Positions 1 through 64,000 of a stretch of DNA of 64,000 bases are shown here, piece after piece. The translations under genes were made by a program, and so were the position numbers. Each line of letters starts with the position of its first letter. Within the stretch, counting starts at the first letter, position 1. The notes below the pieces were generated by a model that saw only the letters and a program-made list of their open reading frames with translations, ran no database searches and was not told the origin of the DNA. Source of the DNA: Bradyrhizobium amphicarpaeae (GTDB lineage: Bacteria > Pseudomonadota > Alphaproteobacteria > Rhizobiales > Xanthobacteraceae); the NCBI RefSeq assembly GCF_002266435.3, contig NZ_CP029426.2:4184001-4248000 (forward strand). The letters are read 5' to 3'.

Positions 1-403
1 GCCGCTCGATGCCGATGGAGACACTGCGGCCGCCGTCGAGATCGACGATCACCTCGCCCTCACCGACCACCGGCGACTTGTACTGGCTGATCTGGTAGCC
101 CTGCGGCAGGTCCGGATAGAAATAGTTCTTCCGGTCGAACACCGAGCGCAGGTTGATCTGCGCGTTGAGACCAAGCCCGGTCCGGACAGCCTGCCTGACG
201 CATTCCTCGTTGATGACGGGCAGCATGCCCGGCATCGCGGCATCGACCAGCGACACCTGCGCGTTCGGCTCGCCGCCGAACGCGGTGGACGCGCCGGAGA
301 ACAGTTTCGACTTCGACGTCACCTGGGCATGGATCTCCATGCCGATGACCACCTCCCAGTCACCGGTGGCGCCCTTGAGAAGCTTGTGCGTGGCCGTGCT
401 CAT
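1..403 (-). CDS. gatB: Aspartyl/glutamyl-tRNA amidotransferase subunit B, N-terminal part (cut by window start)
   Basis: GatB binds the misacylated tRNA and, with GatA and GatC, converts Glu-tRNA(Gln) or Asp-tRNA(Asn) to the amidated form in the cytoplasm. About 134 N-terminal residues are visible. They include the family opening [12 protein letters not shown], the SKLFSG and [10 protein letters not shown] segments and the [19 protein letters not shown] block, all typical of GatB. The ATG is preceded by GGGAG about 7 bases upstream. Its start overlaps the end of the small gene at 400-696 by four bases, so translation is probably coupled along gatA, the small gene and gatB. The C-terminal two thirds lie outside the window. 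Confidence 0.95.
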
Positions 404-696
404 GTCGTGCTCCCGAGCAGCGTGGCAGCGATCCGCTCCCACTCCGCTTCCAATGAATCCTTTGCAGCGGGCTGGCCGGCCTGGCGGTACCAGTAGCCGG
501 CATTGCCGAGATCGCCTTCGACGCGGTGCAGGTAGGCGTGCACCCAGGCGGCGTCACGGCTGTTGTCGTCCTGGACGATCCCGTGCGCCTGCTCCCAATC
601 GCCCTTGGCGGCCCACCACAGACCTCTCAGCGGCGCGTTCAGCCCAGGCGCGGGCGCCGCGCCGTCGAGGCTCGCGATGAAAGCGGCGGCATTCAC
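400..696 (-). CDS. Conserved small hypothetical protein between gatA and gatB
   Basis: A 98-residue soluble acidic protein of unknown function, rich in Trp, Ala and Asp ([37 protein letters not shown]). The sequence reads like a helical, tetratricopeptide-like or DUF-type protein, but I do not assign a family. Three GTG codons occur in tandem. The last one, at 696, overlaps the gatA stop (GTGA) and is chosen as start because such overlaps imply translational coupling. The gene also overlaps gatB by four bases. Its place inside the gatCAB cluster suggests co-expression with the amidotransferase; a role in it is only inference. Confidence 0.75.
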
Positions 697-2168
697 CACC
701 ACCTCGCGGGCGTGAAGCGGCCGGCCGCCTGCTCGATCACCTCGCCGAGCGAGAACAGCGTCTCCTCCTCGAACGGACGGCCGATCAATTGCAGGCCGAG
801 CGGCAGGCCCTGCGCGTCCTTGCCGGCGGGCACGGCGATGCCGGGCAGGCCCGCCATGTTCACGGTCACCGTGAAGATGTCGTTGAGATACATCTCCACC
901 GGATCGCCGCCGCCCTTCTCGCCGATGCCGAAGGCCGCCGACGGCGTCGCCGGCGTCAGGATCGCGTCGACGCCCATGGCGAAGCAATCCTCGAAATCCT
1001 TCTTGATCAGCGTGCGCACCTTCTGCGCGCGCAGATAATAGGCGTCGTAATAGCCGGCCGAGAGCACATAGGTGCCGATCATGACGCGGCGGCGGACCTC
1101 CGCACCAAAACCTTCGGCGCGGGTGTTCTCGTAGAGCTCGGTGATGTTCTTGCCCTGCTCGCGCAGGCCGTAGCGGACGCCGTCATAGCGCGCGAGGTTG
1201 GAGGACGCCTCCGCCGGTGCCACGATGTAATAGGCCGGCAGCGCGTATTTGGTGTGCGGCAGCGAGACCTCGACGAGCTCGGCGCCGGCCGCCTTCAGCC
1301 ATGCTGCGCCCTCGCTCCAGAGTTTTTCGATTTCGGCCGGCATGCCGTCGAGACGATATTCCCGGGGGATGCCGATCTTCATGCCCTTCACGGACTTGCC
1401 GATCGCGGCCTCGTAGTCAGGCACGGGGATGTCGACCGAGGTCGTGTCCTTCGGGTCATGACCGGCCATGGAGCGCAGCAGCATCGCCGCATCGCGCGTC
1501 GTACGCGCAATGGGACCGGCCTGATCGAGCGAGGAGGCAAAGGCGACGATGCCCCAGCGCGAGCAGCGGCCATAGGTCGGCTTGATGCCGACGGTCGCGG
1601 TGAACGCGGCCGGCTGGCGGATCGAGCCGCCGGTGTCTGTCGCGGTCGCCCCCATGCAGAGCAGCGCCGCCACGGCCGAGGCCGAGCCGCCGGACGAGCC
1701 GCCCGGCACCAGCGTGGTGTTGCTACCCTCGCGCCGCCAGGGATTGCCGACCGGACCGAAGCACGAGGTCTCGTTGGCCGAGCCCATCGCGAACTCGTCA
1801 TTGTTGAGCTTGCCGAGCATCACCGCGCCATCGCGCCACAGCTGCGAGGTGATGGTGGACTCGTAGGTCGGCACGAAATTGCCGAGAATCTTCGAGCACG
1901 CCGTCGTGCGCACGCCCTTGGTCGCGAACAAATCCTTGATGCCGAGCGGGATGCCGGCGAGCGGGCCGGCATCGCCCCTGGCGATCTTCTCGTCCACGGC
2001 CTTGGCCATGTCGCGCGCCTGCTCCGGCGTCTCCATCACGAAGGCATTGAGCACCCGCGCGGCTTCGATCGCGCTCAGATGCGCGTCGGTCAGCTCGAGG
2101 GACGTGAAAGTCTTGGCCGCGAGACCCTTGCGGGCCTCGGCGAGCGTCAGCGATGTCAAATCGGTCAT
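693..2168 (-). CDS. gatA: Aspartyl/glutamyl-tRNA amidotransferase subunit A
   Basis: This is the glutaminase subunit of GatCAB and generates ammonia for tRNA-bound Glu/Asp amidation. The 491-residue length is normal. The amidase-signature triad is visible: Lys78 in GIPLGIKD, Ser158 in the PGGSSGGSA loop and Ser182 in [11 protein letters not shown]. The C-terminal half carries the family blocks [20 protein letters not shown] and [10 protein letters not shown]. The ATG overlaps the preceding small gene at 2165-2380 by four bases, and the stop overlaps the following small gene. The cluster order on the minus strand is gatC, small gene, gatA, small gene, gatB. Confidence 0.97.
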
Positions 2169-2380
2169 TTATTGATCGGGCTGCAGAAGAACGGAGACAG
2201 GGTCTTGTCGTTGGCCGGGTCGTCTTTTTTCTTGGCGGCGGCGTTCGCGGCAGCCTCGATCTCGTCGAGCACGGCATTGACGGCGACGTTGGGATCGGCA
2301 GCCTTGCCCTGCCGCTCCATCTTGTCGAGATAGTTCATGTAGGCCTGATAGGCCTTCTCATCGTCGCAAAGCATGCACAT
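2165..2380 (-). CDS. Small conserved hypothetical protein upstream of gatA
   Basis: A 71-residue protein with an N-terminal [20 protein letters not shown] segment, an Ala/Lys-rich middle and the ending FFCSPINK. It has a CxxC pair near the N-terminus (Cys2, Cys5) and another Cys near the end, which could bind a metal; this is inference. The C-terminal codons overlap the gatA ATG (ATGA). I do not recognise a named family. High coding-type GC3 and its place in the gat cluster support a real gene. Confidence 0.7.
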
Positions 2381-2460
2381 GGCACAGGTCCTAGAACTCT
2401 TGAATTTGACGCGTTTTCTTGACGCGAACCGGCATCCACTTCGCTCGAAAACGCTATGCC

Positions 2461-2748
2461 CTACTCGACGACCTTCGGCACCAGGAAGAAGTGACCTTCG
2501 GTCGCCGGCGCGTTGGCAACGATATCGTCGGCGATCCCGCCGTCATCGACCACGTCCTGCCGCTTCTTCATCTGCATCGGGGTGACCGAGGTCATGGGCT
2601 CCACGCCCTCGACATTGACCTCCGAGAGCTGCTCGACAAAGGCGAGCATGGCGTTGAGCTCGCCCTGCAGATGCGGAACCTCGCCCTCGGAAACCGCAAT
2701 GCGCGCCAGATGCGCGATGCGGCGGACGGTAGCGGCGTCGACGGACAT
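2461..2748 (-). CDS. gatC: Aspartyl/glutamyl-tRNA amidotransferase subunit C
   Basis: GatC is the small stabilising subunit of GatCAB. The 95 residues match the family: the N-terminal [14 protein letters not shown] helix, an [15 protein letters not shown] helix, the [10 protein letters not shown] loop and the C-terminal FFLVPKVVE. The chosen ATG at 2748 gives [16 protein letters not shown], the usual beginning; in-frame sequence further upstream is not GatC-like. About 80 non-coding bases separate it from the next gene of the cluster. Confidence 0.95.
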
Positions 2749-2825
2749 TATATAAGGCCTCTCACGGCAAAACCCATGTGCCGTATAGCAGAGGCCGGTT
2801 TTGCGCCGCAACCGGGTGACTGGCC

Positions 2826-3905
2826 TTAGCCAGCCAGCGCTTTCATGCGGGCCAGCGCCGATTTGGCAAAATCCCGGGTCAATTCGGCCGCGGGGACCTC
2901 GCGGCCCAGCGCAACGGCCTGGCCGGCCCAGAGATTGGTGAAATCGACCCTCCCCTGTTTTTCGGCAGCCGCCTTCAGCGGCCCCAGCGCCGTCGCGGCG
3001 TGGGGAAACGGCGGTGCGTCCGGCGAGATCGGGCCGGCTTCGCGCATCAGCCGGTTCTGGACCCCCCGCGCCGGTCTTCCGGTCATGACATTGGTGATCA
3101 CCGTGGAATCGTCCCGCGCTTCAGCCAGCGCCTTGCGTCCTCCCGGCGAGACCTTGGATTCCGGACAGCGCAAGTAAGCGCTGCCGATCTGCACGCCGGC
3201 GGCGCCGAGCGCGAAGGCGGCGGCGATGCCGCGCCCGTCCGCGATGCCACCGGCCGCGATCACCGGCACCTTCACGGCATCGGCGACCTGCGGCACCAGC
3301 GCAAACGTGCCGGGTTGCTCGGAGATCTTGTCGGTCAGGAACATGCCGCGATGGCCACCGGCTTCGGCGCCCTGCGCAATGACGGCATCGACGCCGTGCT
3401 GTTCGAGCCAGATGGCTTCCTTTACCGTCGTCGCCGACGAGATGACGATGCAGCCGGCCGCCTTGACGCGCTTGAGCAGCGCCTGCTCCGGCAGGCCGAA
3501 ATGGAAGCTGACGATTTCGGGCTTCAGCTCCTCGACGACCTCGCAGAACGCCGCGTCGAACGGCGCGCGGTTGGCCGCGGAGATCGGCGCAGCGGGATCG
3601 AGACCATGCTCGGTGTAATAGCCCGTGAGCCGCTGCTTCCAGCGCGCTTCGGCCTCGCCCGTCAGCTCGACCGGGGTGTGGCAGAAGAAGTTCATGTTCA
3701 CCGGCGCCTTCACGCGCTGGCGGATGATGTTGACCTGTTCGCGCGCCTTCTCCGGCGACAGCATCGCGCTCGGCAGCGAGCCGAGCCCACCGCCCTCTGC
3801 CACGGCGATCACCAGTTCCGCATCCATCACGCCGGCCATCGGCGCCAGCACGATCGGAAGTTCGGTCTTGAAGAGGTCGATCAGTCGACGGTCAGGCCAC
3901 ATCAT
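2826..3905 (-). CDS. Nitronate monooxygenase / 2-nitropropane dioxygenase-like flavoprotein (1)
   Basis: FMN-dependent TIM-barrel enzyme of the NPD family (359 residues), which oxidises alkyl nitronates or serves as a related flavin oxidoreductase. Visible motifs are [16 protein letters not shown] at the N-terminus, [11 protein letters not shown] around residues 178-187 with the conserved His185, and [17 protein letters not shown] plus [12 protein letters not shown] for phosphate binding. It is followed on the same strand by nothing closer than gatC and preceded by a second NPD-family gene only 20 bases away, so the two are probably co-transcribed. The physiological substrate is not deducible. 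Confidence 0.88.
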
Positions 3906-3925
3906 ATTTCTCGCTCGTTGTTTCC

Positions 3926-3951
3926 CTACCCTGCCCTGGAGGGGGAGGATG
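3926..3951. repeat. Half copy of a GC-rich palindromic repeat, inside a gene end
   Basis: The stretch reads CTACCCTGCCCTGGAGGGGG and continues AGGAT. It closely matches one arm of the long inverted repeat at 21949-22108. Here it supplies the final codons and the stop of the upstream flavoprotein gene. Confidence 0.6.
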
Positions 3952-4933
3952 AAAGAACCTGCGTTGCTCCCGCGGAGTTTCTCCGTCCGCCAAGCAACTG
4001 CTCTGCTTCAATCGCAATCCGCTCGACGATATCGGCCGCCGGTGGAATATCATGGATCAGGCCGACCGCCTCCCCGGCAAACACGGCGGCGATCTCGAAA
4101 TCGCCAGCCATCTTGGCCGCGGCATAGTCCCTGGCAATCTCGTCCGCGCGCTGCAAGAGCTCCACCTCGCGGCCGGTCCAGCTCCTGATATGGCTGTTGA
4201 CCAGCGTTCGTGCGGTGAACGGAGCCGGCCAGAACAGCTTTCGCGACCAGTCGGGAACGATGCCGCGCACCGTGTCGTTGCTGCCGGCGTCGCGGATGCG
4301 GAGCTTGGCCTCCTCCGCGCCATTGGCTTCCACGCTCGCATAGAAGCGCGTGCCGACCAACACGCCCGATGCACCCAGCATCATCATCGCGGCAAGGCCC
4401 CGGCCGTCGGCGATCCCGCCCGCCGCGACGACAGGCACACGTCCCGCGGCGAGATCGACGATCGCAGGCACGATGTCGACGGTGGTACGCGATGCGCCAT
4501 GACCGCCCGCTTCCGTGCCTTGCGCGATCAGGATCTCCGCACCGGCATCTAGCGCTTGCTTGCCCATGTCCTCGGTTTGCACCTGGCAGATCAACCGCGC
4601 GCCGCTGGCCTTGATCCGCGGCGCGAACGGCGCGACATCGCCGAACGAAAGCATGACCGCCTGTGGACGCGCCTCGAGCGCGATCTCGAGCAGCTCGGGT
4701 TGCTTGGCCAGGCTCCACGTGATGAAGCCGATGCCGAATGGCGCAAAGCCCTTGAGCTCCCTGGCCTCTGTCTCAAGCCGCGTGCGATCGCCGTAGCCAC
4801 CGCCGAGGATGCCGAAGCCGCCGGCTTCGCTGACGGCACGGGTCAGCCGGCTGCCGGCGATCGTATCCATGGGCGCCGACAGGATCGGATGCCTGATCCC
4901 GAGAAGCTCCGTCAGCGGCGTGGCGATCGGCAA
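3926..4933 (-). CDS. Nitronate monooxygenase-like flavoprotein (2)
   Basis: A second NPD-family TIM-barrel flavoprotein (335 residues), clearly diverged from its neighbour. The N-terminus is GIRHPILSAPMD, the catalytic-type segment AQGTEAGGHGASR has His145, and the phosphate-binding part is [17 protein letters not shown]. Its last residues (ending SSSPSRAG) and stop codon lie in a GC-rich repeat half-unit at 3926-3951, so the native C-terminus may have been altered by repeat insertion. It is transcribed divergently from the LysR gene at 5041, which is the likely regulator. Confidence 0.87.
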   Translation of the reverse strand: MPIATPLTELLGIRHPILSAPMDTIAGSRLTRAVSEAGGFGILGGGYGDRTRLETEARELKGFAPFGIGFITWSLAKQPELLEIALEARPQAVMLSFGDVAPFAPRIKASGARLICQVQTEDMGKQALDAGAEILIAQGTEAGGHGASRTTVDIVPAIVDLAAGRVPVVAAGGIADGRGLAAMMMLGASGVLVGTRFYASVEANGAEEAKLRIRDAGSNDTVRGIVPDWSRKLFWPAPFTARTLVNSHIRSWTGREVELLQRADEIARDYAAAKMAGDFEIAAVFAGEAVGLIHDIPPAADIVERIAIEAEQLLGGRRNSAGATQVLSSSPSRAG

Positions 4934-4975
4934 TGAATCCTCCCACTCTGGACAAGGAGATTAAGCGCAAATAAC

Positions 4976-4992
4976 ATTCTCCAAAATTGAAT
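4976..4992. promoter_or_regulatory. Candidate LysR-type operator (T-N11-A)
   Basis: ATTCTCCAAAATTGAAT is an imperfect palindrome with ATTC/GAAT arms around a T-N11-A core, the usual LysR-family site. It lies in the 107-base divergent region between the flavoprotein gene (minus) and the LysR gene (plus). Assignment as the operator of this regulator is inference. Confidence 0.4.
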
Positions 4993-5040
4993 TCTTACGA
5001 ACGCAGCCATCACAAATTTGAAACGACCAAGGAAACTGAG

Positions 5041-5931
5041 ATGGAACTCGGCGACCTCAAGACCTTCGCGACAGTCGCCCGCACCGGTGGCATCACCCGC
5101 GCGGCGGAAGAACTGAACACCGTGCAATCCAACGTCACCCAGCGCGTCAAGGCGCTCGAGGCGGAAATCGGCACGCCGCTGTTCGAACGCCACAGCCGCG
5201 GCATGACGCTGGCCGGCGCCGGCAAGCGCCTTTTGCCTTACGCGCAACGGATGGCCGCGCTCTCGCACGAGGCGGTGCTGGCCGCGCGCGACGACGGCGA
5301 GCCGAAGGGACCGCTTGCGATCGGCTCGATGGAGACGACCGCGGCGGTGCGGCTGCCGCCGCTGCTCGCCGATTTCCACCGCCGCTGTCCCGCCGTGCGC
5401 CTTTCCTTGCGTACCGCACCGACCGCCGACCTCGTCGCAAGCGTGCTGGAAGGCGCGCTCGATGGTGCCTTCGTCGCAGGTCCGATTGCGCATGACGACC
5501 TTATTGCGACGAGCGCCTTCCGCGAGGAGCTGGTGCTGGTCAGCGCGCGGCGCTGGGCTTCGCTTGCCGAACTGCGCGCCGGCACGCCGGAGTCCGGCCC
5601 GACCGCGCTGGTGTTTCGCACCGGCTGCACCTACCGCCAGCGGCTCGAGCAGATCTTCGTCGAGTTCGGCTGGCCTTCCGCCGCACGCTTCGAGCTCGGC
5701 ACCCTCGACGGCATGATCGGCTGCGTCGCCGCCGACATGGGCGTGACGTTGTTGCCGCGCGCGGTCGTCGAACGCAGCGCGATGAATGGCACCGTCTCGA
5801 TCCACGCCCTGAGCGCCTCGCATGCGCGGGTCGAGACACTGTTCATCCAGCGTCGCGCCGGACATCAATCCAGCGCGCTGGCCGGCTTTGCAGCCTGCCT
5901 GAAAACCGACGAGGACGTCATCGCAGCCTGA
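5041..5931 (+). CDS. LysR family transcriptional regulator
   Basis: A 296-residue LysR-type regulator. The N-terminal winged helix-turn-helix spans about residues 2-60 (LKTFATVARTGGITRAAEEL ... VQSNVTQRVKALEAEIGTPL), followed by a periplasmic-binding-like effector domain from about residue 90. The ATG at 5041 is preceded by AAGGAAA and gives the canonical MELGDLKTF start. It is divergent from the two nitronate monooxygenase-like genes, so it probably controls them in response to an unknown ligand. Confidence 0.9.
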   Translation: MELGDLKTFATVARTGGITRAAEELNTVQSNVTQRVKALEAEIGTPLFERHSRGMTLAGAGKRLLPYAQRMAALSHEAVLAARDDGEPKGPLAIGSMETTAAVRLPPLLADFHRRCPAVRLSLRTAPTADLVASVLEGALDGAFVAGPIAHDDLIATSAFREELVLVSARRWASLAELRAGTPESGPTALVFRTGCTYRQRLEQIFVEFGWPSAARFELGTLDGMIGCVAADMGVTLLPRAVVERSAMNGTVSIHALSASHARVETLFIQRRAGHQSSALAGFAACLKTDEDVIAA

Positions 5932-5961
5932 CGCGGTGACGCCGCGCCAGGCCGCGCTGTT

Positions 5962-8181
5962 CTAGAGTCGAATGTCCTCATAGGACTCGATCCGCCGCGG
6001 GCCGACCGAGGTGGCCTCGTGCGAATCCGCATCAGCGAGATTGCCGAAATCGAGCTTGGTCAATTTCGCGAGGTCCGCGATCGAGACCTGGAAGACGCTG
6101 ACATCCTCCTCCGACATCTTCTCGCGCAGATCCACCTCCTGGATGCGATCGATGTCCATGATCAGCTTTCGCTGGCTCATCAGGAAGGCCGCCGCCTTGA
6201 GCGCGTCGCCATCCTCGTTGCGCCGGATCAGGATCTTCCAGAAATATTTCGGAATCTGAACGCCGCCGAAGCTCGGGTCCTTGTGCGGCCGACCGGCCGG
6301 GTTGGGCAGATCGGAGCCATCGGCATCCGGCCCGTCGAACACCGGACCGTTCATGACGATGCCCTTCTCCTCGCCTTCGAGCAGGACATCGCGCGTGTAA
6401 TCCTCAAGTCCCGCCCAGAGCTGCTTGCCCTGGTTGAACGAGAAGAACTGCGGCGAGCAATTGGTGAAGTGGAAGGAATCGTCACCATGCTGCTTGGCCG
6501 CGGCGACGGTGTCGCCCCAGGTCGCGTCCAGCCGGCGCACGAGATGGCCACGGTCGAACGGATTCTTGGTGCGGTCCGCCTCGAGGGTGGCCTGCTTGCG
6601 GTAGAACTCGTCGCCGATCTGGGCATCGTCGTCGATGCGGGGATCGCGCAGCCAGGAATCGCCCTCGCGCTTGCCGACGTCCTGTTGCTGCCCGCCGTCG
6701 ATATTGACACAGCTGAAGAAGGCGAGCCGGCGCTGCTTGTTCATGACGACGCTGTAGTTGAAATATTTCAGCTCGGACTGCCTGGAGTTCCCCTTGAGCG
6801 TCGCGATCCCGGATTTGAGAGCGGCCGGAATCGTCGGCAAGGGCACCGAGAATTTGCCGGTACCGAGAAAATTCGGCTTGTATCCGGGACGCGATTTCAG
6901 CGTGCTCTGATCGATATGCACGGCCTCCATCGGCAGGCCGTTCGCACTGATGTTTGACGGGAGGCCGACCGGCGGGGCGAGCAACGGCTTGCCGCCGTTC
7001 TGCATGACGCCGTTCGGGCCTTTTCCGTTGCCCCCCGATGGACTCGGCAGGGGTGCCGGCGGCGCGAACGGAATGTCCTTCCTGAACGTCGGCAACGGCA
7101 CCCGGATCGGGACCACCAGTGAGGTTCCGTCCAGGGACTGCTCGACCCAGAAATTGGCGCCGAAAGCAGGCGCGTCCACCGTCGGCCGGGCCCTCTCGAC
7201 CTCGAGCCGGGCCGGCGGCTCTTCCTCGTCCAGCACCGGCTTGATCAGGGGATGGGAGCCGACGGCAACCTTGAGATCGGCGACGATCGCGCTGATGCGG
7301 ATGCCTTCATTGGCCACCCAGTCGATCAGGGATTCATCCATCGACGGCTTCCATACCTTGCCGTCCTTGGTCAGGGTGCGGCCCTGCGAATCCTTGCGGG
7401 GAACGCCGCTGTGATGCAGCGCGACCACCTGCCAGAAGCGGTTGAATGCCGGCGAGCCCGACGATCCTGCCGTCGTGTCGGTGTTGTACCAGAGGAAGTC
7501 GCCGACATATTTGAGCAGCTTGTTCTCGCGCACGCAGACCTGCTTCATTTGCCCGCTCGGATGCTGGACGATGGTGAGGTACTCGCCGGGATCTGCCTTG
7601 CCGGGCGCGCCGCTGAGCGGCAACCATCCCCAATCCTCGAGCTTTTCCCCGCCGGACAGCGAGGTCGGCGCCACCGCGACGATCGAGAAATCCAGCCTGT
7701 CATTGGTGTAGAAGAACTTGCCCGGCTCGAGGCCGAACCGCACCGGCACACGCTCCTGTCCCGCGATGTCGAGTTCGTAGTTGAAATCGGCGATCGAATT
7801 GGCGGCGTCGGCCGGATTGCCGAAGACATGATGGTTCGTCAACAGCAGGCTCGGCCCGATCAGAAAGCCCGAGCCGTAGCCGAGCAGGTTCGACTTGAGA
7901 TCCCTGAGCTGAATGCGGCAGACCGAGCGCGCGGCGGCAGTCCCCTTGGCGAGATAGTTGATGCTGTCGAGATCATTGCCCTGGATGATCCGCTCCAGGC
8001 CGATCTCGGCCTTCTCCACGTCCTGCGTCTCGGCCAGCAGCTGGCGCTGGCGCACGCGCATCTTTTCGACGGTCATCTCGATCGGACCGTCGCCCAATTT
8101 CCGGTTCAAGGCTTCAGGTGAGAATTCGGCTTGCTTGAATCGTCTTTCTGAGCCCGCGATCAGGCTTGGCTTGATGAGCAT
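5962..8181 (-). CDS. Trypsin-like serine protease fused to DNA/RNA non-specific endonuclease
   Basis: A 739-residue protein with two catalytic modules. An N-terminal helical stretch (1-95) has no signal peptide. A chymotrypsin-fold protease follows at about 96-300: TNHHVF with His118, LDFSIVAV with Asp164, and GSSGSP with Ser241, a complete triad. A Pro/Gly-rich linker at about 340-460 leads to a Serratia-nuclease-type (NUC) domain at about 465-700 with the DRGH motif (543-546) and the downstream FNQGKQLWAGLE block carrying the metal-ligand Asn. It stands alone, convergent with the LysR gene. The architecture recalls regulated protease or nuclease effectors of bacterial conflict systems. The substrate and trigger are unknown, and secretion is not supported by the N-terminus. 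Confidence 0.85.
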   Translation of the reverse strand: MLIKPSLIAGSERRFKQAEFSPEALNRKLGDGPIEMTVEKMRVRQRQLLAETQDVEKAEIGLERIIQGNDLDSINYLAKGTAAARSVCRIQLRDLKSNLLGYGSGFLIGPSLLLTNHHVFGNPADAANSIADFNYELDIAGQERVPVRFGLEPGKFFYTNDRLDFSIVAVAPTSLSGGEKLEDWGWLPLSGAPGKADPGEYLTIVQHPSGQMKQVCVRENKLLKYVGDFLWYNTDTTAGSSGSPAFNRFWQVVALHHSGVPRKDSQGRTLTKDGKVWKPSMDESLIDWVANEGIRISAIVADLKVAVGSHPLIKPVLDEEEPPARLEVERARPTVDAPAFGANFWVEQSLDGTSLVVPIRVPLPTFRKDIPFAPPAPLPSPSGGNGKGPNGVMQNGGKPLLAPPVGLPSNISANGLPMEAVHIDQSTLKSRPGYKPNFLGTGKFSVPLPTIPAALKSGIATLKGNSRQSELKYFNYSVVMNKQRRLAFFSCVNIDGGQQQDVGKREGDSWLRDPRIDDDAQIGDEFYRKQATLEADRTKNPFDRGHLVRRLDATWGDTVAAAKQHGDDSFHFTNCSPQFFSFNQGKQLWAGLEDYTRDVLLEGEEKGIVMNGPVFDGPDADGSDLPNPAGRPHKDPSFGGVQIPKYFWKILIRRNEDGDALKAAAFLMSQRKLIMDIDRIQEVDLREKMSEEDVSVFQVSIADLAKLTKLDFGNLADADSHEATSVGPRRIESYEDIRL

Positions 8182-8439
8182 TGTGACCTCTCAAATGACT
8201 GGCGAATATGGGACGGTGGCCGGCGCCTAAAAAATGCGCCAAGGTTGCAGCGTGCCGGACGCTGGCGATCGTTTGAAAATCGGGGGTGCGCCCCGCACTA
8301 CTTTAAGCCTGTACTTCCAGTGTCACGCAACCACACGGCACCATGCCATGGTCTGCACGTCACCAGTGTGAGATTTCCCACAAATCGTCGATGCACCCCG
8401 GCATCACGATTTCGCGCGCGTCCCCGGCCGTCGGACGCT

Positions 8440-8652
8440 CTACCGCTTCAGCTGCCACCGCCGCAGCGCCACGACGGCCCAGATCGCTTCGACCAGACCG
8501 AACGGCCAGGCACCCTGCAGAAAGCCGTAAGCCGAACCGAGCGCGCAGGACGCGGCGAACAGCAGAACGAACCAATGGCTGCGATCTTCCAGGGCGTAGC
8601 TGATCAGCATCGCCGTCACGGCGAACAGGCCGAATAATGTCAGTGCATCCAT
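8440..8652 (-). CDS. Small integral membrane protein
   Basis: A 70-residue protein with three hydrophobic segments: [36 protein letters not shown] and [14 protein letters not shown]. It ends in a basic tail (RRWQLKR). The function is unknown. It is divergent from ruvX. The 258 bases between its stop and the protease-nuclease gene hold no gene or clear signal. Confidence 0.7.
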
Positions 8653-8698
8653 TGTTCCGGGTTCACTCCGCGGCGCGGCGCGTGATATGCGCTACGCC

Positions 8699-9184
8699 AT
8701 GCCTGCTCTTATCCTGCCCCTCGTCGATGCTGCAACCCACTGGCCCGCGCGCGGCGCGCTGGTCGGGCTCGACCTCGGCACCAAGACGATCGGCGTCGCG
8801 GTGTCCGATCCCGACCGGCGGCTTGCGACCGGCGTCGAGACGATCCAGCGCAAGCAGTTCAAGCAGGACGCGACCCGGCTGCTCGCGATCGCGGCCGAGC
8901 GCAGGGTGGTCGGCTTCGTGCTCGGCCTGCCCATCAACATGGACGGCAGCGAGGGTCCGCGCGCGCAATCCACCCGCGCCTTCGCCCGCAATTTTGCCGG
9001 CCTCACACCCCTCCCCATCGGCCTGTGGGACGAGCGCCTCTCGACTGCGGCCGTCGAGCGCGAGCTGATCGGCATGGATGTCAGCCGCGCCAAGCGCGCC
9101 GAGGTGATCGACGAGCACGCCGCGATCTTCATTTTGCAGGGCGCGCTCGACCGCCTCGCCAATCTCCGTCCAGGGGCCGCCTGA
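8699..9184 (+). CDS. ruvX: Putative pre-16S rRNA nuclease / Holliday junction resolvase-like protein (YqgF)
   Basis: YqgF/RuvX family with an RNase H fold, implicated in 16S rRNA 5' maturation. Conserved acidic blocks are [50 protein letters not shown] and [14 protein letters not shown]. The 161 residues are a normal length. The ATG at 8699 gives MPALILP; an in-frame ATG lies 12 bases upstream. It stands near gatC, a common alphaproteobacterial neighbourhood, but here about 6 kb of accessory genes separates them. Confidence 0.93.
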
Positions 9185-9187
9185 CCG

Positions 9188-10111
9188 ATGGCCGTCGTGA
9201 TCGCGGCGCTGTTGCCGGTCTTCATCCTCATCGTGCTCGGCGTCGTCTTGAAGCGCAGCCTGATGCGGCTCGACACGCAATGGCACGGGCTGGAGCGGCT
9301 GACCTATTTCGTGCTGTTTCCGATGCTGCTGATCCAGACGCTGGTGAAGGCCGACCTCACAAAAGTGCCGGTCGCCGGTGTCGGCGGCGCGCTGCTGCTG
9401 TCGGCGCTGGCGATGTCTTTGCTCTGCCTCGCGCTCCGCCCTGCCCTGGCGCGGCTCGACATCGACGGCCCCGCCTTCACCTCGATCTTCCAGGGCGCGA
9501 CGCGCTGGCAGACCTACGTGGCGCTGTCGGTCTCCGCCAACCTGTATGGCGATGTCGGGCTGGCGCTGGCGTCAGTGGCGATGGTCGCGATCATTCCCCT
9601 GGTCAACGTCTTCAGCGTCGCGGTGCTCGCACATTACGCAGCGCCCGAGAAGCAGTCGGCACGGACCATCGTCATGACGGTGATCCGCAATCCCCTGATC
9701 TGGGCATGTGTCATCGGCCTCGCCATCAACGTCGTGCATCTGCCATTGCCGAAGATCTGGCACGAGGTGGCCGACGCGCTCGGCCGCTCCTCGCTCGCGA
9801 TCGGCCTGCTCGTCACCGGCGCGGGCCTGCAGCTCAAGGGGCTGCTCCGCCCCAGCCTCGGCGCAACGCTCGGCGTGGCGTTCAAGCTGGTGCTGATGCC
9901 CCTGCTAGCGCTGGCGCTCGCGTTGTGGTTTGGCCTGTCGGGCAACAGCCTTGCGATCGTCGCGATCTGCGCGGCGGTCCCGACCTCACCCAGCGCCTAT
10001 GTCCTCGCCCGCCAGATGGGCGGCGACGCACCGCTGCTGGCGCAAATCATCACGCTGCAGACGATCCTGGCGGCGATCACGATGCCGATCGCGATCGCGC
10101 TGGTGGCCTGA
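9188..10111 (+). CDS. AEC family (auxin efflux carrier-type) transporter
   Basis: A 307-residue membrane protein of about ten hydrophobic helices. The first is AALLPVFILIVLGVVLK, and the C-terminal half repeats the topology (LIWACVIGLAINVVHLPLP; GLLVTGAGLQLKGLL; AICAAVPTSPSAYVLARQMG). The AAVPTSPSAYVLARQ block is typical of AEC permeases, which export or import organic acids and related anions. It starts three bases after the ruvX stop, so it is co-transcribed. Confidence 0.88.
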   Translation: MAVVIAALLPVFILIVLGVVLKRSLMRLDTQWHGLERLTYFVLFPMLLIQTLVKADLTKVPVAGVGGALLLSALAMSLLCLALRPALARLDIDGPAFTSIFQGATRWQTYVALSVSANLYGDVGLALASVAMVAIIPLVNVFSVAVLAHYAAPEKQSARTIVMTVIRNPLIWACVIGLAINVVHLPLPKIWHEVADALGRSSLAIGLLVTGAGLQLKGLLRPSLGATLGVAFKLVLMPLLALALALWFGLSGNSLAIVAICAAVPTSPSAYVLARQMGGDAPLLAQIITLQTILAAITMPIAIALVA

Positions 10112-10140
10112 ACCGGTCATTTCGAGCTCAGCTCTCTCCA

Positions 10141-10226
10141 CGTCATTGCGAGGAGCTTTGCGACGAAGCAATCCAGAATCCCTCCGCGGAAAGAATCTGG
10201 ATTGCTTCGCTGCGCTCGCAATGACG
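10141..10226. repeat. Long imperfect palindrome (CGTCATTGCGAGG family)
   Basis: The left arm CGTCATTGCGAGGAGC plus GAAGCAATCCAGA is mirrored by TCTGGATTGCTTC plus CTCGCAATGACG. The element sits between two convergent genes (transporter and CPBP protein), where it could act in mRNA 3'-end formation. It is of the dispersed palindromic class common in Bradyrhizobium. Confidence 0.8.
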
Positions 10227-10236
10227 GAGTCTAAGG

Positions 10237-11028
10237 CTAGCTCCCCAGCCACATCGTCAGCACCACAGCGGTCAGATTGTTCATCGCGTGCAGCACGATC
10301 GTGACCCAGAGCGAATTCGCGCGATGGCGCATGTAACCGAACCACAGGCCGATGGTGAAGACCTCGGCGAGGAAATACACGTCGTATTGCAGGTGCACGA
10401 TTGTCCAGACCAGCGACGACAGCAGGATCGCGCCGGGCACGCGCAAAAAGCTCGCCGACCAGCCGCGAAACAGGAAGCCGCGTGCCAGGATCTCCTCCGA
10501 CATCGGAGCGGCCACGCTGAAGGCGAAGAGCAGCAACAGTGCCGCGCCCTTGTCGCGGCCCGATTTCAACAGATCGGTCATGAAGCCCGGCGTCGCCTCA
10601 CGGCCGAGCGCGCGCGACATCGTCTCCCAGACCACGACGATCAGGATGAGGCCGACCGCACCGAACAGCAGTTGCTTCCAGGACGGCCAGTGCAGCGCGA
10701 GATAATCGACGAAGGAGGCCTTCTTGAGGGCAATGGCCAGCCACACCGCCAGGAGCGTTGCCGGCAGGCCCATGATGACCGAGAGCGCGAGTGCCTGCGG
10801 TTCGTGGCCGATCGCCTGGACCGAGGCGAGGTCCATGGGAAGACCACGCAGCGCCGCCAGCAGGACGACGGCGCCGATCTGCCCGACGAACATTGCCACG
10901 AAGATCAGGAGGCCCCACAGCGCAGTGCCCCAGAACATCCAGACGCGCGGCGGCGCAGGTGTCACGGTCAGCGGCGGATTGTCGGGATTGAGGGAATCCA
11001 TCGATGGGCTTTCGTTCGGGATACTCAC
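10237..11028 (-). CDS. CPBP family intramembrane glutamic endopeptidase
   Basis: A 263-residue membrane protein of the Abi/CAAX-protease-like family. The signature EExxxR is present (Glu178, Glu179, Arg183 in SEEILARGFLFRG), followed by a second motif with SSLVWTIVHLQYD and a final HAMNNLTAVVL helix. Such proteases sit in the membrane; the substrate is unknown. The start overlaps the stop of the acyl-CoA dehydrogenase gene (ATGA), so it is the distal gene of that operon. An alternative start MDSLNPDN lies 27 bases downstream. Confidence 0.85.
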   Translation of the reverse strand: MSIPNESPSMDSLNPDNPPLTVTPAPPRVWMFWGTALWGLLIFVAMFVGQIGAVVLLAALRGLPMDLASVQAIGHEPQALALSVIMGLPATLLAVWLAIALKKASFVDYLALHWPSWKQLLFGAVGLILIVVVWETMSRALGREATPGFMTDLLKSGRDKGAALLLLFAFSVAAPMSEEILARGFLFRGWSASFLRVPGAILLSSLVWTIVHLQYDVYFLAEVFTIGLWFGYMRHRANSLWVTIVLHAMNNLTAVVLTMWLGS

Positions 11029-12668
11029 GGCAGCGCCCGCTCCAGCAGCGCGCGGACCTCACCGCTTTCGAGCTCCACGGCGCCATACATGCCGGCGTGG
11101 TTGGCCGCAAGACGCGTGCCGGCGAACAGTTCGGCGTTGTGCGGCGACACGCCGTTCAACGCCGCCGCAGCGGCCAGCAGCGCCAGCTTCTCGACGGCGA
11201 GGCGCGCGACGCGCTCGCCATCGGCGCGCCGAAAAGTCTTGCCGATGAACGCGACCGTTTCGCCTGCCCCAGGCAAACCCTTCGTCTCGGCCGCAAGCGA
11301 TTGCAACACCGCCATCGCCGCCTCCGGCTCACGCGAGAGCGCGCGGAGCACGTCGAGGCACATCACGTTTCCGGAGCCTTCCCAGATCGCGTTGACCGGC
11401 GCCTCCCGGTAGTGCCGCGCCAAAATGCCGTCTTCGACATAGCCATTGCCGCCGAGACATTCCATGGCTTCATAGAGGAACGGCGGCGCGCTCTTGCAAG
11501 TCCAGTATTTGATCGCGGGCGTCAGCAGCCGCATATAGGCGGCCTCCGCCGCATCGTGCGGCGTGCGGTCGAACGCGCGGCAGAGCCGCATCACCAGCGC
11601 CGTGCTCGCCTCGACGTGCAGCGCCATGTCCGACAGCACCGCCTGCATCAGGGGCTGGTCGGCCAGATGCTTCTGGAACACGCTGCGGTGACGGGCGTGA
11701 TGCAGCGCATGCGCCAGCCCAGAGCGCATCAGGCCGACGGAGGCGATCGCGCAATCCTGCCGCGTCAGCTGCACCATCTGGATGATGGTGCGGATGCCCT
11801 TTCCTTCCTCGCCGATCCGCTCGGCATAGGCACCTGTGAATTCGACCTCGGACGAGGCGTTGGAGCGATTGCCGAGCTTGTCCTTCAACCGCTGGAACTG
11901 GATCGCATTCACGGAACCATCCGGTGCGAAGCGCGGCATGAAGAAGCAAGTCAGTCCCTCGTCGGCCTGCGCCAGCACCAGGAACGCATCGCACATCGGC
12001 GCCGACATGAACCATTTGTGTCCGGTGATGCGATAGGCCTCGTCGTCACGTACGGCGCGCGTCATGTTGGCGCGCACGTCGGTGCCGCCCTGCTTCTCGG
12101 TCATGCCCATGCCGAGCGTCATGCCGCGCTTCTGCCACCACGGCGCAAAGCTCGGGTCATAGCTCCGGGTCGACAGCACCGGCATCACCTTGTCGAGCAG
12201 GTCCGGCTGCATCGCCAGCGCACCGACGGAGGCGCGCGTCATCGTGATCGGACAGAGATGGCCGGTCTCGACCTGGGCTGCCATGTAGAATTTCGCGGCA
12301 CGAACGACTTCGGCCGCATCGCCCGCAGGTTTGCCGCTCGCGGTCCATGTCGAATTGTGCACGCCGGCATGGGCGCTGTGGGCCATCAGTTCATGATAGG
12401 CCGGGTGAAACTCGACCTGGTCGCGGCGATTGCCTTTTGCGTCGAAGCTGCGCAGCTTCGGCGTGCTCTCGTTCGCGACGCGCCCGCGATCGGCCATCGC
12501 GGCCGAGCCCCATTGCTTGCCGAACTCGGACAGCTCGCGTTCCGCCGCCGCGCCGCCATTGGCCTTCACCGCATCGACCAACGGCCGGTCCTCCATGAAC
12601 AGGTCGACGTCCTCGAAAGGCGGCGACTGGTTGAAGACCTCGTGGGTCGCGAAGCTCGGCTGGGTCAT
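11025..12668 (-). CDS. AidB-like acyl-CoA dehydrogenase
   Basis: A 547-residue FAD flavoprotein of the AidB branch of acyl-CoA dehydrogenases. N-terminal HEVFNQSPPFEDVDLFMEDR and the MTEKQGGTDVRAN FAD-binding motif are typical, as is the ECLGGNGYVED segment containing the usual catalytic-region sequence. AidB proteins are linked to the alkylation response, though this branch also includes ordinary dehydrogenases; no ada or alkB gene is in the window. It lies just upstream of the CPBP gene and 20 bases downstream of the dipeptidase gene on the same strand. Confidence 0.85.
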   Translation of the reverse strand: MTQPSFATHEVFNQSPPFEDVDLFMEDRPLVDAVKANGGAAAERELSEFGKQWGSAAMADRGRVANESTPKLRSFDAKGNRRDQVEFHPAYHELMAHSAHAGVHNSTWTASGKPAGDAAEVVRAAKFYMAAQVETGHLCPITMTRASVGALAMQPDLLDKVMPVLSTRSYDPSFAPWWQKRGMTLGMGMTEKQGGTDVRANMTRAVRDDEAYRITGHKWFMSAPMCDAFLVLAQADEGLTCFFMPRFAPDGSVNAIQFQRLKDKLGNRSNASSEVEFTGAYAERIGEEGKGIRTIIQMVQLTRQDCAIASVGLMRSGLAHALHHARHRSVFQKHLADQPLMQAVLSDMALHVEASTALVMRLCRAFDRTPHDAAEAAYMRLLTPAIKYWTCKSAPPFLYEAMECLGGNGYVEDGILARHYREAPVNAIWEGSGNVMCLDVLRALSREPEAAMAVLQSLAAETKGLPGAGETVAFIGKTFRRADGERVARLAVEKLALLAAAAALNGVSPHNAELFAGTRLAANHAGMYGAVELESGEVRALLERALP

Positions 12669-12688
12669 CAGGTTTCCTCGGCGCGGAA

Positions 12689-13438
12689 TCAGTTCCGCCG
12701 CGGCTGGATCGGGAAATCATAGGGCGCCCCGCCGGCCCCCGGCAGGGAAAAATGCCACCACTCCTTCGCATAGTTCACAAAGCCTTGCCTGGCCATCGCA
12801 GCCACCAGCCGCTTGCGCCAGGCGCGCTGCTCCGGCGTGATCGACGGTGCCGCAGTGTGGCCCTTCGTGTCGGTACAGTCGTAGCCGGTGCCCATGTCGA
12901 CGCTGCCTTCGGGTGCACGCACTTCGACCGGCGCCGTGCAATCGGCATAGCTCCTCGACGGGTCGTACTTGCCCGAATTGTCGGCTTTGAGATCGACCAG
13001 CGTGAGATCGAGCGCCGCACCGGTGGAATGCTGCGAGCGACTCGCGATGTAACCGAGGCGGAACAGCTCGGTCTTGGGGATTTTGGGATTGTAGCGCCGC
13101 TCGGCCGCGGTCTCATGACCGATCTGCGACCACCTGACCATATCGAGCGAGGCCCGCGCCGGCCGGTAGCAGTCGAACATCTTCAGCGAGAGATTTTGCG
13201 CCGCCAGCTCTGCTTGAGCCGCCTTCAGCCGCAGCCCGACCTCGCGCTTCACCACGCATTCACCGGCATTGTAGCCGGCGAGCGGACGGCCGACGAAATT
13301 GTTCGACGTGGCGTAGCGGATGTCCTGGATGATGCCGGGGTCGATCTCGCGCAGATAGACGAAGCCGCCGGGAAGCGATTGGGCATGGGCGGTGGAGATT
13401 GTTATTGCTGCCAGAAGCGCTGCCAGAGTTCTCTTCAC
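12689..13438 (-). CDS. Secreted D-alanyl-D-alanine dipeptidase (M15 family)
   Basis: VanX/DdpX-type zinc dipeptidase that cleaves D-Ala-D-Ala in the periplasm. With the GTG at 13438 as start (GGAG seven bases upstream) the protein has 249 residues and a clear signal peptide ending AHA. Zinc ligands and catalytic residues are visible: [10 protein letters not shown] (His137, Asp144), AKEWWHF (Glu226, His229) and the DCYRPA arginine (Arg92). An ATG seven codons upstream is possible but lacks a ribosome site. It may serve peptidoglycan recycling or nutrient use rather than resistance, because no vanHA genes are present. Confidence 0.87.
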
Positions 13439-13628
13439 GGAATGCTCCACAATCGTCATGGCCGGGACATTTAGCGCGAAAACGCGCCTCGCGCTTCTGC
13501 CCGGGCATGAACGATACCGTGGTCACAGGCCATGCGACGGCCGCAAGACCGACAGATCAGGGGATAACTCACCGCCCCGGCATTGGCCCTTGCCCCCCCA
13601 GCCATCCGCGCCTATAGCTCTCGCTTTA

Positions 13629-14576
13629 ATGGCATCAAAATCGACCTTCGTCCTCGGCCACCGGCATTTGCTGGGCATCGAGGGCCTTTCCGCGGCCGAC
13701 ATCAGCGGCCTGCTCGACCTGTCCGAAGAATATGTCGAGCTCAACCGCCAGGTTGACAAGAAGCGCACCGTCCTGCGGGGACGGACGCAAATAAACCTTT
13801 TCTTCGAGGCCTCGACCCGGACCCAGTCCTCGTTCGAGCTCGCGGGAAAGCGGCTCGGCGCGGACGTCATGAACATGTCGGTCGCCTCCTCGTCCATCAA
13901 GAAGGGCGAGACGCTGATCGACACCGCGATGACGCTGAACGCGATGCACCCGGACATCCTGGTGATGCGCCATCACGCCTCCGGCGCGGTGGAACTGCTG
14001 GCGCGCAAGGTTGACGGTTCCGTGATCAATGCCGGCGACGGCGCCCATGAGCATCCCACGCAAGCCCTGCTCGACGCGTTGACCATCCGCCGCAACAAGG
14101 GCCGGATCGAAGGTCTCGTGGTCGCGATCTGCGGCGACGTGCTGCATTCGCGTGTCGCCCGCTCCAACATCATCCTGCTCAACACGATGGGCGCCCGCGT
14201 CCGCGTGGTCGGCCCCACCACGCTGCTGCCGCCGGGCATCGAGCGGATGGGCGTCGAGGTGGCGCGCGACATGCGCGAGGGGCTGAACGGCGCCGACATC
14301 GTCATGATGCTGCGGCTGCAGCGCGAGCGCATGAACGGCTCCTTCGTGCCGTCGACCTCGGAATATTTCCACTATTTCGGGCTCGACCAGAAGAAGCTCG
14401 CTTACGCCAAGCCGGACGCGCTCGTGATGCATCCAGGCCCGATGAACCGCGGCGTCGAGATCGACTCGATCGTGGCCGACGGCGCCCAGTCCCTGATCCG
14501 CGAACAGGTCGAGATGGGCGTCGCCGTGCGCATGGCGGTGCTGGAAGCGCTCGCCCGTAACCTGCCGAACGCGTGA
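13629..14576 (+). CDS. pyrB: Aspartate carbamoyltransferase catalytic subunit
   Basis: It condenses carbamoyl phosphate and aspartate in de novo pyrimidine synthesis. The 315 residues carry the carbamoyl-phosphate motif [13 protein letters not shown], the [10 protein letters not shown] loop, [15 protein letters not shown] and [14 protein letters not shown]. The ATG at 13629 gives [20 protein letters not shown], the normal N-terminus. No pyrI-like regulatory gene is adjacent. The stop overlaps the next gene, a pyrC homologue that has lost metal ligands, so the two may form a PyrB-PyrC' complex as in pseudomonads (inference). Confidence 0.96.
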
Positions 14577-15883
14577 TGCCGATGTTGACCGATCGCCGCC
14601 CCATCCTGCTCGCCAATGCCCGCGTCGTCGATCCCAGCAGGGATTTCGACGGTGTCGGCGACGTCCTGATCGCCGACGGCGCCATCCGCGAGACCCGCCG
14701 CGGCATCGGTGCGGCCGGCGTCCCCGAAGGCACCGACATCGTCAACTGCTCCGGCAAGATCGTGGCGCCGGGCCTGATCGACATGCGCGCCTTCGTCGGC
14801 GAACCCGGCTTCAGCCATCGCGAGACCTTTGCCACCGCAAGCCAGGCGGCCGCGACCGGCGGCATCACCACCATCATCTGCCAGCCCGACACCTCCCCGG
14901 TGATCGACAATTCGGCGACCGTCGACTTCGTGATGCGCCGCGCCCGCGACACCGCGATCGTCAACATCCAGCCGATGGCCGCCCTCACCAAGGGCATGCA
15001 CGGCCAGGAGATGACCGAATTCGGTCTGCTCAAGGCCGCAGGCGCCATCGCCTTCAGCGACGGCGTCCGAAGCGTGACCAATGCGCAGGTGATGCGCCGT
15101 GCGCTGACCTATGCGCGCGATTTCGACGCGCTGATCGTGCACTACACCGAGGACCCCGATCTGGTCGGCGAAGGCGTCATGAACGAGGGCGAGTTCGCAT
15201 CGCGGCTGGGCCTGATGGGTATCCCGAATGCCGCCGAGGCGGTGATCCTCGAACGCGACATGCGCCTCGTCGCGCTCACCGGCGGCCGCTATCACGCGGC
15301 CTCGCTGACCTGCGTCGATTCGCTCGAGATCCTCCAGCGCGCCCGTGACGCCGGACTAGCCGTCAGCGCCTCGGTCTCGATCAACCACCTCGCGCTGAAC
15401 GAGAACGACATCGGCCCCTATCGTTCCTTCCTGAAACTGTCGCCGCCGCTTCGCACCGAGGACGACCGGCGCGCCCTGGTCGCCGCAATCGCCTCCGGCC
15501 TGCTCGACGTCATCATGTCCGACCACAATCCCCAGGACGTCGAGGTCAAGCGCCTTCCCTTCGCGGAAGCCGCTCCCGGCGCCGTCGGTCTGGAAACCAT
15601 GCTGCCCGCCGGCCTCCGCCTCGTGCACAATGGCGAGCTGGACCTGAAGACGCTGATCCGCGCGATGTCGACCCGCCCGGCCGAGTTGCTTGGGCTAGCA
15701 GGCGGAACCCTGCGCGCGGGCAGCCCGGCGGACGTCATCGTGATCGACCCCGACGTGCCATGGATCGTCGATCCCGCCGACCTGAAATCGCCCTGCAAGA
15801 ACACCCCGTTCGACGAGGCCCGCTTTACAGGCCGCGTGGTGCGCACCATTGTCGGCGGCCGGACGGTGTTTGAGCATGTCTGA
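14576..15883 (+). CDS. Dihydroorotase-like protein lacking the HxH metal site (PyrC'-type)
   Basis: Amidohydrolase-fold protein (435 residues) of the class I dihydroorotase family. The canonical DxHxHxR motif reads D69-M-R-A-F-V-G, so both metal-binding histidines and the substrate arginine are replaced. The later metal-ligand histidine of the HxSH block is Ser243 ([11 protein letters not shown]), while His189 and the SDHNP aspartate (Asp316) remain. This is the pattern of inactive PyrC' subunits that scaffold aspartate carbamoyltransferase. The ATG shares a base with the pyrB stop (TGATG). A GTG one codon upstream is the alternative start. Catalytic inactivity is inference from missing residues. 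Confidence 0.88.
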
Positions 15884-15930
15884 CGTGCGCGATCGTTTGG
15901 CTTGGAAGTCAGGACTTTGGAGACGTAGCC

Positions 15931-16545
15931 ATGGGGGAAGACGCAGCCATGGGGCTTGAAGCATTTTTGCCGGTGGCCTTGGTCATCGGCTACCTCCTCG
16001 GCTCGATCCCGTTCGGGCTGGTCCTGACCAGGCTCGCCGGCACCCAGGATATCCGTTCGATCGGCTCCGGCAGCATCGGCGCTACCAATGTGCTGCGCAC
16101 GGGCAGCAAGGCCCTTGCCGCAGGCACCCTGTTGCTCGATGCGCTCAAGGGCACCGTGGCCGTGGTGATCGCCGGCTACATCGCAGGACCCAATGCCGCC
16201 ATGGTGGCCGGGCTCGGCGCCTTCCTCGGCCATCTCTTCCCGGTCTGGCTCAAATTCAAGGGCGGCAAGGGCGTGGCGGTCTATATCGGCATCCTGCTCG
16301 GACTGTTCTGGCCCGGCATGGTGGTGTTCTGCCTGATCTGGCTGGCGACCGCCTTCACCACCCGCTACTCCTCGCTCTCGGCGCTGGTGGCGGCATTCGT
16401 TACGCCGATGTTCCTGTGGTGGTTCGGGCATCTCGCATTGGCCGCGCTGACGGCGCTGCTGACGCTGCTGACGTTCTACGCGCACCGCGAGAACATCAAG
16501 CGCTTGCAGACCGGCAAGGAAAGCCGCATCGGCCAGAAGGCGTAG
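15931..16545 (+). CDS. plsY: Glycerol-3-phosphate acyltransferase (acyl-phosphate dependent)
   Basis: Integral membrane enzyme that acylates glycerol-3-phosphate from acyl-phosphate, the first step of phospholipid synthesis. Family motifs are [10 protein letters not shown], the loop [33 protein letters not shown] and [11 protein letters not shown]. It has 204 residues from the ATG at 15931 (GGAGAC upstream). An in-frame ATG at 15949 gives MGLEAFLP, and the two starts lie in an 18-base near-tandem duplication (GACGTAGCCATGGGG / GACGCAGCCATGGGG). In related genomes plsY is usually next to dprA; here about 4.2 kb intervenes. Confidence 0.95.
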
Positions 16546-16631
16546 CCGCGTCGCGGACAGCGTCGAGGCAAAGTCTCTGAAGCCAGGGCATCTACGGATA
16601 CCGAGGCTCCTCTCCGCATTATATGTCAAAT

Positions 16632-16677
16632 CCTGTTCGCAACTGCCGGCGTTCTCGGGCCGGGAGTAGCGAACAGG
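16632..16677. other. Hairpin between plsY and the patatin gene
   Basis: CCTGTTCGC and GCGAACAGG form a 9-bp perfect stem around a 28-base loop, in the 183-base gap after plsY. There is no T-run, so it is not a classic terminator. A leader structure or a decayed palindromic repeat are alternatives. Confidence 0.4.
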
Positions 16678-16728
16678 TTCCATGCCTGTCATCCTGACAG
16701 TGGAAATGACGTTACGCGGTTGCTCTGA

Positions 16729-17883
16729 ATGAGCGAAAAGTCTGACGGCCCCCATGACGACGCTGGCTTGCAGGGCACTGCAGCGAGCCGGCTGCTGTCG
16801 ACGACCTGCATCTGGTCCGATACCGACGCACCGCCTCCAGCGCCCCCAGCCGTTTCGCCGCCCGCGCCAGCACCTGCACCCGTCGAGGCCGTCACGGCGG
16901 CTGCTCCGGTTGAGCAGGCTCGTTCCACCCCGTGGCCGCCGCGACGATTGTCGCTGGCGCTGCAGGGTGGTGGCACCTTTGCCGCCTTCACCTGGGGCGT
17001 GCTGGAGCGGTTGCTGGAAGAGCCGATCGAGATTGACACCATCAGCGGCGCCAGTGCCGGCGCCATCAATGCGCTCCTGCTCGCCTCCGGCCTTGCCGAA
17101 GGCGGCCGCGAAGCTGCACGTAGCCGGCTGAGCCGGTTCTGGCTCCGCCTGATGCACGAGGCCTCGTTCCGCTCGCTGATGCTGGTCGGTGGCTTCTCGC
17201 CGGCGGGAAGCTCGGTCGCATTCGGTCCGACCTTGCGCTCCGGCCGGTTCGATCCGATCGATCTCGATCCGCTGCGGCAGGCGCTGTCGCGCGACATCGA
17301 CTTTTCCGCCTTACGCGACGCGCGGTGCCCGAAGCTGCTGATCGCGGCGACGCGGATTCGCGACGGCCAGCAGCAGATCTTCCGCAACGACGCCATCACC
17401 GCCGACGTCGCGCTGGCCTCGACCTGTCCGCCCTTGGTTCACTGCGCCGTCGAGATCGACGGCGAAGCCTATTGGGACGGCGGCTTCGGCGGCAATCCGC
17501 CCCTGCTGCGGCTGGCGCAGGAGACGGCGACGGCCGACGTCCTGCTCGTCCAGGTCACGCCGGCGCGCGACAGCTACGTGCCGATCACGCTTGCCGCGAT
17601 CGACCGCCGGCTGGACCAGATCGCGGCCAACGTGGCGCTCAATGCCGAGATCGCGGGGATCGAATGGGCGCGGGCGCATGCCGCGCCGTCGCTGCGCCTC
17701 ACCAGGATCGCGGCGGAAGATTCCGTTGACGGCCTGGCGCAACGTTCGTCCACCGATCTCGGCCGCGGTTTCATTCGCCTGCTGCACCGGAGCGGTCGTC
17801 ACGCTGCCGAGCGCTGGCTCGGGCAAGGCACGACCGCGACACAGGATGCCGCGCCCGCGCGGGCCGAGCCGGCCCTGGTCTGA
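16729..17883 (+). CDS. Patatin-like phospholipase
   Basis: A 384-residue protein with a patatin domain from about residue 73: the LALQGGGTFAAFTWG oxyanion loop, the GASAG nucleophile elbow with Ser109 and the DGGFGGNPP motif with the catalytic Asp of the Ser-Asp dyad. The first 70 residues are low-complexity and Pro/Ala-rich (APPPAPPAVSPPAPAPAPVE). Probable role is lipid acyl hydrolysis. Similar proteins next to polyhydroxybutyrate genes or in CBASS exist, but neither context is present here. It is convergent with the cupin gene. Confidence 0.87.
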   Translation: MSEKSDGPHDDAGLQGTAASRLLSTTCIWSDTDAPPPAPPAVSPPAPAPAPVEAVTAAAPVEQARSTPWPPRRLSLALQGGGTFAAFTWGVLERLLEEPIEIDTISGASAGAINALLLASGLAEGGREAARSRLSRFWLRLMHEASFRSLMLVGGFSPAGSSVAFGPTLRSGRFDPIDLDPLRQALSRDIDFSALRDARCPKLLIAATRIRDGQQQIFRNDAITADVALASTCPPLVHCAVEIDGEAYWDGGFGGNPPLLRLAQETATADVLLVQVTPARDSYVPITLAAIDRRLDQIAANVALNAEIAGIEWARAHAAPSLRLTRIAAEDSVDGLAQRSSTDLGRGFIRLLHRSGRHAAERWLGQGTTATQDAAPARAEPALV

Positions 17884-17891
17884 TCCCTCGC

Positions 17892-18494
17892 CTACCCGGC
17901 AAAGCCCGACCTTGCGGGCACAGGCGCCTCGCGCAGCGGCTCGATGGCCAACCGGTAGCCGGCAAGGCGCGCGATCGGCGCAAGCACGGCGAACAGCAGT
18001 TTTTGCAGCCAGATCGGTACGCCAGCCAGATACATGTGATCGCGATATTCGTGCAGCACCAGCGCGATCAGCAGGACGTTCGGATCGCCGGCGCCGGAGA
18101 ACCATTTGGGCTGCTTCATCGTGAGCGTGACGAAATTGGCGAAGAAGCGCAGATGCTGCTGTGCCGGCGTGAAGGAGACCTCGAGCTCGGCGTGACCGTC
18201 GCCGGCATTGGCGAAATAATGCGATCTGCCGCGTGGCACGGTCACGCTGCCGCCGGCCTCCACCACTTGCTCGCGCCCGTCGACGACGAATTTGACGCGA
18301 CCGCTCCTCACTGAAAAATGCTCGTCCGCGCAGGGATGCACGTGCACGAGCGCGTTGCCACCGCCCGAGCCGCCGTTTTCGAGGATCACGCCGAAACGTG
18401 CGATGTCACGGTTGTCGAGCAGTCCGCAGAAGACAAACGTTTCCTTGTTGAATGCATTGCGCAGCCGGGTGCCGCGGGCGGATTCTGTCGACAT
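17892..18494 (-). CDS. Cupin-domain protein with C-terminal hydrophobic segment
   Basis: A 200-residue protein. A single cupin barrel covers about residues 25-110 (LVHVHPCADEHFSVRSGRV ... VPRGRSHYFANAG), with histidines and Glu in the usual metal-binding order. A C-terminal amphipathic or membrane segment follows (IWLQKLLFAVLAPIARLAGY). The ATG at 18494 precedes MSTESARGTR, and GGAGAC lies upstream. It is 43 bases downstream of the AraC gene on the same strand, so the two are probably co-transcribed. The substrate is unknown. Confidence 0.78.
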   Translation of the reverse strand: MSTESARGTRLRNAFNKETFVFCGLLDNRDIARFGVILENGGSGGGNALVHVHPCADEHFSVRSGRVKFVVDGREQVVEAGGSVTVPRGRSHYFANAGDGHAELEVSFTPAQQHLRFFANFVTLTMKQPKWFSGAGDPNVLLIALVLHEYRDHMYLAGVPIWLQKLLFAVLAPIARLAGYRLAIEPLREAPVPARSGFAG

Positions 18495-18537
18495 GTTTGC
18501 GTCTCCTTGCGAAGTCTGGAGACGCGCTGGTAGCGGC

Positions 18538-19395
18538 CTAGCTGACGAACGTATTGTAAAAATCCGACGAGGCGAGTTCCTCGTTCCAGCCCTGCATCTT
18601 GTCGGTCGCGACACGCCGGCAGAACGCCTCCGGCGAGCTTCCCGCGAAAGTGTGGAAGTCGCGGATCAGATGCGCCTGGTCGGTGAATCCGCACGCATGC
18701 GCGACATCGGCCCAATCGGCGCCGGACCGGCGCGCCGCGATCGCCTGCAGCATCCGCTCGATCCGCGCGAATTGCTTCGCGCTCGTGCCGATCTCGGCCT
18801 TGAAGCGGCGCTGAAGGCTGCGTTCGCCGATGTCGAGGCCATCGGCGAGGCCGCGCATCGAGATCGCCGGATTTCGCCTGATCGCTCGCATCGCCCGCGC
18901 AACCGGCGGATCGAGGCGCGACGGCCTCCGCCTCTGCTCGAGAAAGCCCTGCATGCAAGTGACGCGCGCCGCCGCGCTGCCGGCGCCGGCGAGACGTTCT
19001 TCAAGCCGTGCGGCAACGTCGTCGCCGAAGATGTCGGAGATTTCGACGCTGGCGTCGAGCAGGTCGGCAGGCCTGACCCCGAGCACGCGGTCGGCCGCCT
19101 CGGGTTTCAACCGCGCCAGCACGACCCCGACCGGACCGCTCGGCGTCAGTGCCGCCGCACGGGTCTGCATGCCGTTGACAGTTCGCTTATAGGCTCCGCG
19201 TTGCGAGGCCATCGGCGATCGATAATGCACGATCAGGACCGGCGATGTCGTCGGCAGCACCTTGATCGTGCGCGCGCAGGCGGTCGCAGCATCCGCCAGA
19301 TCGACATCACAATAGGTCTCGACGATCTCGCCGAGACTTTCACTCGCGGCGAAGAATTGGGGGCCGCGTGGACCCTGTCGGTGCGGGAGAGTCAT
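18538..19395 (-). CDS. AraC family transcriptional regulator
   Basis: A 285-residue regulator. The C-terminal AraC/XylS double helix-turn-helix occupies about residues 175-270 (LADGLDIGERSLQRRFKAE ... VAHACGFTDQAHLIRDFHTF). The N-terminal part (SLGEIVETYCDVDL) resembles the DUF6597-type ligand-binding domain of this branch. It lies between an amidase gene and the cupin gene, all on the minus strand, suggesting local regulation of one or both. Confidence 0.85.
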   Translation of the reverse strand: MTLPHRQGPRGPQFFAASESLGEIVETYCDVDLADAATACARTIKVLPTTSPVLIVHYRSPMASQRGAYKRTVNGMQTRAAALTPSGPVGVVLARLKPEAADRVLGVRPADLLDASVEISDIFGDDVAARLEERLAGAGSAAARVTCMQGFLEQRRRPSRLDPPVARAMRAIRRNPAISMRGLADGLDIGERSLQRRFKAEIGTSAKQFARIERMLQAIAARRSGADWADVAHACGFTDQAHLIRDFHTFAGSSPEAFCRRVATDKMQGWNEELASSDFYNTFVS

Positions 19396-19456
19396 GTATT
19401 CAGCTGGTCGGCCGAGCGGCGGAGTTGCCTCCGCCGCGTTGATATGAAGTTGAGGC

Positions 19457-20698
19457 TCACGCCCGTGCCAGCGCGTCCTCCAGGAACCACGCCGCCGCGA
19501 GTGCGACCGGATCGTTGCCGAAGCGCGCGATCACCTGCACGCCAACAGGCAGGCCCCCCACCTTCAGCACCGGCACGTTGACGCAAGGATTGCCCATCAG
19601 CGTCCAGAGCCGGTTGTAGCGGGGGTCACCGGTGGAGGCGAGCTCCTTGGCCGGCGGCGTGCCCGGCGCCGAATAAGTCAGGAGCACGTCGACGCCCTCG
19701 AACACTTCGCCGAGCTCGCGGCGGCCGCGGCGGCTGATCCGGCGCGCCTCGTCGTAGTCCTTCGGGGTCAGATGGGCGGTGGCATCGAGGCTTGCCCGCA
19801 GCATCGGCGCGATCTCGTCGTGACGTTCAGAAAACTCCCAGGCCAGCGCGCGATGTGCCTCGAAATCCTGGACGATGGGATGGATGCGCCAGGCCTCCTG
19901 CACTGCCTCCGGCAGATCGATGGTTTGGACACTGGCACCGGCACGTTCGGCGGCCTTGATCGCGGCCTGCAAGCCCTGTTCGGCGGCGGGCTCGACGGCG
20001 CCTGCAAACTCCTGCCGGACCACGCCGATGCGCGGCGATTTCGCCGGAACGATGCCGGCAAACTCGGTGCGCCCCGTCATCGCCAACAGTCCGCGCGCGA
20101 GATCTTCCGCGCGCGATCCGAACAGGCCGACGGTGTCGAGCGCCCACGAATAGCACTTCACGCCGACCGTCGGCAGCATGCGGAACGACGGCTTGATCGC
20201 GGCGGTCCCGCAATAGGCGGCGGGCCGGATCACCGAGCCGCCGGTCTGGGTGCCCAGCGCCAGCGGGATCATGCCGGCACCGACCGCTGCCGCCGAGCCC
20301 GAGGACGAGCCGCCCGGCGTATGCCCTGTGTTGTGCGGATTGAGCGTCGGCGTCGGATCGCGCGAGGCGAACGCCGTCGTCGTGGTCTTGCCGATGATGG
20401 TGGCGCCTGCCCGCTTCAGCATCATCACCACGGGCGCATCGGCGCGCGGCTGCCAGCCACGATAGATCTCCGAGCCCATCTCGGTCGGCATATTGACGGT
20501 GTCGATGATGTCCTTGATGCCGACCGCGATGCCGCGCAACGGGCCGGAGGCTTGCGCCTTCGCAGTCCTGTCGTGACGGACGAAGGCGTGGACGTCCTTC
20601 TCCCTGGCCTCGATCGCCGCATGCGACTGGGCGATGGCGTCATCGGGCGACAACTCGCCGGCTTCGATGCGGCGCTGGAGGTCGGCAAGTGAGATCAT
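19457..20698 (-). CDS. Amidase (amidase-signature family)
   Basis: A 413-residue amidase-signature hydrolase. The Ser-Ser-Lys triad is complete: Lys62 in GIAVGIKD, Ser131 in PGGSSSGSA and Ser155 in [11 protein letters not shown]. The ATG at 20698 gives [16 protein letters not shown], a normal family N-terminus; upstream in-frame codons run into the divergent dprA start region. The substrate cannot be named from sequence. It is not a second GatA, because the tRNA amidotransferase C-terminal features are absent. Confidence 0.87.
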
Positions 20699-20813
20699 GG
20701 CAATACCCTTCTTATTGGCATCGCTTTTAGCATTGGCGCGAGGCCACGCAAGCGCACGCCGCTGTTGCGCAACGCCCTCAGGTTGTTCCATGCTGTCCCT
20801 GCAAGGAGACGCC

Positions 20814-21932
20814 GTGGACGCCATCAATCCGAGCATGGAGCTGACCGAGGCCGAGCGGATCGACCGCCTGCGGCTGATCCGCTCCGACAATGTGGGCCCG
20901 CGCACGTTCCGTTCGCTGGTCGATCATTTCGGCAGCGCGCGGGCGGCGCTGGAGCGGCTGCCTGATCTCGCGCGACGCGGCGGTGCGCAGCGGTCGGGGC
21001 GCATCTGCAGTGCGGACGAGGCCAAGGCTGAGCTCGCCGCGAGCCGCAAATTCGGCATTGCCTGGCGTGCGCCCGGCGAGGACGGCTATCCGGCGCGGCT
21101 GGCGATGATCGACGATGCGCCACCGCTGCTTGCGGTGCGCGGCGATGCCAAGACCTTGATGCGGCCGATGATCGCGATCGTCGGCTCGCGCAACGCCTCC
21201 GGCGCCGGGCTGAAATTCGCAGGCCTGCTGGCGCGCGAGCTCGGCGAAGCCGGCTTCATCGTCATCTCCGGGCTCGCGCGCGGCGTCGATCAGGCCGCCC
21301 ATCGCGCCAGCGTCGAAAGCGGCACCGTCGCGGTGCTGGCCGGCGGCCAGGATTGCATCTATCCGCCCGAGCATGGCGATCTGCTCGCGGCGATCCTCGA
21401 CCATTCGGGCGCTGCGATCTCCGAGATGCCGCTCGGCCATGAGCCGCGCGCCCGCGACTTCCCTCGCCGCAACCGCCTGATCTCGGGCGCCTCGCTCGGC
21501 GTCGTCGTGGTGGAAGCCGCGCACCGCTCGGGCTCGCTGATCACCGCGCGGATGGCGGCCGAACAGGGCCGCGAGGTGTTCGCGGTGCCGGGCTCGCCGC
21601 TCGATCCGCGCGCCGCCGGCGCCAACGATCTGATCAAGCAGGGCGCGACCCTCGTCACGGAAGCTGCCGACATCATCAATGCCGTCGCACCGATCATGGA
21701 ACGGCCGCTGATGCACCCGATGAGCGAGCCCGACAGCGAGCCGTTCGAGACCGATCCGCAAGGCCACGACCGCGACCAGATCACCGGCCTGCTCGGCCCC
21801 ACGCCGATCTCGATCGACGATCTGGTGCGAATGTCCGGCGCCTCGCCCGCGATCGTGCGCACCGTGCTGCTCGAGCTCGAGCTTGCCGGCAAGCTGGAGC
21901 GTCACGGCGGCGGGCTGGTGTCGCTGCTTTGA
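20814..21932 (+). CDS. dprA: DNA-processing protein A
   Basis: DprA loads RecA on incoming single-stranded DNA in natural transformation. The Rossmann-like domain shows [35 protein letters not shown] and [12 protein letters not shown]. The C-terminal winged helix ([20 protein letters not shown]) matches the DML1 domain. The GTG at 20814 is chosen because AAGGAG lies at 20803-20808, five bases upstream; ATG codons at 20790 and 20835 are alternatives. It is 372 residues long. It is normally adjacent to plsY and topA; both neighbours here are displaced by inserted genes. Confidence 0.93.
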
Positions 21933-21948
21933 TCAGGCTCGGACTCTT

Positions 21949-22108
21949 ACCCTCCCCTGGAGGGGGAGGGTCGATCGCGCGCAGCGCGAGCGGGGTGGGG
22001 TGATCCCTCCGCTCGGGCACTATCGGACGTGGAGAGACCGTCACCCCACCCCGGCTCACATTTCGCTGCGCTCTATGTGAGCCGACCCTCCCCCTCCAGG
22101 GGAGGATA
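21949..22108. repeat. Long GC-rich inverted repeat (CCCTCCCCTGGAGGGGGAGGG family)
   Basis: The left arm ACCCTCCCCTGGAGGGGGAG is mirrored by CTCCCCCTCCAGGGGAGG about 130 bases away. Inner complementary blocks (GGGGTGGGGTGA / TCACCCCACCCC) suggest an extended cruciform or RNA hairpin. It lies between the convergent dprA and HxlR genes, a position consistent with a role at mRNA 3' ends. Confidence 0.8.
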
Positions 22109-22154
22109 AGACCGATTGCGCGGCACGCAGCGCGCCTGCTCCTCGTTCTCCGCC

Positions 22155-22565
22155 TCAGCTGTCGTTGCGCTGATCAAACTTCGTGCGCGCCGCCTCGATC
22201 AGCATCAGATGGTCGATCGCCCACTGCCCGAGCGCTTTGACCGGCTGTTGCAGCCCGCGGCCGAGATCGGTCAGCTCGTAATCGACGCGTGGCGGAATTG
22301 TCGGGAAGATCGTGCGCGTGACGAGGCCGTCGCGCTCCAGCCCGCGCAGCGTCAAGGTCAGCATCCGCTGCGAGATGCCGTTGATCATGCGCTTCAGCTC
22401 GTTGAAGCGTTTCGGCCCGTCGCTCAGCATCATGATGACGAACACGCTCCATTTGTCGCCGACGCGGGAGAGCACGGAGGCGACGCCGCGGCAATCGGCA
22501 TGGTCCGGATCCGGCAACCGCGGTGCAGGCAAACCGGTGTTCTCAGGTTTCAAGGATGTGCCCAT
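22155..22565 (-). CDS. HxlR family transcriptional regulator (1)
   Basis: A 136-residue winged-helix regulator. The MarR/HxlR core is clear: CRGVASVLSRVGDKWSVFV, GPKRFNELKRMINGISQRM, LTLTLRGLERDGLVTR and PPRVDYELTDLG. Cys25 near the N-terminus is in the position used for redox or electrophile sensing in the YodB/HypR group. It is divergent from azoR with an 83-base gap holding a palindrome, so it most likely represses azoR (inference). Confidence 0.88.
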   Translation of the reverse strand: MGTSLKPENTGLPAPRLPDPDHADCRGVASVLSRVGDKWSVFVIMMLSDGPKRFNELKRMINGISQRMLTLTLRGLERDGLVTRTIFPTIPPRVDYELTDLGRGLQQPVKALGQWAIDHLMLIEAARTKFDQRNDS

Positions 22566-22616
22566 GGCTCAAAAAAGTGCGTTCTTGCGGGGATTTCGGC
22601 AGTCACTCATGTAGCT

Positions 22617-22637
22617 CTGGTTACAAACCTATACCAG
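22617..22637. promoter_or_regulatory. Candidate HxlR operator in the azoR promoter
   Basis: The arms CTGGT and ACCAG flank 11 bases, and an inner GGTTACAAACC palindrome lies at 22619-22629. It is 11 bases upstream of the azoR ATG and 51 bases from the HxlR start, ideal for autoregulation and repression of azoR. Binding is inferred. Confidence 0.45.
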
Positions 22638-22648
22638 GGTGACCTCAA

Positions 22649-23257
22649 ATGAAACTGCTCCATATCGATTCCAGCGTGCTCGGACCCCATTCTGTCTCCA
22701 GGCAGGTGTCCGCGGCCATCGTCGACCGGCTCCGGCAGGCGACGCCCTCGCTGGAGATCGTCTACCGCGACCTGACCCAGACCCCGCTGGCCCACCTCTC
22801 CGGCTCGCACCTCGCCGCCGCGCAAGGCGCTCCTGCCGCCGCAGAACTCGGACCCGACCTTGCCGCAAGCGCGGCCGCGCTGGACGAGTTCCTGGCTGCC
22901 GACGTCGTCGTGATCGGCGCACCCATGTACAATTTCACGATCCCGAGCCAGCTCAAGGCCTGGATCGATCGCATCCTGGTGGCGGGCAAAACGTTCAGTT
23001 ACGGGGCGAATGGGCCCCAGGGCCTTGCCGGCGGCAAGCGTGTGATCGTGGCCATCTCGCGCGGGGGCCATTACGGCGCGGACATGCCGACCGCCGCTGG
23101 CGAGCATCTCGAAACCTATCTGCGCTGGGTGTTCGGCTTCATCGGCATCACCAATCCGGAATTCATCTTCGCAGACGGCATCCAGCTTGGGCCCGAGCAC
23201 CGCGAAAAGGCGATTGCCGGCGCGCTGCAATCGGCAACGAACCTGCGCGCAGCCTGA
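22649..23257 (+). CDS. azoR: FMN-dependent NADH-azoreductase
   Basis: Flavodoxin-like quinone/azo reductase of 202 residues. Family motifs are [19 protein letters not shown], the FMN-binding [18 protein letters not shown], and AISRGGHYG near residue 135. It transfers hydride from NADH to quinones or azo compounds and is commonly controlled by electrophile-sensing HxlR/MarR repressors. The divergent HxlR gene and palindrome support that arrangement here. Confidence 0.93.
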
Positions 23258-23270
23258 AGCTTCGGCAACA

Positions 23271-23300
23271 TCAGCCGCCGCCCGATTGAGCGGCGGCTGA
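23271..23300. terminator. Hairpin after azoR
   Basis: TCAGCCGCCGC pairs with GCGGCGGCTGA over an 8-base loop. It lies between the convergent azoR and the small membrane protein gene. No U-run follows, so intrinsic termination is possible but unproven. Confidence 0.5.
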
Positions 23301-23314
23301 CATGTACGTGCGCG

Positions 23315-23497
23315 CTAAAACCAGGCGCCTTGAATGCCCAGGATGACGGCGACAAGCGAGACGAACAACCCGATGCCGGCAAACAGAACCACTCCGATGA
23401 GTTCGGACGTATCGGAGCGCTTGGCGGGAATGGCGGAATTTTCGGTGAAAATGCGCGGTGCTGAAATCGACGAAAAAATGCGAGCTGCCTTTGGCAT
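23315..23497 (-). CDS. Small single-pass membrane protein
   Basis: A 60-residue protein with a Ser-rich basic N-terminus (MPKAARIFSSISAPRIFTEN) and one C-terminal hydrophobic helix (LIGVVLFAGIGLFVSLVAVI). The ATG at 23497 is preceded by AAAGGAG with six bases of spacing. The function is unknown. Confidence 0.65.
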   Translation of the reverse strand: MPKAARIFSSISAPRIFTENSAIPAKRSDTSELIGVVLFAGIGLFVSLVAVILGIQGAWF

Positions 23498-23617
23498 CAC
23501 GGGCTCCTTTGAAATGAGTCTTTTGACCCCTGCCCGTAAAAGGGTCTTGGCAGCGCAAGCGAAGGTTCAACACCTCGCGCAAGGTTCAGAGAATTACATC
23601 TCGCAAGACGCAGGAAC

Positions 23618-23650
23618 CGGTCGGCACAACTGCTGAGGCTGCGCCGACCG
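23618..23650. terminator. Weak hairpin downstream of the SDR gene
   Basis: CGGTCGGC pairs with GCCGACCG over a 17-base loop in the 175-base gap between the SDR stop and the small membrane protein gene. There is no T-run in the minus direction. Confidence 0.3.
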
Positions 23651-23672
23651 ATTCAATTTTCGCAAACGTCGA

Positions 23673-24452
23673 TCAGCCGCGATAGATCGGAGCGCCAGCC
23701 GGAGCGGCAACCGCGCCGCCGTCGACGAAGATCTCCTGGCCCTGAATGTGCGCGGCGTCGTCGGAGGCGAGGAACAGCACCGTCTTCGAAATGTGATCCG
23801 GTTCACCAATCCGGCCGAGCGGCGTGGCCAACCCGATGCGCTTCTCGAACGCCTTCTCCGCTTCGGGCGTTGCAATCGCGGCGCCCCAGATCGGCGTGCG
23901 GATCGCACCAGGCGCGACCACGTTGACGCGGATGCCGCGCGGCGACAACTCGGACGCCATGATCCGCGCCATCGCGCGGACGCCGGCCTTCGCCGCGCCG
24001 TAGGCGGAGTAACCGGGAATGCCGAGCACCGAGATTACCGAACCGTTGAGGATGATCGAGGAATTGTCGTTCAGATAAGGCAGCGCCGACTGCACCGTGA
24101 AGAACACGCCGGTCAGATTGGTGCGGATGACCTTCTCGAAGGCCTCCAGCGTTGCCGAGCCGAGCGGCGTGCCGCCGGCGCCGGCGATGCCGGCATTGGC
24201 GAAAACGATGTCGAGCTTGCCGAATTTTTCGCTGCCCTGCTTGATCGCAGCATCGGTCGCCGCGATGTCGGTGGCGTCGGCAACGAGCGCGATTGCGTTC
24301 GGCCCGAGCTCCTTCGCAGCGGCGTCCAGCGTCTCCTTGTTGCGCCCGGTGACGATCACCTTCGCGCCCTCGGCCACGAACAGCTTGGCCGTCGCCAGGC
24401 CAATGCCGCTGTTGCCGCCGGTAATGAGTGCCGTCTTGTCCTTCAGTCTCAT
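23673..24452 (-). CDS. SDR family oxidoreductase
   Basis: Short-chain dehydrogenase of 259 residues. The Rossmann motif is TGGNSGIG (11-18), followed by the NAG motif (FANAGIAG), the catalytic Ser-Tyr-Lys (NGSVISVLGIPGYSAYGAAK) and a C-terminal DGGA. The acidic-to-Arg switch in TGRN suggests NADP(H) use. The ATG at 24452 gives MRLKDKTALITGG with GGAGACGAAC upstream. It is divergent from a second HxlR regulator with two palindromes between, so it is probably an induced detoxification enzyme. Confidence 0.92.
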   Translation of the reverse strand: MRLKDKTALITGGNSGIGLATAKLFVAEGAKVIVTGRNKETLDAAAKELGPNAIALVADATDIAATDAAIKQGSEKFGKLDIVFANAGIAGAGGTPLGSATLEAFEKVIRTNLTGVFFTVQSALPYLNDNSSIILNGSVISVLGIPGYSAYGAAKAGVRAMARIMASELSPRGIRVNVVAPGAIRTPIWGAAIATPEAEKAFEKRIGLATPLGRIGEPDHISKTVLFLASDDAAHIQGQEIFVDGGAVAAPAGAPIYRG

Positions 24453-24466
24453 GTTCGTCTCCAGTG

Positions 24467-24481
24467 GTTTCATAATGAAAC
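24467..24481. promoter_or_regulatory. Perfect palindrome, candidate HxlR operator 1
   Basis: GTTTCATAATGAAAC has perfect 7-base arms around one base, 14 bases upstream of the SDR start. It shares its layout with the site at 24504-24520, the two centres being 38 bases apart. Confidence 0.5.
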
Positions 24482-24503
24482 TATGTTGCGATCTAGGCCA
24501 AAT

Positions 24504-24520
24504 GGTTTTATGATGCAACC
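24504..24520. promoter_or_regulatory. Imperfect palindrome, candidate HxlR operator 2
   Basis: GGTTTTATGATGCAACC has arms matching at six of eight positions, inside the 122-base divergent region between the SDR and HxlR genes. With operator 1 it could mediate repression of both genes. Confidence 0.45.
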
Positions 24521-24574
24521 ACACAAGCGCGTGATCGACGCCGAAATCGTGCGAATGCGACAGGACAAAAGACG

Positions 24575-25042
24575 ATGGTGAAACGAACCAGCTTCGAAGG
24601 CGATGCCTGCCCGATCGCGCGGTCACTGGAAGCGATCGGCGACTGGTGGTCACTCCTCATCATCCGCGAGGCGCTGTTCGGCGTACGTCGCTTCGGCGAG
24701 TTTCAGAGCAAGCTCGGCATGGCCAGGAACATCTTGTCGGCGCGGCTGCGATCGCTGGTCGACCACGGCATTCTGGAAACCGCCCCCGCCTCCGACGGCA
24801 GCGCCTATCAGGAATACGTGCTGACGCCGAAGGGCCGCGGCACCTTCCCGATCCTGGTGGCGCTGCGGCAATGGAGCGAGACGTTCGACGAACGCCCCGA
24901 GGAGATCGCGACCGTTTTGGTCGACCGCGAAAAGGGCCGCCCGGTGAAGAAGCTCGAAATGCGTGCGGAGGACGGACGGCTGCTTACACCCGCGGATACG
25001 ATGCTGAAGCCGCGACCGGCGCCGCGACGGCGGTCGGCTTGA
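24575..25042 (+). CDS. HxlR family transcriptional regulator (2)
   Basis: A 155-residue regulator with an HxlR winged helix: CPIARSLEAIGDWWSLLIIREAL, VRRFGEFQSKLGMARNILSARL, LVDHGILET and EYVLTPKGRG. A C-terminal extension (about 110-155) is charged and ends in a basic PRPAPRRRSA tail. The N-terminal Cys13 occupies the redox-sensing position of the family. It is divergent from the SDR gene. Confidence 0.88.
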   Translation: MVKRTSFEGDACPIARSLEAIGDWWSLLIIREALFGVRRFGEFQSKLGMARNILSARLRSLVDHGILETAPASDGSAYQEYVLTPKGRGTFPILVALRQWSETFDERPEEIATVLVDREKGRPVKKLEMRAEDGRLLTPADTMLKPRPAPRRRSA

Positions 25043-25102
25043 TGGCTCACGACCCCGGCGTCATTGCGACGCGGTGAGAGCCGCCCGCTCAACTCTATGA
25101 CC

Positions 25103-25234
25103 GTCACCCTGAGGCGGCCGCTTCTTCAGCGGCCCTCGAAGGGCGACGGCCCGGCTGCAGCGACGGGGGCCGCTCATCCTTCGAGGCTCCCGGCGCGATG
25201 CCCTGCATCGCGCCACTCGCGCCTCGGGATGACG
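25103..25234. repeat. Inverted repeat, GTCACCCTGAGG / CCTCGGGATGAC family
   Basis: Outer arms GTCACCCTGAGG and CCTCGGGATGACGG enclose inner arms CCCTCGAAGGGCGA and CATCCTTCGAGG. It belongs to the same family as 45514-45626 and lies between convergent genes (HxlR 2 and a small gene). Confidence 0.75.
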
Positions 25235-25255
25235 GAGCCGATAAAGGCGGAAACC

Positions 25256-25522
25256 TCACGACAGCTTGCGCTTGCTGCGCAGCCGCAGATGCTCGTCGGC
25301 TTCCAGCTTGGTCATGCCAAGGAGATAATGCAGCACGTCGAGCTTGTGGCGCTCGGCGAGCTTGCGCAATGCTCCGACCTGCTCGGCGATGAAAGTGACA
25401 GCCTCGTCCGCGCCGCCCTCCCCCGGTTCCTCGTGACGCGAGCCTCCCGGCGCGCCTGATGCGGCGCGCGCCCGCTTCTTTCCCGGCCTAGTCAACAGAC
25501 CCCACCCGAATCCATGCCCCAT
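25256..25522 (-). CDS. Small conserved hypothetical protein
   Basis: An 88-residue protein with a basic, Gly/Arg/Lys-rich first half (RPGKKRARAASGAPGGSRHE) and an alpha-helical second half (EAVTFIAEQVGALRKLAERH, then LDVLHYLLGMTKLEADEHLR). The helical half resembles small proteins of unknown function common beside rhizobial topA. The ATG at 25522 is chosen because upstream in-frame codons lack coding character. It is divergent from topA. Confidence 0.65.
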   Translation of the reverse strand: MGHGFGWGLLTRPGKKRARAASGAPGGSRHEEPGEGGADEAVTFIAEQVGALRKLAERHKLDVLHYLLGMTKLEADEHLRLRSKRKLS

Positions 25523-25722
25523 GGAAACATTACGCCGATAGCGCTCGCAACTCCAAGGTGGTATTTTACAACTTTCTCGATATGAAACTTTTCCCATCCG
25601 GGCGGCTTTCAACAGCCCTCGATTTGACAGCGGAGGCCTCACCACCCATGTTCGGGTCGAAACGGCCGACCCGAGTCCTTTCGTTTTCGGCCCCCAATTT
25701 TCCCATAAGTTACTGGAACTAC

Positions 25723-28470
25723 ATGAATATCGTCATTGTGGAGTCGCCGGCGAAAGCCAAGACGATCAACAAGTATTTGGGCTCGTCCTATGAGGTTCTG
25801 GCCTCGTTCGGCCATGTCCGCGACCTGCCCGCGAAGAACGGCTCCGTCGATCCCGATGCCAATTTCAAGATGATCTGGGAGGTCGACCCTAAGGCGGCCG
25901 GCCGGCTCAACGACATTGCGAAGTCCCTGAAGAACGCCGACCGCCTGATTCTCGCCACCGACCCTGATCGTGAGGGCGAGGCAATCTCCTGGCACGTGCT
26001 GGAGGTGCTGAAGGAAAAGCGCGCGCTGAAGGACCAGAAGATCGAGCGCGTGGTGTTCAACGCCATCACCAAGCAGGCGGTCACGGACGCCATGAAGCAT
26101 CCGCGCCAGATCGACGGCGCGCTGGTCGACGCCTATATGGCGCGCCGTGCGCTGGACTATCTGGTCGGCTTCACCCTCTCCCCCGTCTTGTGGCGCAAGC
26201 TGCCGGGCGCCCGCTCGGCCGGCCGGGTGCAGTCGGTCGCGCTGCGCCTCGTCTGCGACCGCGAGCTCGAGATCGAGAAGTTCGTCGCCCGCGAATATTG
26301 GTCGCTGATCGCGACCCTGTTGACGCCGCGCGGCGATGCCTTCGAGGCCCGCCTGGTCGGCGCCGACGGCAAGAAGATCCAGCGCCTCGACATCGGAACC
26401 GGCGCGGAAGCCGAAGACTTCAAGAAGGCGCTGGAGACGGCCGCCTACGCCGTGACCTCGGTCGACGCCAAGCCCGCCCGGCGCAATCCGCAGGCGCCCT
26501 TCACCACGTCGACGCTGCAGCAGGAAGCCAGCCGCAAATACGGCTTCGCGCCGGCGCACACCATGCGCATCGCGCAGCGGCTTTATGAAGGCATCGACAT
26601 CGGCGGCGAGACCACCGGACTCATTACTTATATGCGGACCGACGGCGTGCAGATCGACCCGTCCGCGATCACCCAGGCCCGCAAGGTGATCGGCGAGGAT
26701 TACGGCAACGCCTACGTGCCGGACGCGCCACGCCAGTACCAGGCCAAGGCCAAGAATGCGCAGGAAGCGCACGAAGCCATCCGCCCGACCGACCTCTCAC
26801 GCCGCCCCGACAGCATGAGCCGCAAGCTCGATTCCGATCAGGCCCGGCTCTATGAGCTGATCTGGAAGCGCACCATCGCCAGCCAGATGGAATCCGCCGA
26901 GCTCGAACGCACCACCGTCGACATCACGGCGAAGGCGGGCTCCCGTACGCTGGAGCTGCGCGCCACCGGCCAGGTCGTCAAGTTCGACGGCTTCCTCGCG
27001 CTCTACCAGGAAGGCCGCGACGACGAGGAGGACGAGGATTCCCGCCGCCTGCCCGCGATGAGCCCGAACGATGCGCTCAAGCGGCAGTCGCTGTCCGTCA
27101 CCCAGCATTTCACCGAGCCGCCGCCGCGCTTCTCGGAGGCCTCGCTGGTCAAGCGCATGGAAGAGCTCGGCATCGGCCGGCCCTCGACCTATGCCTCGAT
27201 CCTCCAGGTCCTGAAGGACCGCGGCTACGTCAAGCTGGAGAAGAAGCGCCTGCACGGCGAGGACAAGGGCCGCGTCGTGGTCGCGTTCCTCGAAAGCTTC
27301 TTTGCCCGCTACGTCGAATACGACTTCACCGCCAATCTGGAAGAGCAGCTCGACCGCATCTCCAACAACGAGATCTCCTGGCAGCAGGTGCTGAAGGATT
27401 TCTGGACCGGCTTCATCGGCGCCGTCGACGAGATCAAGGACCTGCGGGTTGCCCAGGTGCTGGACGTGCTCGACGACATGCTCGGACAGCACATCTATCC
27501 GCCGCGCACGGACGGCGGCGATATCAGGCAGTGCCCGAACTGCGGCACCGGCCGTCTCAATCTCAAGGCCGGCAAATTCGGCGCCTTCGTCGGCTGCTCG
27601 AACTATCCGGAGTGCCGCTACACCCGCCAGCTCGCCGCCGATGGCGAGGCCAGCGCCGATCGTTCGCTCGGCCAGGACCCCGAGACCGGTCGCGATGTCT
27701 GGGTCAAGGCCGGCCGTTTCGGCCCCTACATCCAGCTCGGCGAGCAGAAGGATTATGCGGAAGGCGAGAAGCCGAAGCGCGCCGGCATCCCGAAGGGCAC
27801 CTCGCCCGGCGATGTCGAGCTCGAACTTGCGCTGAAGCTGCTGTCGCTGCCGCGCGAGATCGGCAAGCACCCCGAGACCGGTGAGCCGATCACCGCGGGC
27901 CTCGGCCGCTTCGGGCCTTTCGTCAAGCATGAGAAGACCTATGCCAGCCTGGAAGCCGGCGACGAGGTGTTCGACATCGGCCTCAACCGCGCGGTGACGC
28001 TGATTGCGGAAAAGGTCGCCAAGGGCCCGAGCCGCCGCTTCGGCGCCGATCCCGGCAAGGCGATCGGCGACCATCCGACGCTCGGCACCGTCGCCGTGAA
28101 GAGCGGCCGCTACGGCGCCTATGTCACGGCCGGCGGCGTCAACGCGACGATCCCGAGCGACATCGAGAAAGACGCCGTCACGCTGGCGCAGGCGATCGCC
28201 CTGATCGACGAGCGCGCCGCCAAGGGCGGCGGCAAGAAGCCGAAGAAGGCTGCGAAGCCGGCCAAGGCCAAGAAGGCTGCCGCGGACGGCGATGACGCCG
28301 CGCCGAAGAAGAAACCGGCCGCGAAGAAAGCGGCCAAAACCAAATCCGAATCCACCAGCAAGGCGCGCGCCGCCGTGCCGTCGACCGCCAAGACTTCAGC
28401 GGTCAAGACGTCGCCGACCAAGCCCGCCGCCACCAAGGCTCCGGCCAAGAAGAGTGCCGGCAAGACTTAG
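25723..28470 (+). CDS. topA: DNA topoisomerase I
   Basis: Type IA topoisomerase that relaxes negative supercoils, 915 residues. The TOPRIM domain begins MNIVIVESPAKAKTINKYLG and holds DPDREGE. The active-site Tyr303 sits in GLITYMRTDG. A four-Cys zinc ribbon (CPNCGTGRLNLKAGKFGAF ... CSNYPEC) follows the core, and repeated GRFGPY/KSGRYGAYV modules lead into a Lys/Ala/Pro-rich basic tail of about 85 residues. The ATG at 25723 gives the standard N-terminus. It precedes rnr by 33 bases, an alphaproteobacterial pairing. Confidence 0.97.
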   Translation: MNIVIVESPAKAKTINKYLGSSYEVLASFGHVRDLPAKNGSVDPDANFKMIWEVDPKAAGRLNDIAKSLKNADRLILATDPDREGEAISWHVLEVLKEKRALKDQKIERVVFNAITKQAVTDAMKHPRQIDGALVDAYMARRALDYLVGFTLSPVLWRKLPGARSAGRVQSVALRLVCDRELEIEKFVAREYWSLIATLLTPRGDAFEARLVGADGKKIQRLDIGTGAEAEDFKKALETAAYAVTSVDAKPARRNPQAPFTTSTLQQEASRKYGFAPAHTMRIAQRLYEGIDIGGETTGLITYMRTDGVQIDPSAITQARKVIGEDYGNAYVPDAPRQYQAKAKNAQEAHEAIRPTDLSRRPDSMSRKLDSDQARLYELIWKRTIASQMESAELERTTVDITAKAGSRTLELRATGQVVKFDGFLALYQEGRDDEEDEDSRRLPAMSPNDALKRQSLSVTQHFTEPPPRFSEASLVKRMEELGIGRPSTYASILQVLKDRGYVKLEKKRLHGEDKGRVVVAFLESFFARYVEYDFTANLEEQLDRISNNEISWQQVLKDFWTGFIGAVDEIKDLRVAQVLDVLDDMLGQHIYPPRTDGGDIRQCPNCGTGRLNLKAGKFGAFVGCSNYPECRYTRQLAADGEASADRSLGQDPETGRDVWVKAGRFGPYIQLGEQKDYAEGEKPKRAGIPKGTSPGDVELELALKLLSLPREIGKHPETGEPITAGLGRFGPFVKHEKTYASLEAGDEVFDIGLNRAVTLIAEKVAKGPSRRFGADPGKAIGDHPTLGTVAVKSGRYGAYVTAGGVNATIPSDIEKDAVTLAQAIALIDERAAKGGGKKPKKAAKPAKAKKAAADGDDAAPKKKPAAKKAAKTKSESTSKARAAVPSTAKTSAVKTSPTKPAATKAPAKKSAGKT

Positions 28471-28503
28471 TATCAAGACTTGAGATCAAGAATTAGAGGT
28501 TAA

Positions 28504-30861
28504 GTGAAACGCAAGAATGACCATGGCTTTCCCGAGCGGCAAGCCATCGTCGCCTTCATCAAGGCAAATCCCGGAAAGGTCGGGACCCGCGAAATTGCGC
28601 GCGAGTTCGGCCTGAAGAACGCCGATCGCGTCGAGCTCAAGCGCATCTTGCGCGAGCTCGCCGACGACGGAACCATCAAGAAGAAGCGTCACACGGTATC
28701 CGAACCGGACGCGCTGCCGCCGACGCTGGTCGCCGACATCACGGGCCGCGACGCTGACGGCGAGTTGATCGCCTCCCCCACCGAATGGGACGAGGTCGAA
28801 AGCAGCGAGCCCCCCAAAATCCGCATCCAGATGCCGCGCCGGCCAAAGCCGGGCACCGTGGCCGGCGTCCGCGACCGCGTGCTGCTGCGAGTCGAGCCCT
28901 CGGGCGAGGCCGAAGGCCCGGCCTGGCGCGGCCACATCATCAAGGTCTTCGACAAGGCCAAGAGCCGCATCCTCGGCGTGTTCCGCGCGCTGCCCGAAGG
29001 CGGCGGACGGCTCGTCCCCGTCGACAAGAAGTCCGCCGACCGCGAACTGAACATCGCCTCGGCCGACACGAACGGCGCGCAGGACGGCGACCTCGTCAGC
29101 GTCGACATCGTCCGCACGCGCAGCTTTGGGCTGGCGTCCGGCCGGGTCAAGGACAAGCTCGGTTCGGTCAAGTCGGAGAAGGCGATCAGCCTGATCGCGA
29201 TCTACGCCCACGACATCCCGCTGCAATTCTCGCCCGCCGCGATGCGCGATGCGGAAGCGGCCGAGCCGGCCAATTTGAAGGGCCGCGAGGATTGGCGCGA
29301 CGTGCCGCTCGTCACCATCGATCCGCCCGACGCCAAGGATCATGACGACGCGGTGCATGCGCAGCCCGATGACGATCCCAACAACAAGGGCGGCTTCGTC
29401 GTCAATGTCGCCATTGCCGATGTCAGCTTCTACGTCCGGCCGGGCAGCGCGCTCGACCGCGACGCGCTCGACCGCGGCAACTCGGTCTATTTCCCCGACC
29501 GCGTCGTGCCGATGCTGCCGGAACGCATCTCGAACGATCTCTGCTCGCTGGTGCCGCGCGAGCCGCGCGGCGCGCTCGCGGTGCGCATGGTGCTCGGCCC
29601 CGACGGCCGCAAGCGCTCGCACAGTTTCCATCGCATCCTGATGCGCTCGGCGGCCAAGCTCAGCTACGCGCAGGCGCAGGCCGCGATCGACGGAAGGCCG
29701 GACGACACCACCGGCCCCCTGATCGATCCGATCTTGAAACCGCTCTACGCGGCTTACGCCTGCGCCAAGCGCGCGCGCGACGAGCGCGATCCGCTCAATC
29801 TCGATCTGCCCGAGCGCAAGATCCTCCTGAAAAGCGACGGCACGGTCGACCGCGTCGTGGTCCCCGAACGTCTCGACGCGCACAAGCTGATCGAGGAGTT
29901 CATGATCCTCGCCAACGTCGCGGCCGCGGAGATGCTGGAGAAGAAATCGCTCCCGCTGATCTACCGCGTGCACGACGAGCCGACCCTGGAGAAGGTCCAC
30001 GCGCTCGCGGAATTCCTGGAGTCGCTCGACGTTCCCTTCGCCAAATCCGGCGCGCTGCGTCCCACCACGTTCAACCGCGTGCTGGCCCAGCTCGAAGGCC
30101 ATGATTACTATCCGCTGGTCAGCGAAGTCGTACTGCGCGCCCAGGCGCAGGCCGAATACTCTTCCGAGAATTACGGGCATTTCGGCCTGAATCTGCGCCG
30201 CTACGCGCATTTCACCTCGCCGATCCGCCGTTATGCCGATCTCGTCGTGCACCGCGCGCTGGTCCGCGCGCTGGGCTTGGGCGAAGGCGCCCTGCCCGAC
30301 AGCGAAACGCCGGAAACCCTGGCTGAAGTCGCCGCCCACATCTCGGTGACCGAACGGCGTGCGATGAAGGCGGAGCGCGAGACCGTCGACCGGTTGATCG
30401 CCCATCACTTGGCCGACCGCATCGGTGCGAGCTTCCAGGGCCGCGTCTCCGGCGTCACCCGCGCCGGGCTCTTCGTCAAGCTGGCCGAGACGGGCGCCGA
30501 CGGCCTGATCCCGATCCGATCCCTCGGTGCGGAATATTTCAACTATGACGAGAGCCGCCACGCCCTGGTCGGCACGCGCAGCCGCACCATGTATCAGCTG
30601 GGCGACGTCGTCGACGTCCGCCTGATCGAAGCCGCCCCGATCGCAGGCGCGCTGCGATTCGAGCTGCTGTCGTCCTCCAGCGAGGCCGCGCCGCGCGACC
30701 GCAGGCCATCCGGTCCGCAACGCCGGCCCTCGCTCAAGGCGCAGCCCGGCCGCAGCCCGGACAGAAAACGCAAGCCGCCGAAGCCGAAGCCCGGCAAGAA
30801 GGGCCAAGGAAAAAACAAAGGCAAGAACAAGGGCAAAGGCAAGAAGGGCAAAGCATGGTGA
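28504..30861 (+). CDS. rnr: Ribonuclease R
   Basis: 3'-5' exoribonuclease of 785 residues. It has an N-terminal winged helix (AFIKANPGKVGTREIAREFG), cold-shock domains, and the RNB catalytic domain with VTIDPPDAKDHDDAVHA, whose aspartates bind Mg2+. A C-terminal S1 domain (GRVSGVTRAGLFVKLAETGADGL) is followed by a Lys-rich tail. Translation starts at GTG 28504 with AGAGG upstream. The stop overlaps the start of the DUF983 gene, giving a topA-rnr-DUF983 operon. Confidence 0.96.
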   Translation: MKRKNDHGFPERQAIVAFIKANPGKVGTREIAREFGLKNADRVELKRILRELADDGTIKKKRHTVSEPDALPPTLVADITGRDADGELIASPTEWDEVESSEPPKIRIQMPRRPKPGTVAGVRDRVLLRVEPSGEAEGPAWRGHIIKVFDKAKSRILGVFRALPEGGGRLVPVDKKSADRELNIASADTNGAQDGDLVSVDIVRTRSFGLASGRVKDKLGSVKSEKAISLIAIYAHDIPLQFSPAAMRDAEAAEPANLKGREDWRDVPLVTIDPPDAKDHDDAVHAQPDDDPNNKGGFVVNVAIADVSFYVRPGSALDRDALDRGNSVYFPDRVVPMLPERISNDLCSLVPREPRGALAVRMVLGPDGRKRSHSFHRILMRSAAKLSYAQAQAAIDGRPDDTTGPLIDPILKPLYAAYACAKRARDERDPLNLDLPERKILLKSDGTVDRVVVPERLDAHKLIEEFMILANVAAAEMLEKKSLPLIYRVHDEPTLEKVHALAEFLESLDVPFAKSGALRPTTFNRVLAQLEGHDYYPLVSEVVLRAQAQAEYSSENYGHFGLNLRRYAHFTSPIRRYADLVVHRALVRALGLGEGALPDSETPETLAEVAAHISVTERRAMKAERETVDRLIAHHLADRIGASFQGRVSGVTRAGLFVKLAETGADGLIPIRSLGAEYFNYDESRHALVGTRSRTMYQLGDVVDVRLIEAAPIAGALRFELLSSSSEAAPRDRRPSGPQRRPSLKAQPGRSPDRKRKPPKPKPGKKGQGKNKGKNKGKGKKGKAW

Positions 30862-31295
30862 CCATGAGCACGGCCCCGAAAATCTGGACGCGCGAAACGG
30901 GTCTCGTCGAGAAGCGCGATCTCTGGACGGCGATGAAGCGCGGCTTTCGCGGCCGCTGCCCGCGCTGTGGCGAGGGCAAACTGTTCCGCGCCTTCCTCAA
31001 GACGGCGGACAATTGCTCGGTGTGCGACCTCGATTTCACGCCGCACCGCGCCGACGATCTGCCTGCCTATCTCGTCATCGTCATCGTCGGCCACATCGTG
31101 GTGCCCTCGATCCTCTGGATCGAGACCAATTATTCGACGCCGGTCTGGATCAGCTTCGCGGCCTATCTGCCCTTCACTTTCGTCGCCTCGCTGGCGCTGC
31201 TGCAGCCCGTCAAGGGAGCTGTGGTCGGGCTGCAATGGGCTCTGCGCATGCATGGGTTTGACGACAACCCTCCGGATGGTATTCCGCCTGTGTAA
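30855..31295 (+). CDS. DUF983 family membrane protein
   Basis: A 146-residue protein with an N-terminal zinc-ribbon-like RGRCPRCGEGKLFRAFLKTADNCSVC motif, split here as CPRCGEGKLF and CSVCDLDF. Two hydrophobic segments follow (YLVIVIVGHIVVPSILW; FAAYLPFTFVASLALL). The family is common near alphaproteobacterial rnr and cytochrome oxidase genes; its function is unknown. The ATG overlaps the rnr stop; a start at 30864 is possible. Confidence 0.88.
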   Translation: MVTMSTAPKIWTRETGLVEKRDLWTAMKRGFRGRCPRCGEGKLFRAFLKTADNCSVCDLDFTPHRADDLPAYLVIVIVGHIVVPSILWIETNYSTPVWISFAAYLPFTFVASLALLQPVKGAVVGLQWALRMHGFDDNPPDGIPPV

Positions 31296-31325
31296 GCAAG
31301 AAGCAAAAAGCGTTTGGGTGAGGAC

Positions 31326-32075
31326 ATGACGGATAGTGCGCAGGCCGCCGAGAAGGCCAGGATTCACGAGGGCAAGGAAGCCGACCACCATCCCTATTTT
31401 CGCCCGCGGGATGCGGCGACGCTGATCCTGGTCGACCGCAGCAGCACCACGCCAAAAGTCCTGGTCGGCAAGCGCCACGACAAGGTGGTGTTCATGCCCG
31501 GCAAGTTCGTCTTCCCGGGCGGGCGCGTCGACAAGGCCGACTATCGCGTGCCCTGTGCCGCGCCCATCACCGCCGAGCTGGAAGCCAATCTCGCCAAGGG
31601 CAGCCCGAAGACGCCGGCTTCGCGCGCGAAGTCGCTCGCCATTGCCGCGATCCGCGAGGCCTGCGAGGAGACCGGTCTCTGCCTCGGCCGCAAGGCGGAG
31701 GTCAAGGCGAAGCTGGAAGGTCCGTGGCAGCCGTTCGCGGATGCCGGCCTGCTGCCCGATCCCTCGAGCCTGTTCCTGATCGCGCGCGCGATCACCCCGC
31801 CCGGCCGCGTCAAGCGGTTCGACACGCGTTTCTTCACGGCGGATGCCTCCGCGATCACCCACCGCGTCGACGGCGTGATCCATGCCGATGCCGAGCTGGT
31901 CGAGCTGGTCTGGGTCGAGCTCGGCTCCAAGCCGCTGGCCGATTTGCATCCGATGACGCGCAACGTGCTCAACGAGCTCGACTCGCGCCTTGCCACCGGC
32001 CCGCTCCGCCACGACGCGCCGGTGCCGTTCTTCCATTTCTACGGCGGCAAGATGCAGAAGGATATTTTGGGCTGA
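31326..32075 (+). CDS. NUDIX hydrolase
   Basis: A 249-residue NUDIX-fold pyrophosphatase. The nudix box is expanded: FPGGRVDKADYR and, after an insertion of about 45 residues, AAIREACEETGL with the metal-binding glutamates. The last third carries a family-specific region (RFFTADASAITHRVDG ... FHFYGGKMQKD). This long type is common in alphaproteobacteria and may act on nucleoside diphosphate derivatives or CoA. The ATG at 31326 follows GAGGAC; a TTG 12 bases upstream is the alternative. Confidence 0.87.
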   Translation: MTDSAQAAEKARIHEGKEADHHPYFRPRDAATLILVDRSSTTPKVLVGKRHDKVVFMPGKFVFPGGRVDKADYRVPCAAPITAELEANLAKGSPKTPASRAKSLAIAAIREACEETGLCLGRKAEVKAKLEGPWQPFADAGLLPDPSSLFLIARAITPPGRVKRFDTRFFTADASAITHRVDGVIHADAELVELVWVELGSKPLADLHPMTRNVLNELDSRLATGPLRHDAPVPFFHFYGGKMQKDILG

Positions 32076-32084
32076 GCCGTTGTT

Positions 32085-32168
32085 GTAGCCCGGATGGAGC
32101 GCAGCGAAATCCGGGGCTGCCATCGCGGACGGATCTTCCCGGATTGCGCTGCGCTCCATCCGGGCTAC
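32085..32168. repeat. Inverted repeat, GTAGCCCGGATGGAGC family
   Basis: GTAGCCCGGATGGAGCGCAG pairs with CTGCGCTCCATCCGGGCTAC about 45 bases downstream, with a second pair AAATCCGGGG / CCCGGATT. The same family occurs at 46049-46134. It lies after the NUDIX stop. Confidence 0.85.
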
Positions 32169-32194
32169 GGGAGCAGCGGCAGGCTTTCCCCTTC

Positions 32195-32234
32195 CGTCAT
32201 TCCCCGGAGCACGCAGCGCAAGCCCGGAATGACG
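32195..32234. repeat. Short inverted repeat, CGTCATTCC family
   Basis: CGTCATTCCCCGG pairs imperfectly with CCCGGAATGACG across an AGCACGCAGCGCAAG loop. It is in the gap before the LLM monooxygenase gene. Confidence 0.6.
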
Positions 32235-32348
32235 AGAACGTGCTGAGCACACATCGAAAAACAAAATAATCTTCCCGCCTTTCCCAATGGCGGAGTTCCC
32301 ACCCATGCCTATGTCTTCCCCAGCGTCACCAAGAACGGACACCGGGCG

Positions 32349-33674
32349 ATGGCACAACGGCAACTCAAGCTTGGCGCGTTCATGCGCCCGATCAGCATCC
32401 ACACCGGCGCCTGGCGCTATCCCGGGGCCTGGCCCGACGCCAATTTCAACTTCGGCCATATCAAAACGCTGATCCGGAAGCTCGAGGCCGGCAAGTTCGA
32501 CGCCTTCTTCATGGCCGATCACCTCGCCGTGCTGAACATGCCGGTCAACGCGCTCAAGCGCAGCCACACCGTGACATCGTTCGAGCCGTTCACGCTGCTT
32601 TCGGCGCTTTCGGCGGTCACCGAGCGGATCGGCCTGATCGCCACGGGCTCGACCACGTTCGACGAGCCCTATCACGTCGCGCGCCGCTTCGCCTCGCTCG
32701 ATCATCTCAGCGGCGGGCGTGCGGGGTGGAACATCGTAACGACGTCGAACCCGGACGCGGCGCTGAATTTCGGCCTCGACGACCACATGGAGCACGCCGA
32801 GCGCTACAAGCGGGCCCGTGAATTCTACGACGTCGTCACCGGCCTGTGGGATTCCTTCGCCGACGATGCCTTCGTGCGCGACGTCGAGAGCGGCCTGTTC
32901 TTCGATCCCCAGAAGATGCACACGCTCGACCACAACGGCAAATATCTGAAGGTGCGCGGCCCCCTCAACATCGCCCGTCCCGTGCAGGGCTGGCCCGTGA
33001 TCGTGCAGGCCGGCGCCTCCGAAGACGGCAAGCAGCTCGCCGCCGAAACCGCGGAAGCCGTGTTCACCGGCGGCGGCAGCCTCGCCGACGGGCAAAAACT
33101 CTATGCCGACATCAAGGGCCGCATGGAGAAGGTCGGCCGCGACCCCGAACATCTCAAGATCCTGCCCGGCGCCTTCGTCGTGGTCGGCGACAGCGTCGAC
33201 GAGGCAAAAGAGAAGCGCGCTTTGCTCGACAGCCGCGTCCATTACGACAGCGCCATCGCCTCGCTCTCCGTCATCCTCGGCACCGATGCCTCCGGCTTCG
33301 ATCCGGACGGACAACTGCCTGACATCCCCGAGACCAATGCCAGCAAGAGCGGCCGGCAGCGCATGGTCGACCTCGCCAGGCGCGACAAGCTCACGGTGCG
33401 CCAGCTCGCCCAGCGCGTCGGCGGCTATGGCGGGCTCTCCTTTGTCGGCACCGCCCAAACCATCGCCGACCAGATGGAGGAATGGCTGGTCGGCCGCGGC
33501 TCCGACGGCTTCAACATCATGTTCCCGTTCCTGCCCGCCGGCCTCGACGATGTCGTCGACAAGGTCGTCCCGGAGCTGCAGCGACGCGGGATCTTCCGGA
33601 AAGAGTATGAAGGGGCCACCCTGAGGGAGAATCTGGGCCTGCCGCGGCCGAAAAACCGGTTCTTCGAGGCCTAA
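32349..33674 (+). CDS. LLM-class flavin-dependent monooxygenase (NtaA/SnaA/DszA type)
   Basis: A 441-residue bacterial-luciferase-like oxygenase that uses FMNH2 supplied by a separate reductase. Characteristic segments are GAWRYPGAWPDANFNFGHIK, FDAFFMADHLAV, LSGGRAGWNIVTTSNPDAA, GPLNIARPVQGWPVIVQAG and GGSLADGQ. The group includes nitrilotriacetate and dibenzothiophene sulfone monooxygenases, so the substrate is probably an organosulfur or amine compound; it is not determined here. No flavin reductase gene is adjacent. Confidence 0.9.
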   Translation: MAQRQLKLGAFMRPISIHTGAWRYPGAWPDANFNFGHIKTLIRKLEAGKFDAFFMADHLAVLNMPVNALKRSHTVTSFEPFTLLSALSAVTERIGLIATGSTTFDEPYHVARRFASLDHLSGGRAGWNIVTTSNPDAALNFGLDDHMEHAERYKRAREFYDVVTGLWDSFADDAFVRDVESGLFFDPQKMHTLDHNGKYLKVRGPLNIARPVQGWPVIVQAGASEDGKQLAAETAEAVFTGGGSLADGQKLYADIKGRMEKVGRDPEHLKILPGAFVVVGDSVDEAKEKRALLDSRVHYDSAIASLSVILGTDASGFDPDGQLPDIPETNASKSGRQRMVDLARRDKLTVRQLAQRVGGYGGLSFVGTAQTIADQMEEWLVGRGSDGFNIMFPFLPAGLDDVVDKVVPELQRRGIFRKEYEGATLRENLGLPRPKNRFFEA

Positions 33675-33712
33675 TGGGACCGCTTTGGGTGGTTTTCCGG
33701 GGTGTAAAACCT

Positions 33713-33740
33713 TGACATCAGGCGGTTTCTGGCTAGGTTG
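33713..33740 (+). promoter_or_regulatory. Sigma-70-type promoter of rpmG
   Basis: TTGACA at 33713 and TAGGTT at 33735 are separated by 16 bases. The start codon of rpmG is 60 bases beyond the -10 element. Confidence 0.55.
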
Positions 33741-33799
33741 CCGGCCAACGCGGGCCGTTTGGCCGGCTCCAGATTCCCTTCATTCCTGAGGTTCAGAAC

Positions 33800-33967
33800 A
33801 TGGCCAAAGCGGTCACCATCAAGGTCAAGCTCGTGTCCTCGGCCGACACCGGCTTCTACTACACCGCCAAGAAGAACTCGCGCACCATGACCGACAAGCT
33901 GGTCAAGAAGAAGTACGATCCCGTCGCGCGCAAGCACGTCGAATTCCGCGAAGCCAAGATCAAGTAA
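33800..33967 (+). CDS. rpmG: 50S ribosomal protein L33
   Basis: A 55-residue ribosomal protein beginning [19 protein letters not shown] and ending [11 protein letters not shown], the proteobacterial L33 form without zinc-binding cysteines. A TGAGG ribosome site precedes the ATG. The last codons and stop are followed at once by an exact 13-base tandem copy (AAGATCAAGTAAG at 33956-33968 and 33969-33981), which leaves the protein unchanged. It has its own promoter and a strong terminator. Confidence 0.96.
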
Positions 33968-34004
33968 GAAGATCAAGTAAGATCGCGGAACGCTGAAGAC
34001 TTTT

Positions 34005-34035
34005 GCGGGGCCCTTTGCGGGCCCCGTTTTATTTT
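34005..34035 (+). terminator. Rho-independent terminator of rpmG
   Basis: CGGGGCCC and GGGCCCCG form a perfect 8-bp stem over a TTTGC loop, followed by TTTTATTTT. It is a textbook intrinsic terminator 38 bases after the rpmG stop. Confidence 0.92.
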
Positions 34036-34321
34036 GGCCCCTCTCCTGGCGTCCGGGACGGCATTGAGCCAACGGACGCAGCGCTGCACACCTATCCGAT
34101 GACCTCGTCCGTCGTGCCAAGAAGCGTTTGCGGAGGAAAGCTGCAATAGTTCGCCTCGCGCACGAGCCGCGGCGGTGACCTTCGTCGCTGGCCGCCGTGA
34201 CGTAGCGCCGCGGCACAAAAAAATCTTCGTCATCCGGACTATCGGCCACTGGAAATGCGGGGCTGCGGGCGCGATCCCCCTGTTTAAGGGGCCTCTCACA
34301 ATGTCGCGCGGACGACCATGA

Positions 34322-34530
34322 TTAGAACGTCGCACTTACTCCCAGCCTCGGGCCGTGGATGTAGCGATCGATCCCGATGCACTGACTTTCACTTGTCGGG
34401 TCAGCCAATACGACACACCCACCTGCATGTCCGCATTGAATACCGTAGCAAGTCGCTGATCACTCGATGAGGTAGCAGAGGTCAGGGTACCTCCGACCAG
34501 AGCGATCAGGTTAGTTGGAACTGTAGTCAC
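34322..34530 (-). pseudogene. Frameshifted C-terminal remnant of an outer-membrane protein gene
   Basis: Reading the minus strand, one frame gives NADMQVGVSYWLTRQVKVSA, a transmembrane-strand pattern of rhizobial outer-membrane proteins, and then shifts off. Another frame continues from about 34384 with IDRYIHGPRLGVSATF and a stop at 34322. PRLGVSATF with a terminal Phe is a typical beta-barrel C-terminus. The two parts together show a decayed gene end with a frameshift or deletion between them. No upstream coding remainder is seen. The 286 bases between the rpmG terminator and this remnant hold nothing recognisable. Confidence 0.55.
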
Positions 34531-34665
34531 AGCAAACGTGGAGTTGGATTGACTGCGGAGTCGGCGATACCTTCATTTAAAGGTATCCTGACCCTGAAGT
34601 GACGCTTAGCTTTTGCGGTGTTGCCCCCTTACCACGGTGGTGGGCGCAGGCAGTGGTGGGAATTC

Positions 34666-35754
34666 ATGATCGACGAGAGTCTGACCGACCGAATCTATGA
34701 AGCGGCTTTTGTGCCGGAATTCTGGCCGGATGTGCTGCACACGCTCGCCGAAATGACCAGCTCCGCGGCGGGAACATTTTGCGTGCTGGGCGACCGTGGC
34801 AGGTCAGCGAAATATACCGCGACAGATTTTGTTCAACCGGTCATGGACGACATCGAAGCAGCTGGAGAATGGCAGACCAGCGATGAAGTGCGCAGCATGT
34901 TCTCGCTGCTGCCGCCATCGTCATTCATCTACGATGCCGACTATTTTCCGAAAGAGATTCTCGAGACCAACCACATGCGTATCGATCGTGTGCGGCCTTT
35001 GGGTATCGGGGGACAGATTGGCTACTTCGTCGCCCTCCCCGCCGACGAGGTGATGCTCTTCACAATGGAACGTTGGCTCCATAAAGACAGACCGTCCGCG
35101 GAAGATCTCGCCTGTCTCGATGCAGTCCGGCCGCATCTTGCGCGCGCTGGGCTGACGGCGGCGCGGTTACGGTTGGAGCGGGCGCAGACCACGGTCAGCA
35201 CCCTCGAGGCGCTTGGCATTCCCGCCGCCGTGATGGCCTTGACCGGCCGCGTGCGCGCCAGCAATCCGCTGTTCGAGACGGTGTCGGATCGGCTGCGGCC
35301 CGCCGCTTTCGGAGGCATCGCTCTCGTTCATGCTTCCGCGGATGCGCTGTTTCAGGAAGCGGTAACAAACGCAAGGCGCTCGGACGGCCCTGTACGCTCC
35401 ATCCCGATTCCCGCCGTGGATGGGCGATCCGCGATTATCGTCCACGTCCTGCCGCTCCTGCGCTCGGCCTATGATATTTTTTCCGGAAGCGATGTCCTCG
35501 TCGCAGTCACCGAAGCGGTTCGAGATGCGCCGGGACCAAGCACCAGTCTGCTCTCCGGTCTGTTCGACCTGACGGCCGCGGAAGCGCGCCTGTCTTCCTC
35601 TCTTGCGGCCGGAAAGACGCTCCAGCAAGCCGCAGAATTGCAAGGCATCCGCATCTCGACGGCACGCGCCTATCTCGCACAAGTGTTTCACAAGACTGGC
35701 ACGCAACAACAAAGTCAGCTTGTAGCACTGTTGAAGGGAACGCAAACGTTCTGA
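34666..35754 (+). CDS. LuxR-type helix-turn-helix regulator
   Basis: A 362-residue protein whose last 60 residues form a LuxR/FixJ-like DNA-binding domain: DLTAAEARLSSSLAAGKTLQ, AAELQGIRISTARAYLAQVF and HKTGTQQQSQLVALLKG. The N-terminal 250 residues (YEAAFVPEFWPDVLHTLAEM ... ARAGLTAARLRLERAQTTVS) match uncharacterised sensor regions of such regulators. The ATG at 34666 has GGTGGGAA nearby; a GTG at 34618 is an alternative. GC content looks lower than in core neighbours, consistent with acquisition. Target genes are unknown. Confidence 0.8.
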   Translation: MIDESLTDRIYEAAFVPEFWPDVLHTLAEMTSSAAGTFCVLGDRGRSAKYTATDFVQPVMDDIEAAGEWQTSDEVRSMFSLLPPSSFIYDADYFPKEILETNHMRIDRVRPLGIGGQIGYFVALPADEVMLFTMERWLHKDRPSAEDLACLDAVRPHLARAGLTAARLRLERAQTTVSTLEALGIPAAVMALTGRVRASNPLFETVSDRLRPAAFGGIALVHASADALFQEAVTNARRSDGPVRSIPIPAVDGRSAIIVHVLPLLRSAYDIFSGSDVLVAVTEAVRDAPGPSTSLLSGLFDLTAAEARLSSSLAAGKTLQQAAELQGIRISTARAYLAQVFHKTGTQQQSQLVALLKGTQTF

Positions 35755-35831
35755 CGTAAAGGTTTCGCTCTCGCAACCATTCCCCACAGAATTGCCCAAC
35801 TGGCACGCCATCGATGCGTTCAAAATGCCGA

Positions 35832-35935
35832 GCATACCACGCGGCCGGTATCATCAGCACCGACTTCACGACGAAGCCTGCGAGCCCGACGCGTCAGCCA
35901 GAGCCCTCATTGAGCATCTGCCCGATCGGCGCCGA
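35832..35935 (-). pseudogene. Fragment of an MFS transporter gene
   Basis: The 104 bases align without gaps to 38005-38108, inside the intact MFS gene at 37329-38567, with 8 mismatches by my count. Beyond the aligned block the translation still resembles the transporter (MIPAAWYARHFERID), then coding sense is lost. It is therefore a remnant of a second, related MFS gene. The rest of 35755-36072 shows only a possible short minus-strand coding relic (TDRVHATIPLEVEKPVRALC) that I cannot identify. Confidence 0.75.
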
Positions 35936-36072
35936 GCCGGACGTAGGCGTATAACCCATCCAAAGACCAGCGCATTCTGGCCGCACCGAACCAAGTGTGA
36001 TCCACCTCGCAGAGTGCCCTGACCGGCTTCTCTACCTCCAGCGGGATCGTTGCATGAACCCGGTCCGTTGCC

Positions 36073-37311
36073 GTGAAGAGCCATTTGCCCCTGCTGGATC
36101 CGCTGCGTTTCGCCGCCGCCCTCGGCGTCGCCATTTTTCACCAGATGTTCTGGTCCTGGGCCTGGACCTCGATCGGTGTCCCGGGCTTTGAGCGCAGCGT
36201 CGCCGCCGACGTTCTCTACCCCTCCGCCGCGCCCTTCACCTGGTTCGGCTGGGTCGGCGTCGAGATCTTCTTCGTCATCTCCGGTTTCGTCATCGCGAAC
36301 TCCGCGAGCACATCTTCGCCGGGTGGGTTTCTGCTCGGTCGCGCGCTCAGGCTTTATCCGGCGGTCTGGGTGTGCGCCACCGCGACCTTCCTCGTCCTGC
36401 TTCTGTTCGGTAGCGGCCCGGCCTCCGAGATCGTCCTGCCCTATATCCACGCCATGCTGATGGTCCCCAAGGGCGTCACGGGCCAATGGCTCGACGAGGT
36501 CTACTGGACGCTTGCAGCCGAGACGGCGTTCTACGGCCTCGTGTTCTGCGCGATGCTGACGCGGAAGATCACCCTGCGGCACCTCGCTTTCGGCCTCACC
36601 ATCTACAGCGCACTCTTCAATGCCGTCGCGCTGCTGGTCGCGTCATGCACGACGCCGTCCGACCTGCCCTATCTCATCATCCTGATGTTCCGGGTCCCGT
36701 GCGCGGCCTTCCTGTTGAGCCATGGCTGCTTCTTTGCGCTGGGGATCTGGCTGTTCATTTCCTCAAACAGGGAATTGACGGCGCTCGAACGGGTCGCCGT
36801 CGCCGTCACCTGTCTGTCCGGCGCCGCGGAAATCTATTTCTTCGCCTCCTTCTTCCTGGAGTCCATCCCCGCCATCGCGGATCAATCGGCCCTTGTACCG
36901 ATCATGGTCTGGGCGGCCGCTGTGCTCCTCATTGCCCGTGCCGCAAACAGGAACAGGCGCTCTGTGAGCACCGCTGCTGCTGAAGCACCGGCGTATTTGA
37001 GAACGCTCGGGCTGATCACCTATCCGCTCTACCTCACCCACAACGTGATCGGCGCAGCGATCATTCGTGCGCTCGTCGACGCCGGGCTCGATGCCACCTC
37101 GGCGCTCTGGATCGCGCTGGGCCTGCTTGTACTGGTCTGCTGGTTCATTTGCGCGAAGATCGAGCCAGCCGTCAGGTCTGCGCTGGTGCAAACCCTTGCG
37201 CGTTTCGGAAAGCTGCCGAAGAGGTTGCCGGCAACGCGCCGCTCGGTGTTGGCCCGGGGACTGCGTCTTCCGCTGCCCGTTGCGACGAAGGTGAAGGTCG
37301 CGGTGTCGTAG
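36073..37311 (+). CDS. Acyltransferase family 3 membrane protein (OafA/YrhL type)
   Basis: A 412-residue protein with about ten transmembrane helices. The acyltransferase-3 family pattern is visible: LDPLRFAAALGVAIFHQ with the conserved Arg and His, WVGVEIFFVISGFVIANSA, FLLGRALRLYPAVW with RxxR-like basic residues, and WTLAAETAFYGLVF. It probably O-acylates a cell-surface polysaccharide or lipid. Translation starts at GTG 36073. It is adjacent to decayed sequence and an MFS pair, so its native partners are unclear. Confidence 0.87.
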   Translation: MKSHLPLLDPLRFAAALGVAIFHQMFWSWAWTSIGVPGFERSVAADVLYPSAAPFTWFGWVGVEIFFVISGFVIANSASTSSPGGFLLGRALRLYPAVWVCATATFLVLLLFGSGPASEIVLPYIHAMLMVPKGVTGQWLDEVYWTLAAETAFYGLVFCAMLTRKITLRHLAFGLTIYSALFNAVALLVASCTTPSDLPYLIILMFRVPCAAFLLSHGCFFALGIWLFISSNRELTALERVAVAVTCLSGAAEIYFFASFFLESIPAIADQSALVPIMVWAAAVLLIARAANRNRRSVSTAAAEAPAYLRTLGLITYPLYLTHNVIGAAIIRALVDAGLDATSALWIALGLLVLVCWFICAKIEPAVRSALVQTLARFGKLPKRLPATRRSVLARGLRLPLPVATKVKVAVS

Positions 37312-37328
37312 CTGCGACTGTTGTCCTG

Positions 37329-38567
37329 CTACGCCGTCCTCAGCACCGGCGTGGGCGGCTGCGACGGTCTTAACAGTGCGAACGCCACCTGCACGATACC
37401 GCCGGCCAGCCCGAGCGCCACGCCGATGCGCCAGGCCATATTGTAGGAGCCGAGTGCGTCGTAGATCACCCCGCCGCCGTAGGCACCGAGGAAGCTGCCG
37501 ATCTGGTGGCTCATGAAGGCGAGCCCCTGGATCATCGCCTGCCAGCGCAGGCCGAACATCTCGGCGACGGCGCCCGCGACCAGCGGGCCGACGCCCATCC
37601 AGAGGAAGCCCATGATGGCGCCGAACAGCAGCGTCGAGAACGGCGTTGCCGGCAGCATGAAATACCAGGCCAGCGCCAGCGAGCGCAGGATGTAGATGCC
37701 CCCTAACAGCGCCAGCTTGTTCCAGCGCTGGCCGGCCCAGCCGAAGAACAGCGAGCCCAGCACGTTGAAGCCGCCGATCATGCCGAGCGTCTGCGCGCTC
37801 AGCATGGGATCGAGGCCGCAGATGGCGAGATAGGACGGCAGATGCGTGGTGAGGAAGACGAGTTGCATACCGCAGACGAGATAGGCGCAGGTCATCACCA
37901 CGAAGGAGGCATTGCCGAACGCGGTCCTCGCCGCGGTCGCGGCGGTGGCATCGCCGATGTCGTCGGCAGACGGCTTCGGCAGCGGGACCTGGTCGACGCG
38001 CCCCGCATACCACGCGGCCGGAATCATCAGCACCGACATCACGACGAAACCGGCGAGCCCGACGCGCCAGCCAAAGCCCTCGTTGAGCATCTGTCCGATC
38101 GGCGCCGACAATAGCGCGCCCAGCGAGCCCGCGCCGGACACGATGCCGAGCACGGTGGAGCGCACCGTCGCGGGCACCGCGCGCGCCGCCACCGACATCG
38201 CGATCGCGGCCGCGGTGCAGGCGAGCGAGGTGCCGATCAGCACGCCGGCGCCGATCATGATGGCGACGAGTCCATTCGCGGTCGCCATCAGCGCAAGCCC
38301 CGCGATGTACATCAGCGATCCCACGATCATGATCGGGCGAAAGCCGTAGCGCGTCGTCATCGCGCCGGCGAGCGGCTGCAGGAAGCCCCAAGCGAGGTTC
38401 TGCACCGCCAGCGCCAGCGTGAAATCCGAGACCGAGATGTGGATGTCGTGCGTCAGCGGTTGCATGAAGATGCCGAGGCTCTGCCGCAACCCCATGCTCA
38501 GCGTCAGCATGATCGAGGCGCCGATCAGGATCGGCAATGTTGGACGCAGGACCTGCAGCAGGGGCAT
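37329..38567 (-). CDS. MFS transporter
   Basis: A 412-residue major facilitator with twelve predicted helices. Seen are the first helix LPILIGASIMLTLSMGLRQSLG, the cytoplasmic loop TRYGFRPIMIVGSLMYIAG (motif A-like) and a matching second half (FGWAGQRWNKLALLGGIYIL). It resembles oxalate/formate- or CynX-type permeases of the MFS_1 group. The ATG at 38567 follows GAGGGAGACG; a GTG at 38588 is less likely. It is divergent from a TetR gene over 129 bases that hold a palindrome, so its expression is probably TetR-controlled. Confidence 0.92.
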   Translation of the reverse strand: MPLLQVLRPTLPILIGASIMLTLSMGLRQSLGIFMQPLTHDIHISVSDFTLALAVQNLAWGFLQPLAGAMTTRYGFRPIMIVGSLMYIAGLALMATANGLVAIMIGAGVLIGTSLACTAAAIAMSVAARAVPATVRSTVLGIVSGAGSLGALLSAPIGQMLNEGFGWRVGLAGFVVMSVLMIPAAWYAGRVDQVPLPKPSADDIGDATAATAARTAFGNASFVVMTCAYLVCGMQLVFLTTHLPSYLAICGLDPMLSAQTLGMIGGFNVLGSLFFGWAGQRWNKLALLGGIYILRSLALAWYFMLPATPFSTLLFGAIMGFLWMGVGPLVAGAVAEMFGLRWQAMIQGLAFMSHQIGSFLGAYGGGVIYDALGSYNMAWRIGVALGLAGGIVQVAFALLRPSQPPTPVLRTA

Positions 38568-38630
38568 TTTCGTCTCCCTCGTAGGCACGGCACAAATGCC
38601 GTGGTCTGCGATATCGGTTGATTTTGGTTA

Positions 38631-38642
38631 CACAGACCTGTG
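38631..38642. promoter_or_regulatory. Candidate TetR operator
   Basis: CACAGACCTGTG has perfect 5-base arms around two bases, in the middle of the MFS/TetR divergent promoter region, 55 bases upstream of the TetR ATG. Repressor binding is inferred. Confidence 0.45.
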
Positions 38643-38696
38643 CACTTAGGCTATGTTGGGGCGCAGCTGTCAAGCCGAGAGGATGCACGTCACCGC

Positions 38697-39305
38697 ATGG
38701 CTCCCCCGCCCGCCCCACAGACGATGAAAGAGCGGATCCTGCAGACCGCCGACAAGCTGTTCTATCTGCAGGGCATTCGCGCGATCGGCGTCGACACCAT
38801 CGCGGCCGAGATCGGCATCTCCAAGCGCACGCTCTACAACCACTTCCCGTCCAAGGACGCGCTGATCAAGGCCTATCTGGAGCGCCGCTTCGTGCACGCC
38901 TCCCCGTCCGACAAGCCGCCGGCCGAGCAGATCCTCGCCACCTTCGATTCGCTGGAGCGTCGCTTCGCAGCCAGGGACTTTCGCGGCTGCCCGTTCGTGA
39001 ATGCGGTCGCCGAGCTCGGCCCTGCCGACCGCGCCGTGAAGAAGATCGCCATCGCCTTCAAGGAAAGCCGCCGCCTCTGGTTTCGCGACCGGCTAAACGA
39101 GCTTGGCGTCGCGGAGGCAGACGCGCTGGCGACGCAGCTCGTGCTGCTGGTCGACGGCTCGATCGCGCAGGACCTCGTGCGCGATGATCCGGCGATGGCA
39201 AGAGCTGCGAAGGAAGCGGCGAAGGTGTTGCTGCGGAACGCGGGGGTGGATGTGGAGGATGCGAAGGTGGCGAAGGAACGCAAGGATGCGATCCGGCATC
39301 CCTGA
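38697..39305 (+). CDS. TetR/AcrR family regulator
   Basis: A 202-residue regulator. The N-terminal helix-turn-helix is clear: MKERILQTADKLFYLQGIRA, VDTIAAEIGISKRTLYNHFP and SKDALIKAYLERR. The ligand domain carries RDFRGCPFVNAVAELG, a feature of a TetR subgroup often paired with MFS pumps or oxidoreductases. The ATG at 38697 is used. A fragment similar to its C-terminal coding region occurs at 41473-41562. Confidence 0.92.
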   Translation: MAPPPAPQTMKERILQTADKLFYLQGIRAIGVDTIAAEIGISKRTLYNHFPSKDALIKAYLERRFVHASPSDKPPAEQILATFDSLERRFAARDFRGCPFVNAVAELGPADRAVKKIAIAFKESRRLWFRDRLNELGVAEADALATQLVLLVDGSIAQDLVRDDPAMARAAKEAAKVLLRNAGVDVEDAKVAKERKDAIRHP

Positions 39306-39410
39306 GGGACCGTATTGGTGGGTCGGCTCTGCCCTCGTTAGCGAACTTGTGGCGACCACCGCGGCATGGCGGGATGAGACCCTAAGCTGACATCCGGAGG
39401 ATCGGCGCAA

Positions 39411-39438
39411 AAAAGCCCCGAACCATGTCGGGGCTTTT
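39411..39438. terminator. Bidirectional intrinsic terminator
   Basis: AAAAGCCCCGA pairs with TCGGGGCTTTT over a 6-base loop, with A- and T-runs on both sides. It separates the TetR gene (plus) from the outer-membrane protein gene (minus) and can serve both. Confidence 0.9.
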
Positions 39439-39457
39439 GCTAGTCCAAAGGCTAACC

Positions 39458-40258
39458 TCAGTACTTTGCGACGATGGGGCCGCCAAACTTATAGCTCAGC
39501 CGGGCTGTTACCGTCTGCATCGTGACGTGGTCGCGATAGTTTTCCGGTGCCGCAGCGTTGAACACCGCGCCAGCCGCAGTCCGATTGAGTTGCGACCATG
39601 TTGAGCTGCCGAAGTCCATGTAATTATATTCGACGCCGGCGATCCAGTTGTTGGTGATTGCATATTCAAGGCCACCGCCGACCAAGAAGCCACTACGCCA
39701 CTCGCCGTGATCCAGGCTGACATCAAGAGCAAAGGCCGGAGGCGGTTCTCGGTTTATTGTCCGAACTTGCGCCCCTGCATAGCCGCCCTTGATGTAAGGC
39801 AGCCATCTGTCGATCGCGTATCCGATCCTGCCCGTAGCAGTAAACAAGCCTTCAATCCGAGCACTGAGTAGATCGGTCGCGGGCGCAAAAATGCTGATGT
39901 CCGTTCGTCTCAGATCGGTGCCAAAGCCAGCCGCTTCGATGCCGAACACCCAATTAGCAGATTGCCAATTGTAGCCGACTTGGCCGCCGTAAACGGCCCC
40001 TGATGGATGTACCGATTGTAGCCCCCCAAACGCACCGGCGGGTCCGTTCGTCCAGAATGAGCCGGCCGTGTTGAGGCTGTAATGGTCTACATCCGCCCAT
40101 CCATAACCGGCACTTGCACCTACATAAAAGCCGGACCAATCGTGCACTGCGGCGATCATAGCCGGCGCCTTGGTGTAAGGACGGGCAGCGAGATCCGCTG
40201 CATCGGCGCAAGAAGCGAGGCTGATTAAGCTGGCGGCGGCCAGCAACATTTTTTTCAT
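39458..40258 (-). CDS. Outer-membrane beta-barrel protein (Omp25/RopB type) 1
   Basis: A 266-residue protein with a signal peptide (MKKMLLAAASLISLASCADA). The mature part begins with DLAARPYTKAPAMIAAVHDW, followed by SGFYVGASAGYGW, the hallmark of rhizobial OmpA-like eight-stranded barrels. Further strands are YGGQVGYNWQSANWVFGIEA, GLEYAITNNWIAGVEYNYMD and VTARLSYKFGG. It is surface-exposed and possibly involved in envelope stability. The C-terminal GPIVAKY lacks the usual terminal Phe. It is followed by a strong shared terminator. A second barrel gene lies upstream on the same strand. Confidence 0.9.
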   Translation of the reverse strand: MKKMLLAAASLISLASCADAADLAARPYTKAPAMIAAVHDWSGFYVGASAGYGWADVDHYSLNTAGSFWTNGPAGAFGGLQSVHPSGAVYGGQVGYNWQSANWVFGIEAAGFGTDLRRTDISIFAPATDLLSARIEGLFTATGRIGYAIDRWLPYIKGGYAGAQVRTINREPPPAFALDVSLDHGEWRSGFLVGGGLEYAITNNWIAGVEYNYMDFGSSTWSQLNRTAAGAVFNAAAPENYRDHVTMQTVTARLSYKFGGPIVAKY

Positions 40259-40389
40259 TTCAAAGTCCTCAACCGATTCTGTTGCTGATTTACGATGATG
40301 GACCATCGCCCGCGATTTCGGATCGTTGCGAGTTCCCCTGGGCACAATGCAAAGGAACTCCGCGCCGCAGGTTCTCTTGGATTTTCAGA

Positions 40390-41091
40390 TTAAAAGCGAT
40401 AGTTCACACCCGCCCTCGCGATATCGAATTTCATTCTGCTCTGAAAAACGACCAGACCTATACCCGAGAAATAGTCTTTTGAACCCAGGTCGACATGAAG
40501 GTATTCAGCCTTCACACTCCAGTTCTCACGAATGCCGTATTCCAAACCGGCACCGGCCGCCCACCCCGTATGCGTTGCGCTATCGTCGACCGATGTTCCG
40601 ACCGCGTCGCTCAGTGTAAAGGTATTCCTGCCAGCCGCGAAGCCTCCCGTTCCATATACGAGGACTCGATCAAAAGCGAAGCCGACGCGCCCTCGCACTG
40701 TCCCAAACGCATTGAGTTTATTCGTTTCAAAATTCCCACCAACACCAGGCACCAAAACGGAAAACTTTCCGCCAACGTCTGCGTATTGGATGTCGCCTTC
40801 GACACCAACCACAATTGAGCCGAATTGCGCATTGTAGCCCAACTGACCACCGCCAAGGAAACCGTCGTAGGCCGAGCTGTTTGAAATAGAGAAGATGCCA
40901 CCTCCTGCAGATGCAGTGCTTGTTTCGCGACCGAAAGCATATCCGGCGTTCAGACCTGCATAGAATCCAGTCCAATTATATGCTGCGGCCTGCAGCATTG
41001 GAGCTTTCGTGTAAGAGGGCGCCAGATCTGCAGCACTCGATGCGGAAACGCTCAGTGCAATAAAAGACACGCTTGCGAGAATCGTTTTCAT
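40390..41091 (-). CDS. Outer-membrane beta-barrel protein (Omp25/RopB type) 2
   Basis: A 233-residue paralogue-like barrel protein. The signal peptide runs MKTILASVSFIALSVSASSA. The mature part shows APSYTKAPMLQAAAYNWTG, FYAGLNAGYAFG, GGGQLGYNAQFGSIVVGVEG, GAGLEYGIRENWSVKAEYLH and a canonical C-terminal strand ARAGVNYRF ending in Phe for BAM recognition. GC is lower than in the core genes. It is separated from the next barrel gene by 131 bases, so the two probably have their own transcripts. Confidence 0.92.
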   Translation of the reverse strand: MKTILASVSFIALSVSASSAADLAPSYTKAPMLQAAAYNWTGFYAGLNAGYAFGRETSTASAGGGIFSISNSSAYDGFLGGGQLGYNAQFGSIVVGVEGDIQYADVGGKFSVLVPGVGGNFETNKLNAFGTVRGRVGFAFDRVLVYGTGGFAAGRNTFTLSDAVGTSVDDSATHTGWAAGAGLEYGIRENWSVKAEYLHVDLGSKDYFSGIGLVVFQSRMKFDIARAGVNYRF

Positions 41092-41312
41092 TCCACTCTC
41101 AAAATTCCAATCCAACAGTGCGTTGATCGAAGCAGCAGTTGAAACAAGCGATTTCACACTTCGCATTCTCATTCTCCAAATGGCACATACGAAGTACATC
41201 ACACGCGCCCCTCGGTACACCTGCCCGCAGCAACACCGGCGAGTTTGCAGGAGGCTTGTGATGTACCGGTAACACCGTCATTTGGAGGTACGGAGTCTCC
41301 TTCTGTGAAGGG

Positions 41313-41371
41313 TTTCGGATGCCGGCCGCATGATTGACGGCGCGGCGTATTCGGGCGGCCGGCGTCCGAAA
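41313..41371. repeat. 17-bp inverted repeat of unknown class
   Basis: TTTCGGATGCCGGCCGC pairs with GCGGCCGGCGTCCGAAA (one G-T mismatch) over a 25-base loop. It lies in the 803-base gene-free stretch 41092-41894. That stretch also holds a TetR fragment and another repeat; the rest shows no clear feature. Confidence 0.6.
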
Positions 41372-41472
41372 GCCTCCAAGGGAGGAAACCGCGCCTAGTA
41401 GGCGGGATTGGTGCGGCAGGCTCTATGGGGATTTGAGCGCTGCGGGCGAGCTGGGTGATGGAGTTCGCACCG

Positions 41473-41562
41473 ATGAATGAGCGGCGGATGGCGCATGCTG
41501 CGAACGAAGCAGCGAAGGTGTTGTTGCGCAATGCGGGGGTGGATGTCGGGACGATGCAGTGA
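41473..41562 (+). pseudogene. C-terminal fragment of a TetR-type gene
   Basis: Thirty codons read MNERRMAHAANEAAKVLLRN and then AGVDVGTMQ before a stop. They match the C-terminal AMARAAKEAAKVLLRNAGVD of the intact TetR protein at 38697-39305, also at DNA level. No helix-turn-helix coding part precedes it, so it is a remnant of a second TetR gene. Confidence 0.7.
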
Positions 41563-41623
41563 TCGCTGCGAAGTTGTACGAACAGGTGCCCACCACACCG
41601 ACGACTGTTACCGCATCGAACGG

Positions 41624-41725
41624 CGTCATCACCCGCGAAGGCGGGGTGATCCAGTATTCCACAGACGACTGTGATTGACCGAGAGGCTGCGGCGCACTGG
41701 ATTCCCCGCATTCGCAGGGAATGAC
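41624..41725. repeat. Palindromic repeat, GTCATCACCCGCGAAGGCGG family
   Basis: GTCATCACCCGCGAAGGCGG with CCAGTATTCC is mirrored by ACTGGATTCCCCGC and GCAGGGAATGAC. It is a dispersed intergenic repeat type with a diverged inner part, between the TetR fragment and pleD. Confidence 0.6.
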
Positions 41726-41894
41726 AGTGGAATGTGGAAGAACGCCGTGTTCCTGTCGATGCGCTGCTGTTTTGCCCGACGTGTCAACGGCGCGACCCGC
41801 GCGCGCCATTCTGCGCCTGACTTAACCCATTGATCCCGCTAACAGCTTCTACTGTGCATGGGGTTGTTTTCGCACTTTTTGTACGACTGGCGGG

Positions 41895-43268
41895 TCACGC
41901 CGCCTGCGACACCACCCGATTGCGCCCGTCGTGCTTGGCCCGGTACAGCGCGGTATCGGCGCGCTTGAGGACGTCGGCGACCGCCTCGCCTTTCTGCTCC
42001 AGCGTGGTCAGGCCGATCGAGATCGTGACCTCGATGCGCTTGGTGCCCTTGTGGACCGCGAAAGGTTCGCCCGCGATCGAGCGGCGCAGGCGCTCGGCGA
42101 CCATGCCGGCGACGTGGAGATCAGTCTCCGGCATCACGATGACGAATTCCTCGCCGCCGTAGCGGCAGGCGAGATCAATGCCGCGGATCGACTTGCGCAC
42201 GCGCACTGCGAATTCGCGCAGCACGTCGTCGCCGGCGTCGTGGCCGTAATTGTCGTTGATCGACTTGAAGAAGTCGATGTCCAGGATCATCAGCGCCAGC
42301 GGCTTGCCGCGGGTCGCGGCCTGCTCGGCGAGAGTCGCGAGATGGCTCTCCATGTAGCGGCGATTGTGCAGGCCGGTGAGCGCGTCGGTGATCGCCATCT
42401 CGATCGAGTTCTGCACGTTGTCGCGCAGATGGTCGGTGTAGCGGCGGCGGCGGATCTGGGTGCGCGCGCGCGCCAGCAGCTCGGTCTTGTCGATCGGGCG
42501 CAGCAGATAGTCGTTGACGCCGATCTCGAGGCCGCGGAGCAGCCGCGTCGAGTTCTCGGGCTCCGCGATCGCCAGGATCGGCACGTGGCGCGTGCGCTCC
42601 AGCGAGCGCGCCTGGCTGCAGAGCCTGAGGCCGTCGAAATTGTTGAGGTCGAGCGAGACGATCAGCAGATCGTAATTGCCCTCGGCGGCGTGGAACAGCG
42701 CCTCGGTCGGGTTCGGCTCGACGTCGATGGTGTGCTCGGCGGCGAGGATCGTCGCCAGCCGCTCATAGGAGGACTCGCGGTCGTCGACCAGCAGGATGCG
42801 GCCGCCCTTGCCGGTGTCGGAGATCGCGCTGCGCTCGGGCGCCTGCATGCCGATCTCGAGCGAGGTGATGGCGCGCATGCGCAGCTCGTCGGTCATCATC
42901 TTCAGCCGCGTCAGCGAGCGCACGCGCGCGATCAACACGACGTCGGAGACCGGCTTGGTCAGGAAGTCGTCGGCGCCGGCTTCCAGCCCGCGATTGCGGT
43001 CCGAGGGGCTGTCGAGCGCGGTGACCATGACGACGGGAATGTGGTGCGTCGCCGGATCGGTCTTGAGGCGGCGGCAGACTTCGAAGCCGTCCATGTCGGG
43101 CATCATCACGTCGAGCAAGATGATGTCGCATTCGGCGCGGCTGGCCATCGCCAGCGCCTCGGTGCCGTTCGAGGCGGTCATCACGTCGAAATATTCGGCG
43201 GACAGGCGTGCTTCGAGCAGTTTGACGTTGGCGGGAACGTCGTCGACGACCAGGATACGCGCGGACAC
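41895..43268 (-). CDS. pleD: PleD-type response regulator with diguanylate cyclase domain
   Basis: A 457-residue protein with REC-REC-GGDEF order. Receiver 1 (about 4-120) has the phospho-acceptor Asp53 in LLDVMMPDMDG and the KPVSD lysine. Receiver 2 (about 156-272) is an adaptor lacking the normal acidic context. GGDEF (about 295-455) has GGEEF at 371-375 and the RxxD inhibitory site (Arg362, Asp365), so c-di-GMP synthesis is product-regulated. It acts in cell-cycle and pole development. It is 14 bases downstream of divK on the same strand. Confidence 0.96.
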   Translation of the reverse strand: MSARILVVDDVPANVKLLEARLSAEYFDVMTASNGTEALAMASRAECDIILLDVMMPDMDGFEVCRRLKTDPATHHIPVVMVTALDSPSDRNRGLEAGADDFLTKPVSDVVLIARVRSLTRLKMMTDELRMRAITSLEIGMQAPERSAISDTGKGGRILLVDDRESSYERLATILAAEHTIDVEPNPTEALFHAAEGNYDLLIVSLDLNNFDGLRLCSQARSLERTRHVPILAIAEPENSTRLLRGLEIGVNDYLLRPIDKTELLARARTQIRRRRYTDHLRDNVQNSIEMAITDALTGLHNRRYMESHLATLAEQAATRGKPLALMILDIDFFKSINDNYGHDAGDDVLREFAVRVRKSIRGIDLACRYGGEEFVIVMPETDLHVAGMVAERLRRSIAGEPFAVHKGTKRIEVTISIGLTTLEQKGEAVADVLKRADTALYRAKHDGRNRVVSQAA

Positions 43269-43282
43269 TGTGAACTCACTTC

Positions 43283-43648
43283 CTATCCGATAAAACGCCG
43301 GACCGTCTCAATGAATTTGCCGACCGAGATCGGCTTGGACAAATACGCCTCGCAGCCGCCCTCGCGGATGCGTTCTTCGTCGCCCTTCATCGCGAACGCG
43401 GTGACCGCGACGACGGGAATAGAACGCAGCTCCGGATCGTCCTTGATCCAGCGCGTCACCTCGAGGCCGGAGACCTGCGGCAATTGGATGTCCATCAGCA
43501 CGAGATCGGGCCGCATCTTGCGCACCAGGTCGAGCGCCTCGTAGCCGTTGCTGGTGCCGGAGGTCTGGTAGCCGTGCGCCTCCAACAGGTCGCGGAAGAG
43601 CTTCATGTTGAGCTCGTTGTCTTCCACGATCAGGACGGTCTTAGCCAT
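43283..43648 (-). CDS. divK: Single-domain response regulator DivK
   Basis: A 121-residue lone receiver domain. Phospho-acceptor Asp53 ([14 protein letters not shown]), the acidic pocket (VEDNELNMK) and the KPISVGKF lysine are present. In Caulobacter and relatives DivK is phosphorylated by DivJ/PleC and controls CtrA activity through CckA. The divK-pleD operon order is the classic alphaproteobacterial one. The 241-base upstream gap probably contains its promoter, but I do not assign a CtrA site. Confidence 0.96.
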
Positions 43649-43889
43649 CCCGCCCTCCTGATTGGTCCGCAGACCGGTACATGTGACGCCTCAGACGCCG
43701 CGTTCCGGCGTTTTGAAAACTGGATTCAAACTAGCCTCAGATTCGCTTGAGTTTCGTTAAACCCGAGGGGCGACTTTGTGCGATGTGGTTTCCAGTTGCT
43801 TGCCTGGGGCCGGAAGACTTGAGGCCGAGACTCGGGCATGATGACCTCAAAGTAGACACCGAAAGTTAACGGAAAGGCAAACCGTCCCC

Positions 43890-44201
43890 TTGAAAAAGCC
43901 TGTTCACAACCCTCGCGAAGTCGCTGAAATCGTTGCGATTCAGGCGCTGTCCTTTGTTGCGGGCGACCCGGAAAGGCTGGGCCTGTTCCTGGCCGAGACA
44001 GGGGTGGGTCCGGAGACCCTGCGCAATGCCGCCGCGGACCCCAATTTCCTGCTCAGCGTGCTCGACTTCGTGATGCGCGACGATGCCACGGTGAAGGCCT
44101 TCGCCGCGACCGTGGAACTGCATCCGACCAACGTCGCAGCAGCGCGGCAGGTCCTCGGCGACGCGCTGGGCGACCGCTCCTGGGAGCGCGACGTGCCGTG
44201 A
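43890..44201 (+). CDS. DUF3572 family protein
   Basis: A 103-residue soluble helical protein: NPREVAEIVAIQALSFVAGD, ERLGLFLAETGVGPETLRNA and FLLSVLDFVMRDDATVKAFA. It is a conserved alphaproteobacterial family of unknown function that regularly sits between divK and dinB. Translation probably starts at TTG 43890. The stop overlaps the dinB GTG by three bases, indicating translational coupling. Confidence 0.85.
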   Translation: MKKPVHNPREVAEIVAIQALSFVAGDPERLGLFLAETGVGPETLRNAAADPNFLLSVLDFVMRDDATVKAFAATVELHPTNVAAARQVLGDALGDRSWERDVP

Positions 44202-45487
44202 GCGCTCCTGAGGCGGCCGGGCCCCGCTGTTTCTGCCGGGATTGTCTGGCCGACCTCGATATGGGCGTGCGGCGCTGCTCCGCCTGCGGTTCCCCTCGCC
44301 TGGTCCGCCATCGCGCGCTCGCGGGCCTGACCATCGCCCATATCGACTGCGACGCCTTCTACGCGACGGTCGAGAAGCGCGACAATCCTGACATCGCCGA
44401 CAAGCCCGTCATCATCGGCGGGGGAAAACGCGGCGTGGTCTCGGCCGCCTGCTACATCGCGCGCACTTACGGCGTGCGCTCGGCGATGCCGATGTTCAAA
44501 GCCCTGGACGCCTGCCCGCACGCCACCGTCATCCCGCCCGACATCGCCAAATACGTCCGCGTCGGCCGCGAGGTGCGGCAGGCCATGCAGGCGCTGACGC
44601 CGCTGGTCGAGCCGCTCTCGATCGACGAAGCCTTCCTCGATCTCTCCGGCACCGAGCGGGTGCACGGCATGATCCCGGCCAAGGTGCTGGCGCGCTTTGC
44701 CCGCGACGTCGAGCGCGACATCGGCATCTCCGTCTCGGTCGGCCTGTCCTGCAACAAGTTCCTGGCCAAGATCGCCTCCGACCTCGACAAGCCGCGCGGC
44801 TTTGCCGCGCTCGACCAGGAGGAAGCGCGTTTGATGTTGGCGGACAAGCCCGTCGGCTTCATCTTCGGCGTCGGCCCTGCCACGCAGGAGCGCCTGATGC
44901 AGCGCGGCTTCCGCGTCATCGCGGACCTTCAGAAGGCCGACGAGATCGAGATGATGCGGCAGTTTCCGAGCGACGGCCGCAGGCTGTGGCGGCTCGCCCG
45001 CGGCATCGACGACCGCCGCGTCGAGCCCGACCGCGGCGCCAAGACGATTTCCAGCGAGACCACCTTCGACACCGACATCCGCGATTTCGCCACGCTGGAG
45101 AAGATCCTGTGGCGTCTGTGCGAGAAGACCTCGTCGCGCCTCAAGAACAGCGAGCTCGGCGGCTCCACCGTCACGCTAAAGCTGAAGACCTCAGATTTCC
45201 GCCAGCGCACCCGCTCGCAATCGATCGCAGCCCCGACGCAGCTTGCCGCCAAGATCTTTGCGATCTGCCGCGAAATGCTGGCGAAGGAGATCGACGGCAC
45301 CGCCTTCCGCCTGATGGGCGCCGGCGTCAGTGCGCTGCGCGAGGGCTCGCCCGCCGACGACACCGACATGCTCGACCGCCGCGCCGCCCACGCCGAACGC
45401 GCCGTCGACAGCCTGCGCAAGAAATTCGGCAGCGCCGCGGTAATCCGCGGCATCGCCTATGAGGGCCCGGAGAAGGCGCAGGAGTGA
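44198..45487 (+). CDS. dinB: DNA polymerase IV
   Basis: Error-prone Y-family polymerase of 429 residues. The catalytic acids are in HIDCDAFYA and SIDEAFLDLSG; a little-finger domain follows (FDTDIRDFATLEKILWRLCE). An N-terminal extension of about 40 residues holds five cysteines (Cys11, 13, 16, 27, 30; CFCRDC and CSAC), a probable zinc ribbon found in alphaproteobacterial DinB. Start GTG 44198 overlaps the DUF3572 stop. No SOS box was identified. Confidence 0.95.
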   Translation: MSAPEAAGPRCFCRDCLADLDMGVRRCSACGSPRLVRHRALAGLTIAHIDCDAFYATVEKRDNPDIADKPVIIGGGKRGVVSAACYIARTYGVRSAMPMFKALDACPHATVIPPDIAKYVRVGREVRQAMQALTPLVEPLSIDEAFLDLSGTERVHGMIPAKVLARFARDVERDIGISVSVGLSCNKFLAKIASDLDKPRGFAALDQEEARLMLADKPVGFIFGVGPATQERLMQRGFRVIADLQKADEIEMMRQFPSDGRRLWRLARGIDDRRVEPDRGAKTISSETTFDTDIRDFATLEKILWRLCEKTSSRLKNSELGGSTVTLKLKTSDFRQRTRSQSIAAPTQLAAKIFAICREMLAKEIDGTAFRLMGAGVSALREGSPADDTDMLDRRAAHAERAVDSLRKKFGSAAVIRGIAYEGPEKAQE

Positions 45488-45513
45488 TGGAGCCACGACG
45501 ACGGTGTCCTTTC

Positions 45514-45626
45514 CGTCATCCTGAGGTGCGAGCCCTGGCGAGCCTCGAAGGATGCACGACCGAGATGCAGCCGGGCCGTGCATCCTTCGAGGCCTCCGCT
45601 GACGCTCCGGCGCCTCAGGATGACGG
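45514..45626. repeat. Inverted repeat, GTCATCCTGAGG / CCTCAGGATGAC family
   Basis: CGTCATCCTGAGG is mirrored by CCTCAGGATGACGG, with inner arms GAGCCTCGAAGGATGCACG / CGTGCATCCTTCGAGGC. It belongs to the same family as 25103-25234 and lies between dinB and the ACT-domain gene. Confidence 0.85.
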
Positions 45627-45644
45627 TCGTGAGAGGAAGCGACC

Positions 45645-46052
45645 ATGACGGGCGAACGCGATCTCGGCGTGTTGCTGAGGCACATGAGGCCGGAGCTGCG
45701 GCCGGGGATCTTCGTGTTCTGCTCGATCCCGGCAGGCGATCCTATTCCCGCCAATCTCGCCCCGCTTTTGACTTTCCACGAGCAGGAAGGAACGACGTTG
45801 GTGATCCCGCAAGAGGAAGCCGAAGCGGCGGGATTGCGCTCCGCGTTCGTCTCGCGCCTGATCACGCTGACGGTTCACTCGGCGCTCGAAGCGGTCGGCT
45901 TCCTGGCGGCGATCACGCCCCGGCTGGCCGAAGCCGGCATCAGCGTGAACGCGGTGTCGGCCTTCCACCACGATCACCTCTTCGTGCCGGCTGGCCGGGC
46001 CGACGAGGCGATGGCTCTCTTGCGAGAGATGTCGAACGCGAAGCACTTGTAG
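45645..46052 (+). CDS. ACT-domain protein
   Basis: A 135-residue protein with two ACT-like halves: an N-terminal RPGIFVFCSIPAG ... FHEQEGTTLVIPQEEAEAAG part and a C-terminal VGFLAAITPRLAEAGISVNA. Such proteins bind small ligands, often amino acids. No catalytic motif is seen. The stop codon TAG lies within the first bases of the next palindromic repeat, so the repeat may have trimmed or replaced the original gene end. Confidence 0.8.
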   Translation: MTGERDLGVLLRHMRPELRPGIFVFCSIPAGDPIPANLAPLLTFHEQEGTTLVIPQEEAEAAGLRSAFVSRLITLTVHSALEAVGFLAAITPRLAEAGISVNAVSAFHHDHLFVPAGRADEAMALLREMSNAKHL

Positions 46053-46134
46053 CCCGGATGGAGCGAAGCGAAATCCGGGGCAGTACGTCCGCTGCAACAG
46101 TTTCCCGGATTGCGCTTCGCTCCATCCGGGCTAC
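46049..46134. repeat. Inverted repeat, GTAGCCCGGATGGAGC family (copy 2)
   Basis: GTAGCCCGGATGGAGCGAAG pairs with CTTCGCTCCATCCGGGCTAC. It is a near copy of 32085-32168 and overlaps the ACT gene stop by four bases. Confidence 0.88.
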
Positions 46135-46144
46135 AGGCGAGACC

Positions 46145-46546
46145 TCAATCCGCGACCGCGATCGCCTCGATCTCGATCAGCCATTCCGGCGCGGCGAGCG
46201 CGGAGACACCGACCAGCGTCGAGGCCGGCGGCTCCATGCCTTCGAAGAAGGCCGAGCGGGCCTTGCCGATGATCGGGCGCAGCTCCGGCTTGTAGTTCAC
46301 GACGAAGGTCGTGATCTTGACGATGTTGGAATAGCTCGCGCCGGCCGCTTTCAGCGCGTGCCCGAGATTCTGCATCACCTGCGTGGTCTGCGCGGCGATA
46401 TCGCCCTCGCCGACGATCCGCCCCTCCTCGTCCACCGACACCTGCCCGGAGATGTAAATGGTGCGCGCACCGGTAGCGGTGACGACATGGGAATAGGCGG
46501 GATTGTGATGCAGGCCGCTGGGGCGGAGATGATCGAGCTTGGGCAT
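46145..46546 (-). CDS. RidA family protein (1)
   Basis: A 133-residue YjgF/YER057c/UK114-fold protein: TIYISGQVSVDEEGRIVGEG, DIAAQTTQVMQNLGHALKAA, IVKITTFVVNY and PPASTLVGVSALAAPEWLIE. The RidA catalytic Arg equivalent is not conserved (the ALAAPEWLIEIEAI segment lacks it), so enamine deaminase activity is uncertain. It lies alone between two palindromic repeats. Confidence 0.87.
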   Translation of the reverse strand: MPKLDHLRPSGLHHNPAYSHVVTATGARTIYISGQVSVDEEGRIVGEGDIAAQTTQVMQNLGHALKAAGASYSNIVKITTFVVNYKPELRPIIGKARSAFFEGMEPPASTLVGVSALAAPEWLIEIEAIAVAD

Positions 46547-46654
46547 GGGCTGGCTCCCTCAGGTTTCTGGTTGAGAGGAAGCGTAGCTGGAGAGTGTGAC
46601 GAGAGCTAGTCCGTCATGGCGGAAGCGACGCGGCGAAGAGAGATCCCGTAGTCT

Positions 46655-46750
46655 CGTAGGGTGGGCAAAGCGAAGCGTGCCCACGATCTTGCCCATTGCT
46701 GAAAGGTGGTGGGCACGGCGCGCGAAGTGCGCGCCTTTGCCCACCCTACG
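46655..46750. repeat. Inverted repeat, CGTAGGGTGGGCAAAG family
   Basis: CGTAGGGTGGGCAAAGCG with CGTGCCCAC is mirrored by GTGGGCACG and CTTTGCCCACCCTACG-like ends. It fills the gap between the RidA gene and the end of the EipB gene. It is a widespread Bradyrhizobium intergenic repeat type. Confidence 0.85.
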
Positions 46751-46780
46751 CCACTGCTCGCGCGGAAAGAGCTCCGCCCC

Positions 46781-47641
46781 TCAATTGCAGGGCTTGCTGT
46801 CCTTCACGTCGAACTTGCCCATCACGCCGGAGATGACGAAGTCGTTGTAATCGAGCACGAGCTGGCGCGAGACGCCGTTTTCGTAGAGCTCGAACGCCAT
46901 CGCATAGACCGGCGTCTGCTCGCCCTCTTTCTGCTGGGCCTCGCGGTCGAAATAGCTGACCGTGACGGGCCAGCGCTTCAGCGATTTCATGTGCTCGTCG
47001 GAAGTCGACGGATCCGGCGAGGCGTCGCGGTCGGCGGGGATCGGCTGGCCGATCACGGTCAGCGTGTTGTAGACCTTCTGGCCGTCGTCGGAGCCGTCAT
47101 AGACCGACAGCTCGAGCAACGACTTGCCGTCCTTGGCGGCGGCGATGATGTGCTGGATCTGCTCGGTCGGGAACACGATCTTGCCGTCGAGGGTGAAGCT
47201 CTTGGGCGCCGGCAGCTTCAGCTTGACGTTGATGTGGTCGCCGTCGCGCTCGGCCGTGCCGTCGACCCGGCCGGCATCCGCCTCGTTCATGCGGGTCTCG
47301 ATCTTGAAGCGGTAGCTTTTGCCCGCGGCATCTTCCCAGGAGTTGGAGCGGAGGTCGCTGAGCGTGACTTTGCCCTCGCCGCTGTCGAGCTCGGAGACCT
47401 GGCGGAATTCGGAGGTATAGCCCTCGCACGAGCTTCCGGTGAAGTTGTAGAGGATGCGGCCGCGCGCGCTGTTGACCGAGTTGGAGCGCGATTTCACCAG
47501 GCTGAGGTCGTAAAGCGCCTGGTGCGCGAGGAACGGACCATTGGCGGCCTGTGCGCCATCGCCAAGGCCGAAATCGCCAAGGCCCAAACTGGCCGCTGCG
47601 AGCGCCGTGACACCGAGCGAAGTCCGGAAAAGGTGCACCAT
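46781..47641 (-). CDS. eipB: Cell envelope integrity protein EipB (DUF1849)
   Basis: Periplasmic spiral beta-barrel protein of about 286 residues needed for envelope integrity in Brucella. A signal sequence (TSLGVTALAAASLGLGDF ... GAQA) precedes the mature start ANGPFLAHQALYDLSLVKSR. Conserved family features are NSARGRILYNFTGSSCEGY and the pair of cysteines Cys72 and Cys285 (C-terminal DSKPCN), which form a disulfide in Brucella EipB. The ATG at 47641 is preferred; an ATG at 47698 would add a non-signal stretch. The 259 bases upstream carry no gene. Confidence 0.9.
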   Translation of the reverse strand: MVHLFRTSLGVTALAAASLGLGDFGLGDGAQAANGPFLAHQALYDLSLVKSRSNSVNSARGRILYNFTGSSCEGYTSEFRQVSELDSGEGKVTLSDLRSNSWEDAAGKSYRFKIETRMNEADAGRVDGTAERDGDHINVKLKLPAPKSFTLDGKIVFPTEQIQHIIAAAKDGKSLLELSVYDGSDDGQKVYNTLTVIGQPIPADRDASPDPSTSDEHMKSLKRWPVTVSYFDREAQQKEGEQTPVYAMAFELYENGVSRQLVLDYNDFVISGVMGKFDVKDSKPCN

Positions 47642-47900
47642 GTCTGATCCTTGGGGACGCGTCCTCGGGTAATCCTTGGGGATGCGCAGATTCGACATTT
47701 TAATGACCGTTCCATTGCGTCGCAACTGAGGCCGTTTCACGTAAAATTGCGGCCCGCCCTCCAACCTGCAACCTCGCCCCGGCAAAAGGCAGCCTCTTGC
47801 GGGTTGCTTGCATGTGGCGGCACGATGGGCGAAACAGGGCGCGCCCGGCCTCCCACGGATGCGCCGGAGCGAATGAAATTTCTGGACAACGAGGGCGAAG

Positions 47901-48368
47901 ATGGCGGGCACGGTCGAGCAAAAGCTGGCGGAACAGGGCATCAAGCTGCACGAAGCCCCCACCCCCGTGGCCAATTACGTACCCTTCGTGCGCACCGGCA
48001 ACCTGCTGTTCGTCTCCGGCCAGGTCTGCTTCGACCCCTCCGGCAAGCTGATCGCCAAGGGCAAGCTGGGCGCCGGCGTCTCCATCGAGGACGGTGCCGC
48101 GGCGGCCCGCGGCTGCGCGGTCAATCTGCTGGCCCAGGTCAAGGCGGCGCTGGGCGACCTCGACAAGGTGGTGCGCGTGGTTCGCCTCGGCGGCTTCATC
48201 AATTCGGCGCCGGACTTCCTGGACGGGCCGAAGGTGCTCAACGGCGCTTCCGACCTGATGGTCGCCGCGTTCGGCGACAAGGGCCGCCACGCCAGAACTA
48301 CCGTCGGTGTCGCCTCGCTGCCCGCGGACGCGGCGGTCGAGGTCGAGGGCGTATTCGAGGTCGCCTGA
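47901..48368 (+). CDS. RidA family protein (2)
   Basis: A 155-residue member of the YjgF_endoribonuc family: NLLFVSGQVCFDPSGKLIAK, ARGCAVNLLAQVKAALGDLD, KVVRVVRLGGFINSAPDFLD and GRHARTTVGVASLPADAAVE. GHARTTVGVASLP places it in the subgroup with the conserved Arg. The start is 5 bases from no clear SD. It is 5 bases upstream of the GDPD gene, so the two form an operon; a shared function is unclear. Confidence 0.88.
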   Translation: MAGTVEQKLAEQGIKLHEAPTPVANYVPFVRTGNLLFVSGQVCFDPSGKLIAKGKLGAGVSIEDGAAAARGCAVNLLAQVKAALGDLDKVVRVVRLGGFINSAPDFLDGPKVLNGASDLMVAAFGDKGRHARTTVGVASLPADAAVEVEGVFEVA

Positions 48369-48373
48369 CGAGC

Positions 48374-49120
48374 ATGCGCGCTCCGGATTGGCTGACAGCC
48401 CGGCCGGTCGCCCATCGCGGCCTGCATGACATTTCCCGCGGCATCGTCGAGAACATGCCGGGCGCGGTGCAGGCTGCGATCGCGGGCAATTTCTCGATCG
48501 AGGTCGACATCCAGCTCTCGTCCGACGGCGAGGCCATGGTGCATCACGACCATGCGCTGGGCCGCCTCACCGAGGCCACCGGCGAGGTGGTGTCGAAGAC
48601 CGCCGCGGAGCTGAAGGCCGTCAAATTCAAGGACACGCCCGAGCGGATGATGTCGCTGTCCGACCTCTGCGCCATGGTCGCCGGCCGCGTGCCGCTGGTG
48701 ATCGAGGTGAAGAGCCATTTTGGCGGCGACCGCAAGCTGGTGAAGCGAATGGCCGAGGTGCTGGCGACCTATCCGGGCCCCGCCGTCGGAATGTCGTTCG
48801 ATCCCGACCAGGTGCTGGCATTGCGTGAGCTGTTGCCCTCCCGCCCGCGCGGCATCGTCGCGCAGCGGACCTATGAGGACGATTATTGGGCCAAGCTCAC
48901 GCAGCCGCAGCGCGACAGCATGCTGTACTTGCGCCACGGCTTCCAGACCCGGCCGCACTTCATCGCCTTCAGGGTCGACGACCTCCCGGCCCCCGCCCCC
49001 TGGATCGCCCGCAACGTGTTCGGCTGCGCCCTGCTCGGCTGGACCGTCCGCACAAGCGGGCAGCGGACGCGGGTCGGGCAATATGCCGATCAGATGATCT
49101 TTGAGGGGTTCGTACCGTAG
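48374..49120 (+). CDS. Glycerophosphodiester phosphodiesterase
   Basis: A 248-residue TIM-barrel enzyme hydrolysing glycerophosphodiesters to glycerol-3-phosphate. It has the signature AHRGLHD ... ENMPGAVQAAIAGNFSIEVD, the HHDHALGRLT box with the second His, and VPLVIEVKSHFGG. There is no signal peptide, so it is cytoplasmic. The ATG at 48374 follows the RidA stop by five bases. Confidence 0.93.
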   Translation: MRAPDWLTARPVAHRGLHDISRGIVENMPGAVQAAIAGNFSIEVDIQLSSDGEAMVHHDHALGRLTEATGEVVSKTAAELKAVKFKDTPERMMSLSDLCAMVAGRVPLVIEVKSHFGGDRKLVKRMAEVLATYPGPAVGMSFDPDQVLALRELLPSRPRGIVAQRTYEDDYWAKLTQPQRDSMLYLRHGFQTRPHFIAFRVDDLPAPAPWIARNVFGCALLGWTVRTSGQRTRVGQYADQMIFEGFVP

Positions 49121-49179
49121 GTCAGGCGCATCTCTCACCCCCTTGAAGTCGCTGCTGCAATGCACGATCTTGGGCAACG

Positions 49180-50418
49180 ATGGCATCATCTGAAATCACG
49201 CTCGAGGCCGTACCTTCCATTGGCGAGGTGTCTGCCGAAGATTGGGACGCCTGCGCCAATCCCGGCGGCAAATGTGGGCTTGGCGCGGGAACCTCGTCCG
49301 GACTTCCAGGCGATTCCCTCGGCGTCTCAAAGCCCGCTTATAACCCGTTCGTCTCGCACGCCTTTCTCTCGGCCGTCGAGACATCCGGTTCGGCCACCAT
49401 CCGTACCGGCTGGGGACCGCGGCATCTCGTGGCCAAGGTCGACGGCCGCGTTGCCGGTGTCGTGCCCTGCTATCTGAAATCGCATTCGCAGGGCGAGTAC
49501 GTCTTCGACCGCGGCTGGGCCGACGCCTATGAGCGCGCCGGCGGGCGCTACTACCCGAAGCTCCAGGTCTCGGTTCCCTTCACTCCGGCCACAGGCCCGC
49601 GCCTGCTGGTCCGCGACGGCGTCGATCGCGAGCGCATCCTCGACGCGCTGGCGAGCGGCCTCGTGGCGCTGTGCGGCGTCAGCAAAGCCTCCTCCGTCCA
49701 CGTCACCTTCGCGCGCGAGGACGAATGGAAGCTGCTCGCCGCACACGGCTTCCTGCAGCGCACGGACCAGCAGTTCCACTGGCGCAATGAGGGCTTTACT
49801 GGCTTCGACGACTTCCTGGCGACCCTGAACTCGCGCCACCGTAAATCGATCAAGCGCGAGCGGCGCGATGCGCTCTCCGCCGGCATCACCATCCACTGGC
49901 TGACGGGCAAGGACATCACCGAAGACGCCTGGGATGCGTTTTTCATGTTCTACATGGAGACCGGCTCGCGCAAATGGGGCCGCCCCTATCTGACGCGCGA
50001 ATTCTTCTCGCTGATCGGCGAGACGATGGCCGAGGACGTGCTGCTGGTGATGGCCCGCCGCAACGATCGCTGGATTGCGGGCGCGATCAACTTCATCGGT
50101 TCGGACACGCTGTTCGGCCGCAACTGGGGCGCGGTCGAGCATCATCCGTTCCTGCATTTCGAGGTCTGCTATTACCAGGCGATCGACTTCGCCATCAAAC
50201 GCGGCCTCACCCATGTCGAGGCCGGTGCGCAAGGCGAGCACAAGATCGCGCGCGGCTACCTGCCGCGCACCACCCATTCCGCGCACTTCATCGCCGATCC
50301 CGGGCTGCGCCGCGCCATCGATGACTACCTCAAGCGTGAGCGCGCCTATGTCGCCGAGGCCGGACGAGAGCTGACTGAGCTCGGCCCGTTCCGCAAAGGC
50401 ATCGACGAGGCGCCTTGA
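49180..50418 (+). CDS. FemAB-like peptidogalycan biosynthesis/recognition protein (DUF482)
   Basis: A 412-residue protein of the FemAB-like/DUF482 family, an N-acyltransferase (GNAT-like) fold. Family segments are YNPFVSHAFLSAVETSGSA, GWADAYERAGGRYYPKLQVS, LNSRHRKSIKRERRDA, and FYMETGSRKWGRPYLTREFF. The GAQGEHKIARGYLPRTTHSA block is highly conserved. Its reaction is not established; an aminoacyl- or acyl-transfer role in the envelope is inferred from the fold. Confidence 0.88.
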   Translation: MASSEITLEAVPSIGEVSAEDWDACANPGGKCGLGAGTSSGLPGDSLGVSKPAYNPFVSHAFLSAVETSGSATIRTGWGPRHLVAKVDGRVAGVVPCYLKSHSQGEYVFDRGWADAYERAGGRYYPKLQVSVPFTPATGPRLLVRDGVDRERILDALASGLVALCGVSKASSVHVTFAREDEWKLLAAHGFLQRTDQQFHWRNEGFTGFDDFLATLNSRHRKSIKRERRDALSAGITIHWLTGKDITEDAWDAFFMFYMETGSRKWGRPYLTREFFSLIGETMAEDVLLVMARRNDRWIAGAINFIGSDTLFGRNWGAVEHHPFLHFEVCYYQAIDFAIKRGLTHVEAGAQGEHKIARGYLPRTTHSAHFIADPGLRRAIDDYLKRERAYVAEAGRELTELGPFRKGIDEAP

Positions 50419-50482
50419 CGGTTTGCCACGGCTGGTGACAGTAAGCGCAAAATTCCAAGCGCAAGTTTCTCGGGGAGCCGTC

Positions 50483-50908
50483 ATGACCGCCTACGACACC
50501 AACAACATCTTCGCAAAAATCCTGCGCGGCGAGCTGCCCTGCACCAAGGTCTACGAGGACGAGCACGTCTTCGCATTCCTCGACATCATGCCGCGCGTGC
50601 CCGGCCACACGCTGGTGATCCCGAAGGCCCCTGCCCGCAACATCCTCGACATCAAGCCGGACGACTACGCCCACGTCGCCCGCGGCGCGCACAAGATCGC
50701 CGCCGCCGCCATGAAGGCTTTCAAGGCCGATGGCATCACCATCCAGCAATTCAACGAGCCCGCCGGCGGACAGGTGGTGTTTCACCTCCACATGCACGTC
50801 ATGCCGCGCCACGACGGCGTGGCGATGCTGCCGCCCGCCAGCCGCAAGGAAGACGCCAAGGTGCTGGAAGAGCACGCGGCAAAGTTGATCGCGGCGTTGA
50901 ACGGGTAG
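50483..50908 (+). CDS. HIT family nucleotide-binding protein
   Basis: A 141-residue histidine-triad protein. It shows NIFAKILRGELPCTKVYEDE, FLDIMPRVPGHTLVIPKA and the triad VVFHLHMHVMPR. Such proteins hydrolyse AMP-linked substrates. The ATG at 50483 is preceded by GGGGAG and yields the normal short N-terminus. It follows the FemAB-like gene by 64 bases. Confidence 0.93.
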   Translation: MTAYDTNNIFAKILRGELPCTKVYEDEHVFAFLDIMPRVPGHTLVIPKAPARNILDIKPDDYAHVARGAHKIAAAAMKAFKADGITIQQFNEPAGGQVVFHLHMHVMPRHDGVAMLPPASRKEDAKVLEEHAAKLIAALNG

Positions 50909-50921
50909 CTCTCTCCACTCC

Positions 50922-51413
50922 TCACTCCGTCTCGAAATCACCCTTCTGCGGCGCCGCCAATGGCGTGAACTCGCAGCGGTCGGGCTTGATGTCGATCAGC
51001 GGCGTGTTGTCGAGACAATCGAGCCCGCGTACCAGGATCGCGTTGCCCTCGATGCCGACCAGCTTCACGATCGAGGTGCCGATCGGATTGGGCCGCACCG
51101 GCGAGCGCAGCGAGAAAGTGCCGCGCGTCTTCTCGTTGTTCTTCGGGCTTTGCAGGATGATGTCGCGGCGTGACTGGTCGAGCCAGTAAAGCACTTCGAG
51201 ATTGCTGTAGAAATCGACGCCCTTGATGGCCGGCACGAACGGCTCGAAGATCTCGAGCCGGCAGATCGGGCCGTCCTGGCGTCCCTGCCGCGGCGTCTCC
51301 ATCCGCGAGGTCCAGGGCGTGCGGACGCGGCCGATGAAGACCAGGCCGGCATCCTGCGCGGGCGGCAGCTCGATGGCGACCTCGCCCTCACGGAGCTCGT
51401 TCTTGCGAACCAT
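50922..51413 (-). CDS. trmO: tRNA (t6A37) N6-methyltransferase TrmO
   Basis: A TsaA-like SAM-dependent enzyme of 163 residues that methylates t6A37 in tRNA(Thr). Conserved blocks are VFIGRVRTPW, CRLEIFEPFVPAIKGVD, LEVLYWLDQSRRD, GTFSLRSPVRPNPIGTSIVK and LDCLDNTPLIDIKPD. It is convergent with the HIT gene. Confidence 0.92.
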   Translation of the reverse strand: MVRKNELREGEVAIELPPAQDAGLVFIGRVRTPWTSRMETPRQGRQDGPICRLEIFEPFVPAIKGVDFYSNLEVLYWLDQSRRDIILQSPKNNEKTRGTFSLRSPVRPNPIGTSIVKLVGIEGNAILVRGLDCLDNTPLIDIKPDRCEFTPLAAPQKGDFETE

Positions 51414-51443
51414 ATTTCCGATTCCTTGCTGGTGGGCAGGGTT

Positions 51444-51794
51444 TTAGCCCAACCACCACTTGCCGGCCAGCATGAAGACTTCGCCGGTCACGACGCCCGC
51501 GAAAATCGAGCGGCGGGTCAGCAGGAATACGACGAGGCCGGCGGCCACCGCGCCATAGCGCAAGGTATCAGGCACGCTGGCGAGCGCGCCCGGCGGCTCC
51601 ACCACGATCTGGGCGATGACGCCGGCGAGGATGGCCGTGGCAACCGCCCGCACCCAGACCAGCAGTTCGGAGCCTTCGTCGATACCGCCGCCGAACCACA
51701 GGCCGAGCATGCGCCAGATCTGGTTGGGAACGACGCCGGCGACGAACAGCACGACGAGCGCCTGCCAGTCGCCGATGAGCTGCGCGTAGCTCAT
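51444..51794 (-). CDS. AzlD-type branched-chain amino acid export subunit
   Basis: A 116-residue membrane protein with four hydrophobic segments: ALVVLFVAGVVPNQIWRMLG, VRAVATAILAGVIAQIVV, RYGAVAAGLVVFLL and FAGVVTGEVFMLAG. It matches the small partner of the AzlCD (BrnFE) exporter. The ATG overlaps the azlC-like stop (ATGA), so the two subunits are coupled. Confidence 0.85.
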   Translation of the reverse strand: MSYAQLIGDWQALVVLFVAGVVPNQIWRMLGLWFGGGIDEGSELLVWVRAVATAILAGVIAQIVVEPPGALASVPDTLRYGAVAAGLVVFLLTRRSIFAGVVTGEVFMLAGKWWLG

Positions 51795-52567
51795 GCGCGC
51801 ACCTCCTGCCACCAGTGCACGCCATAGGCGATCGTACCGGCCGCGAGCCCGCTGACGAGGATGTCGACGCCGGAGTTCATCTTCGCGGCCAGCGGATAGA
51901 GCAAAACACCGAGCGCCAGCGCGACCACGTCGGCGGCTTCGCGGCTGTTGCGCGCGGTCGAGAACAGGAAGGACAGCGGCGTCAGCATCAGGATCGCGGC
52001 GCCAAGCGTCTGCGTCAGGTTGGCGGCGAGGAAATAGCCCACCGTGTTGGCCGTGAGACACACCGAGACCAGACCAAAGCCAAGTCCGTTGACGAAGGCG
52101 ATCCGCCGTTCGCGCGGCACAAGCGGCAGGAAGCGATGGCATTCGACCCACAGCGTCACGGCCGTGAGATGCGCCGCGAAGAACAGCTCACGCCGCCTGG
52201 TGGTCGGCGTGCGCATCAAGGGCAGCACCGAAACCACCATCGGAAACAGCCTGATGGCGCTGACGGTGACCGCAATCGCCGACTGGATGATGGTGGCGCC
52301 GGAACCGAGCGTGGTGATCAGGATGATCTGCGCCGGACCGGCCCAGACGAACAGCGTCGAGCAGAGCGCCCAGAGCAGGCTGAAATGGGTGTCGTGCGCG
52401 AGCGCGCCGATACCGAGATAGGTCGCGAACAGGACGAGCGTGAGGATCGTCTGCGTGACCGAGCGCAGCCCCCAGCCGAAGGCACGCCAGGAACTGTTCC
52501 ATTGCGGTGAGTCGAGCGGAGGAAGCGCCACGGAGTTTTTGGATGGGTTGCGGAATCGTGCCCGCAT
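51791..52567 (-). CDS. AzlC-type branched-chain amino acid transport protein
   Basis: A 258-residue membrane protein, the large subunit of an AzlCD-type exporter. Seen are FGWGLRSVTQTILTLVLFAT, STLFVWAGPAQIILITTLGS, AIRLFPMVVSVLPLM and AVTLWVECHRFLPLVPRERR. The ATG at 52567 (MRARFRNPSKN) is chosen; in-frame upstream codons read into an intergenic repeat. The branched-chain substrate is inferred from the family. Confidence 0.87.
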   Translation of the reverse strand: MRARFRNPSKNSVALPPLDSPQWNSSWRAFGWGLRSVTQTILTLVLFATYLGIGALAHDTHFSLLWALCSTLFVWAGPAQIILITTLGSGATIIQSAIAVTVSAIRLFPMVVSVLPLMRTPTTRRRELFFAAHLTAVTLWVECHRFLPLVPRERRIAFVNGLGFGLVSVCLTANTVGYFLAANLTQTLGAAILMLTPLSFLFSTARNSREAADVVALALGVLLYPLAAKMNSGVDILVSGLAAGTIAYGVHWWQEVRA

Positions 52568-52640
52568 AACGGGCAATGCGGCGCCTGCCGTCAAGGAAGC
52601 GCGCGGCGGGGCTGGCATGCGCTGTTCCACACCCACCGCC

Positions 52641-52752
52641 ATCATTCCGGGGCGCGCCGTCATCGGCGCGAACCCGGACTCCATTTCACGCCGATCTCTG
52701 TGGCCAGATAGATTCCGGGCTCGCGCCCCAGGGGGCGCGCCCCGGAATGACG
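52641..52752. repeat. Inverted repeat, CATTCCGGGGCGCGCC family
   Basis: ATCATTCCGGGGCGCGCC pairs with GGCGCGCCCCGGAATGA about 75 bases downstream. It lies between the azlC-like start and the lytic transglycosylase stop. Confidence 0.85.
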
Positions 52753-52759
52753 CGCGGAG

Positions 52760-53797
52760 CTACCCCGCGACACCCTTGTTCTTCAGGACGAAGCACGCCC
52801 CGCCGGCCTTCCTGATCCGGTTGCAGAGATCATCCGCCTCGCTGCGCGTGTCTGCGCCGATGCGGACCTGATAGAACGCGCGCGTGCCGCGGCTGCGCAT
52901 CACCGAACTCAGAAGGCTCGGATCGCGCTCGCCGATCGCGGCGCCGAGCCGGGTGACTGCGCGGGAGTACATCGCCAGCGCCCTGTTGCGGTCGAAACCG
53001 GCGGCGAGCTGCACGCCCCAGGCCTTTGCGGCCGCCAGCTCGACATGCTGTTCGAGCTCGGCCACAAAGGCATTCGGCGCGCGCTTGAGCAGCGCCATCA
53101 GGTCCCGGCAGCTCGTCGGCGGCGCGCTCGGCGGTCCGTTGCCGGTGGCGCCTGCCTTGGCCCAGGCATCGACGCTGGTGCCGGTGATGGCGAGGACGTA
53201 GTTGCGGGTCTGCTCCGGCATTCCGCCGGTGCCGGCGAGCCATTCCTGCACCCGCCGCGGGCCGGCATTGTAGGCCGCCGCGGCAAGACCGAGATTGCCG
53301 AACTGGTTGCGCAGCTCGTTGAGGAATTCCGCCGATTTCGGCAATGCCTGCACCGGATTGAACGGATTGAGCAGCCCGCGCTCGATTGCCGTGCCCGGCA
53401 TGAACTGCGCGATCCCCTGTGCTTGCGCACCGCTGCGTGTCGTGGGACCGACTGCATCGGCCTGGAAGCGGCTTTCCTGCCAGATCACCCGGGCGAAGAA
53501 TTCCAGCGGAAGATTGGCATCGCGCGCGGCGGCCTCCACGATCAGGCAGATCGACTCCCGCGTGTCGCTCTCGCGCACATCGGACTTCTCCGGCGGTTTC
53601 GCGGGCTCTTCGGCGCTCGGCACCGTCGCGTCGGGCTTTGCCGACGGGTCATCCGCCGCCAGTGCCGGCGTGACCGAGACGAGCAGCGCGGCGATCATGG
53701 GCCATGCAATCCGCCTCAACCACAGGCAGGCAGCGCTGTGGCGCGCCCCGGTGCGGCATGCAACAAGATGATCTGCCCAGTCGTGGCATCCTGCCAT
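52760..53797 (-). CDS. Lytic transglycosylase with C-terminal SPOR-like domain
   Basis: A periplasmic murein hydrolase of about 345 residues. A hydrophobic leader (RRIAWPMIAALLVSVTPALA) precedes an acidic Pro-rich linker. The SLT domain shows FFARVIWQESRFQADAVGPT with the catalytic Glu, AQGIAQFMPGTAIERGL and LGLAAAAYNAGPRRVQEWL. The C-terminal RAFYQVRIGADTRSEADDLC segment resembles a SPOR repeat that binds denuded glycan strands. The start is uncertain (53797 or 53698). It is divergent from the TRAP binding-protein gene. Confidence 0.87.
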   Translation of the reverse strand: MAGCHDWADHLVACRTGARHSAACLWLRRIAWPMIAALLVSVTPALAADDPSAKPDATVPSAEEPAKPPEKSDVRESDTRESICLIVEAAARDANLPLEFFARVIWQESRFQADAVGPTTRSGAQAQGIAQFMPGTAIERGLLNPFNPVQALPKSAEFLNELRNQFGNLGLAAAAYNAGPRRVQEWLAGTGGMPEQTRNYVLAITGTSVDAWAKAGATGNGPPSAPPTSCRDLMALLKRAPNAFVAELEQHVELAAAKAWGVQLAAGFDRNRALAMYSRAVTRLGAAIGERDPSLLSSVMRSRGTRAFYQVRIGADTRSEADDLCNRIRKAGGACFVLKNKGVAG

Positions 53798-53840
53798 GGT
53801 TCGATGAGTTGCCAATATGCTGCCTGACCTGTCTCTCCCA

Positions 53841-54857
53841 ATGCGTTCCCCCGCCAAACGGATCCGCGTCATATTCGCCCTTGTCGCACTGGTGCTGAGC
53901 CTCGCACCGGCGGTCTCTCAGGTGACCTCTCAGGTCACCCCTCAAGTCATCTGGCAAATGACCACGGAATACCCCGAGAACAACATCTCCGGGATCGGGC
54001 TTGTGACCTTTGCCAGCCGCGTTTCCGAGCGCACGAACGGTTTCGTGACCGTGACCAACGCCTTCGACAATAAGCTCAAGATCAATTCCGGCGAGATGCC
54101 GCGCGCCGCGCTCGATGGCCGGATCGCTGGCGGCGATGCTTTCGCAGGCGCCCTCTCCGGCATCGACCCGGTGCTTGGATTGTCCACCCTGCCGTTCCTC
54201 GTACAGTCGGCCGAACTCGCCCGCGCCACCAATCTGCGGGCGCGCCCGCTCTACGAGAAGGCGCTGGCGGCGCGCGGCCTCAAGCTGCTTTACCTGACGA
54301 TCTGGCCCGCCACGGGACTGTGGTCGGAGCGTGCGCTCCAGGGCGCCGACGACCTGCCGGCGCTGAATTTGCGGGCCTATGACGCCAATTCCAGCGAGGT
54401 CATGCGTGCGGCCGGCGCCAATGCGCAGTTCCTGCCGATGGATACCGCGCTTGCGGGTTTGAAGGAGCACCGGCTGAACGCGTTCCTCACCTCCGGCGAT
54501 GGTGGCGCGGGACGCAAGCTCTGGGACTTCCTGCCGCACTTCACCGCCATCAACTACGCGATGCCGGTCTCGATCGCGTTTGTCCGCAGCGACGTCTTTG
54601 CCGCACTGCCCGAGCCGGTGCAGCGCGAGGTGCTGGCCGCGGCCGCCGAGACCGAGCAAAGCCAGTTCGCGCTCTTGGCCCATCGCACCTCTGAGAACTA
54701 TGCGCGCATGCGCGACAACGGCGTCGCCATCGCCGAACCGGCGCCGCAATCCCTCCTCGCCGCGCTCCGGAAGGCCGCAACGACCACAATCGCGACCTGG
54801 GAAGCGCAGGCCGGTGCGGACGCCGCCGCGATCGCCGAATGGGCCCGGCAGCAATGA
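53841..54857 (+). CDS. TRAP transporter substrate-binding protein (DctP family), orphan
   Basis: A 338-residue periplasmic binding protein with a signal peptide (IRVIFALVALVLSLAPAVS) followed by a short repeat QVTSQVTPQV. The DctP fold is indicated by LPFLVQSAELARATNLRARP, LPALNLRAYDANSSEVMRAA and FAINYAMPVSIAFVRSDVFA-like ends. It normally works with DctQ and DctM, which are absent from the window, so either distant partners serve it or it is a stand-alone sensor protein. An ATG at 53817 is the alternative start. Confidence 0.85.
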   Translation: MRSPAKRIRVIFALVALVLSLAPAVSQVTSQVTPQVIWQMTTEYPENNISGIGLVTFASRVSERTNGFVTVTNAFDNKLKINSGEMPRAALDGRIAGGDAFAGALSGIDPVLGLSTLPFLVQSAELARATNLRARPLYEKALAARGLKLLYLTIWPATGLWSERALQGADDLPALNLRAYDANSSEVMRAAGANAQFLPMDTALAGLKEHRLNAFLTSGDGGAGRKLWDFLPHFTAINYAMPVSIAFVRSDVFAALPEPVQREVLAAAAETEQSQFALLAHRTSENYARMRDNGVAIAEPAPQSLLAALRKAATTTIATWEAQAGADAAAIAEWARQQ

Positions 54858-54929
54858 CGCGAGCATGCCCGCCGTTGGCATGCTCCCGGCTCACTACGTT
54901 GAAACGACAGCCGGTCTCGCCTTTCGTTG

Positions 54930-55130
54930 TTAATTCTTGACCGGAACCAGGCTTTCGCCGCTGATGGCGCGGTCAAGGGCGTCAATCAGCGCCTGAAATT
55001 CGACGAACTTGTTGCGCGCCCGCTCGGCCGTGTCGCGCTCGAAAGGCGCCGCCAGCACTTTCGCGTGCGCGTCCCTGTCCTCGATCATGCGATCACGGGC
55101 CTTCTTCAGTGTCTCAAGTCGCTCGCTCAT
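54930..55130 (-). CDS. Small conserved helical protein
   Basis: A 66-residue charged helical protein: MSERLETLKKARDRMIEDRD and FERDTAERARNKFVEFQALI, then DALDRAISG. It looks like a coiled-coil protein of unknown function. GGAGG precedes the ATG. It lies on the same strand just downstream of the GH130 gene. Confidence 0.7.
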   Translation of the reverse strand: MSERLETLKKARDRMIEDRDAHAKVLAAPFERDTAERARNKFVEFQALIDALDRAISGESLVPVKN

Positions 55131-55183
55131 GGAGCCTCCTCTACGCAGATCCGTTCGATCCCGACCAGATTCTCAGTCCGCGC

Positions 55184-56482
55184 TCAGCGCCGCATCGCAT
55201 CCATGAGCGCCGCAATTTTGATCGTCGCGAAACTGGAAAATGTGTCGGACACGGCATATGGCAGGATGATCTGGTCATTGTGCCTCATCGCACCGCAGGT
55301 GTAGACGACGTTGGGGACATACCCTTCGCGCTCGGACGGCTCGGGCCGCAATAGCGGCTCGCTCGAACGCGCCAGCACCTTCGATGGGTCATGTTTGTCG
55401 AGGAGCGCCGCTCCGATCGAGTATTTACGGATCGGGCCGACGCCATGGGTCAGCAGCAGCCAGCCCTCGTCGAGTTCGATCGGCGACCCACAATTGCCGA
55501 TCTGGACGAACTCCCATGGAAATTGCGGTTTCAGAAGGAGCCGGCCGCTTTCCCACGTGTAGAGGTCATCCGAATAGATCAGATACAGGTTCTCGTTGTC
55601 TTGTCGCGCGATCATCGCATAGTTGCCGCCAATCTTGCGGGGGAACAACGCCATTCCCTTGTTGTGTGCCGCAGCCCCCCGCAAAGGCGTCAGTCGAAAC
55701 GACATGAAGTCGCTGGTCTCGATCAACTCGGACCGGATCGCCCGTCCGCTATAAGCCGTATAGGTCGCATAGTAGGTCTCTCGACCGCCGTCGTTGAATT
55801 TGACAAACCGCGCATCCTCGATCCCGTTCGATTGGGACTCGGTCACGGGAAAGATGACTCGCTCGCTGAGGTCTTGCTCGGGCCTGAACGTCAATTCCAC
55901 GGAGTCGCCGTCCGGGCCGGATATGCGACGGTTGATCCGGGGAACCGAGGCAAGGCGCACCGTCGGATCGACGGCGAGGCTTCCGTCAGCCGCAATCATT
56001 CCGGTTCGAAACGTCAGCGACGACACGTGGCCTTCGCCGATGGCGCGAAGACTCATGATGAAGCGTAGCGCCCCGTGCGGCGTCTCCGTTTGGTCGGGGT
56101 GTGGCACGATGCTGGGGTTGAACAAGGCAGACGCCTCGAACGAATACTCGCTGAGAAAATAGGCGCCGACCAGCTGGCGCTGGGTCTTTGAGAATGCGCC
56201 ATGCTTCGTGAAAGCATCTTCCATCTCGTCGGCGCGGGCCTCGAAGCTCTCCAGGAGGTTACGATGTCGCCCCTGGAAATTGTCCAGGACGTCCGCCAAC
56301 TGCGCGGCGACGGCTTCCGAACCAAGCGCCAGAACCCGGTCGACGATATGGTTTGCGCGCATCTTGTCGGTCGGATTCAAGTCGCGGGGTTCGGTTGCCG
56401 GCTTGAACGGTCGCACGATGACTCGCGCGGGATCGGGCCGCAGGTGGAGCGCCTGCCGGTTTAGGAAAGAAGCGTGTGGCAC
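55184..56482 (-). CDS. GH130-family glycosidase/phosphorylase
   Basis: A 432-residue five-bladed beta-propeller enzyme. GH130 members are beta-mannoside phosphorylases or mannosidases. Visible family blocks are SALFNPSIVPHPDQ, NGIEDARFVKFND with the catalytic-type acidic residue, FPRKIGGNYAMIARQDNENL, IGNCGSPIELDEGWLLLTHG and ALLDKHDPSKVLARSSEPLL. It is 35 bases downstream of the GT4 gene, so it is the third gene of a mannose cluster. Phosphorolysis versus hydrolysis cannot be decided here. Confidence 0.88.
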   Translation of the reverse strand: MPHASFLNRQALHLRPDPARVIVRPFKPATEPRDLNPTDKMRANHIVDRVLALGSEAVAAQLADVLDNFQGRHRNLLESFEARADEMEDAFTKHGAFSKTQRQLVGAYFLSEYSFEASALFNPSIVPHPDQTETPHGALRFIMSLRAIGEGHVSSLTFRTGMIAADGSLAVDPTVRLASVPRINRRISGPDGDSVELTFRPEQDLSERVIFPVTESQSNGIEDARFVKFNDGGRETYYATYTAYSGRAIRSELIETSDFMSFRLTPLRGAAAHNKGMALFPRKIGGNYAMIARQDNENLYLIYSDDLYTWESGRLLLKPQFPWEFVQIGNCGSPIELDEGWLLLTHGVGPIRKYSIGAALLDKHDPSKVLARSSEPLLRPEPSEREGYVPNVVYTCGAMRHNDQIILPYAVSDTFSSFATIKIAALMDAMRR

Positions 56483-56517
56483 GGGTGTCCTCGGCTAGCT
56501 GAATGGGAGGGGGAAAT

Positions 56518-58803
56518 TCAGGCGCCCACGGCACGCAAGGGTGCGGGTTTTGTCATCAGGCTGTGGGCACGCGCGAGCTGACGCATCTCGGCAAGGCCGA
56601 GGAGATAGCAAACGACCGACTCGCCTCCGCGGTTTTCGTTCGCCCGATCGGGGTGCAATCCATCGCGGCAACTGCCGGTGATCGGATCAACCAGCGCCAC
56701 CGAGAGGTCGTTCCTGCCAAGAAACCAGGCGAAGGCCCGCATGGCCATGGCTTTCCATTCGGCATCGCCGTCGCCACGCCACGCGGCCAGACATGCGGCA
56801 ATCGTCGCCGTTGCCTCCACCGGCTGCTGATCGAAGGCACGGGGGGGCTGCCGCTGCTCTCCGAAGCCAGTGGTACCGACCGGCCGGAAATAGCCCGCCG
56901 CGGACGTTTGCTGCGTCATGAGCCAGCGCAGAGACCTCAATCCGGCATCGAGATATTGAGGCATCTGTGTCGCCATACCCGTGAGGATGAGGGCCTGCGG
57001 CAATCGCGCGTTCTCGTAGGCCAGCCCTTCCTCGAACCATATCCAATCCGGCGTCTCGACCGACGCCAGGCAGGACATCAACCTGTCGGCCAGGGAATGC
57101 CGGACTTCCCTGGCGTGAACATCGTCCGGCGCTACGGCGCAGTAAGCGTCCAGACCCAACAGCATGAACGCCCACGCACGGGGCGAGCGGAAGCTCTCCG
57201 CGATCGACAATGCCTGGGCGAACAAGGCAGCAGCCCACAGGCGCCGGGCCGGGCTCGCGTCTCTGCGCGCGGCCTCACCCAACGCCCATAGCGTCCGTCC
57301 GTGACTGTCTTCGGAGCCCCTGTCCTCGAGCCAGGTTCGATCGAAGCCCATGAAGTTGCGAAACTGCCTGGTGTCGGGATTCCACGCATGCTGCACGAAG
57401 GCTGCAAATCGGGTCGTCAGGACATCCGGCAGCGGCCGTTCGCCCGGACCATTGAGAGCGCAGGCCAGAAGCAACGCTCGCGCGTTGTCATCGACGCAAT
57501 AGCCGTGCGCGCGATCGGGCACCGAATGTACCGCATGTTGGAACAGGCCGACATCGTCGCACATCGATAGAAAGTAGCCGATCTGCATATCGGGCGGCGC
57601 GGGACTACGTGGTTCCTGCGCGCCCACGTCGGAGCGCACGAAGACCTTCAACCTATGTCCCTGCCGTGCATTCTCGAAGACGGCCGCGTAGCGCTCAGCC
57701 ACCCGCTCCCATGTCATCGTCCGGCTCGCCGCGTAGGCACGCCGAGACATCGCCTGCCGGCGGGCGGCGTCGGTCAGCAGGTTGGCGATCTCGCTGCCGA
57801 TCGCTGCAGCGTCGCCGAACGGCACCAGAACTCCGCATTCGTCAGCAAGCAGCTCGCGTGCGTGCCAATATGGCGTCGAGACAACCGGCTTCCCCATTCC
57901 AAAACTGTAGGCCAGGGTGCCCGACGTCATCTGAGCCTCGTTGAGATAAGGCGTGACATAGACGTCGCACATCGAGATGAACTCGAGCAGCGTCGCCAAA
58001 TCGGCGAACCGGTCGAGGAACACGACGTGATCGTCTATTCCGAGTTCACGGACCCGCGCCATCAGGCCTTCGCGATAGGCTTCGCCCTCGCTCCGAACCA
58101 GGTTGGGGTGCGTCGCGCCGAGCACGACGTACACGGCGTTCTCGCAGCGCCTCAGAATCGAAGGCATCGCATCGATCATCACGTCGATGCCCTTGTTGGG
58201 CGACAGCAGGCCGAACGTCAGGATCACTGATTTTTGCTCAAATCCGAGCCTGGCCTTCGCGGCATCCGGCTCGACAAAGGCGACATCGGGAATGCCGTGG
58301 GGGATGACCTCGATCTTGTCGTCGGGCACCAGATAGACGTCGCGCAGCAACTCGCGGCCCTTGTGGGCCATCACCACGACCTTCGACGACGCATCGACGA
58401 TGCGCTCCATGACGGTCCGTTGCGCGGGTGACGGTTTATCCAGCACCGTATGGAACGTCGTCACCACCGGCATGGCGAGGCGAGACAACAGCACCAGGAT
58501 ATGGGCCCCGGCTTCACCGCCGAAAATGCCAAACTCGTGCTGCAGGCACACGGTGTCGAACTGACCGGCATTGAGGAAGTCCGCGGCACGAATGTAGTCT
58601 TCGATATTGTTATCCCTGATCTGGAAAGCGACCGCCGGAGGATAATCATAGGTCTGGCCGCGATCGGTCATCGCCACGATGCAAGCCTCCAGGTCCGGGC
58701 GCGCAATCGATATCGCGTTCTTCAGGTCGGTCGTATAGGTCGCAATTCCGCACCGGCGAGGCAACGAGTTGCCGATGACGGCGATACGGCGGAGCGGCGT
58801 CAT
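56518..58803 (-). CDS. Two-domain GT4 glycosyltransferase with C-terminal toroid-like domain
   Basis: A 761-residue protein. The GT4 (GT-B) glycosyltransferase occupies about 1-390: AVIGNSLPRRCGIATYTTDL, LQHEFGIFGGEAG, ILTFGLLSPNKGIDVMIDAM and the nucleotide-sugar ExE-like QMTSGTLAYSFGMGKPVVST. The C-terminal 360 residues form a separate helical region with repeated Trp/Arg motifs (DDNARALLLACALN; TWLEDRGSEDSHGRTLWALG; WIWFEEGLAYENARLPQALI), resembling an alpha/alpha toroid. The start overlaps the mannose isomerase stop (ATGA). Together they suggest synthesis and turnover of a mannoside. Confidence 0.87.
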   Translation of the reverse strand: MTPLRRIAVIGNSLPRRCGIATYTTDLKNAISIARPDLEACIVAMTDRGQTYDYPPAVAFQIRDNNIEDYIRAADFLNAGQFDTVCLQHEFGIFGGEAGAHILVLLSRLAMPVVTTFHTVLDKPSPAQRTVMERIVDASSKVVVMAHKGRELLRDVYLVPDDKIEVIPHGIPDVAFVEPDAAKARLGFEQKSVILTFGLLSPNKGIDVMIDAMPSILRRCENAVYVVLGATHPNLVRSEGEAYREGLMARVRELGIDDHVVFLDRFADLATLLEFISMCDVYVTPYLNEAQMTSGTLAYSFGMGKPVVSTPYWHARELLADECGVLVPFGDAAAIGSEIANLLTDAARRQAMSRRAYAASRTMTWERVAERYAAVFENARQGHRLKVFVRSDVGAQEPRSPAPPDMQIGYFLSMCDDVGLFQHAVHSVPDRAHGYCVDDNARALLLACALNGPGERPLPDVLTTRFAAFVQHAWNPDTRQFRNFMGFDRTWLEDRGSEDSHGRTLWALGEAARRDASPARRLWAAALFAQALSIAESFRSPRAWAFMLLGLDAYCAVAPDDVHAREVRHSLADRLMSCLASVETPDWIWFEEGLAYENARLPQALILTGMATQMPQYLDAGLRSLRWLMTQQTSAAGYFRPVGTTGFGEQRQPPRAFDQQPVEATATIAACLAAWRGDGDAEWKAMAMRAFAWFLGRNDLSVALVDPITGSCRDGLHPDRANENRGGESVVCYLLGLAEMRQLARAHSLMTKPAPLRAVGA

Positions 58804-59720
58804 GTCAGCACCTCGATGATTTCACTGCCGGAGAGAACGTCGGTGGGTTTCGTCATGCGTTCGCTGAAATCCTGCAGCAAGGATGCAATTGGATCCGGTC
58901 CCGGATAGGCGATCAGGATGCTCATCCCGCTCGAGCCAACGTCGATGCCGGCGCTATCGGATTCAATGAAGATTGCGTCCCCGACGGTTGCATTTGCCCG
59001 TCCGATGCGTCCCTCCCCCTCGATCACGAGAATCCAGGCTTCCCGATCAGTCTGGAGTCCCCAAAGCGAATTCGCCTGAAGCTCGATCCGCTCGAACACG
59101 AAATGCGAACTCGCGACCAGAACCAGTCGCGCATCGGTGAGGCGCCGCGGAGGCGGCTGTGTCGGAGGTGGCCCGGCTTCGGAGGCGGCCACGACGCTGT
59201 CCTCGTGCAATTCGCGATGCCGGCCAAAATCGAACAGGCGAAATGTCGTGTCGCTCCGCTGCTGGATTTCGGCGAGCACGATATCGGCGCCGATGGCGTG
59301 GATCGTACCGCCGGGAACGAAGATGACGTCACCTGGTGCCACAGGACGCCATTGCACGAGGTCCGCAATCGAGCCGTCCCTGACTGCTGCGCGCAACTCC
59401 TCCCGCGTGAGATGCCGATTCAATCCCAGCGCAATCCGCGCGCCCGGCAGCGCCGAAAGGACGTACCACGCTTCAGTTTTCCCGTTCGGCAAGCCGATGG
59501 AGCGCGCGAATGCATCATTCGGATGAACCTGGATCGACAAGGGCTGGCTGGTGAACAGCAGCTTGAGCAAGAGTGCCGGGTTGGACGCGCTCTTGTCCGT
59601 CCGCTCGAGCCACAACTCTCCGACCGGATCAGTCGACGCGTCGACGCTGCTCCAGGGTCGCAAATCGAGGCGGCCCCAGGGTTTGCGAGCGATCTCTACC
59701 GAGGCATGCTCGATGGTCAT
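58800..59720 (-). CDS. manA: Class I mannose-6-phosphate isomerase
   Basis: Cupin-fold enzyme interconverting mannose-6-P and fructose-6-P, 306 residues. Zinc-site segments are LSIQVHPND, GKTEAWYVLSALPGARIALG and FVPGGTIHAIGADIVLAEIQ, with RLFDFGR typical of the family. The ATG at 59720 begins MTIEHASVEIARKPWG; a start at 59777 would add 19 residues; no strong ribosome site marks either. It is the first gene of a three-gene cluster with GT4 and GH130, where it supplies or recovers mannose. Confidence 0.87.
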   Translation of the reverse strand: MTIEHASVEIARKPWGRLDLRPWSSVDASTDPVGELWLERTDKSASNPALLLKLLFTSQPLSIQVHPNDAFARSIGLPNGKTEAWYVLSALPGARIALGLNRHLTREELRAAVRDGSIADLVQWRPVAPGDVIFVPGGTIHAIGADIVLAEIQQRSDTTFRLFDFGRHRELHEDSVVAASEAGPPPTQPPPRRLTDARLVLVASSHFVFERIELQANSLWGLQTDREAWILVIEGEGRIGRANATVGDAIFIESDSAGIDVGSSGMSILIAYPGPDPIASLLQDFSERMTKPTDVLSGSEIIEVLT

Positions 59721-59816
59721 CTGTTGTCCGACTCGGGCATGGAAGATCCTCCTGTTCACGGCGCCTATTCGTGCCATCGGCCGGCTGCCAAGCCCACGCC
59801 GCTTGGTTAAGAGACC

Positions 59817-60080
59817 TCAACAACCGCGGCAGATGTTCTTCAGCTTCGCCGCGGTTCGAGCCTCTTCTGCAACGAACGGGTCCTTGTAAGGAGGCCGGGA
59901 CGCGTCGTTCTCCACGGCACTGGGCTTCTTCAATGTCGGAGGAAACGCGGCGTCGTAACAGGCGAGCCGTCCGTTCGAGCTTTCGATTGCGCGACAATCG
60001 GATTCAGCGGCGAGCGCGCCTTGTGCGAACGTGCCTTGCGCGAACGTGCCGAACGCCAATGCGACCAGGAGGGTTCTCAT
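59817..60080 (-). CDS. Small secreted Cys-containing protein
   Basis: An 87-residue exported protein. The signal region MRTLLVALAFGTFAQGTFAQ (with a GTFAQ repeat) is followed by AAESDCRAIESSNGRLACYD, a Cys-x(11)-Cys pattern resembling RLACYD-type periplasmic proteins, and a C-terminal CRGC. The function is unknown. The start overlaps the next small gene by four bases. Confidence 0.65.
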   Translation of the reverse strand: MRTLLVALAFGTFAQGTFAQGALAAESDCRAIESSNGRLACYDAAFPPTLKKPSAVENDASRPPYKDPFVAEEARTAAKLKNICRGC

Positions 60081-60274
60081 GTCTCGAACCCATCGAACTC
60101 GTCAGACAGCAGCAGCCGGCCTTGTGGTGTGCATATCCGCACATCGAGATAGCCTTCCTGCAAAAGTTCCCGCGCCTTCTTCAGGGCAGCACTGGTTGTG
60201 TCACGGCTTAAGCTGACATAGCCGCTTTGATCGCGACCGCTAACCAGATATTGCAGTTGTGGCGGCCTATCCAT
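60077..60274 (-). CDS. Small cytoplasmic protein
   Basis: A 65-residue protein: LQYLVSGRDQSGYVSLSRDT, AALKKARELLQEGYLDVRIC and PQGRLLLSDEF. It looks like a compact alpha/beta domain. The stop overlaps the start of the secreted-protein gene (ATGA), and its start overlaps the end of the 32-residue membrane peptide gene by eight bases. Confidence 0.65.
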   Translation of the reverse strand: MDRPPQLQYLVSGRDQSGYVSLSRDTTSAALKKARELLQEGYLDVRICTPQGRLLLSDEFDGFET

Positions 60275-60365
60275 GCAGGAGAGCCGCCGCCGCCATCAGG
60301 AGCACGAGAAACAGCGGCACCATCACCGGCGGCACGATCCAATCGGCCAGGCGAAATCGAGGCAT
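60267..60365 (-). CDS. 32-residue membrane peptide
   Basis: The peptide reads MPRFRLADWIVPPVMVPLFL and ends VLLMAAAALLHG, one hydrophobic helix with a basic N-terminus. A strong ribosome site GAGGAGGG lies 3-4 bases upstream of the ATG. It overlaps the following small gene. With its two neighbours it forms a tight overlapping gene set. Confidence 0.6.
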   Translation of the reverse strand: MPRFRLADWIVPPVMVPLFLVLLMAAAALLHG

Positions 60366-60716
60366 GCACCCTCCTCCTCAGTCGGCGGGAGCGCTCGTCA
60401 CCCTCAGTCACCGATGGAAGCCGTGGGAAGGGCGGTGATGCAGTTACCCTACGCTTTGGTTCTGCGAATAGCGAGCTTTTAAAGTGCCGTACGACGTCAG
60501 CGAGCCCCCGACGTCGGCGTAAAGGGCCACTGGAGGTCCAGAGTTGCGCCGCTTGCCCGCCTCGTTTACGTCATGCCAAGTTTCGTCGGTCTGGGCGGTA
60601 CTTCTTCAGACCTGTCGCGATGTTCAAACACGGTGGCGGGAACTCGGCGCCGCCAATTGCCACATATGCGTCACGCCCGCGCAACGGGGCGCCGCTGTCA
60701 ACTTGGGCCCGCCCTG
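60366..60716. other. Gene-free stretch before the HAD gene
   Basis: These 351 bases hold no convincing gene. There is a short ACGTCAGCGAG / CCCCGACGTCGG region with weak dyad symmetry near 60495-60525, and no recognised promoter or repeat. Confidence 0.5.
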
Positions 60717-61355
60717 ATGGTTACAATCTTCTTCGATCTCGACGGCACGCTCACCAACCCGAAGCCGGGGATCACGCGCTCGATCCAGTACGCGCTGGAG
60801 CGGCTGGACGTCGCGGTGCCGAGCGAGGACGAACTGACTTGGTGCATCGGGCCGCCGCTGCACGCCAGCCTGAAGAAGCTCACCGGAACCGACGAACTCG
60901 CCGACCGCGCGCTGCTGCTCTATCGCGAGCGCTTTTCCGAAATCGGCCTGTTCGAGAACGAGGCCTATGCCGGCATCGTCGACACGCTGACGACGCTCGC
61001 CGCGACGACGCCGCGCATGTTCGTGGCCACCAGCAAGCCCGCGGTCTACGCGACCCGCATCGTCGATCATTTCGGCCTGAAGCCCTATTTCGAGCGGGTG
61101 TTCGGCTCCGAGCTCGACGGCACACGCGTCGACAAGCGCGACCTGCTGCGCTACGCGCTCGATGAGGCCAAGGTCGATGCCGGCAGCGCCATCATGATCG
61201 GCGATCGCAGCCACGACGTAATCGGCGCCCGCACCAACGGCATGACCGCAATCGGCGTGCTCTATGGCTATGGCAGCGAGACCGAGCTCAGGGACGCCGG
61301 CGCGCATCACATCTGCGCCGCCCATCCCGAGCTGCTCGGCCATTGCGCGGCCTAA
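60717..61355 (+). CDS. HAD family hydrolase (phosphoglycolate phosphatase-like)
   Basis: A 212-residue HAD phosphatase. Motif I is FFDLDGTLT (Asp7, Asp9), motif II is the FVATSKP serine/threonine, motif III is the KRDLLRY lysine region, and motif IV is MIGDRSHDVIGA. It resembles Gph/PGMB-type enzymes; a substrate cannot be fixed. The ATG at 60717 gives the usual MVTIFFDLDGT. Its stop shares bases with the stop of the convergent aldoxime dehydratase gene. Confidence 0.9.
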   Translation: MVTIFFDLDGTLTNPKPGITRSIQYALERLDVAVPSEDELTWCIGPPLHASLKKLTGTDELADRALLLYRERFSEIGLFENEAYAGIVDTLTTLAATTPRMFVATSKPAVYATRIVDHFGLKPYFERVFGSELDGTRVDKRDLLRYALDEAKVDAGSAIMIGDRSHDVIGARTNGMTAIGVLYGYGSETELRDAGAHHICAAHPELLGHCAA

Positions 61356-62392
61356 GCGGCGACCGTCTCGACCGCGGCCAGCATGCCCGTCTTGGGGTGA
61401 CAATCCCGGTATTCGAAGAACTGCTCGTCCGCGGCTGCCACCGTGACCTCGTGATAGAGCCGCAGCCTGGCTGACGGTCCGAGCGTCGACAGGTACTTCA
61501 TCGCGGCACCAAAGATCCTGACATGGGTCGGATGCGACTCCGCCCAGCGTTCCAACGCCGCCAGGCTCTTCCACCAGCTCTGGCCGTAGGACTTTTCGCT
61601 CACGCTGCCATCGGCCTGAAGCACCTGCATGTAGCGGTTGGCATAGCAGCCGATCGCGAGCCCCTGGTCGCGCAGGAAATCCATGCCTTCGCGCAGCACC
61701 GGCTCGACGTCGTCGAGATAGAGCTTTCGCTCCGACGCCTCGGTATCGCTCCAATCCTGTCCGGATCGGATCAGGCAGAGATTATCATGGGCCATCACGC
61801 GCAGCCGCGCGCCGTCCCGGATCAGCTCCGGCGCGCCGCCGGGCGCCATCGCGTCGGTTTGCGACAGCGGAATACGGTCGCGCATGCCGCCCCAATAAGC
61901 GTGCTCCTGCACCTCGCCGCTCATACCGCCGGCGATGGCGGCGACACCCTCGGTCCGGTCGGGCGAGGAGAACAGCGTCTCATGCCGGGCCACAACGGGA
62001 CGCAGCACTTCGATGAAGGTGCCGACACCCTCGCGCTGCCGTCCGGTCCATGCCGCGCGTTCCGGCTCGAACCAGGCGTCGAAGCGTGCGGTGTCGTCCC
62101 AATAGCCAACCGAAACGATGGTCTCGTGGCCGGCCTGGTCGACGTAGCGCGCGCGATCCCAATGCAAAGGCCCGCTCTCCGCCGAGAAGCCCTTCGCGAT
62201 CTCAAGCAGCGCCTCCGTTGCGGCCGCCGGCGCCGTGCCGCGATACTGCACCCCGAAATAAGCCATCACGACGCGGCTCACGGCCGGCTTGTAGCGCGCC
62301 ACGAAAGACGGATATGGCGGCTGGTAGTCATCAGGCACGCGCTTGTGGCGCGTGCGCTCGGTCTCGAGATGCTGAGGAATTGCAGATTCCAT
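61352..62392 (-). CDS. Aldoxime dehydratase (phenylacetaldoxime dehydratase family)
   Basis: A haem enzyme of 346 residues that dehydrates aldoximes to nitriles. Family segments are AYFGVQYRG, YWGGMRDRIPLSQTD, LRVMAHDNLCLIRSGQDWSD, ESHPTHVRIFGAAMKYL and EYRDCHPKTG. Histidines in SHPTH (286-290) and LYHEV (312-316) are in the region used for haem ligation and catalysis in this family. The ATG at 62392 is preferred. It lies 28 bases downstream of the nitrilase stop, giving a nitrilase-aldoxime dehydratase operon. Confidence 0.92.
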   Translation of the reverse strand: MESAIPQHLETERTRHKRVPDDYQPPYPSFVARYKPAVSRVVMAYFGVQYRGTAPAAATEALLEIAKGFSAESGPLHWDRARYVDQAGHETIVSVGYWDDTARFDAWFEPERAAWTGRQREGVGTFIEVLRPVVARHETLFSSPDRTEGVAAIAGGMSGEVQEHAYWGGMRDRIPLSQTDAMAPGGAPELIRDGARLRVMAHDNLCLIRSGQDWSDTEASERKLYLDDVEPVLREGMDFLRDQGLAIGCYANRYMQVLQADGSVSEKSYGQSWWKSLAALERWAESHPTHVRIFGAAMKYLSTLGPSARLRLYHEVTVAAADEQFFEYRDCHPKTGMLAAVETVAA

Positions 62393-62420
62393 GATCGTAC
62401 CCTCCCCTCGATCCCGGTGA

Positions 62421-63437
62421 TCAGCTCGCCGCCGCGGCAATGTCCGTGGGCTCGACGGTATCCACCGGCAATGCGAACTGCTCGACGCGCTGGTATCGCT
62501 TCTTGTTGAGCAGCAGCCGCGTCACGTCGGGGCGCGAATAGTGCCCGGCAGGGTCTGCCGCGTTCTTGGCGACGCCGATGGCACCGAGATCGATCTCGGC
62601 GATCAGCAGCCCCTCCTGGTCCGGCGCCAGCTTGTCGCCGATCTGGCTGCCATCGGGCCCGTAGATCGCGGCAAAACCGCCGCCTGCATGCAGCAGCGCG
62701 TGCTTGTCCGGCCGGTCGCAGAGCTCGTCGATCATGGCTTGCGACACCGTCGCGCACGGCGCGAGCACGAAGCAGGAGCCCTCCACCGCATAGACGCGCG
62801 AGGCAGCGTTGTTGACCTCCGCGCCAAGCGCCGGCGCGAAGGGATCGTAGAGCGAGAAGCTCGGCCAGGCCGCGACGTGCACCTGCTCGTTCTGGGCGTA
62901 CATCGCATATTTCGACAACGGCTGCAGATGCTCCCAGCAGCACAGCGCGCCGATGCGGCCGATGTCCGGCCTCGCGTGCACGGCGAGATCGCTGCCGTCG
63001 CCTTCACCGTAGACGGTGCGCTCGGCATGGGTCGGCCGCAGCTTGCGGCGCTTGGCGATGGTCTCGCCATCAGGCCCGATCAGCCATTGCGCCAGATAGA
63101 GGCTGCCGCCGTCGCGTTCGGACAGGCCGATCACGGCGGTGAGCTTGGCCTTGCGAACGGCGTCACGAAGCTTCTCGGCCTGCGGGCTGTCATAGGACAG
63201 CGAATTGTCGAAATAGCGCTGCACGAAGCCGCGGCCGATCGCCCAGGCCGGCGAGTCCATCCAGATATGCCAGGGGTAGCCGGGGATGAAAGCCTCCGGG
63301 AAGGCGATCAGCCTGGCGCCCTTCTCGGCCGCCTCCCTGATCAGCGCGATCGACTTGTCGATGGAGGCGTCGAGATCGAGCCAGGCTGGCGCCGCCTGCA
63401 CGACTGCCACCTTATATTTCGGATGTGCGATGCCCAT
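62421..63437 (-). CDS. Nitrilase
   Basis: Carbon-nitrogen hydrolase converting nitriles to carboxylates, 338 residues. The Glu-Lys-Cys triad is Glu48 in AFPEAFIPGYP, Lys132 in KRRKLRPTHAER and Cys167 in GALCCWEHLQP. The ATG at 63437 has GGAGG upstream and gives MGIAHPKYKVAVVQAAP; a start four codons earlier is possible. Together with the aldoxime dehydratase it completes an aldoxime-to-acid pathway, a known arrangement in nitrile-using bacteria. Confidence 0.94.
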   Translation of the reverse strand: MGIAHPKYKVAVVQAAPAWLDLDASIDKSIALIREAAEKGARLIAFPEAFIPGYPWHIWMDSPAWAIGRGFVQRYFDNSLSYDSPQAEKLRDAVRKAKLTAVIGLSERDGGSLYLAQWLIGPDGETIAKRRKLRPTHAERTVYGEGDGSDLAVHARPDIGRIGALCCWEHLQPLSKYAMYAQNEQVHVAAWPSFSLYDPFAPALGAEVNNAASRVYAVEGSCFVLAPCATVSQAMIDELCDRPDKHALLHAGGGFAAIYGPDGSQIGDKLAPDQEGLLIAEIDLGAIGVAKNAADPAGHYSRPDVTRLLLNKKRYQRVEQFALPVDTVEPTDIAAAAS

Positions 63438-63632
63438 TGCCGCCTCCATTGCCGGTTGATCGGAAGCCGTCTCCGATGCAGTCTATTGGGCCAAAGCGGG
63501 CAACCAGTCGCTCGACCGCGGCGGAACAAAAACTCGACCGGACGGAATTCCTGCCGGTACGGGATTTGCCTCCGGTCAGGCTGGATCCGCCCACAGGCGA
63601 TGTTGCTGGATGGGAAAAGGGAGGCTCGCCAG

Positions 63633-64000
63633 ATGCCACTCCAGTTCACGACGGACGGCAGCCCCGGCTACCGGCGGCTCGCGCTCTGGCAGGACATCGT
63701 CTGCGACGTCTTCGTCGGGCTCGACTGCAAGTCCGATCTCGGCAGCGCCTTTCGCGGCTCGGTCACGCAAGTCCCGCTCGGCAAGGCCGTCTGCTCCGAG
63801 GTCTGCTCCGACCGCCAGCATGTGTTTCGCACGCCCTCGCGCATCGCGCGCTCCGATCAGGACTTCGTTCTCGTCGCGCTCGGCCATCGCGGCAACGGCG
63901 GCGTGGTGCAGGACGGCCGCGAGACGGTGATCCATCCCGGCGAGTTCGCGCTCTACGACACCACGCGCCCCTATGAGCTGAAGTTCAACGACGCCTTTAC
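63633..64000 (+). CDS. AraC family regulator, N-terminal part (cut by window end)
   Basis: The visible 122 residues start MPLQFTTDGSPGYRRLALWQ with GGGAGG upstream. They match the AraC-binding-like N-terminal domain (FRTPSRIARSDQDFVLVALG; VIHPGEFALYDTTRPYELKF) of NitR/OruR-type regulators. The helix-turn-helix domain lies beyond the window. It is divergent from the nitrilase/aldoxime dehydratase operon and is probably its activator. Confidence 0.85.
   Translation, partial: MPLQFTTDGSPGYRRLALWQDIVCDVFVGLDCKSDLGSAFRGSVTQVPLGKAVCSEVCSDRQHVFRTPSRIARSDQDFVLVALGHRGNGGVVQDGRETVIHPGEFALYDTTRPYELKFNDAF

Follow-up and report, generated by a model that had tools for sequence, protein, structure and literature searches.

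A trypsin-NucA fusion protein at a patchily occupied chromosomal site of Bradyrhizobium

Introduction

Bacterial proteins combining a NucA nuclease with a trypsin were described in silico as System 3 by Kaur et al. 2020, the two domains being fused or encoded in one operon, mostly in alphaproteobacteria (PMC7159879). A proteolytic cascade was proposed for this system. A subset has EAD1, a STAND NTPase or extra peptidases as partners, and the core is also described there without EAD1. An earlier survey, from 2008, lists one Tryp-Endonuclease_NS protein, in Fusobacterium (PMC2605481).

Two further systems have experimental descriptions. In Caulobacter crescentus LypABC (Banks et al. 2026, PMC13236601), LypC carries a trypsin-like domain, a flexible linker and a C-terminal endonuclease aligned with NucA, and shares its operon with the CARD-protease-ATPase LypA and the NLR-like LypB. 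Tuck et al. 2025 (PMC12799240) describe protease-gated nucleases of the MBL fold, encoded in separate genes, with pairs found in Hachiman, AVAST, Lamassu and DRT. The MBL pro-nuclease is activated by proteolysis; in both of the trypsin systems tested, cleavage is at Ile residues.

Here we analyse a gene for such a fusion protein, TN, in Bradyrhizobium amphicarpaeae. The window is the whole 64,000-nucleotide stretch (contig NZ_CP029426.2, positions 4,184,001 to 4,248,000), and positions below refer to it. The architecture of TN is not new: like System 3, it has a NucA nuclease (Endonuclease_NS) and a trypsin-like peptidase in one protein, and it is a further member of the known, little-tested NucA-trypsin family. 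In contrast to the partnered System 3 loci, the TN locus has no EAD1, STAND or second trypsin gene and lies at one conserved chromosomal site. The layout of LypC is that of TN, a likeness of architecture that involves no comparison with the LypC sequence itself, but TN lacks companions like LypA and LypB, being flanked by ruvX and lysR in 29 of 29 loci. With the MBL-type pairs TN shares the combination of a trypsin-like protease and a DNA-degrading partner and, on the proposal made below, the activation of the nuclease by proteolysis, whereas its nuclease is of the NucA/EndoG type (Endonuclease_NS) and fused in cis instead of being a separate MBL-fold gene. A search of the open-access literature, with most subscription papers outside its coverage, found no experimental paper on a solo Bradyrhizobium protein.

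The TN family places a NucA/EndoG-type nuclease and a protease in one chain, in a genus of soil bacteria that holds natural present, absent and split alleles. These alleles make it testable whether one protein serves as sensor, protease and executor.

Results and discussion

The fusion gene and its protein

The gene and the parts of its product are as follows:

5962..8181, minus strand: trypsin-NucA fusion gene (TN), ORF of 739 aa with an ATG start
7996..8181, minus strand: N-terminal segment without a Pfam domain, residues 1-62, candidate pro-segment
7993..7995, minus strand: Glu63 of the LE[R]I[I] motif, candidate P1 for pro-segment removal (from conservation)
7267..7992, minus strand: serine protease region, residues 64-305, with Trypsin_2 at 103-255 (from Pfam and V8-type relatives)
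6928..7266, minus strand: Pro/Gly-rich variable linker, residues ~306-418, with a conserved island at ~341-362
5965..6927, minus strand: nuclease region, residues 419-739, with Endonuclease_NS at 462-716 and a conserved lead-in block at 419-434 (from Pfam and conservation)

A GAGAGG stretch can be read five bases before the ATG. The Pfam matches (Trypsin_2, 4.1e-19; Endonuclease_NS, 7.7e-41) are both far above the Pfam cut-offs. We aligned 59 rows, comprising the window's protein, 41 proteins from the protein search and 17 diverged ones from other loci, with 92 to 28% identity to the window's protein. The protease triad (His118, Asp164, Ser241) was invariant in all 59, as were the nuclease residues Gly545, His546, Asn574, Asn583 and Glu593. 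The median pairwise dN/dS was 0.108 for the protease, 0.097 for the nuclease and 0.306 for the linker (434-435 pairs from 30 orthologues), and 0.199 for residues 1-60 (30 orthologues). Neighbouring genes used for comparison gave 0.102 (gatA), 0.119 (ruvX), 0.125 (lysR) and 0.164 (AEC), with 26 to 30 loci each. TN is a real gene, not a chance ORF. Both of its domains are under strong purifying selection, and therefore both enzymes are maintained by selection. The sequence-only reading, made from the letters and their open reading frames, had recognized an intact serine protease fused to an intact nuclease, and the domain matches, the invariant catalytic residues and the low dN/dS bear it out.

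Some details of that reading needed correction. In its DRGH motif the G and H are invariant, but the D is kept in only 51 and the R in only 53 of the 59 rows. The long Pro/Gly linker is present at residues ~306-418, its Pro/Gly richness being a feature of the window's protein; it is interrupted by the conserved island, and a conserved block begins at about residue 415. The supposed N-terminal module of 95 residues is too long, because residues ~64-102 belong, by alignment, with the protease region of relatives, leaving an extra segment of ~62 residues. Arg14, within this segment, is nearly invariant (59 rows).

The protein search with TN gave 1,240 proteins at E ≤ 0.001 among 7,997 candidates scored, and both domains were present in 120 of 120 among the matches listed. 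The Endonuclease_NS domain of TN is the only one in its genome, which encodes one trypsin-only relative elsewhere.

The N-terminal segment and cellular location

The N-terminus had been suggested as a sensing or adaptor module. It matches no effector-associated domain: the Pfam search found neither an EAD nor any other domain in the N-terminal segment at E ≤ 1, and an EAD or adaptor within residues 1-95 was rejected on this basis. The other trypsin of the same genome carries an EAD11 above the Pfam cut-off. Judged by its sequence, the N-terminal segment of TN is better read as a probable pro-segment than as an adaptor.

Location was assessed by a hydrophobicity scan, which is not a signal-peptide program, taking the best 14-residue mean within the first 60 residues and a limit of 1.6 set by us. 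The window's protein scored 0.09, and none of 27 trypsin-NucA relatives exceeded the limit (best 1.41). Two of 109 orthologues did, likely as a result of wrong start sites. Three predicted secreted neighbour proteins scored 2.17 to 2.37 in the same scan. The result agrees with a putative cytoplasmic location of TN, and the absence of a signal peptide noted from the sequence holds, none being evident in the window's protein or in the 27 relatives.

These scores also bear on whether TN might be a secreted scavenging enzyme, digesting extracellular protein and nucleic acid, which we consider very unlikely. Such a role would fit the relative in Cupriavidus, encoded between gspF and gspG, and other relatives with Exo_endo_phos genes for predicted secreted proteins, or an S1/P1 nuclease gene by annotation, in their vicinity, but by hydrophobicity the Cupriavidus protein is among the relatives without a signal peptide.

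Nuclease-type genes occur near several TNs (L157:1820-2929, L158:10556-11665, L121:11290-12561 and L215:8243-8929; L and G denote our locus and genome handles). They encode Exo_endo_phos proteins and the one annotated S1/P1 nuclease, and both Exo_endo_phos neighbours scanned (2/2) have a hydrophobic N-terminus.

Proposed protease specificity and a candidate activation site

The best-scoring solved relatives of the protease were V8-type glutamyl endopeptidases, and those of the nuclease were EndoG and NucA-type nucleases. In glutamyl endopeptidases, His213 and Ser/Thr190 are described as mandatory S1 elements; in Glu-V8, the pocket is completed by the amino group of Val1, which becomes free only when the propeptide is removed; and self-processing at Glu(-1)-Val1 is described for another glutamyl endopeptidase (PMC5508998). 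In TN, Thr236 and His256 are invariant (59 rows) and in the printed alignments face the V8 Thr and His that lie five residues before and fifteen after the V8 catalytic Ser. We infer that His256 and Thr236 are the probable equivalents of V8 His213 and Ser/Thr190, and propose from these invariant S1 residues a V8-like preference for Glu. In this the S1 Thr and His of TN match the V8 type (PMC5508998), whose members, as described there, differ in being secreted, with signal peptide and propeptide; in TN no signal peptide is evident, and a nuclease is attached.

Glu63 is kept in 117 of 117 orthologues and in 55 of the 59 diverse rows, being absent from four in the alignment. A protease alignment (A2) with two EAD11 trypsins and one more trypsin that lacks a nuclease among its members has Glu63 in all 16 rows. 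Glu63 lies three residues before the V8 chain start in the profile match, extended without gaps, and five before it in the single-sequence match. A second subfamily, found with the protein of G229 (116 sequences of 580-700 aa among the 120 matches listed), has an LE[AS]I motif at a different spacing (fraction 0.99 of the 116), with the S1 His in 116/116 and the S1 Thr in 114/116. On the strength of the conserved Glu63 near the V8 chain start and the V8-type S1 residues, we propose that TN may be a zymogen activated by cleavage after Glu63; this and the pro-segment are proposals drawn from sequence.

Glu419 is likewise kept in 117 of 117 orthologues, and in 52 of the 59 diverse rows. It is weak as a cleavage site, because the whole block around it is conserved and the second subfamily does not keep it; as a family-wide site we rejected it.

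Chromosomal site and presence/absence

The surroundings of TN in the window are:

4987..5931, plus strand: LysR-type regulator gene (lysR), flank
8687..9184, plus strand: ruvX, flank
8446..8652, minus strand: sm75, small ORF (extent by homology)
5932..8449, no strand: segment that six of eight empty alleles without the cyclase gene lack as a unit; it runs from the lysR stop codon to near the 3' end of sm75

The collection of 29 loci (27 titled Bradyrhizobium, one Bradyrhizobiaceae and one Xanthobacteraceae) has TN flanked by ruvX and lysR, occasionally with an extra gene between. No STAND, EAD, second trypsin or other sensor or partner gene was found at the site in these 29 loci of its clade, as the sequence-only reading had surmised when it saw no obvious partner in the window.

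Within Bradyrhizobium, 93 of 251 genomes had some match to TN. A full-length orthologue with at least 71% identity was present in 35 of the 251, the window's genome included (counted from the table), and three more genomes have damaged or split copies, giving 38 in total. The gene is thus phyletically patchy, as had been expected for a defence effector. A universal chromosomal position, which had been named as speaking against such an effector, was found in part: the site is the same in 29 of 29 loci, but only 38 of the 251 genomes hold the gene in any form.

Of 20 loci from TN-less genomes, 18 keep lysR and ruvX with no TN sequence between them; the other two (L195 and L196) are diverged and less clear. 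Six of the eight cyclase-less empty alleles, on different branches, share a junction to within ~5 bases, in which the lysR stop is followed within ~5 bases by the sequence of window positions 8450-8455. The segment that comes and goes as a unit is ~2.5 kb long (5932-8449), and TN is its sole gene. In the other two cyclase-less empties (L191 and L193) sm75 is also gone and lysR is joined close to ruvX. Ten empty loci have a cyclase gene; their flanks were detected by DNA comparison and TN is absent, one of them (L180) having a further match of ~75 bases just past the TN end. Two neighbours were rejected as partners: sm75, also considered as an immunity gene, occurs in 17 of the 20 empty-site loci, and the cyclase-family gene occurs without TN in 10 of the 20.

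A tree of 52 loci, built from five flanking genes and counting the three damaged copies as holders, requires at least 12 presence/absence changes, and its starred branches alone force 10 changes for the TN-less group; being built on the flanks themselves, it does not separate exchange from loss. TN protein distances follow flank distances closely (Mantel r 0.93; 29 loci, 406 pairs; 0 of 999 permutations as high). One of the 30 TN loci, L040, has little flank sequence and was omitted from both comparisons. Independent deletions should leave ragged ends, so that a long series of them seems less likely than an exchange of whole alleles by recombination between flanks. TN is old in the genus yet often switched in and out, perhaps by such exchange.

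The history of the site suits a non-defence intracellular enzyme, for stress or DNA turnover, that is patchy because it is dispensable: TN is a single gene at one fixed site, its divergence tracks that of the flanking genes, and three copies are damaged or split. Against this reading, several relatives have EAD, STAND-like, AAA, RT or caspase neighbours and some are carried on plasmids, and we consider it quite unlikely.

Two side observations concern the site. In G186 (L114:6237-8400) TN is split into two ORFs, the nuclease ORF starting just before the residue equivalent to Glu419, which may be decay or a working fission. An ORF that appears TIR-like by reading its sequence lies between CPBP and AEC genes near the site at L034:4629-5957.

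Gene neighbourhoods of diverged relatives

The contexts of relatives were viewed in 35 regions and the named loci, with Pfam scans of chosen neighbours; three of the regions are damaged home-site copies and two surround trypsin-only paralogues. In G244 three genes in a row encode an EAD1 protein, which by eye seems to have a TM stretch, an EAD1-trypsin and TN, and by clustering G188 has a similar row. The TN of G229 is flanked by an EAD1 protein and a further trypsin, and a NucA protein related to it in G068 has an nSTAND1-pentapeptide protein two genes away. Close together in G124 lie a trypsin, a stand-alone NucA and two proteins matched below the cut-offs, one AAA_16/nSTAND1-like and one CHAT-like, and in G153 a NucA, a trypsin and an AAA_5 protein follow in succession. 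In G191 (L161:7821-12188) a retron-type RT, with RT_XIII as its best PADLOC model (595 bits), precedes TN by 408 bp on the same strand, and a SWIM-domain gene lies upstream of the RT; this is perhaps a retron with a protease-nuclease effector. Among actinobacteria, 34 loci match the nuclease half only, and 17 of these, all Streptomyces, have a trypsin match ~5 kb downstream. The one Streptomyces locus scanned (sp. NBC_00572, L053:7003-15569) encodes a caspase, a stand-alone NucA, a 1,813-aa AAA-EAD5-trypsin and a second trypsin.

In many other of the 35 regions no conflict-type neighbour was recognized, chosen neighbours having been scanned with Pfam. Recurring STAND or EAD neighbours, which the sequence-only reading had suggested surveying for, thus exist beside some diverged relatives (EAD1, STAND-like, AAA and retron-type RT genes, and the Streptomyces caspase), but none in the clade of TN itself.

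Three minor observations were made in these regions. The NucA of Streptomyces sp. NBC_00572 has no signal peptide by eye. In the window's own genome (C1 ~1816.5-1820.1 kb, L115:6469-10079), one gene away from the EAD11-trypsin there is an ABC-type ATPase whose EAD11 is weak (24.1 bits against a cut-off of 26, and 27.9 bits when the genome was searched). In G031 (L120:5641-10010), an EAD11-trypsin adjoins an EAD11-NACHT-HEAT protein on the same strand.

Proposed function

We propose that TN belongs to the NucA-trypsin conflict family as a nuclease that acts in the cytoplasm under the control of its protease, in a one-gene version without STAND or EAD sensor genes alongside, a judgement that we regard as evenly balanced. 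It starts from features read in the sequence, namely the fusion, the conserved active sites, the lack of an evident signal peptide, Glu63, the S1 residues, the patchy presence at a single site and the contexts of relatives; from these we infer the cytoplasmic location, the zymogen state, the specificity, the cleavage sites, the trigger and a role against phages or mobile DNA.

TN would probably be made inactive. A trigger would lead to cleavage after Glu63, and the new N-terminus would complete a V8-like, Glu-preferring S1 pocket. Acting in cis or in trans, the active protease could then cut within the linker or where the nuclease region begins, and other proteins might be cut as well. A second cut at Glu419, a weak step, would free the nuclease. 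Once freed or unmasked, the nuclease would degrade nucleic acids, and the infected or invaded cell would die or stop growing.

A conflict role is favoured by the conflict-type neighbours of some relatives, by plasmid carriage and by the patchy allele. Against it stand the fixed position, with divergence that tracks the flanks, the relative in a type II secretion operon, and the lack of a sensor or partner at the TN site, whereas LypC works with LypA and LypB. PADLOC and NCBIfam gave only weak protease-level matches to TN, and membership in their systems was rejected. A search of the genome for EAD1 was empty, the controls giving no match either. A self-destruct or defence effector, as first suggested from the sequence, is still the likeliest reading, drawn from relatives, but the partner genes that some relatives have are missing in TN's own clade.

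In the strictest form of this proposal TN would be a one-gene suicide cascade: a V8-like, Glu-specific zymogen in which removal of the pro-segment at Glu63 would be both the response to the trigger and the step that forms the active site, and which would afterwards release its cis-fused NucA/EndoG-type nuclease. We consider this full cascade unlikely. If it were true, bacterial immunity would have a second and independent class of protease-gated nuclease, one that has no separate sensor gene. EndoG in eukaryotic cell death offers a parallel that is no more than suggestive.

The nuclease need not be the executor. TN could instead be a regulator like LypC, its protease being the working part that activates an unlinked executor, for example of lysis, and its nuclease mainly stabilising the protein. 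Caulobacter LypC shares this layout; lysis is reported to need its protease Ser but not its nuclease residues, and LypC without the nuclease domain is described as unstable (PMC13236601). The nuclease site of TN, however, is invariant in 59 rows with a dN/dS as low as that of the protease, which would be odd if catalysis were irrelevant, and a genome search with one query, run with no positive control, returned no LypB-like protein. DUF2460, which we take to be a marker of gene transfer agents, is also absent from the genome, with Caulobacter among the positive controls; a gene-transfer-agent role as in Caulobacter was rejected for the same reason. We consider a LypC-like role unlikely.

Plasmids, phages and the wider family

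Including the window's own genome, TN matches were present in 17 of 60 relatives and in 12 of 289 genomes of the class. Among plasmids, 120 of 72,556 records had a match, in 17 cases over 80% or more of the protein at a single place; by type, 48 of these 120 records are conjugative and 20 mobilizable. A phage origin was rejected, as only one of 50,697 phage records matches, and that with the nuclease part only.

We opened nine plasmid regions, one of them without annotation. In the eight annotated regions no annotated STAND- or EAD-type gene was seen. Together with the many regions in which no STAND or EAD neighbour was recognized, these eight indicate that solo fusions are not rare. One plasmid TN lies between gspF and gspG (Cupriavidus basilensis plasmid pRK1-2, L214:5854-7980), in a type II secretion operon and without an evident signal peptide. 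G156 (L122:4445-8134) encodes a triple fusion of 1,229 aa, joining a trypsin, a NucA nuclease and a calcineurin-like phosphoesterase.
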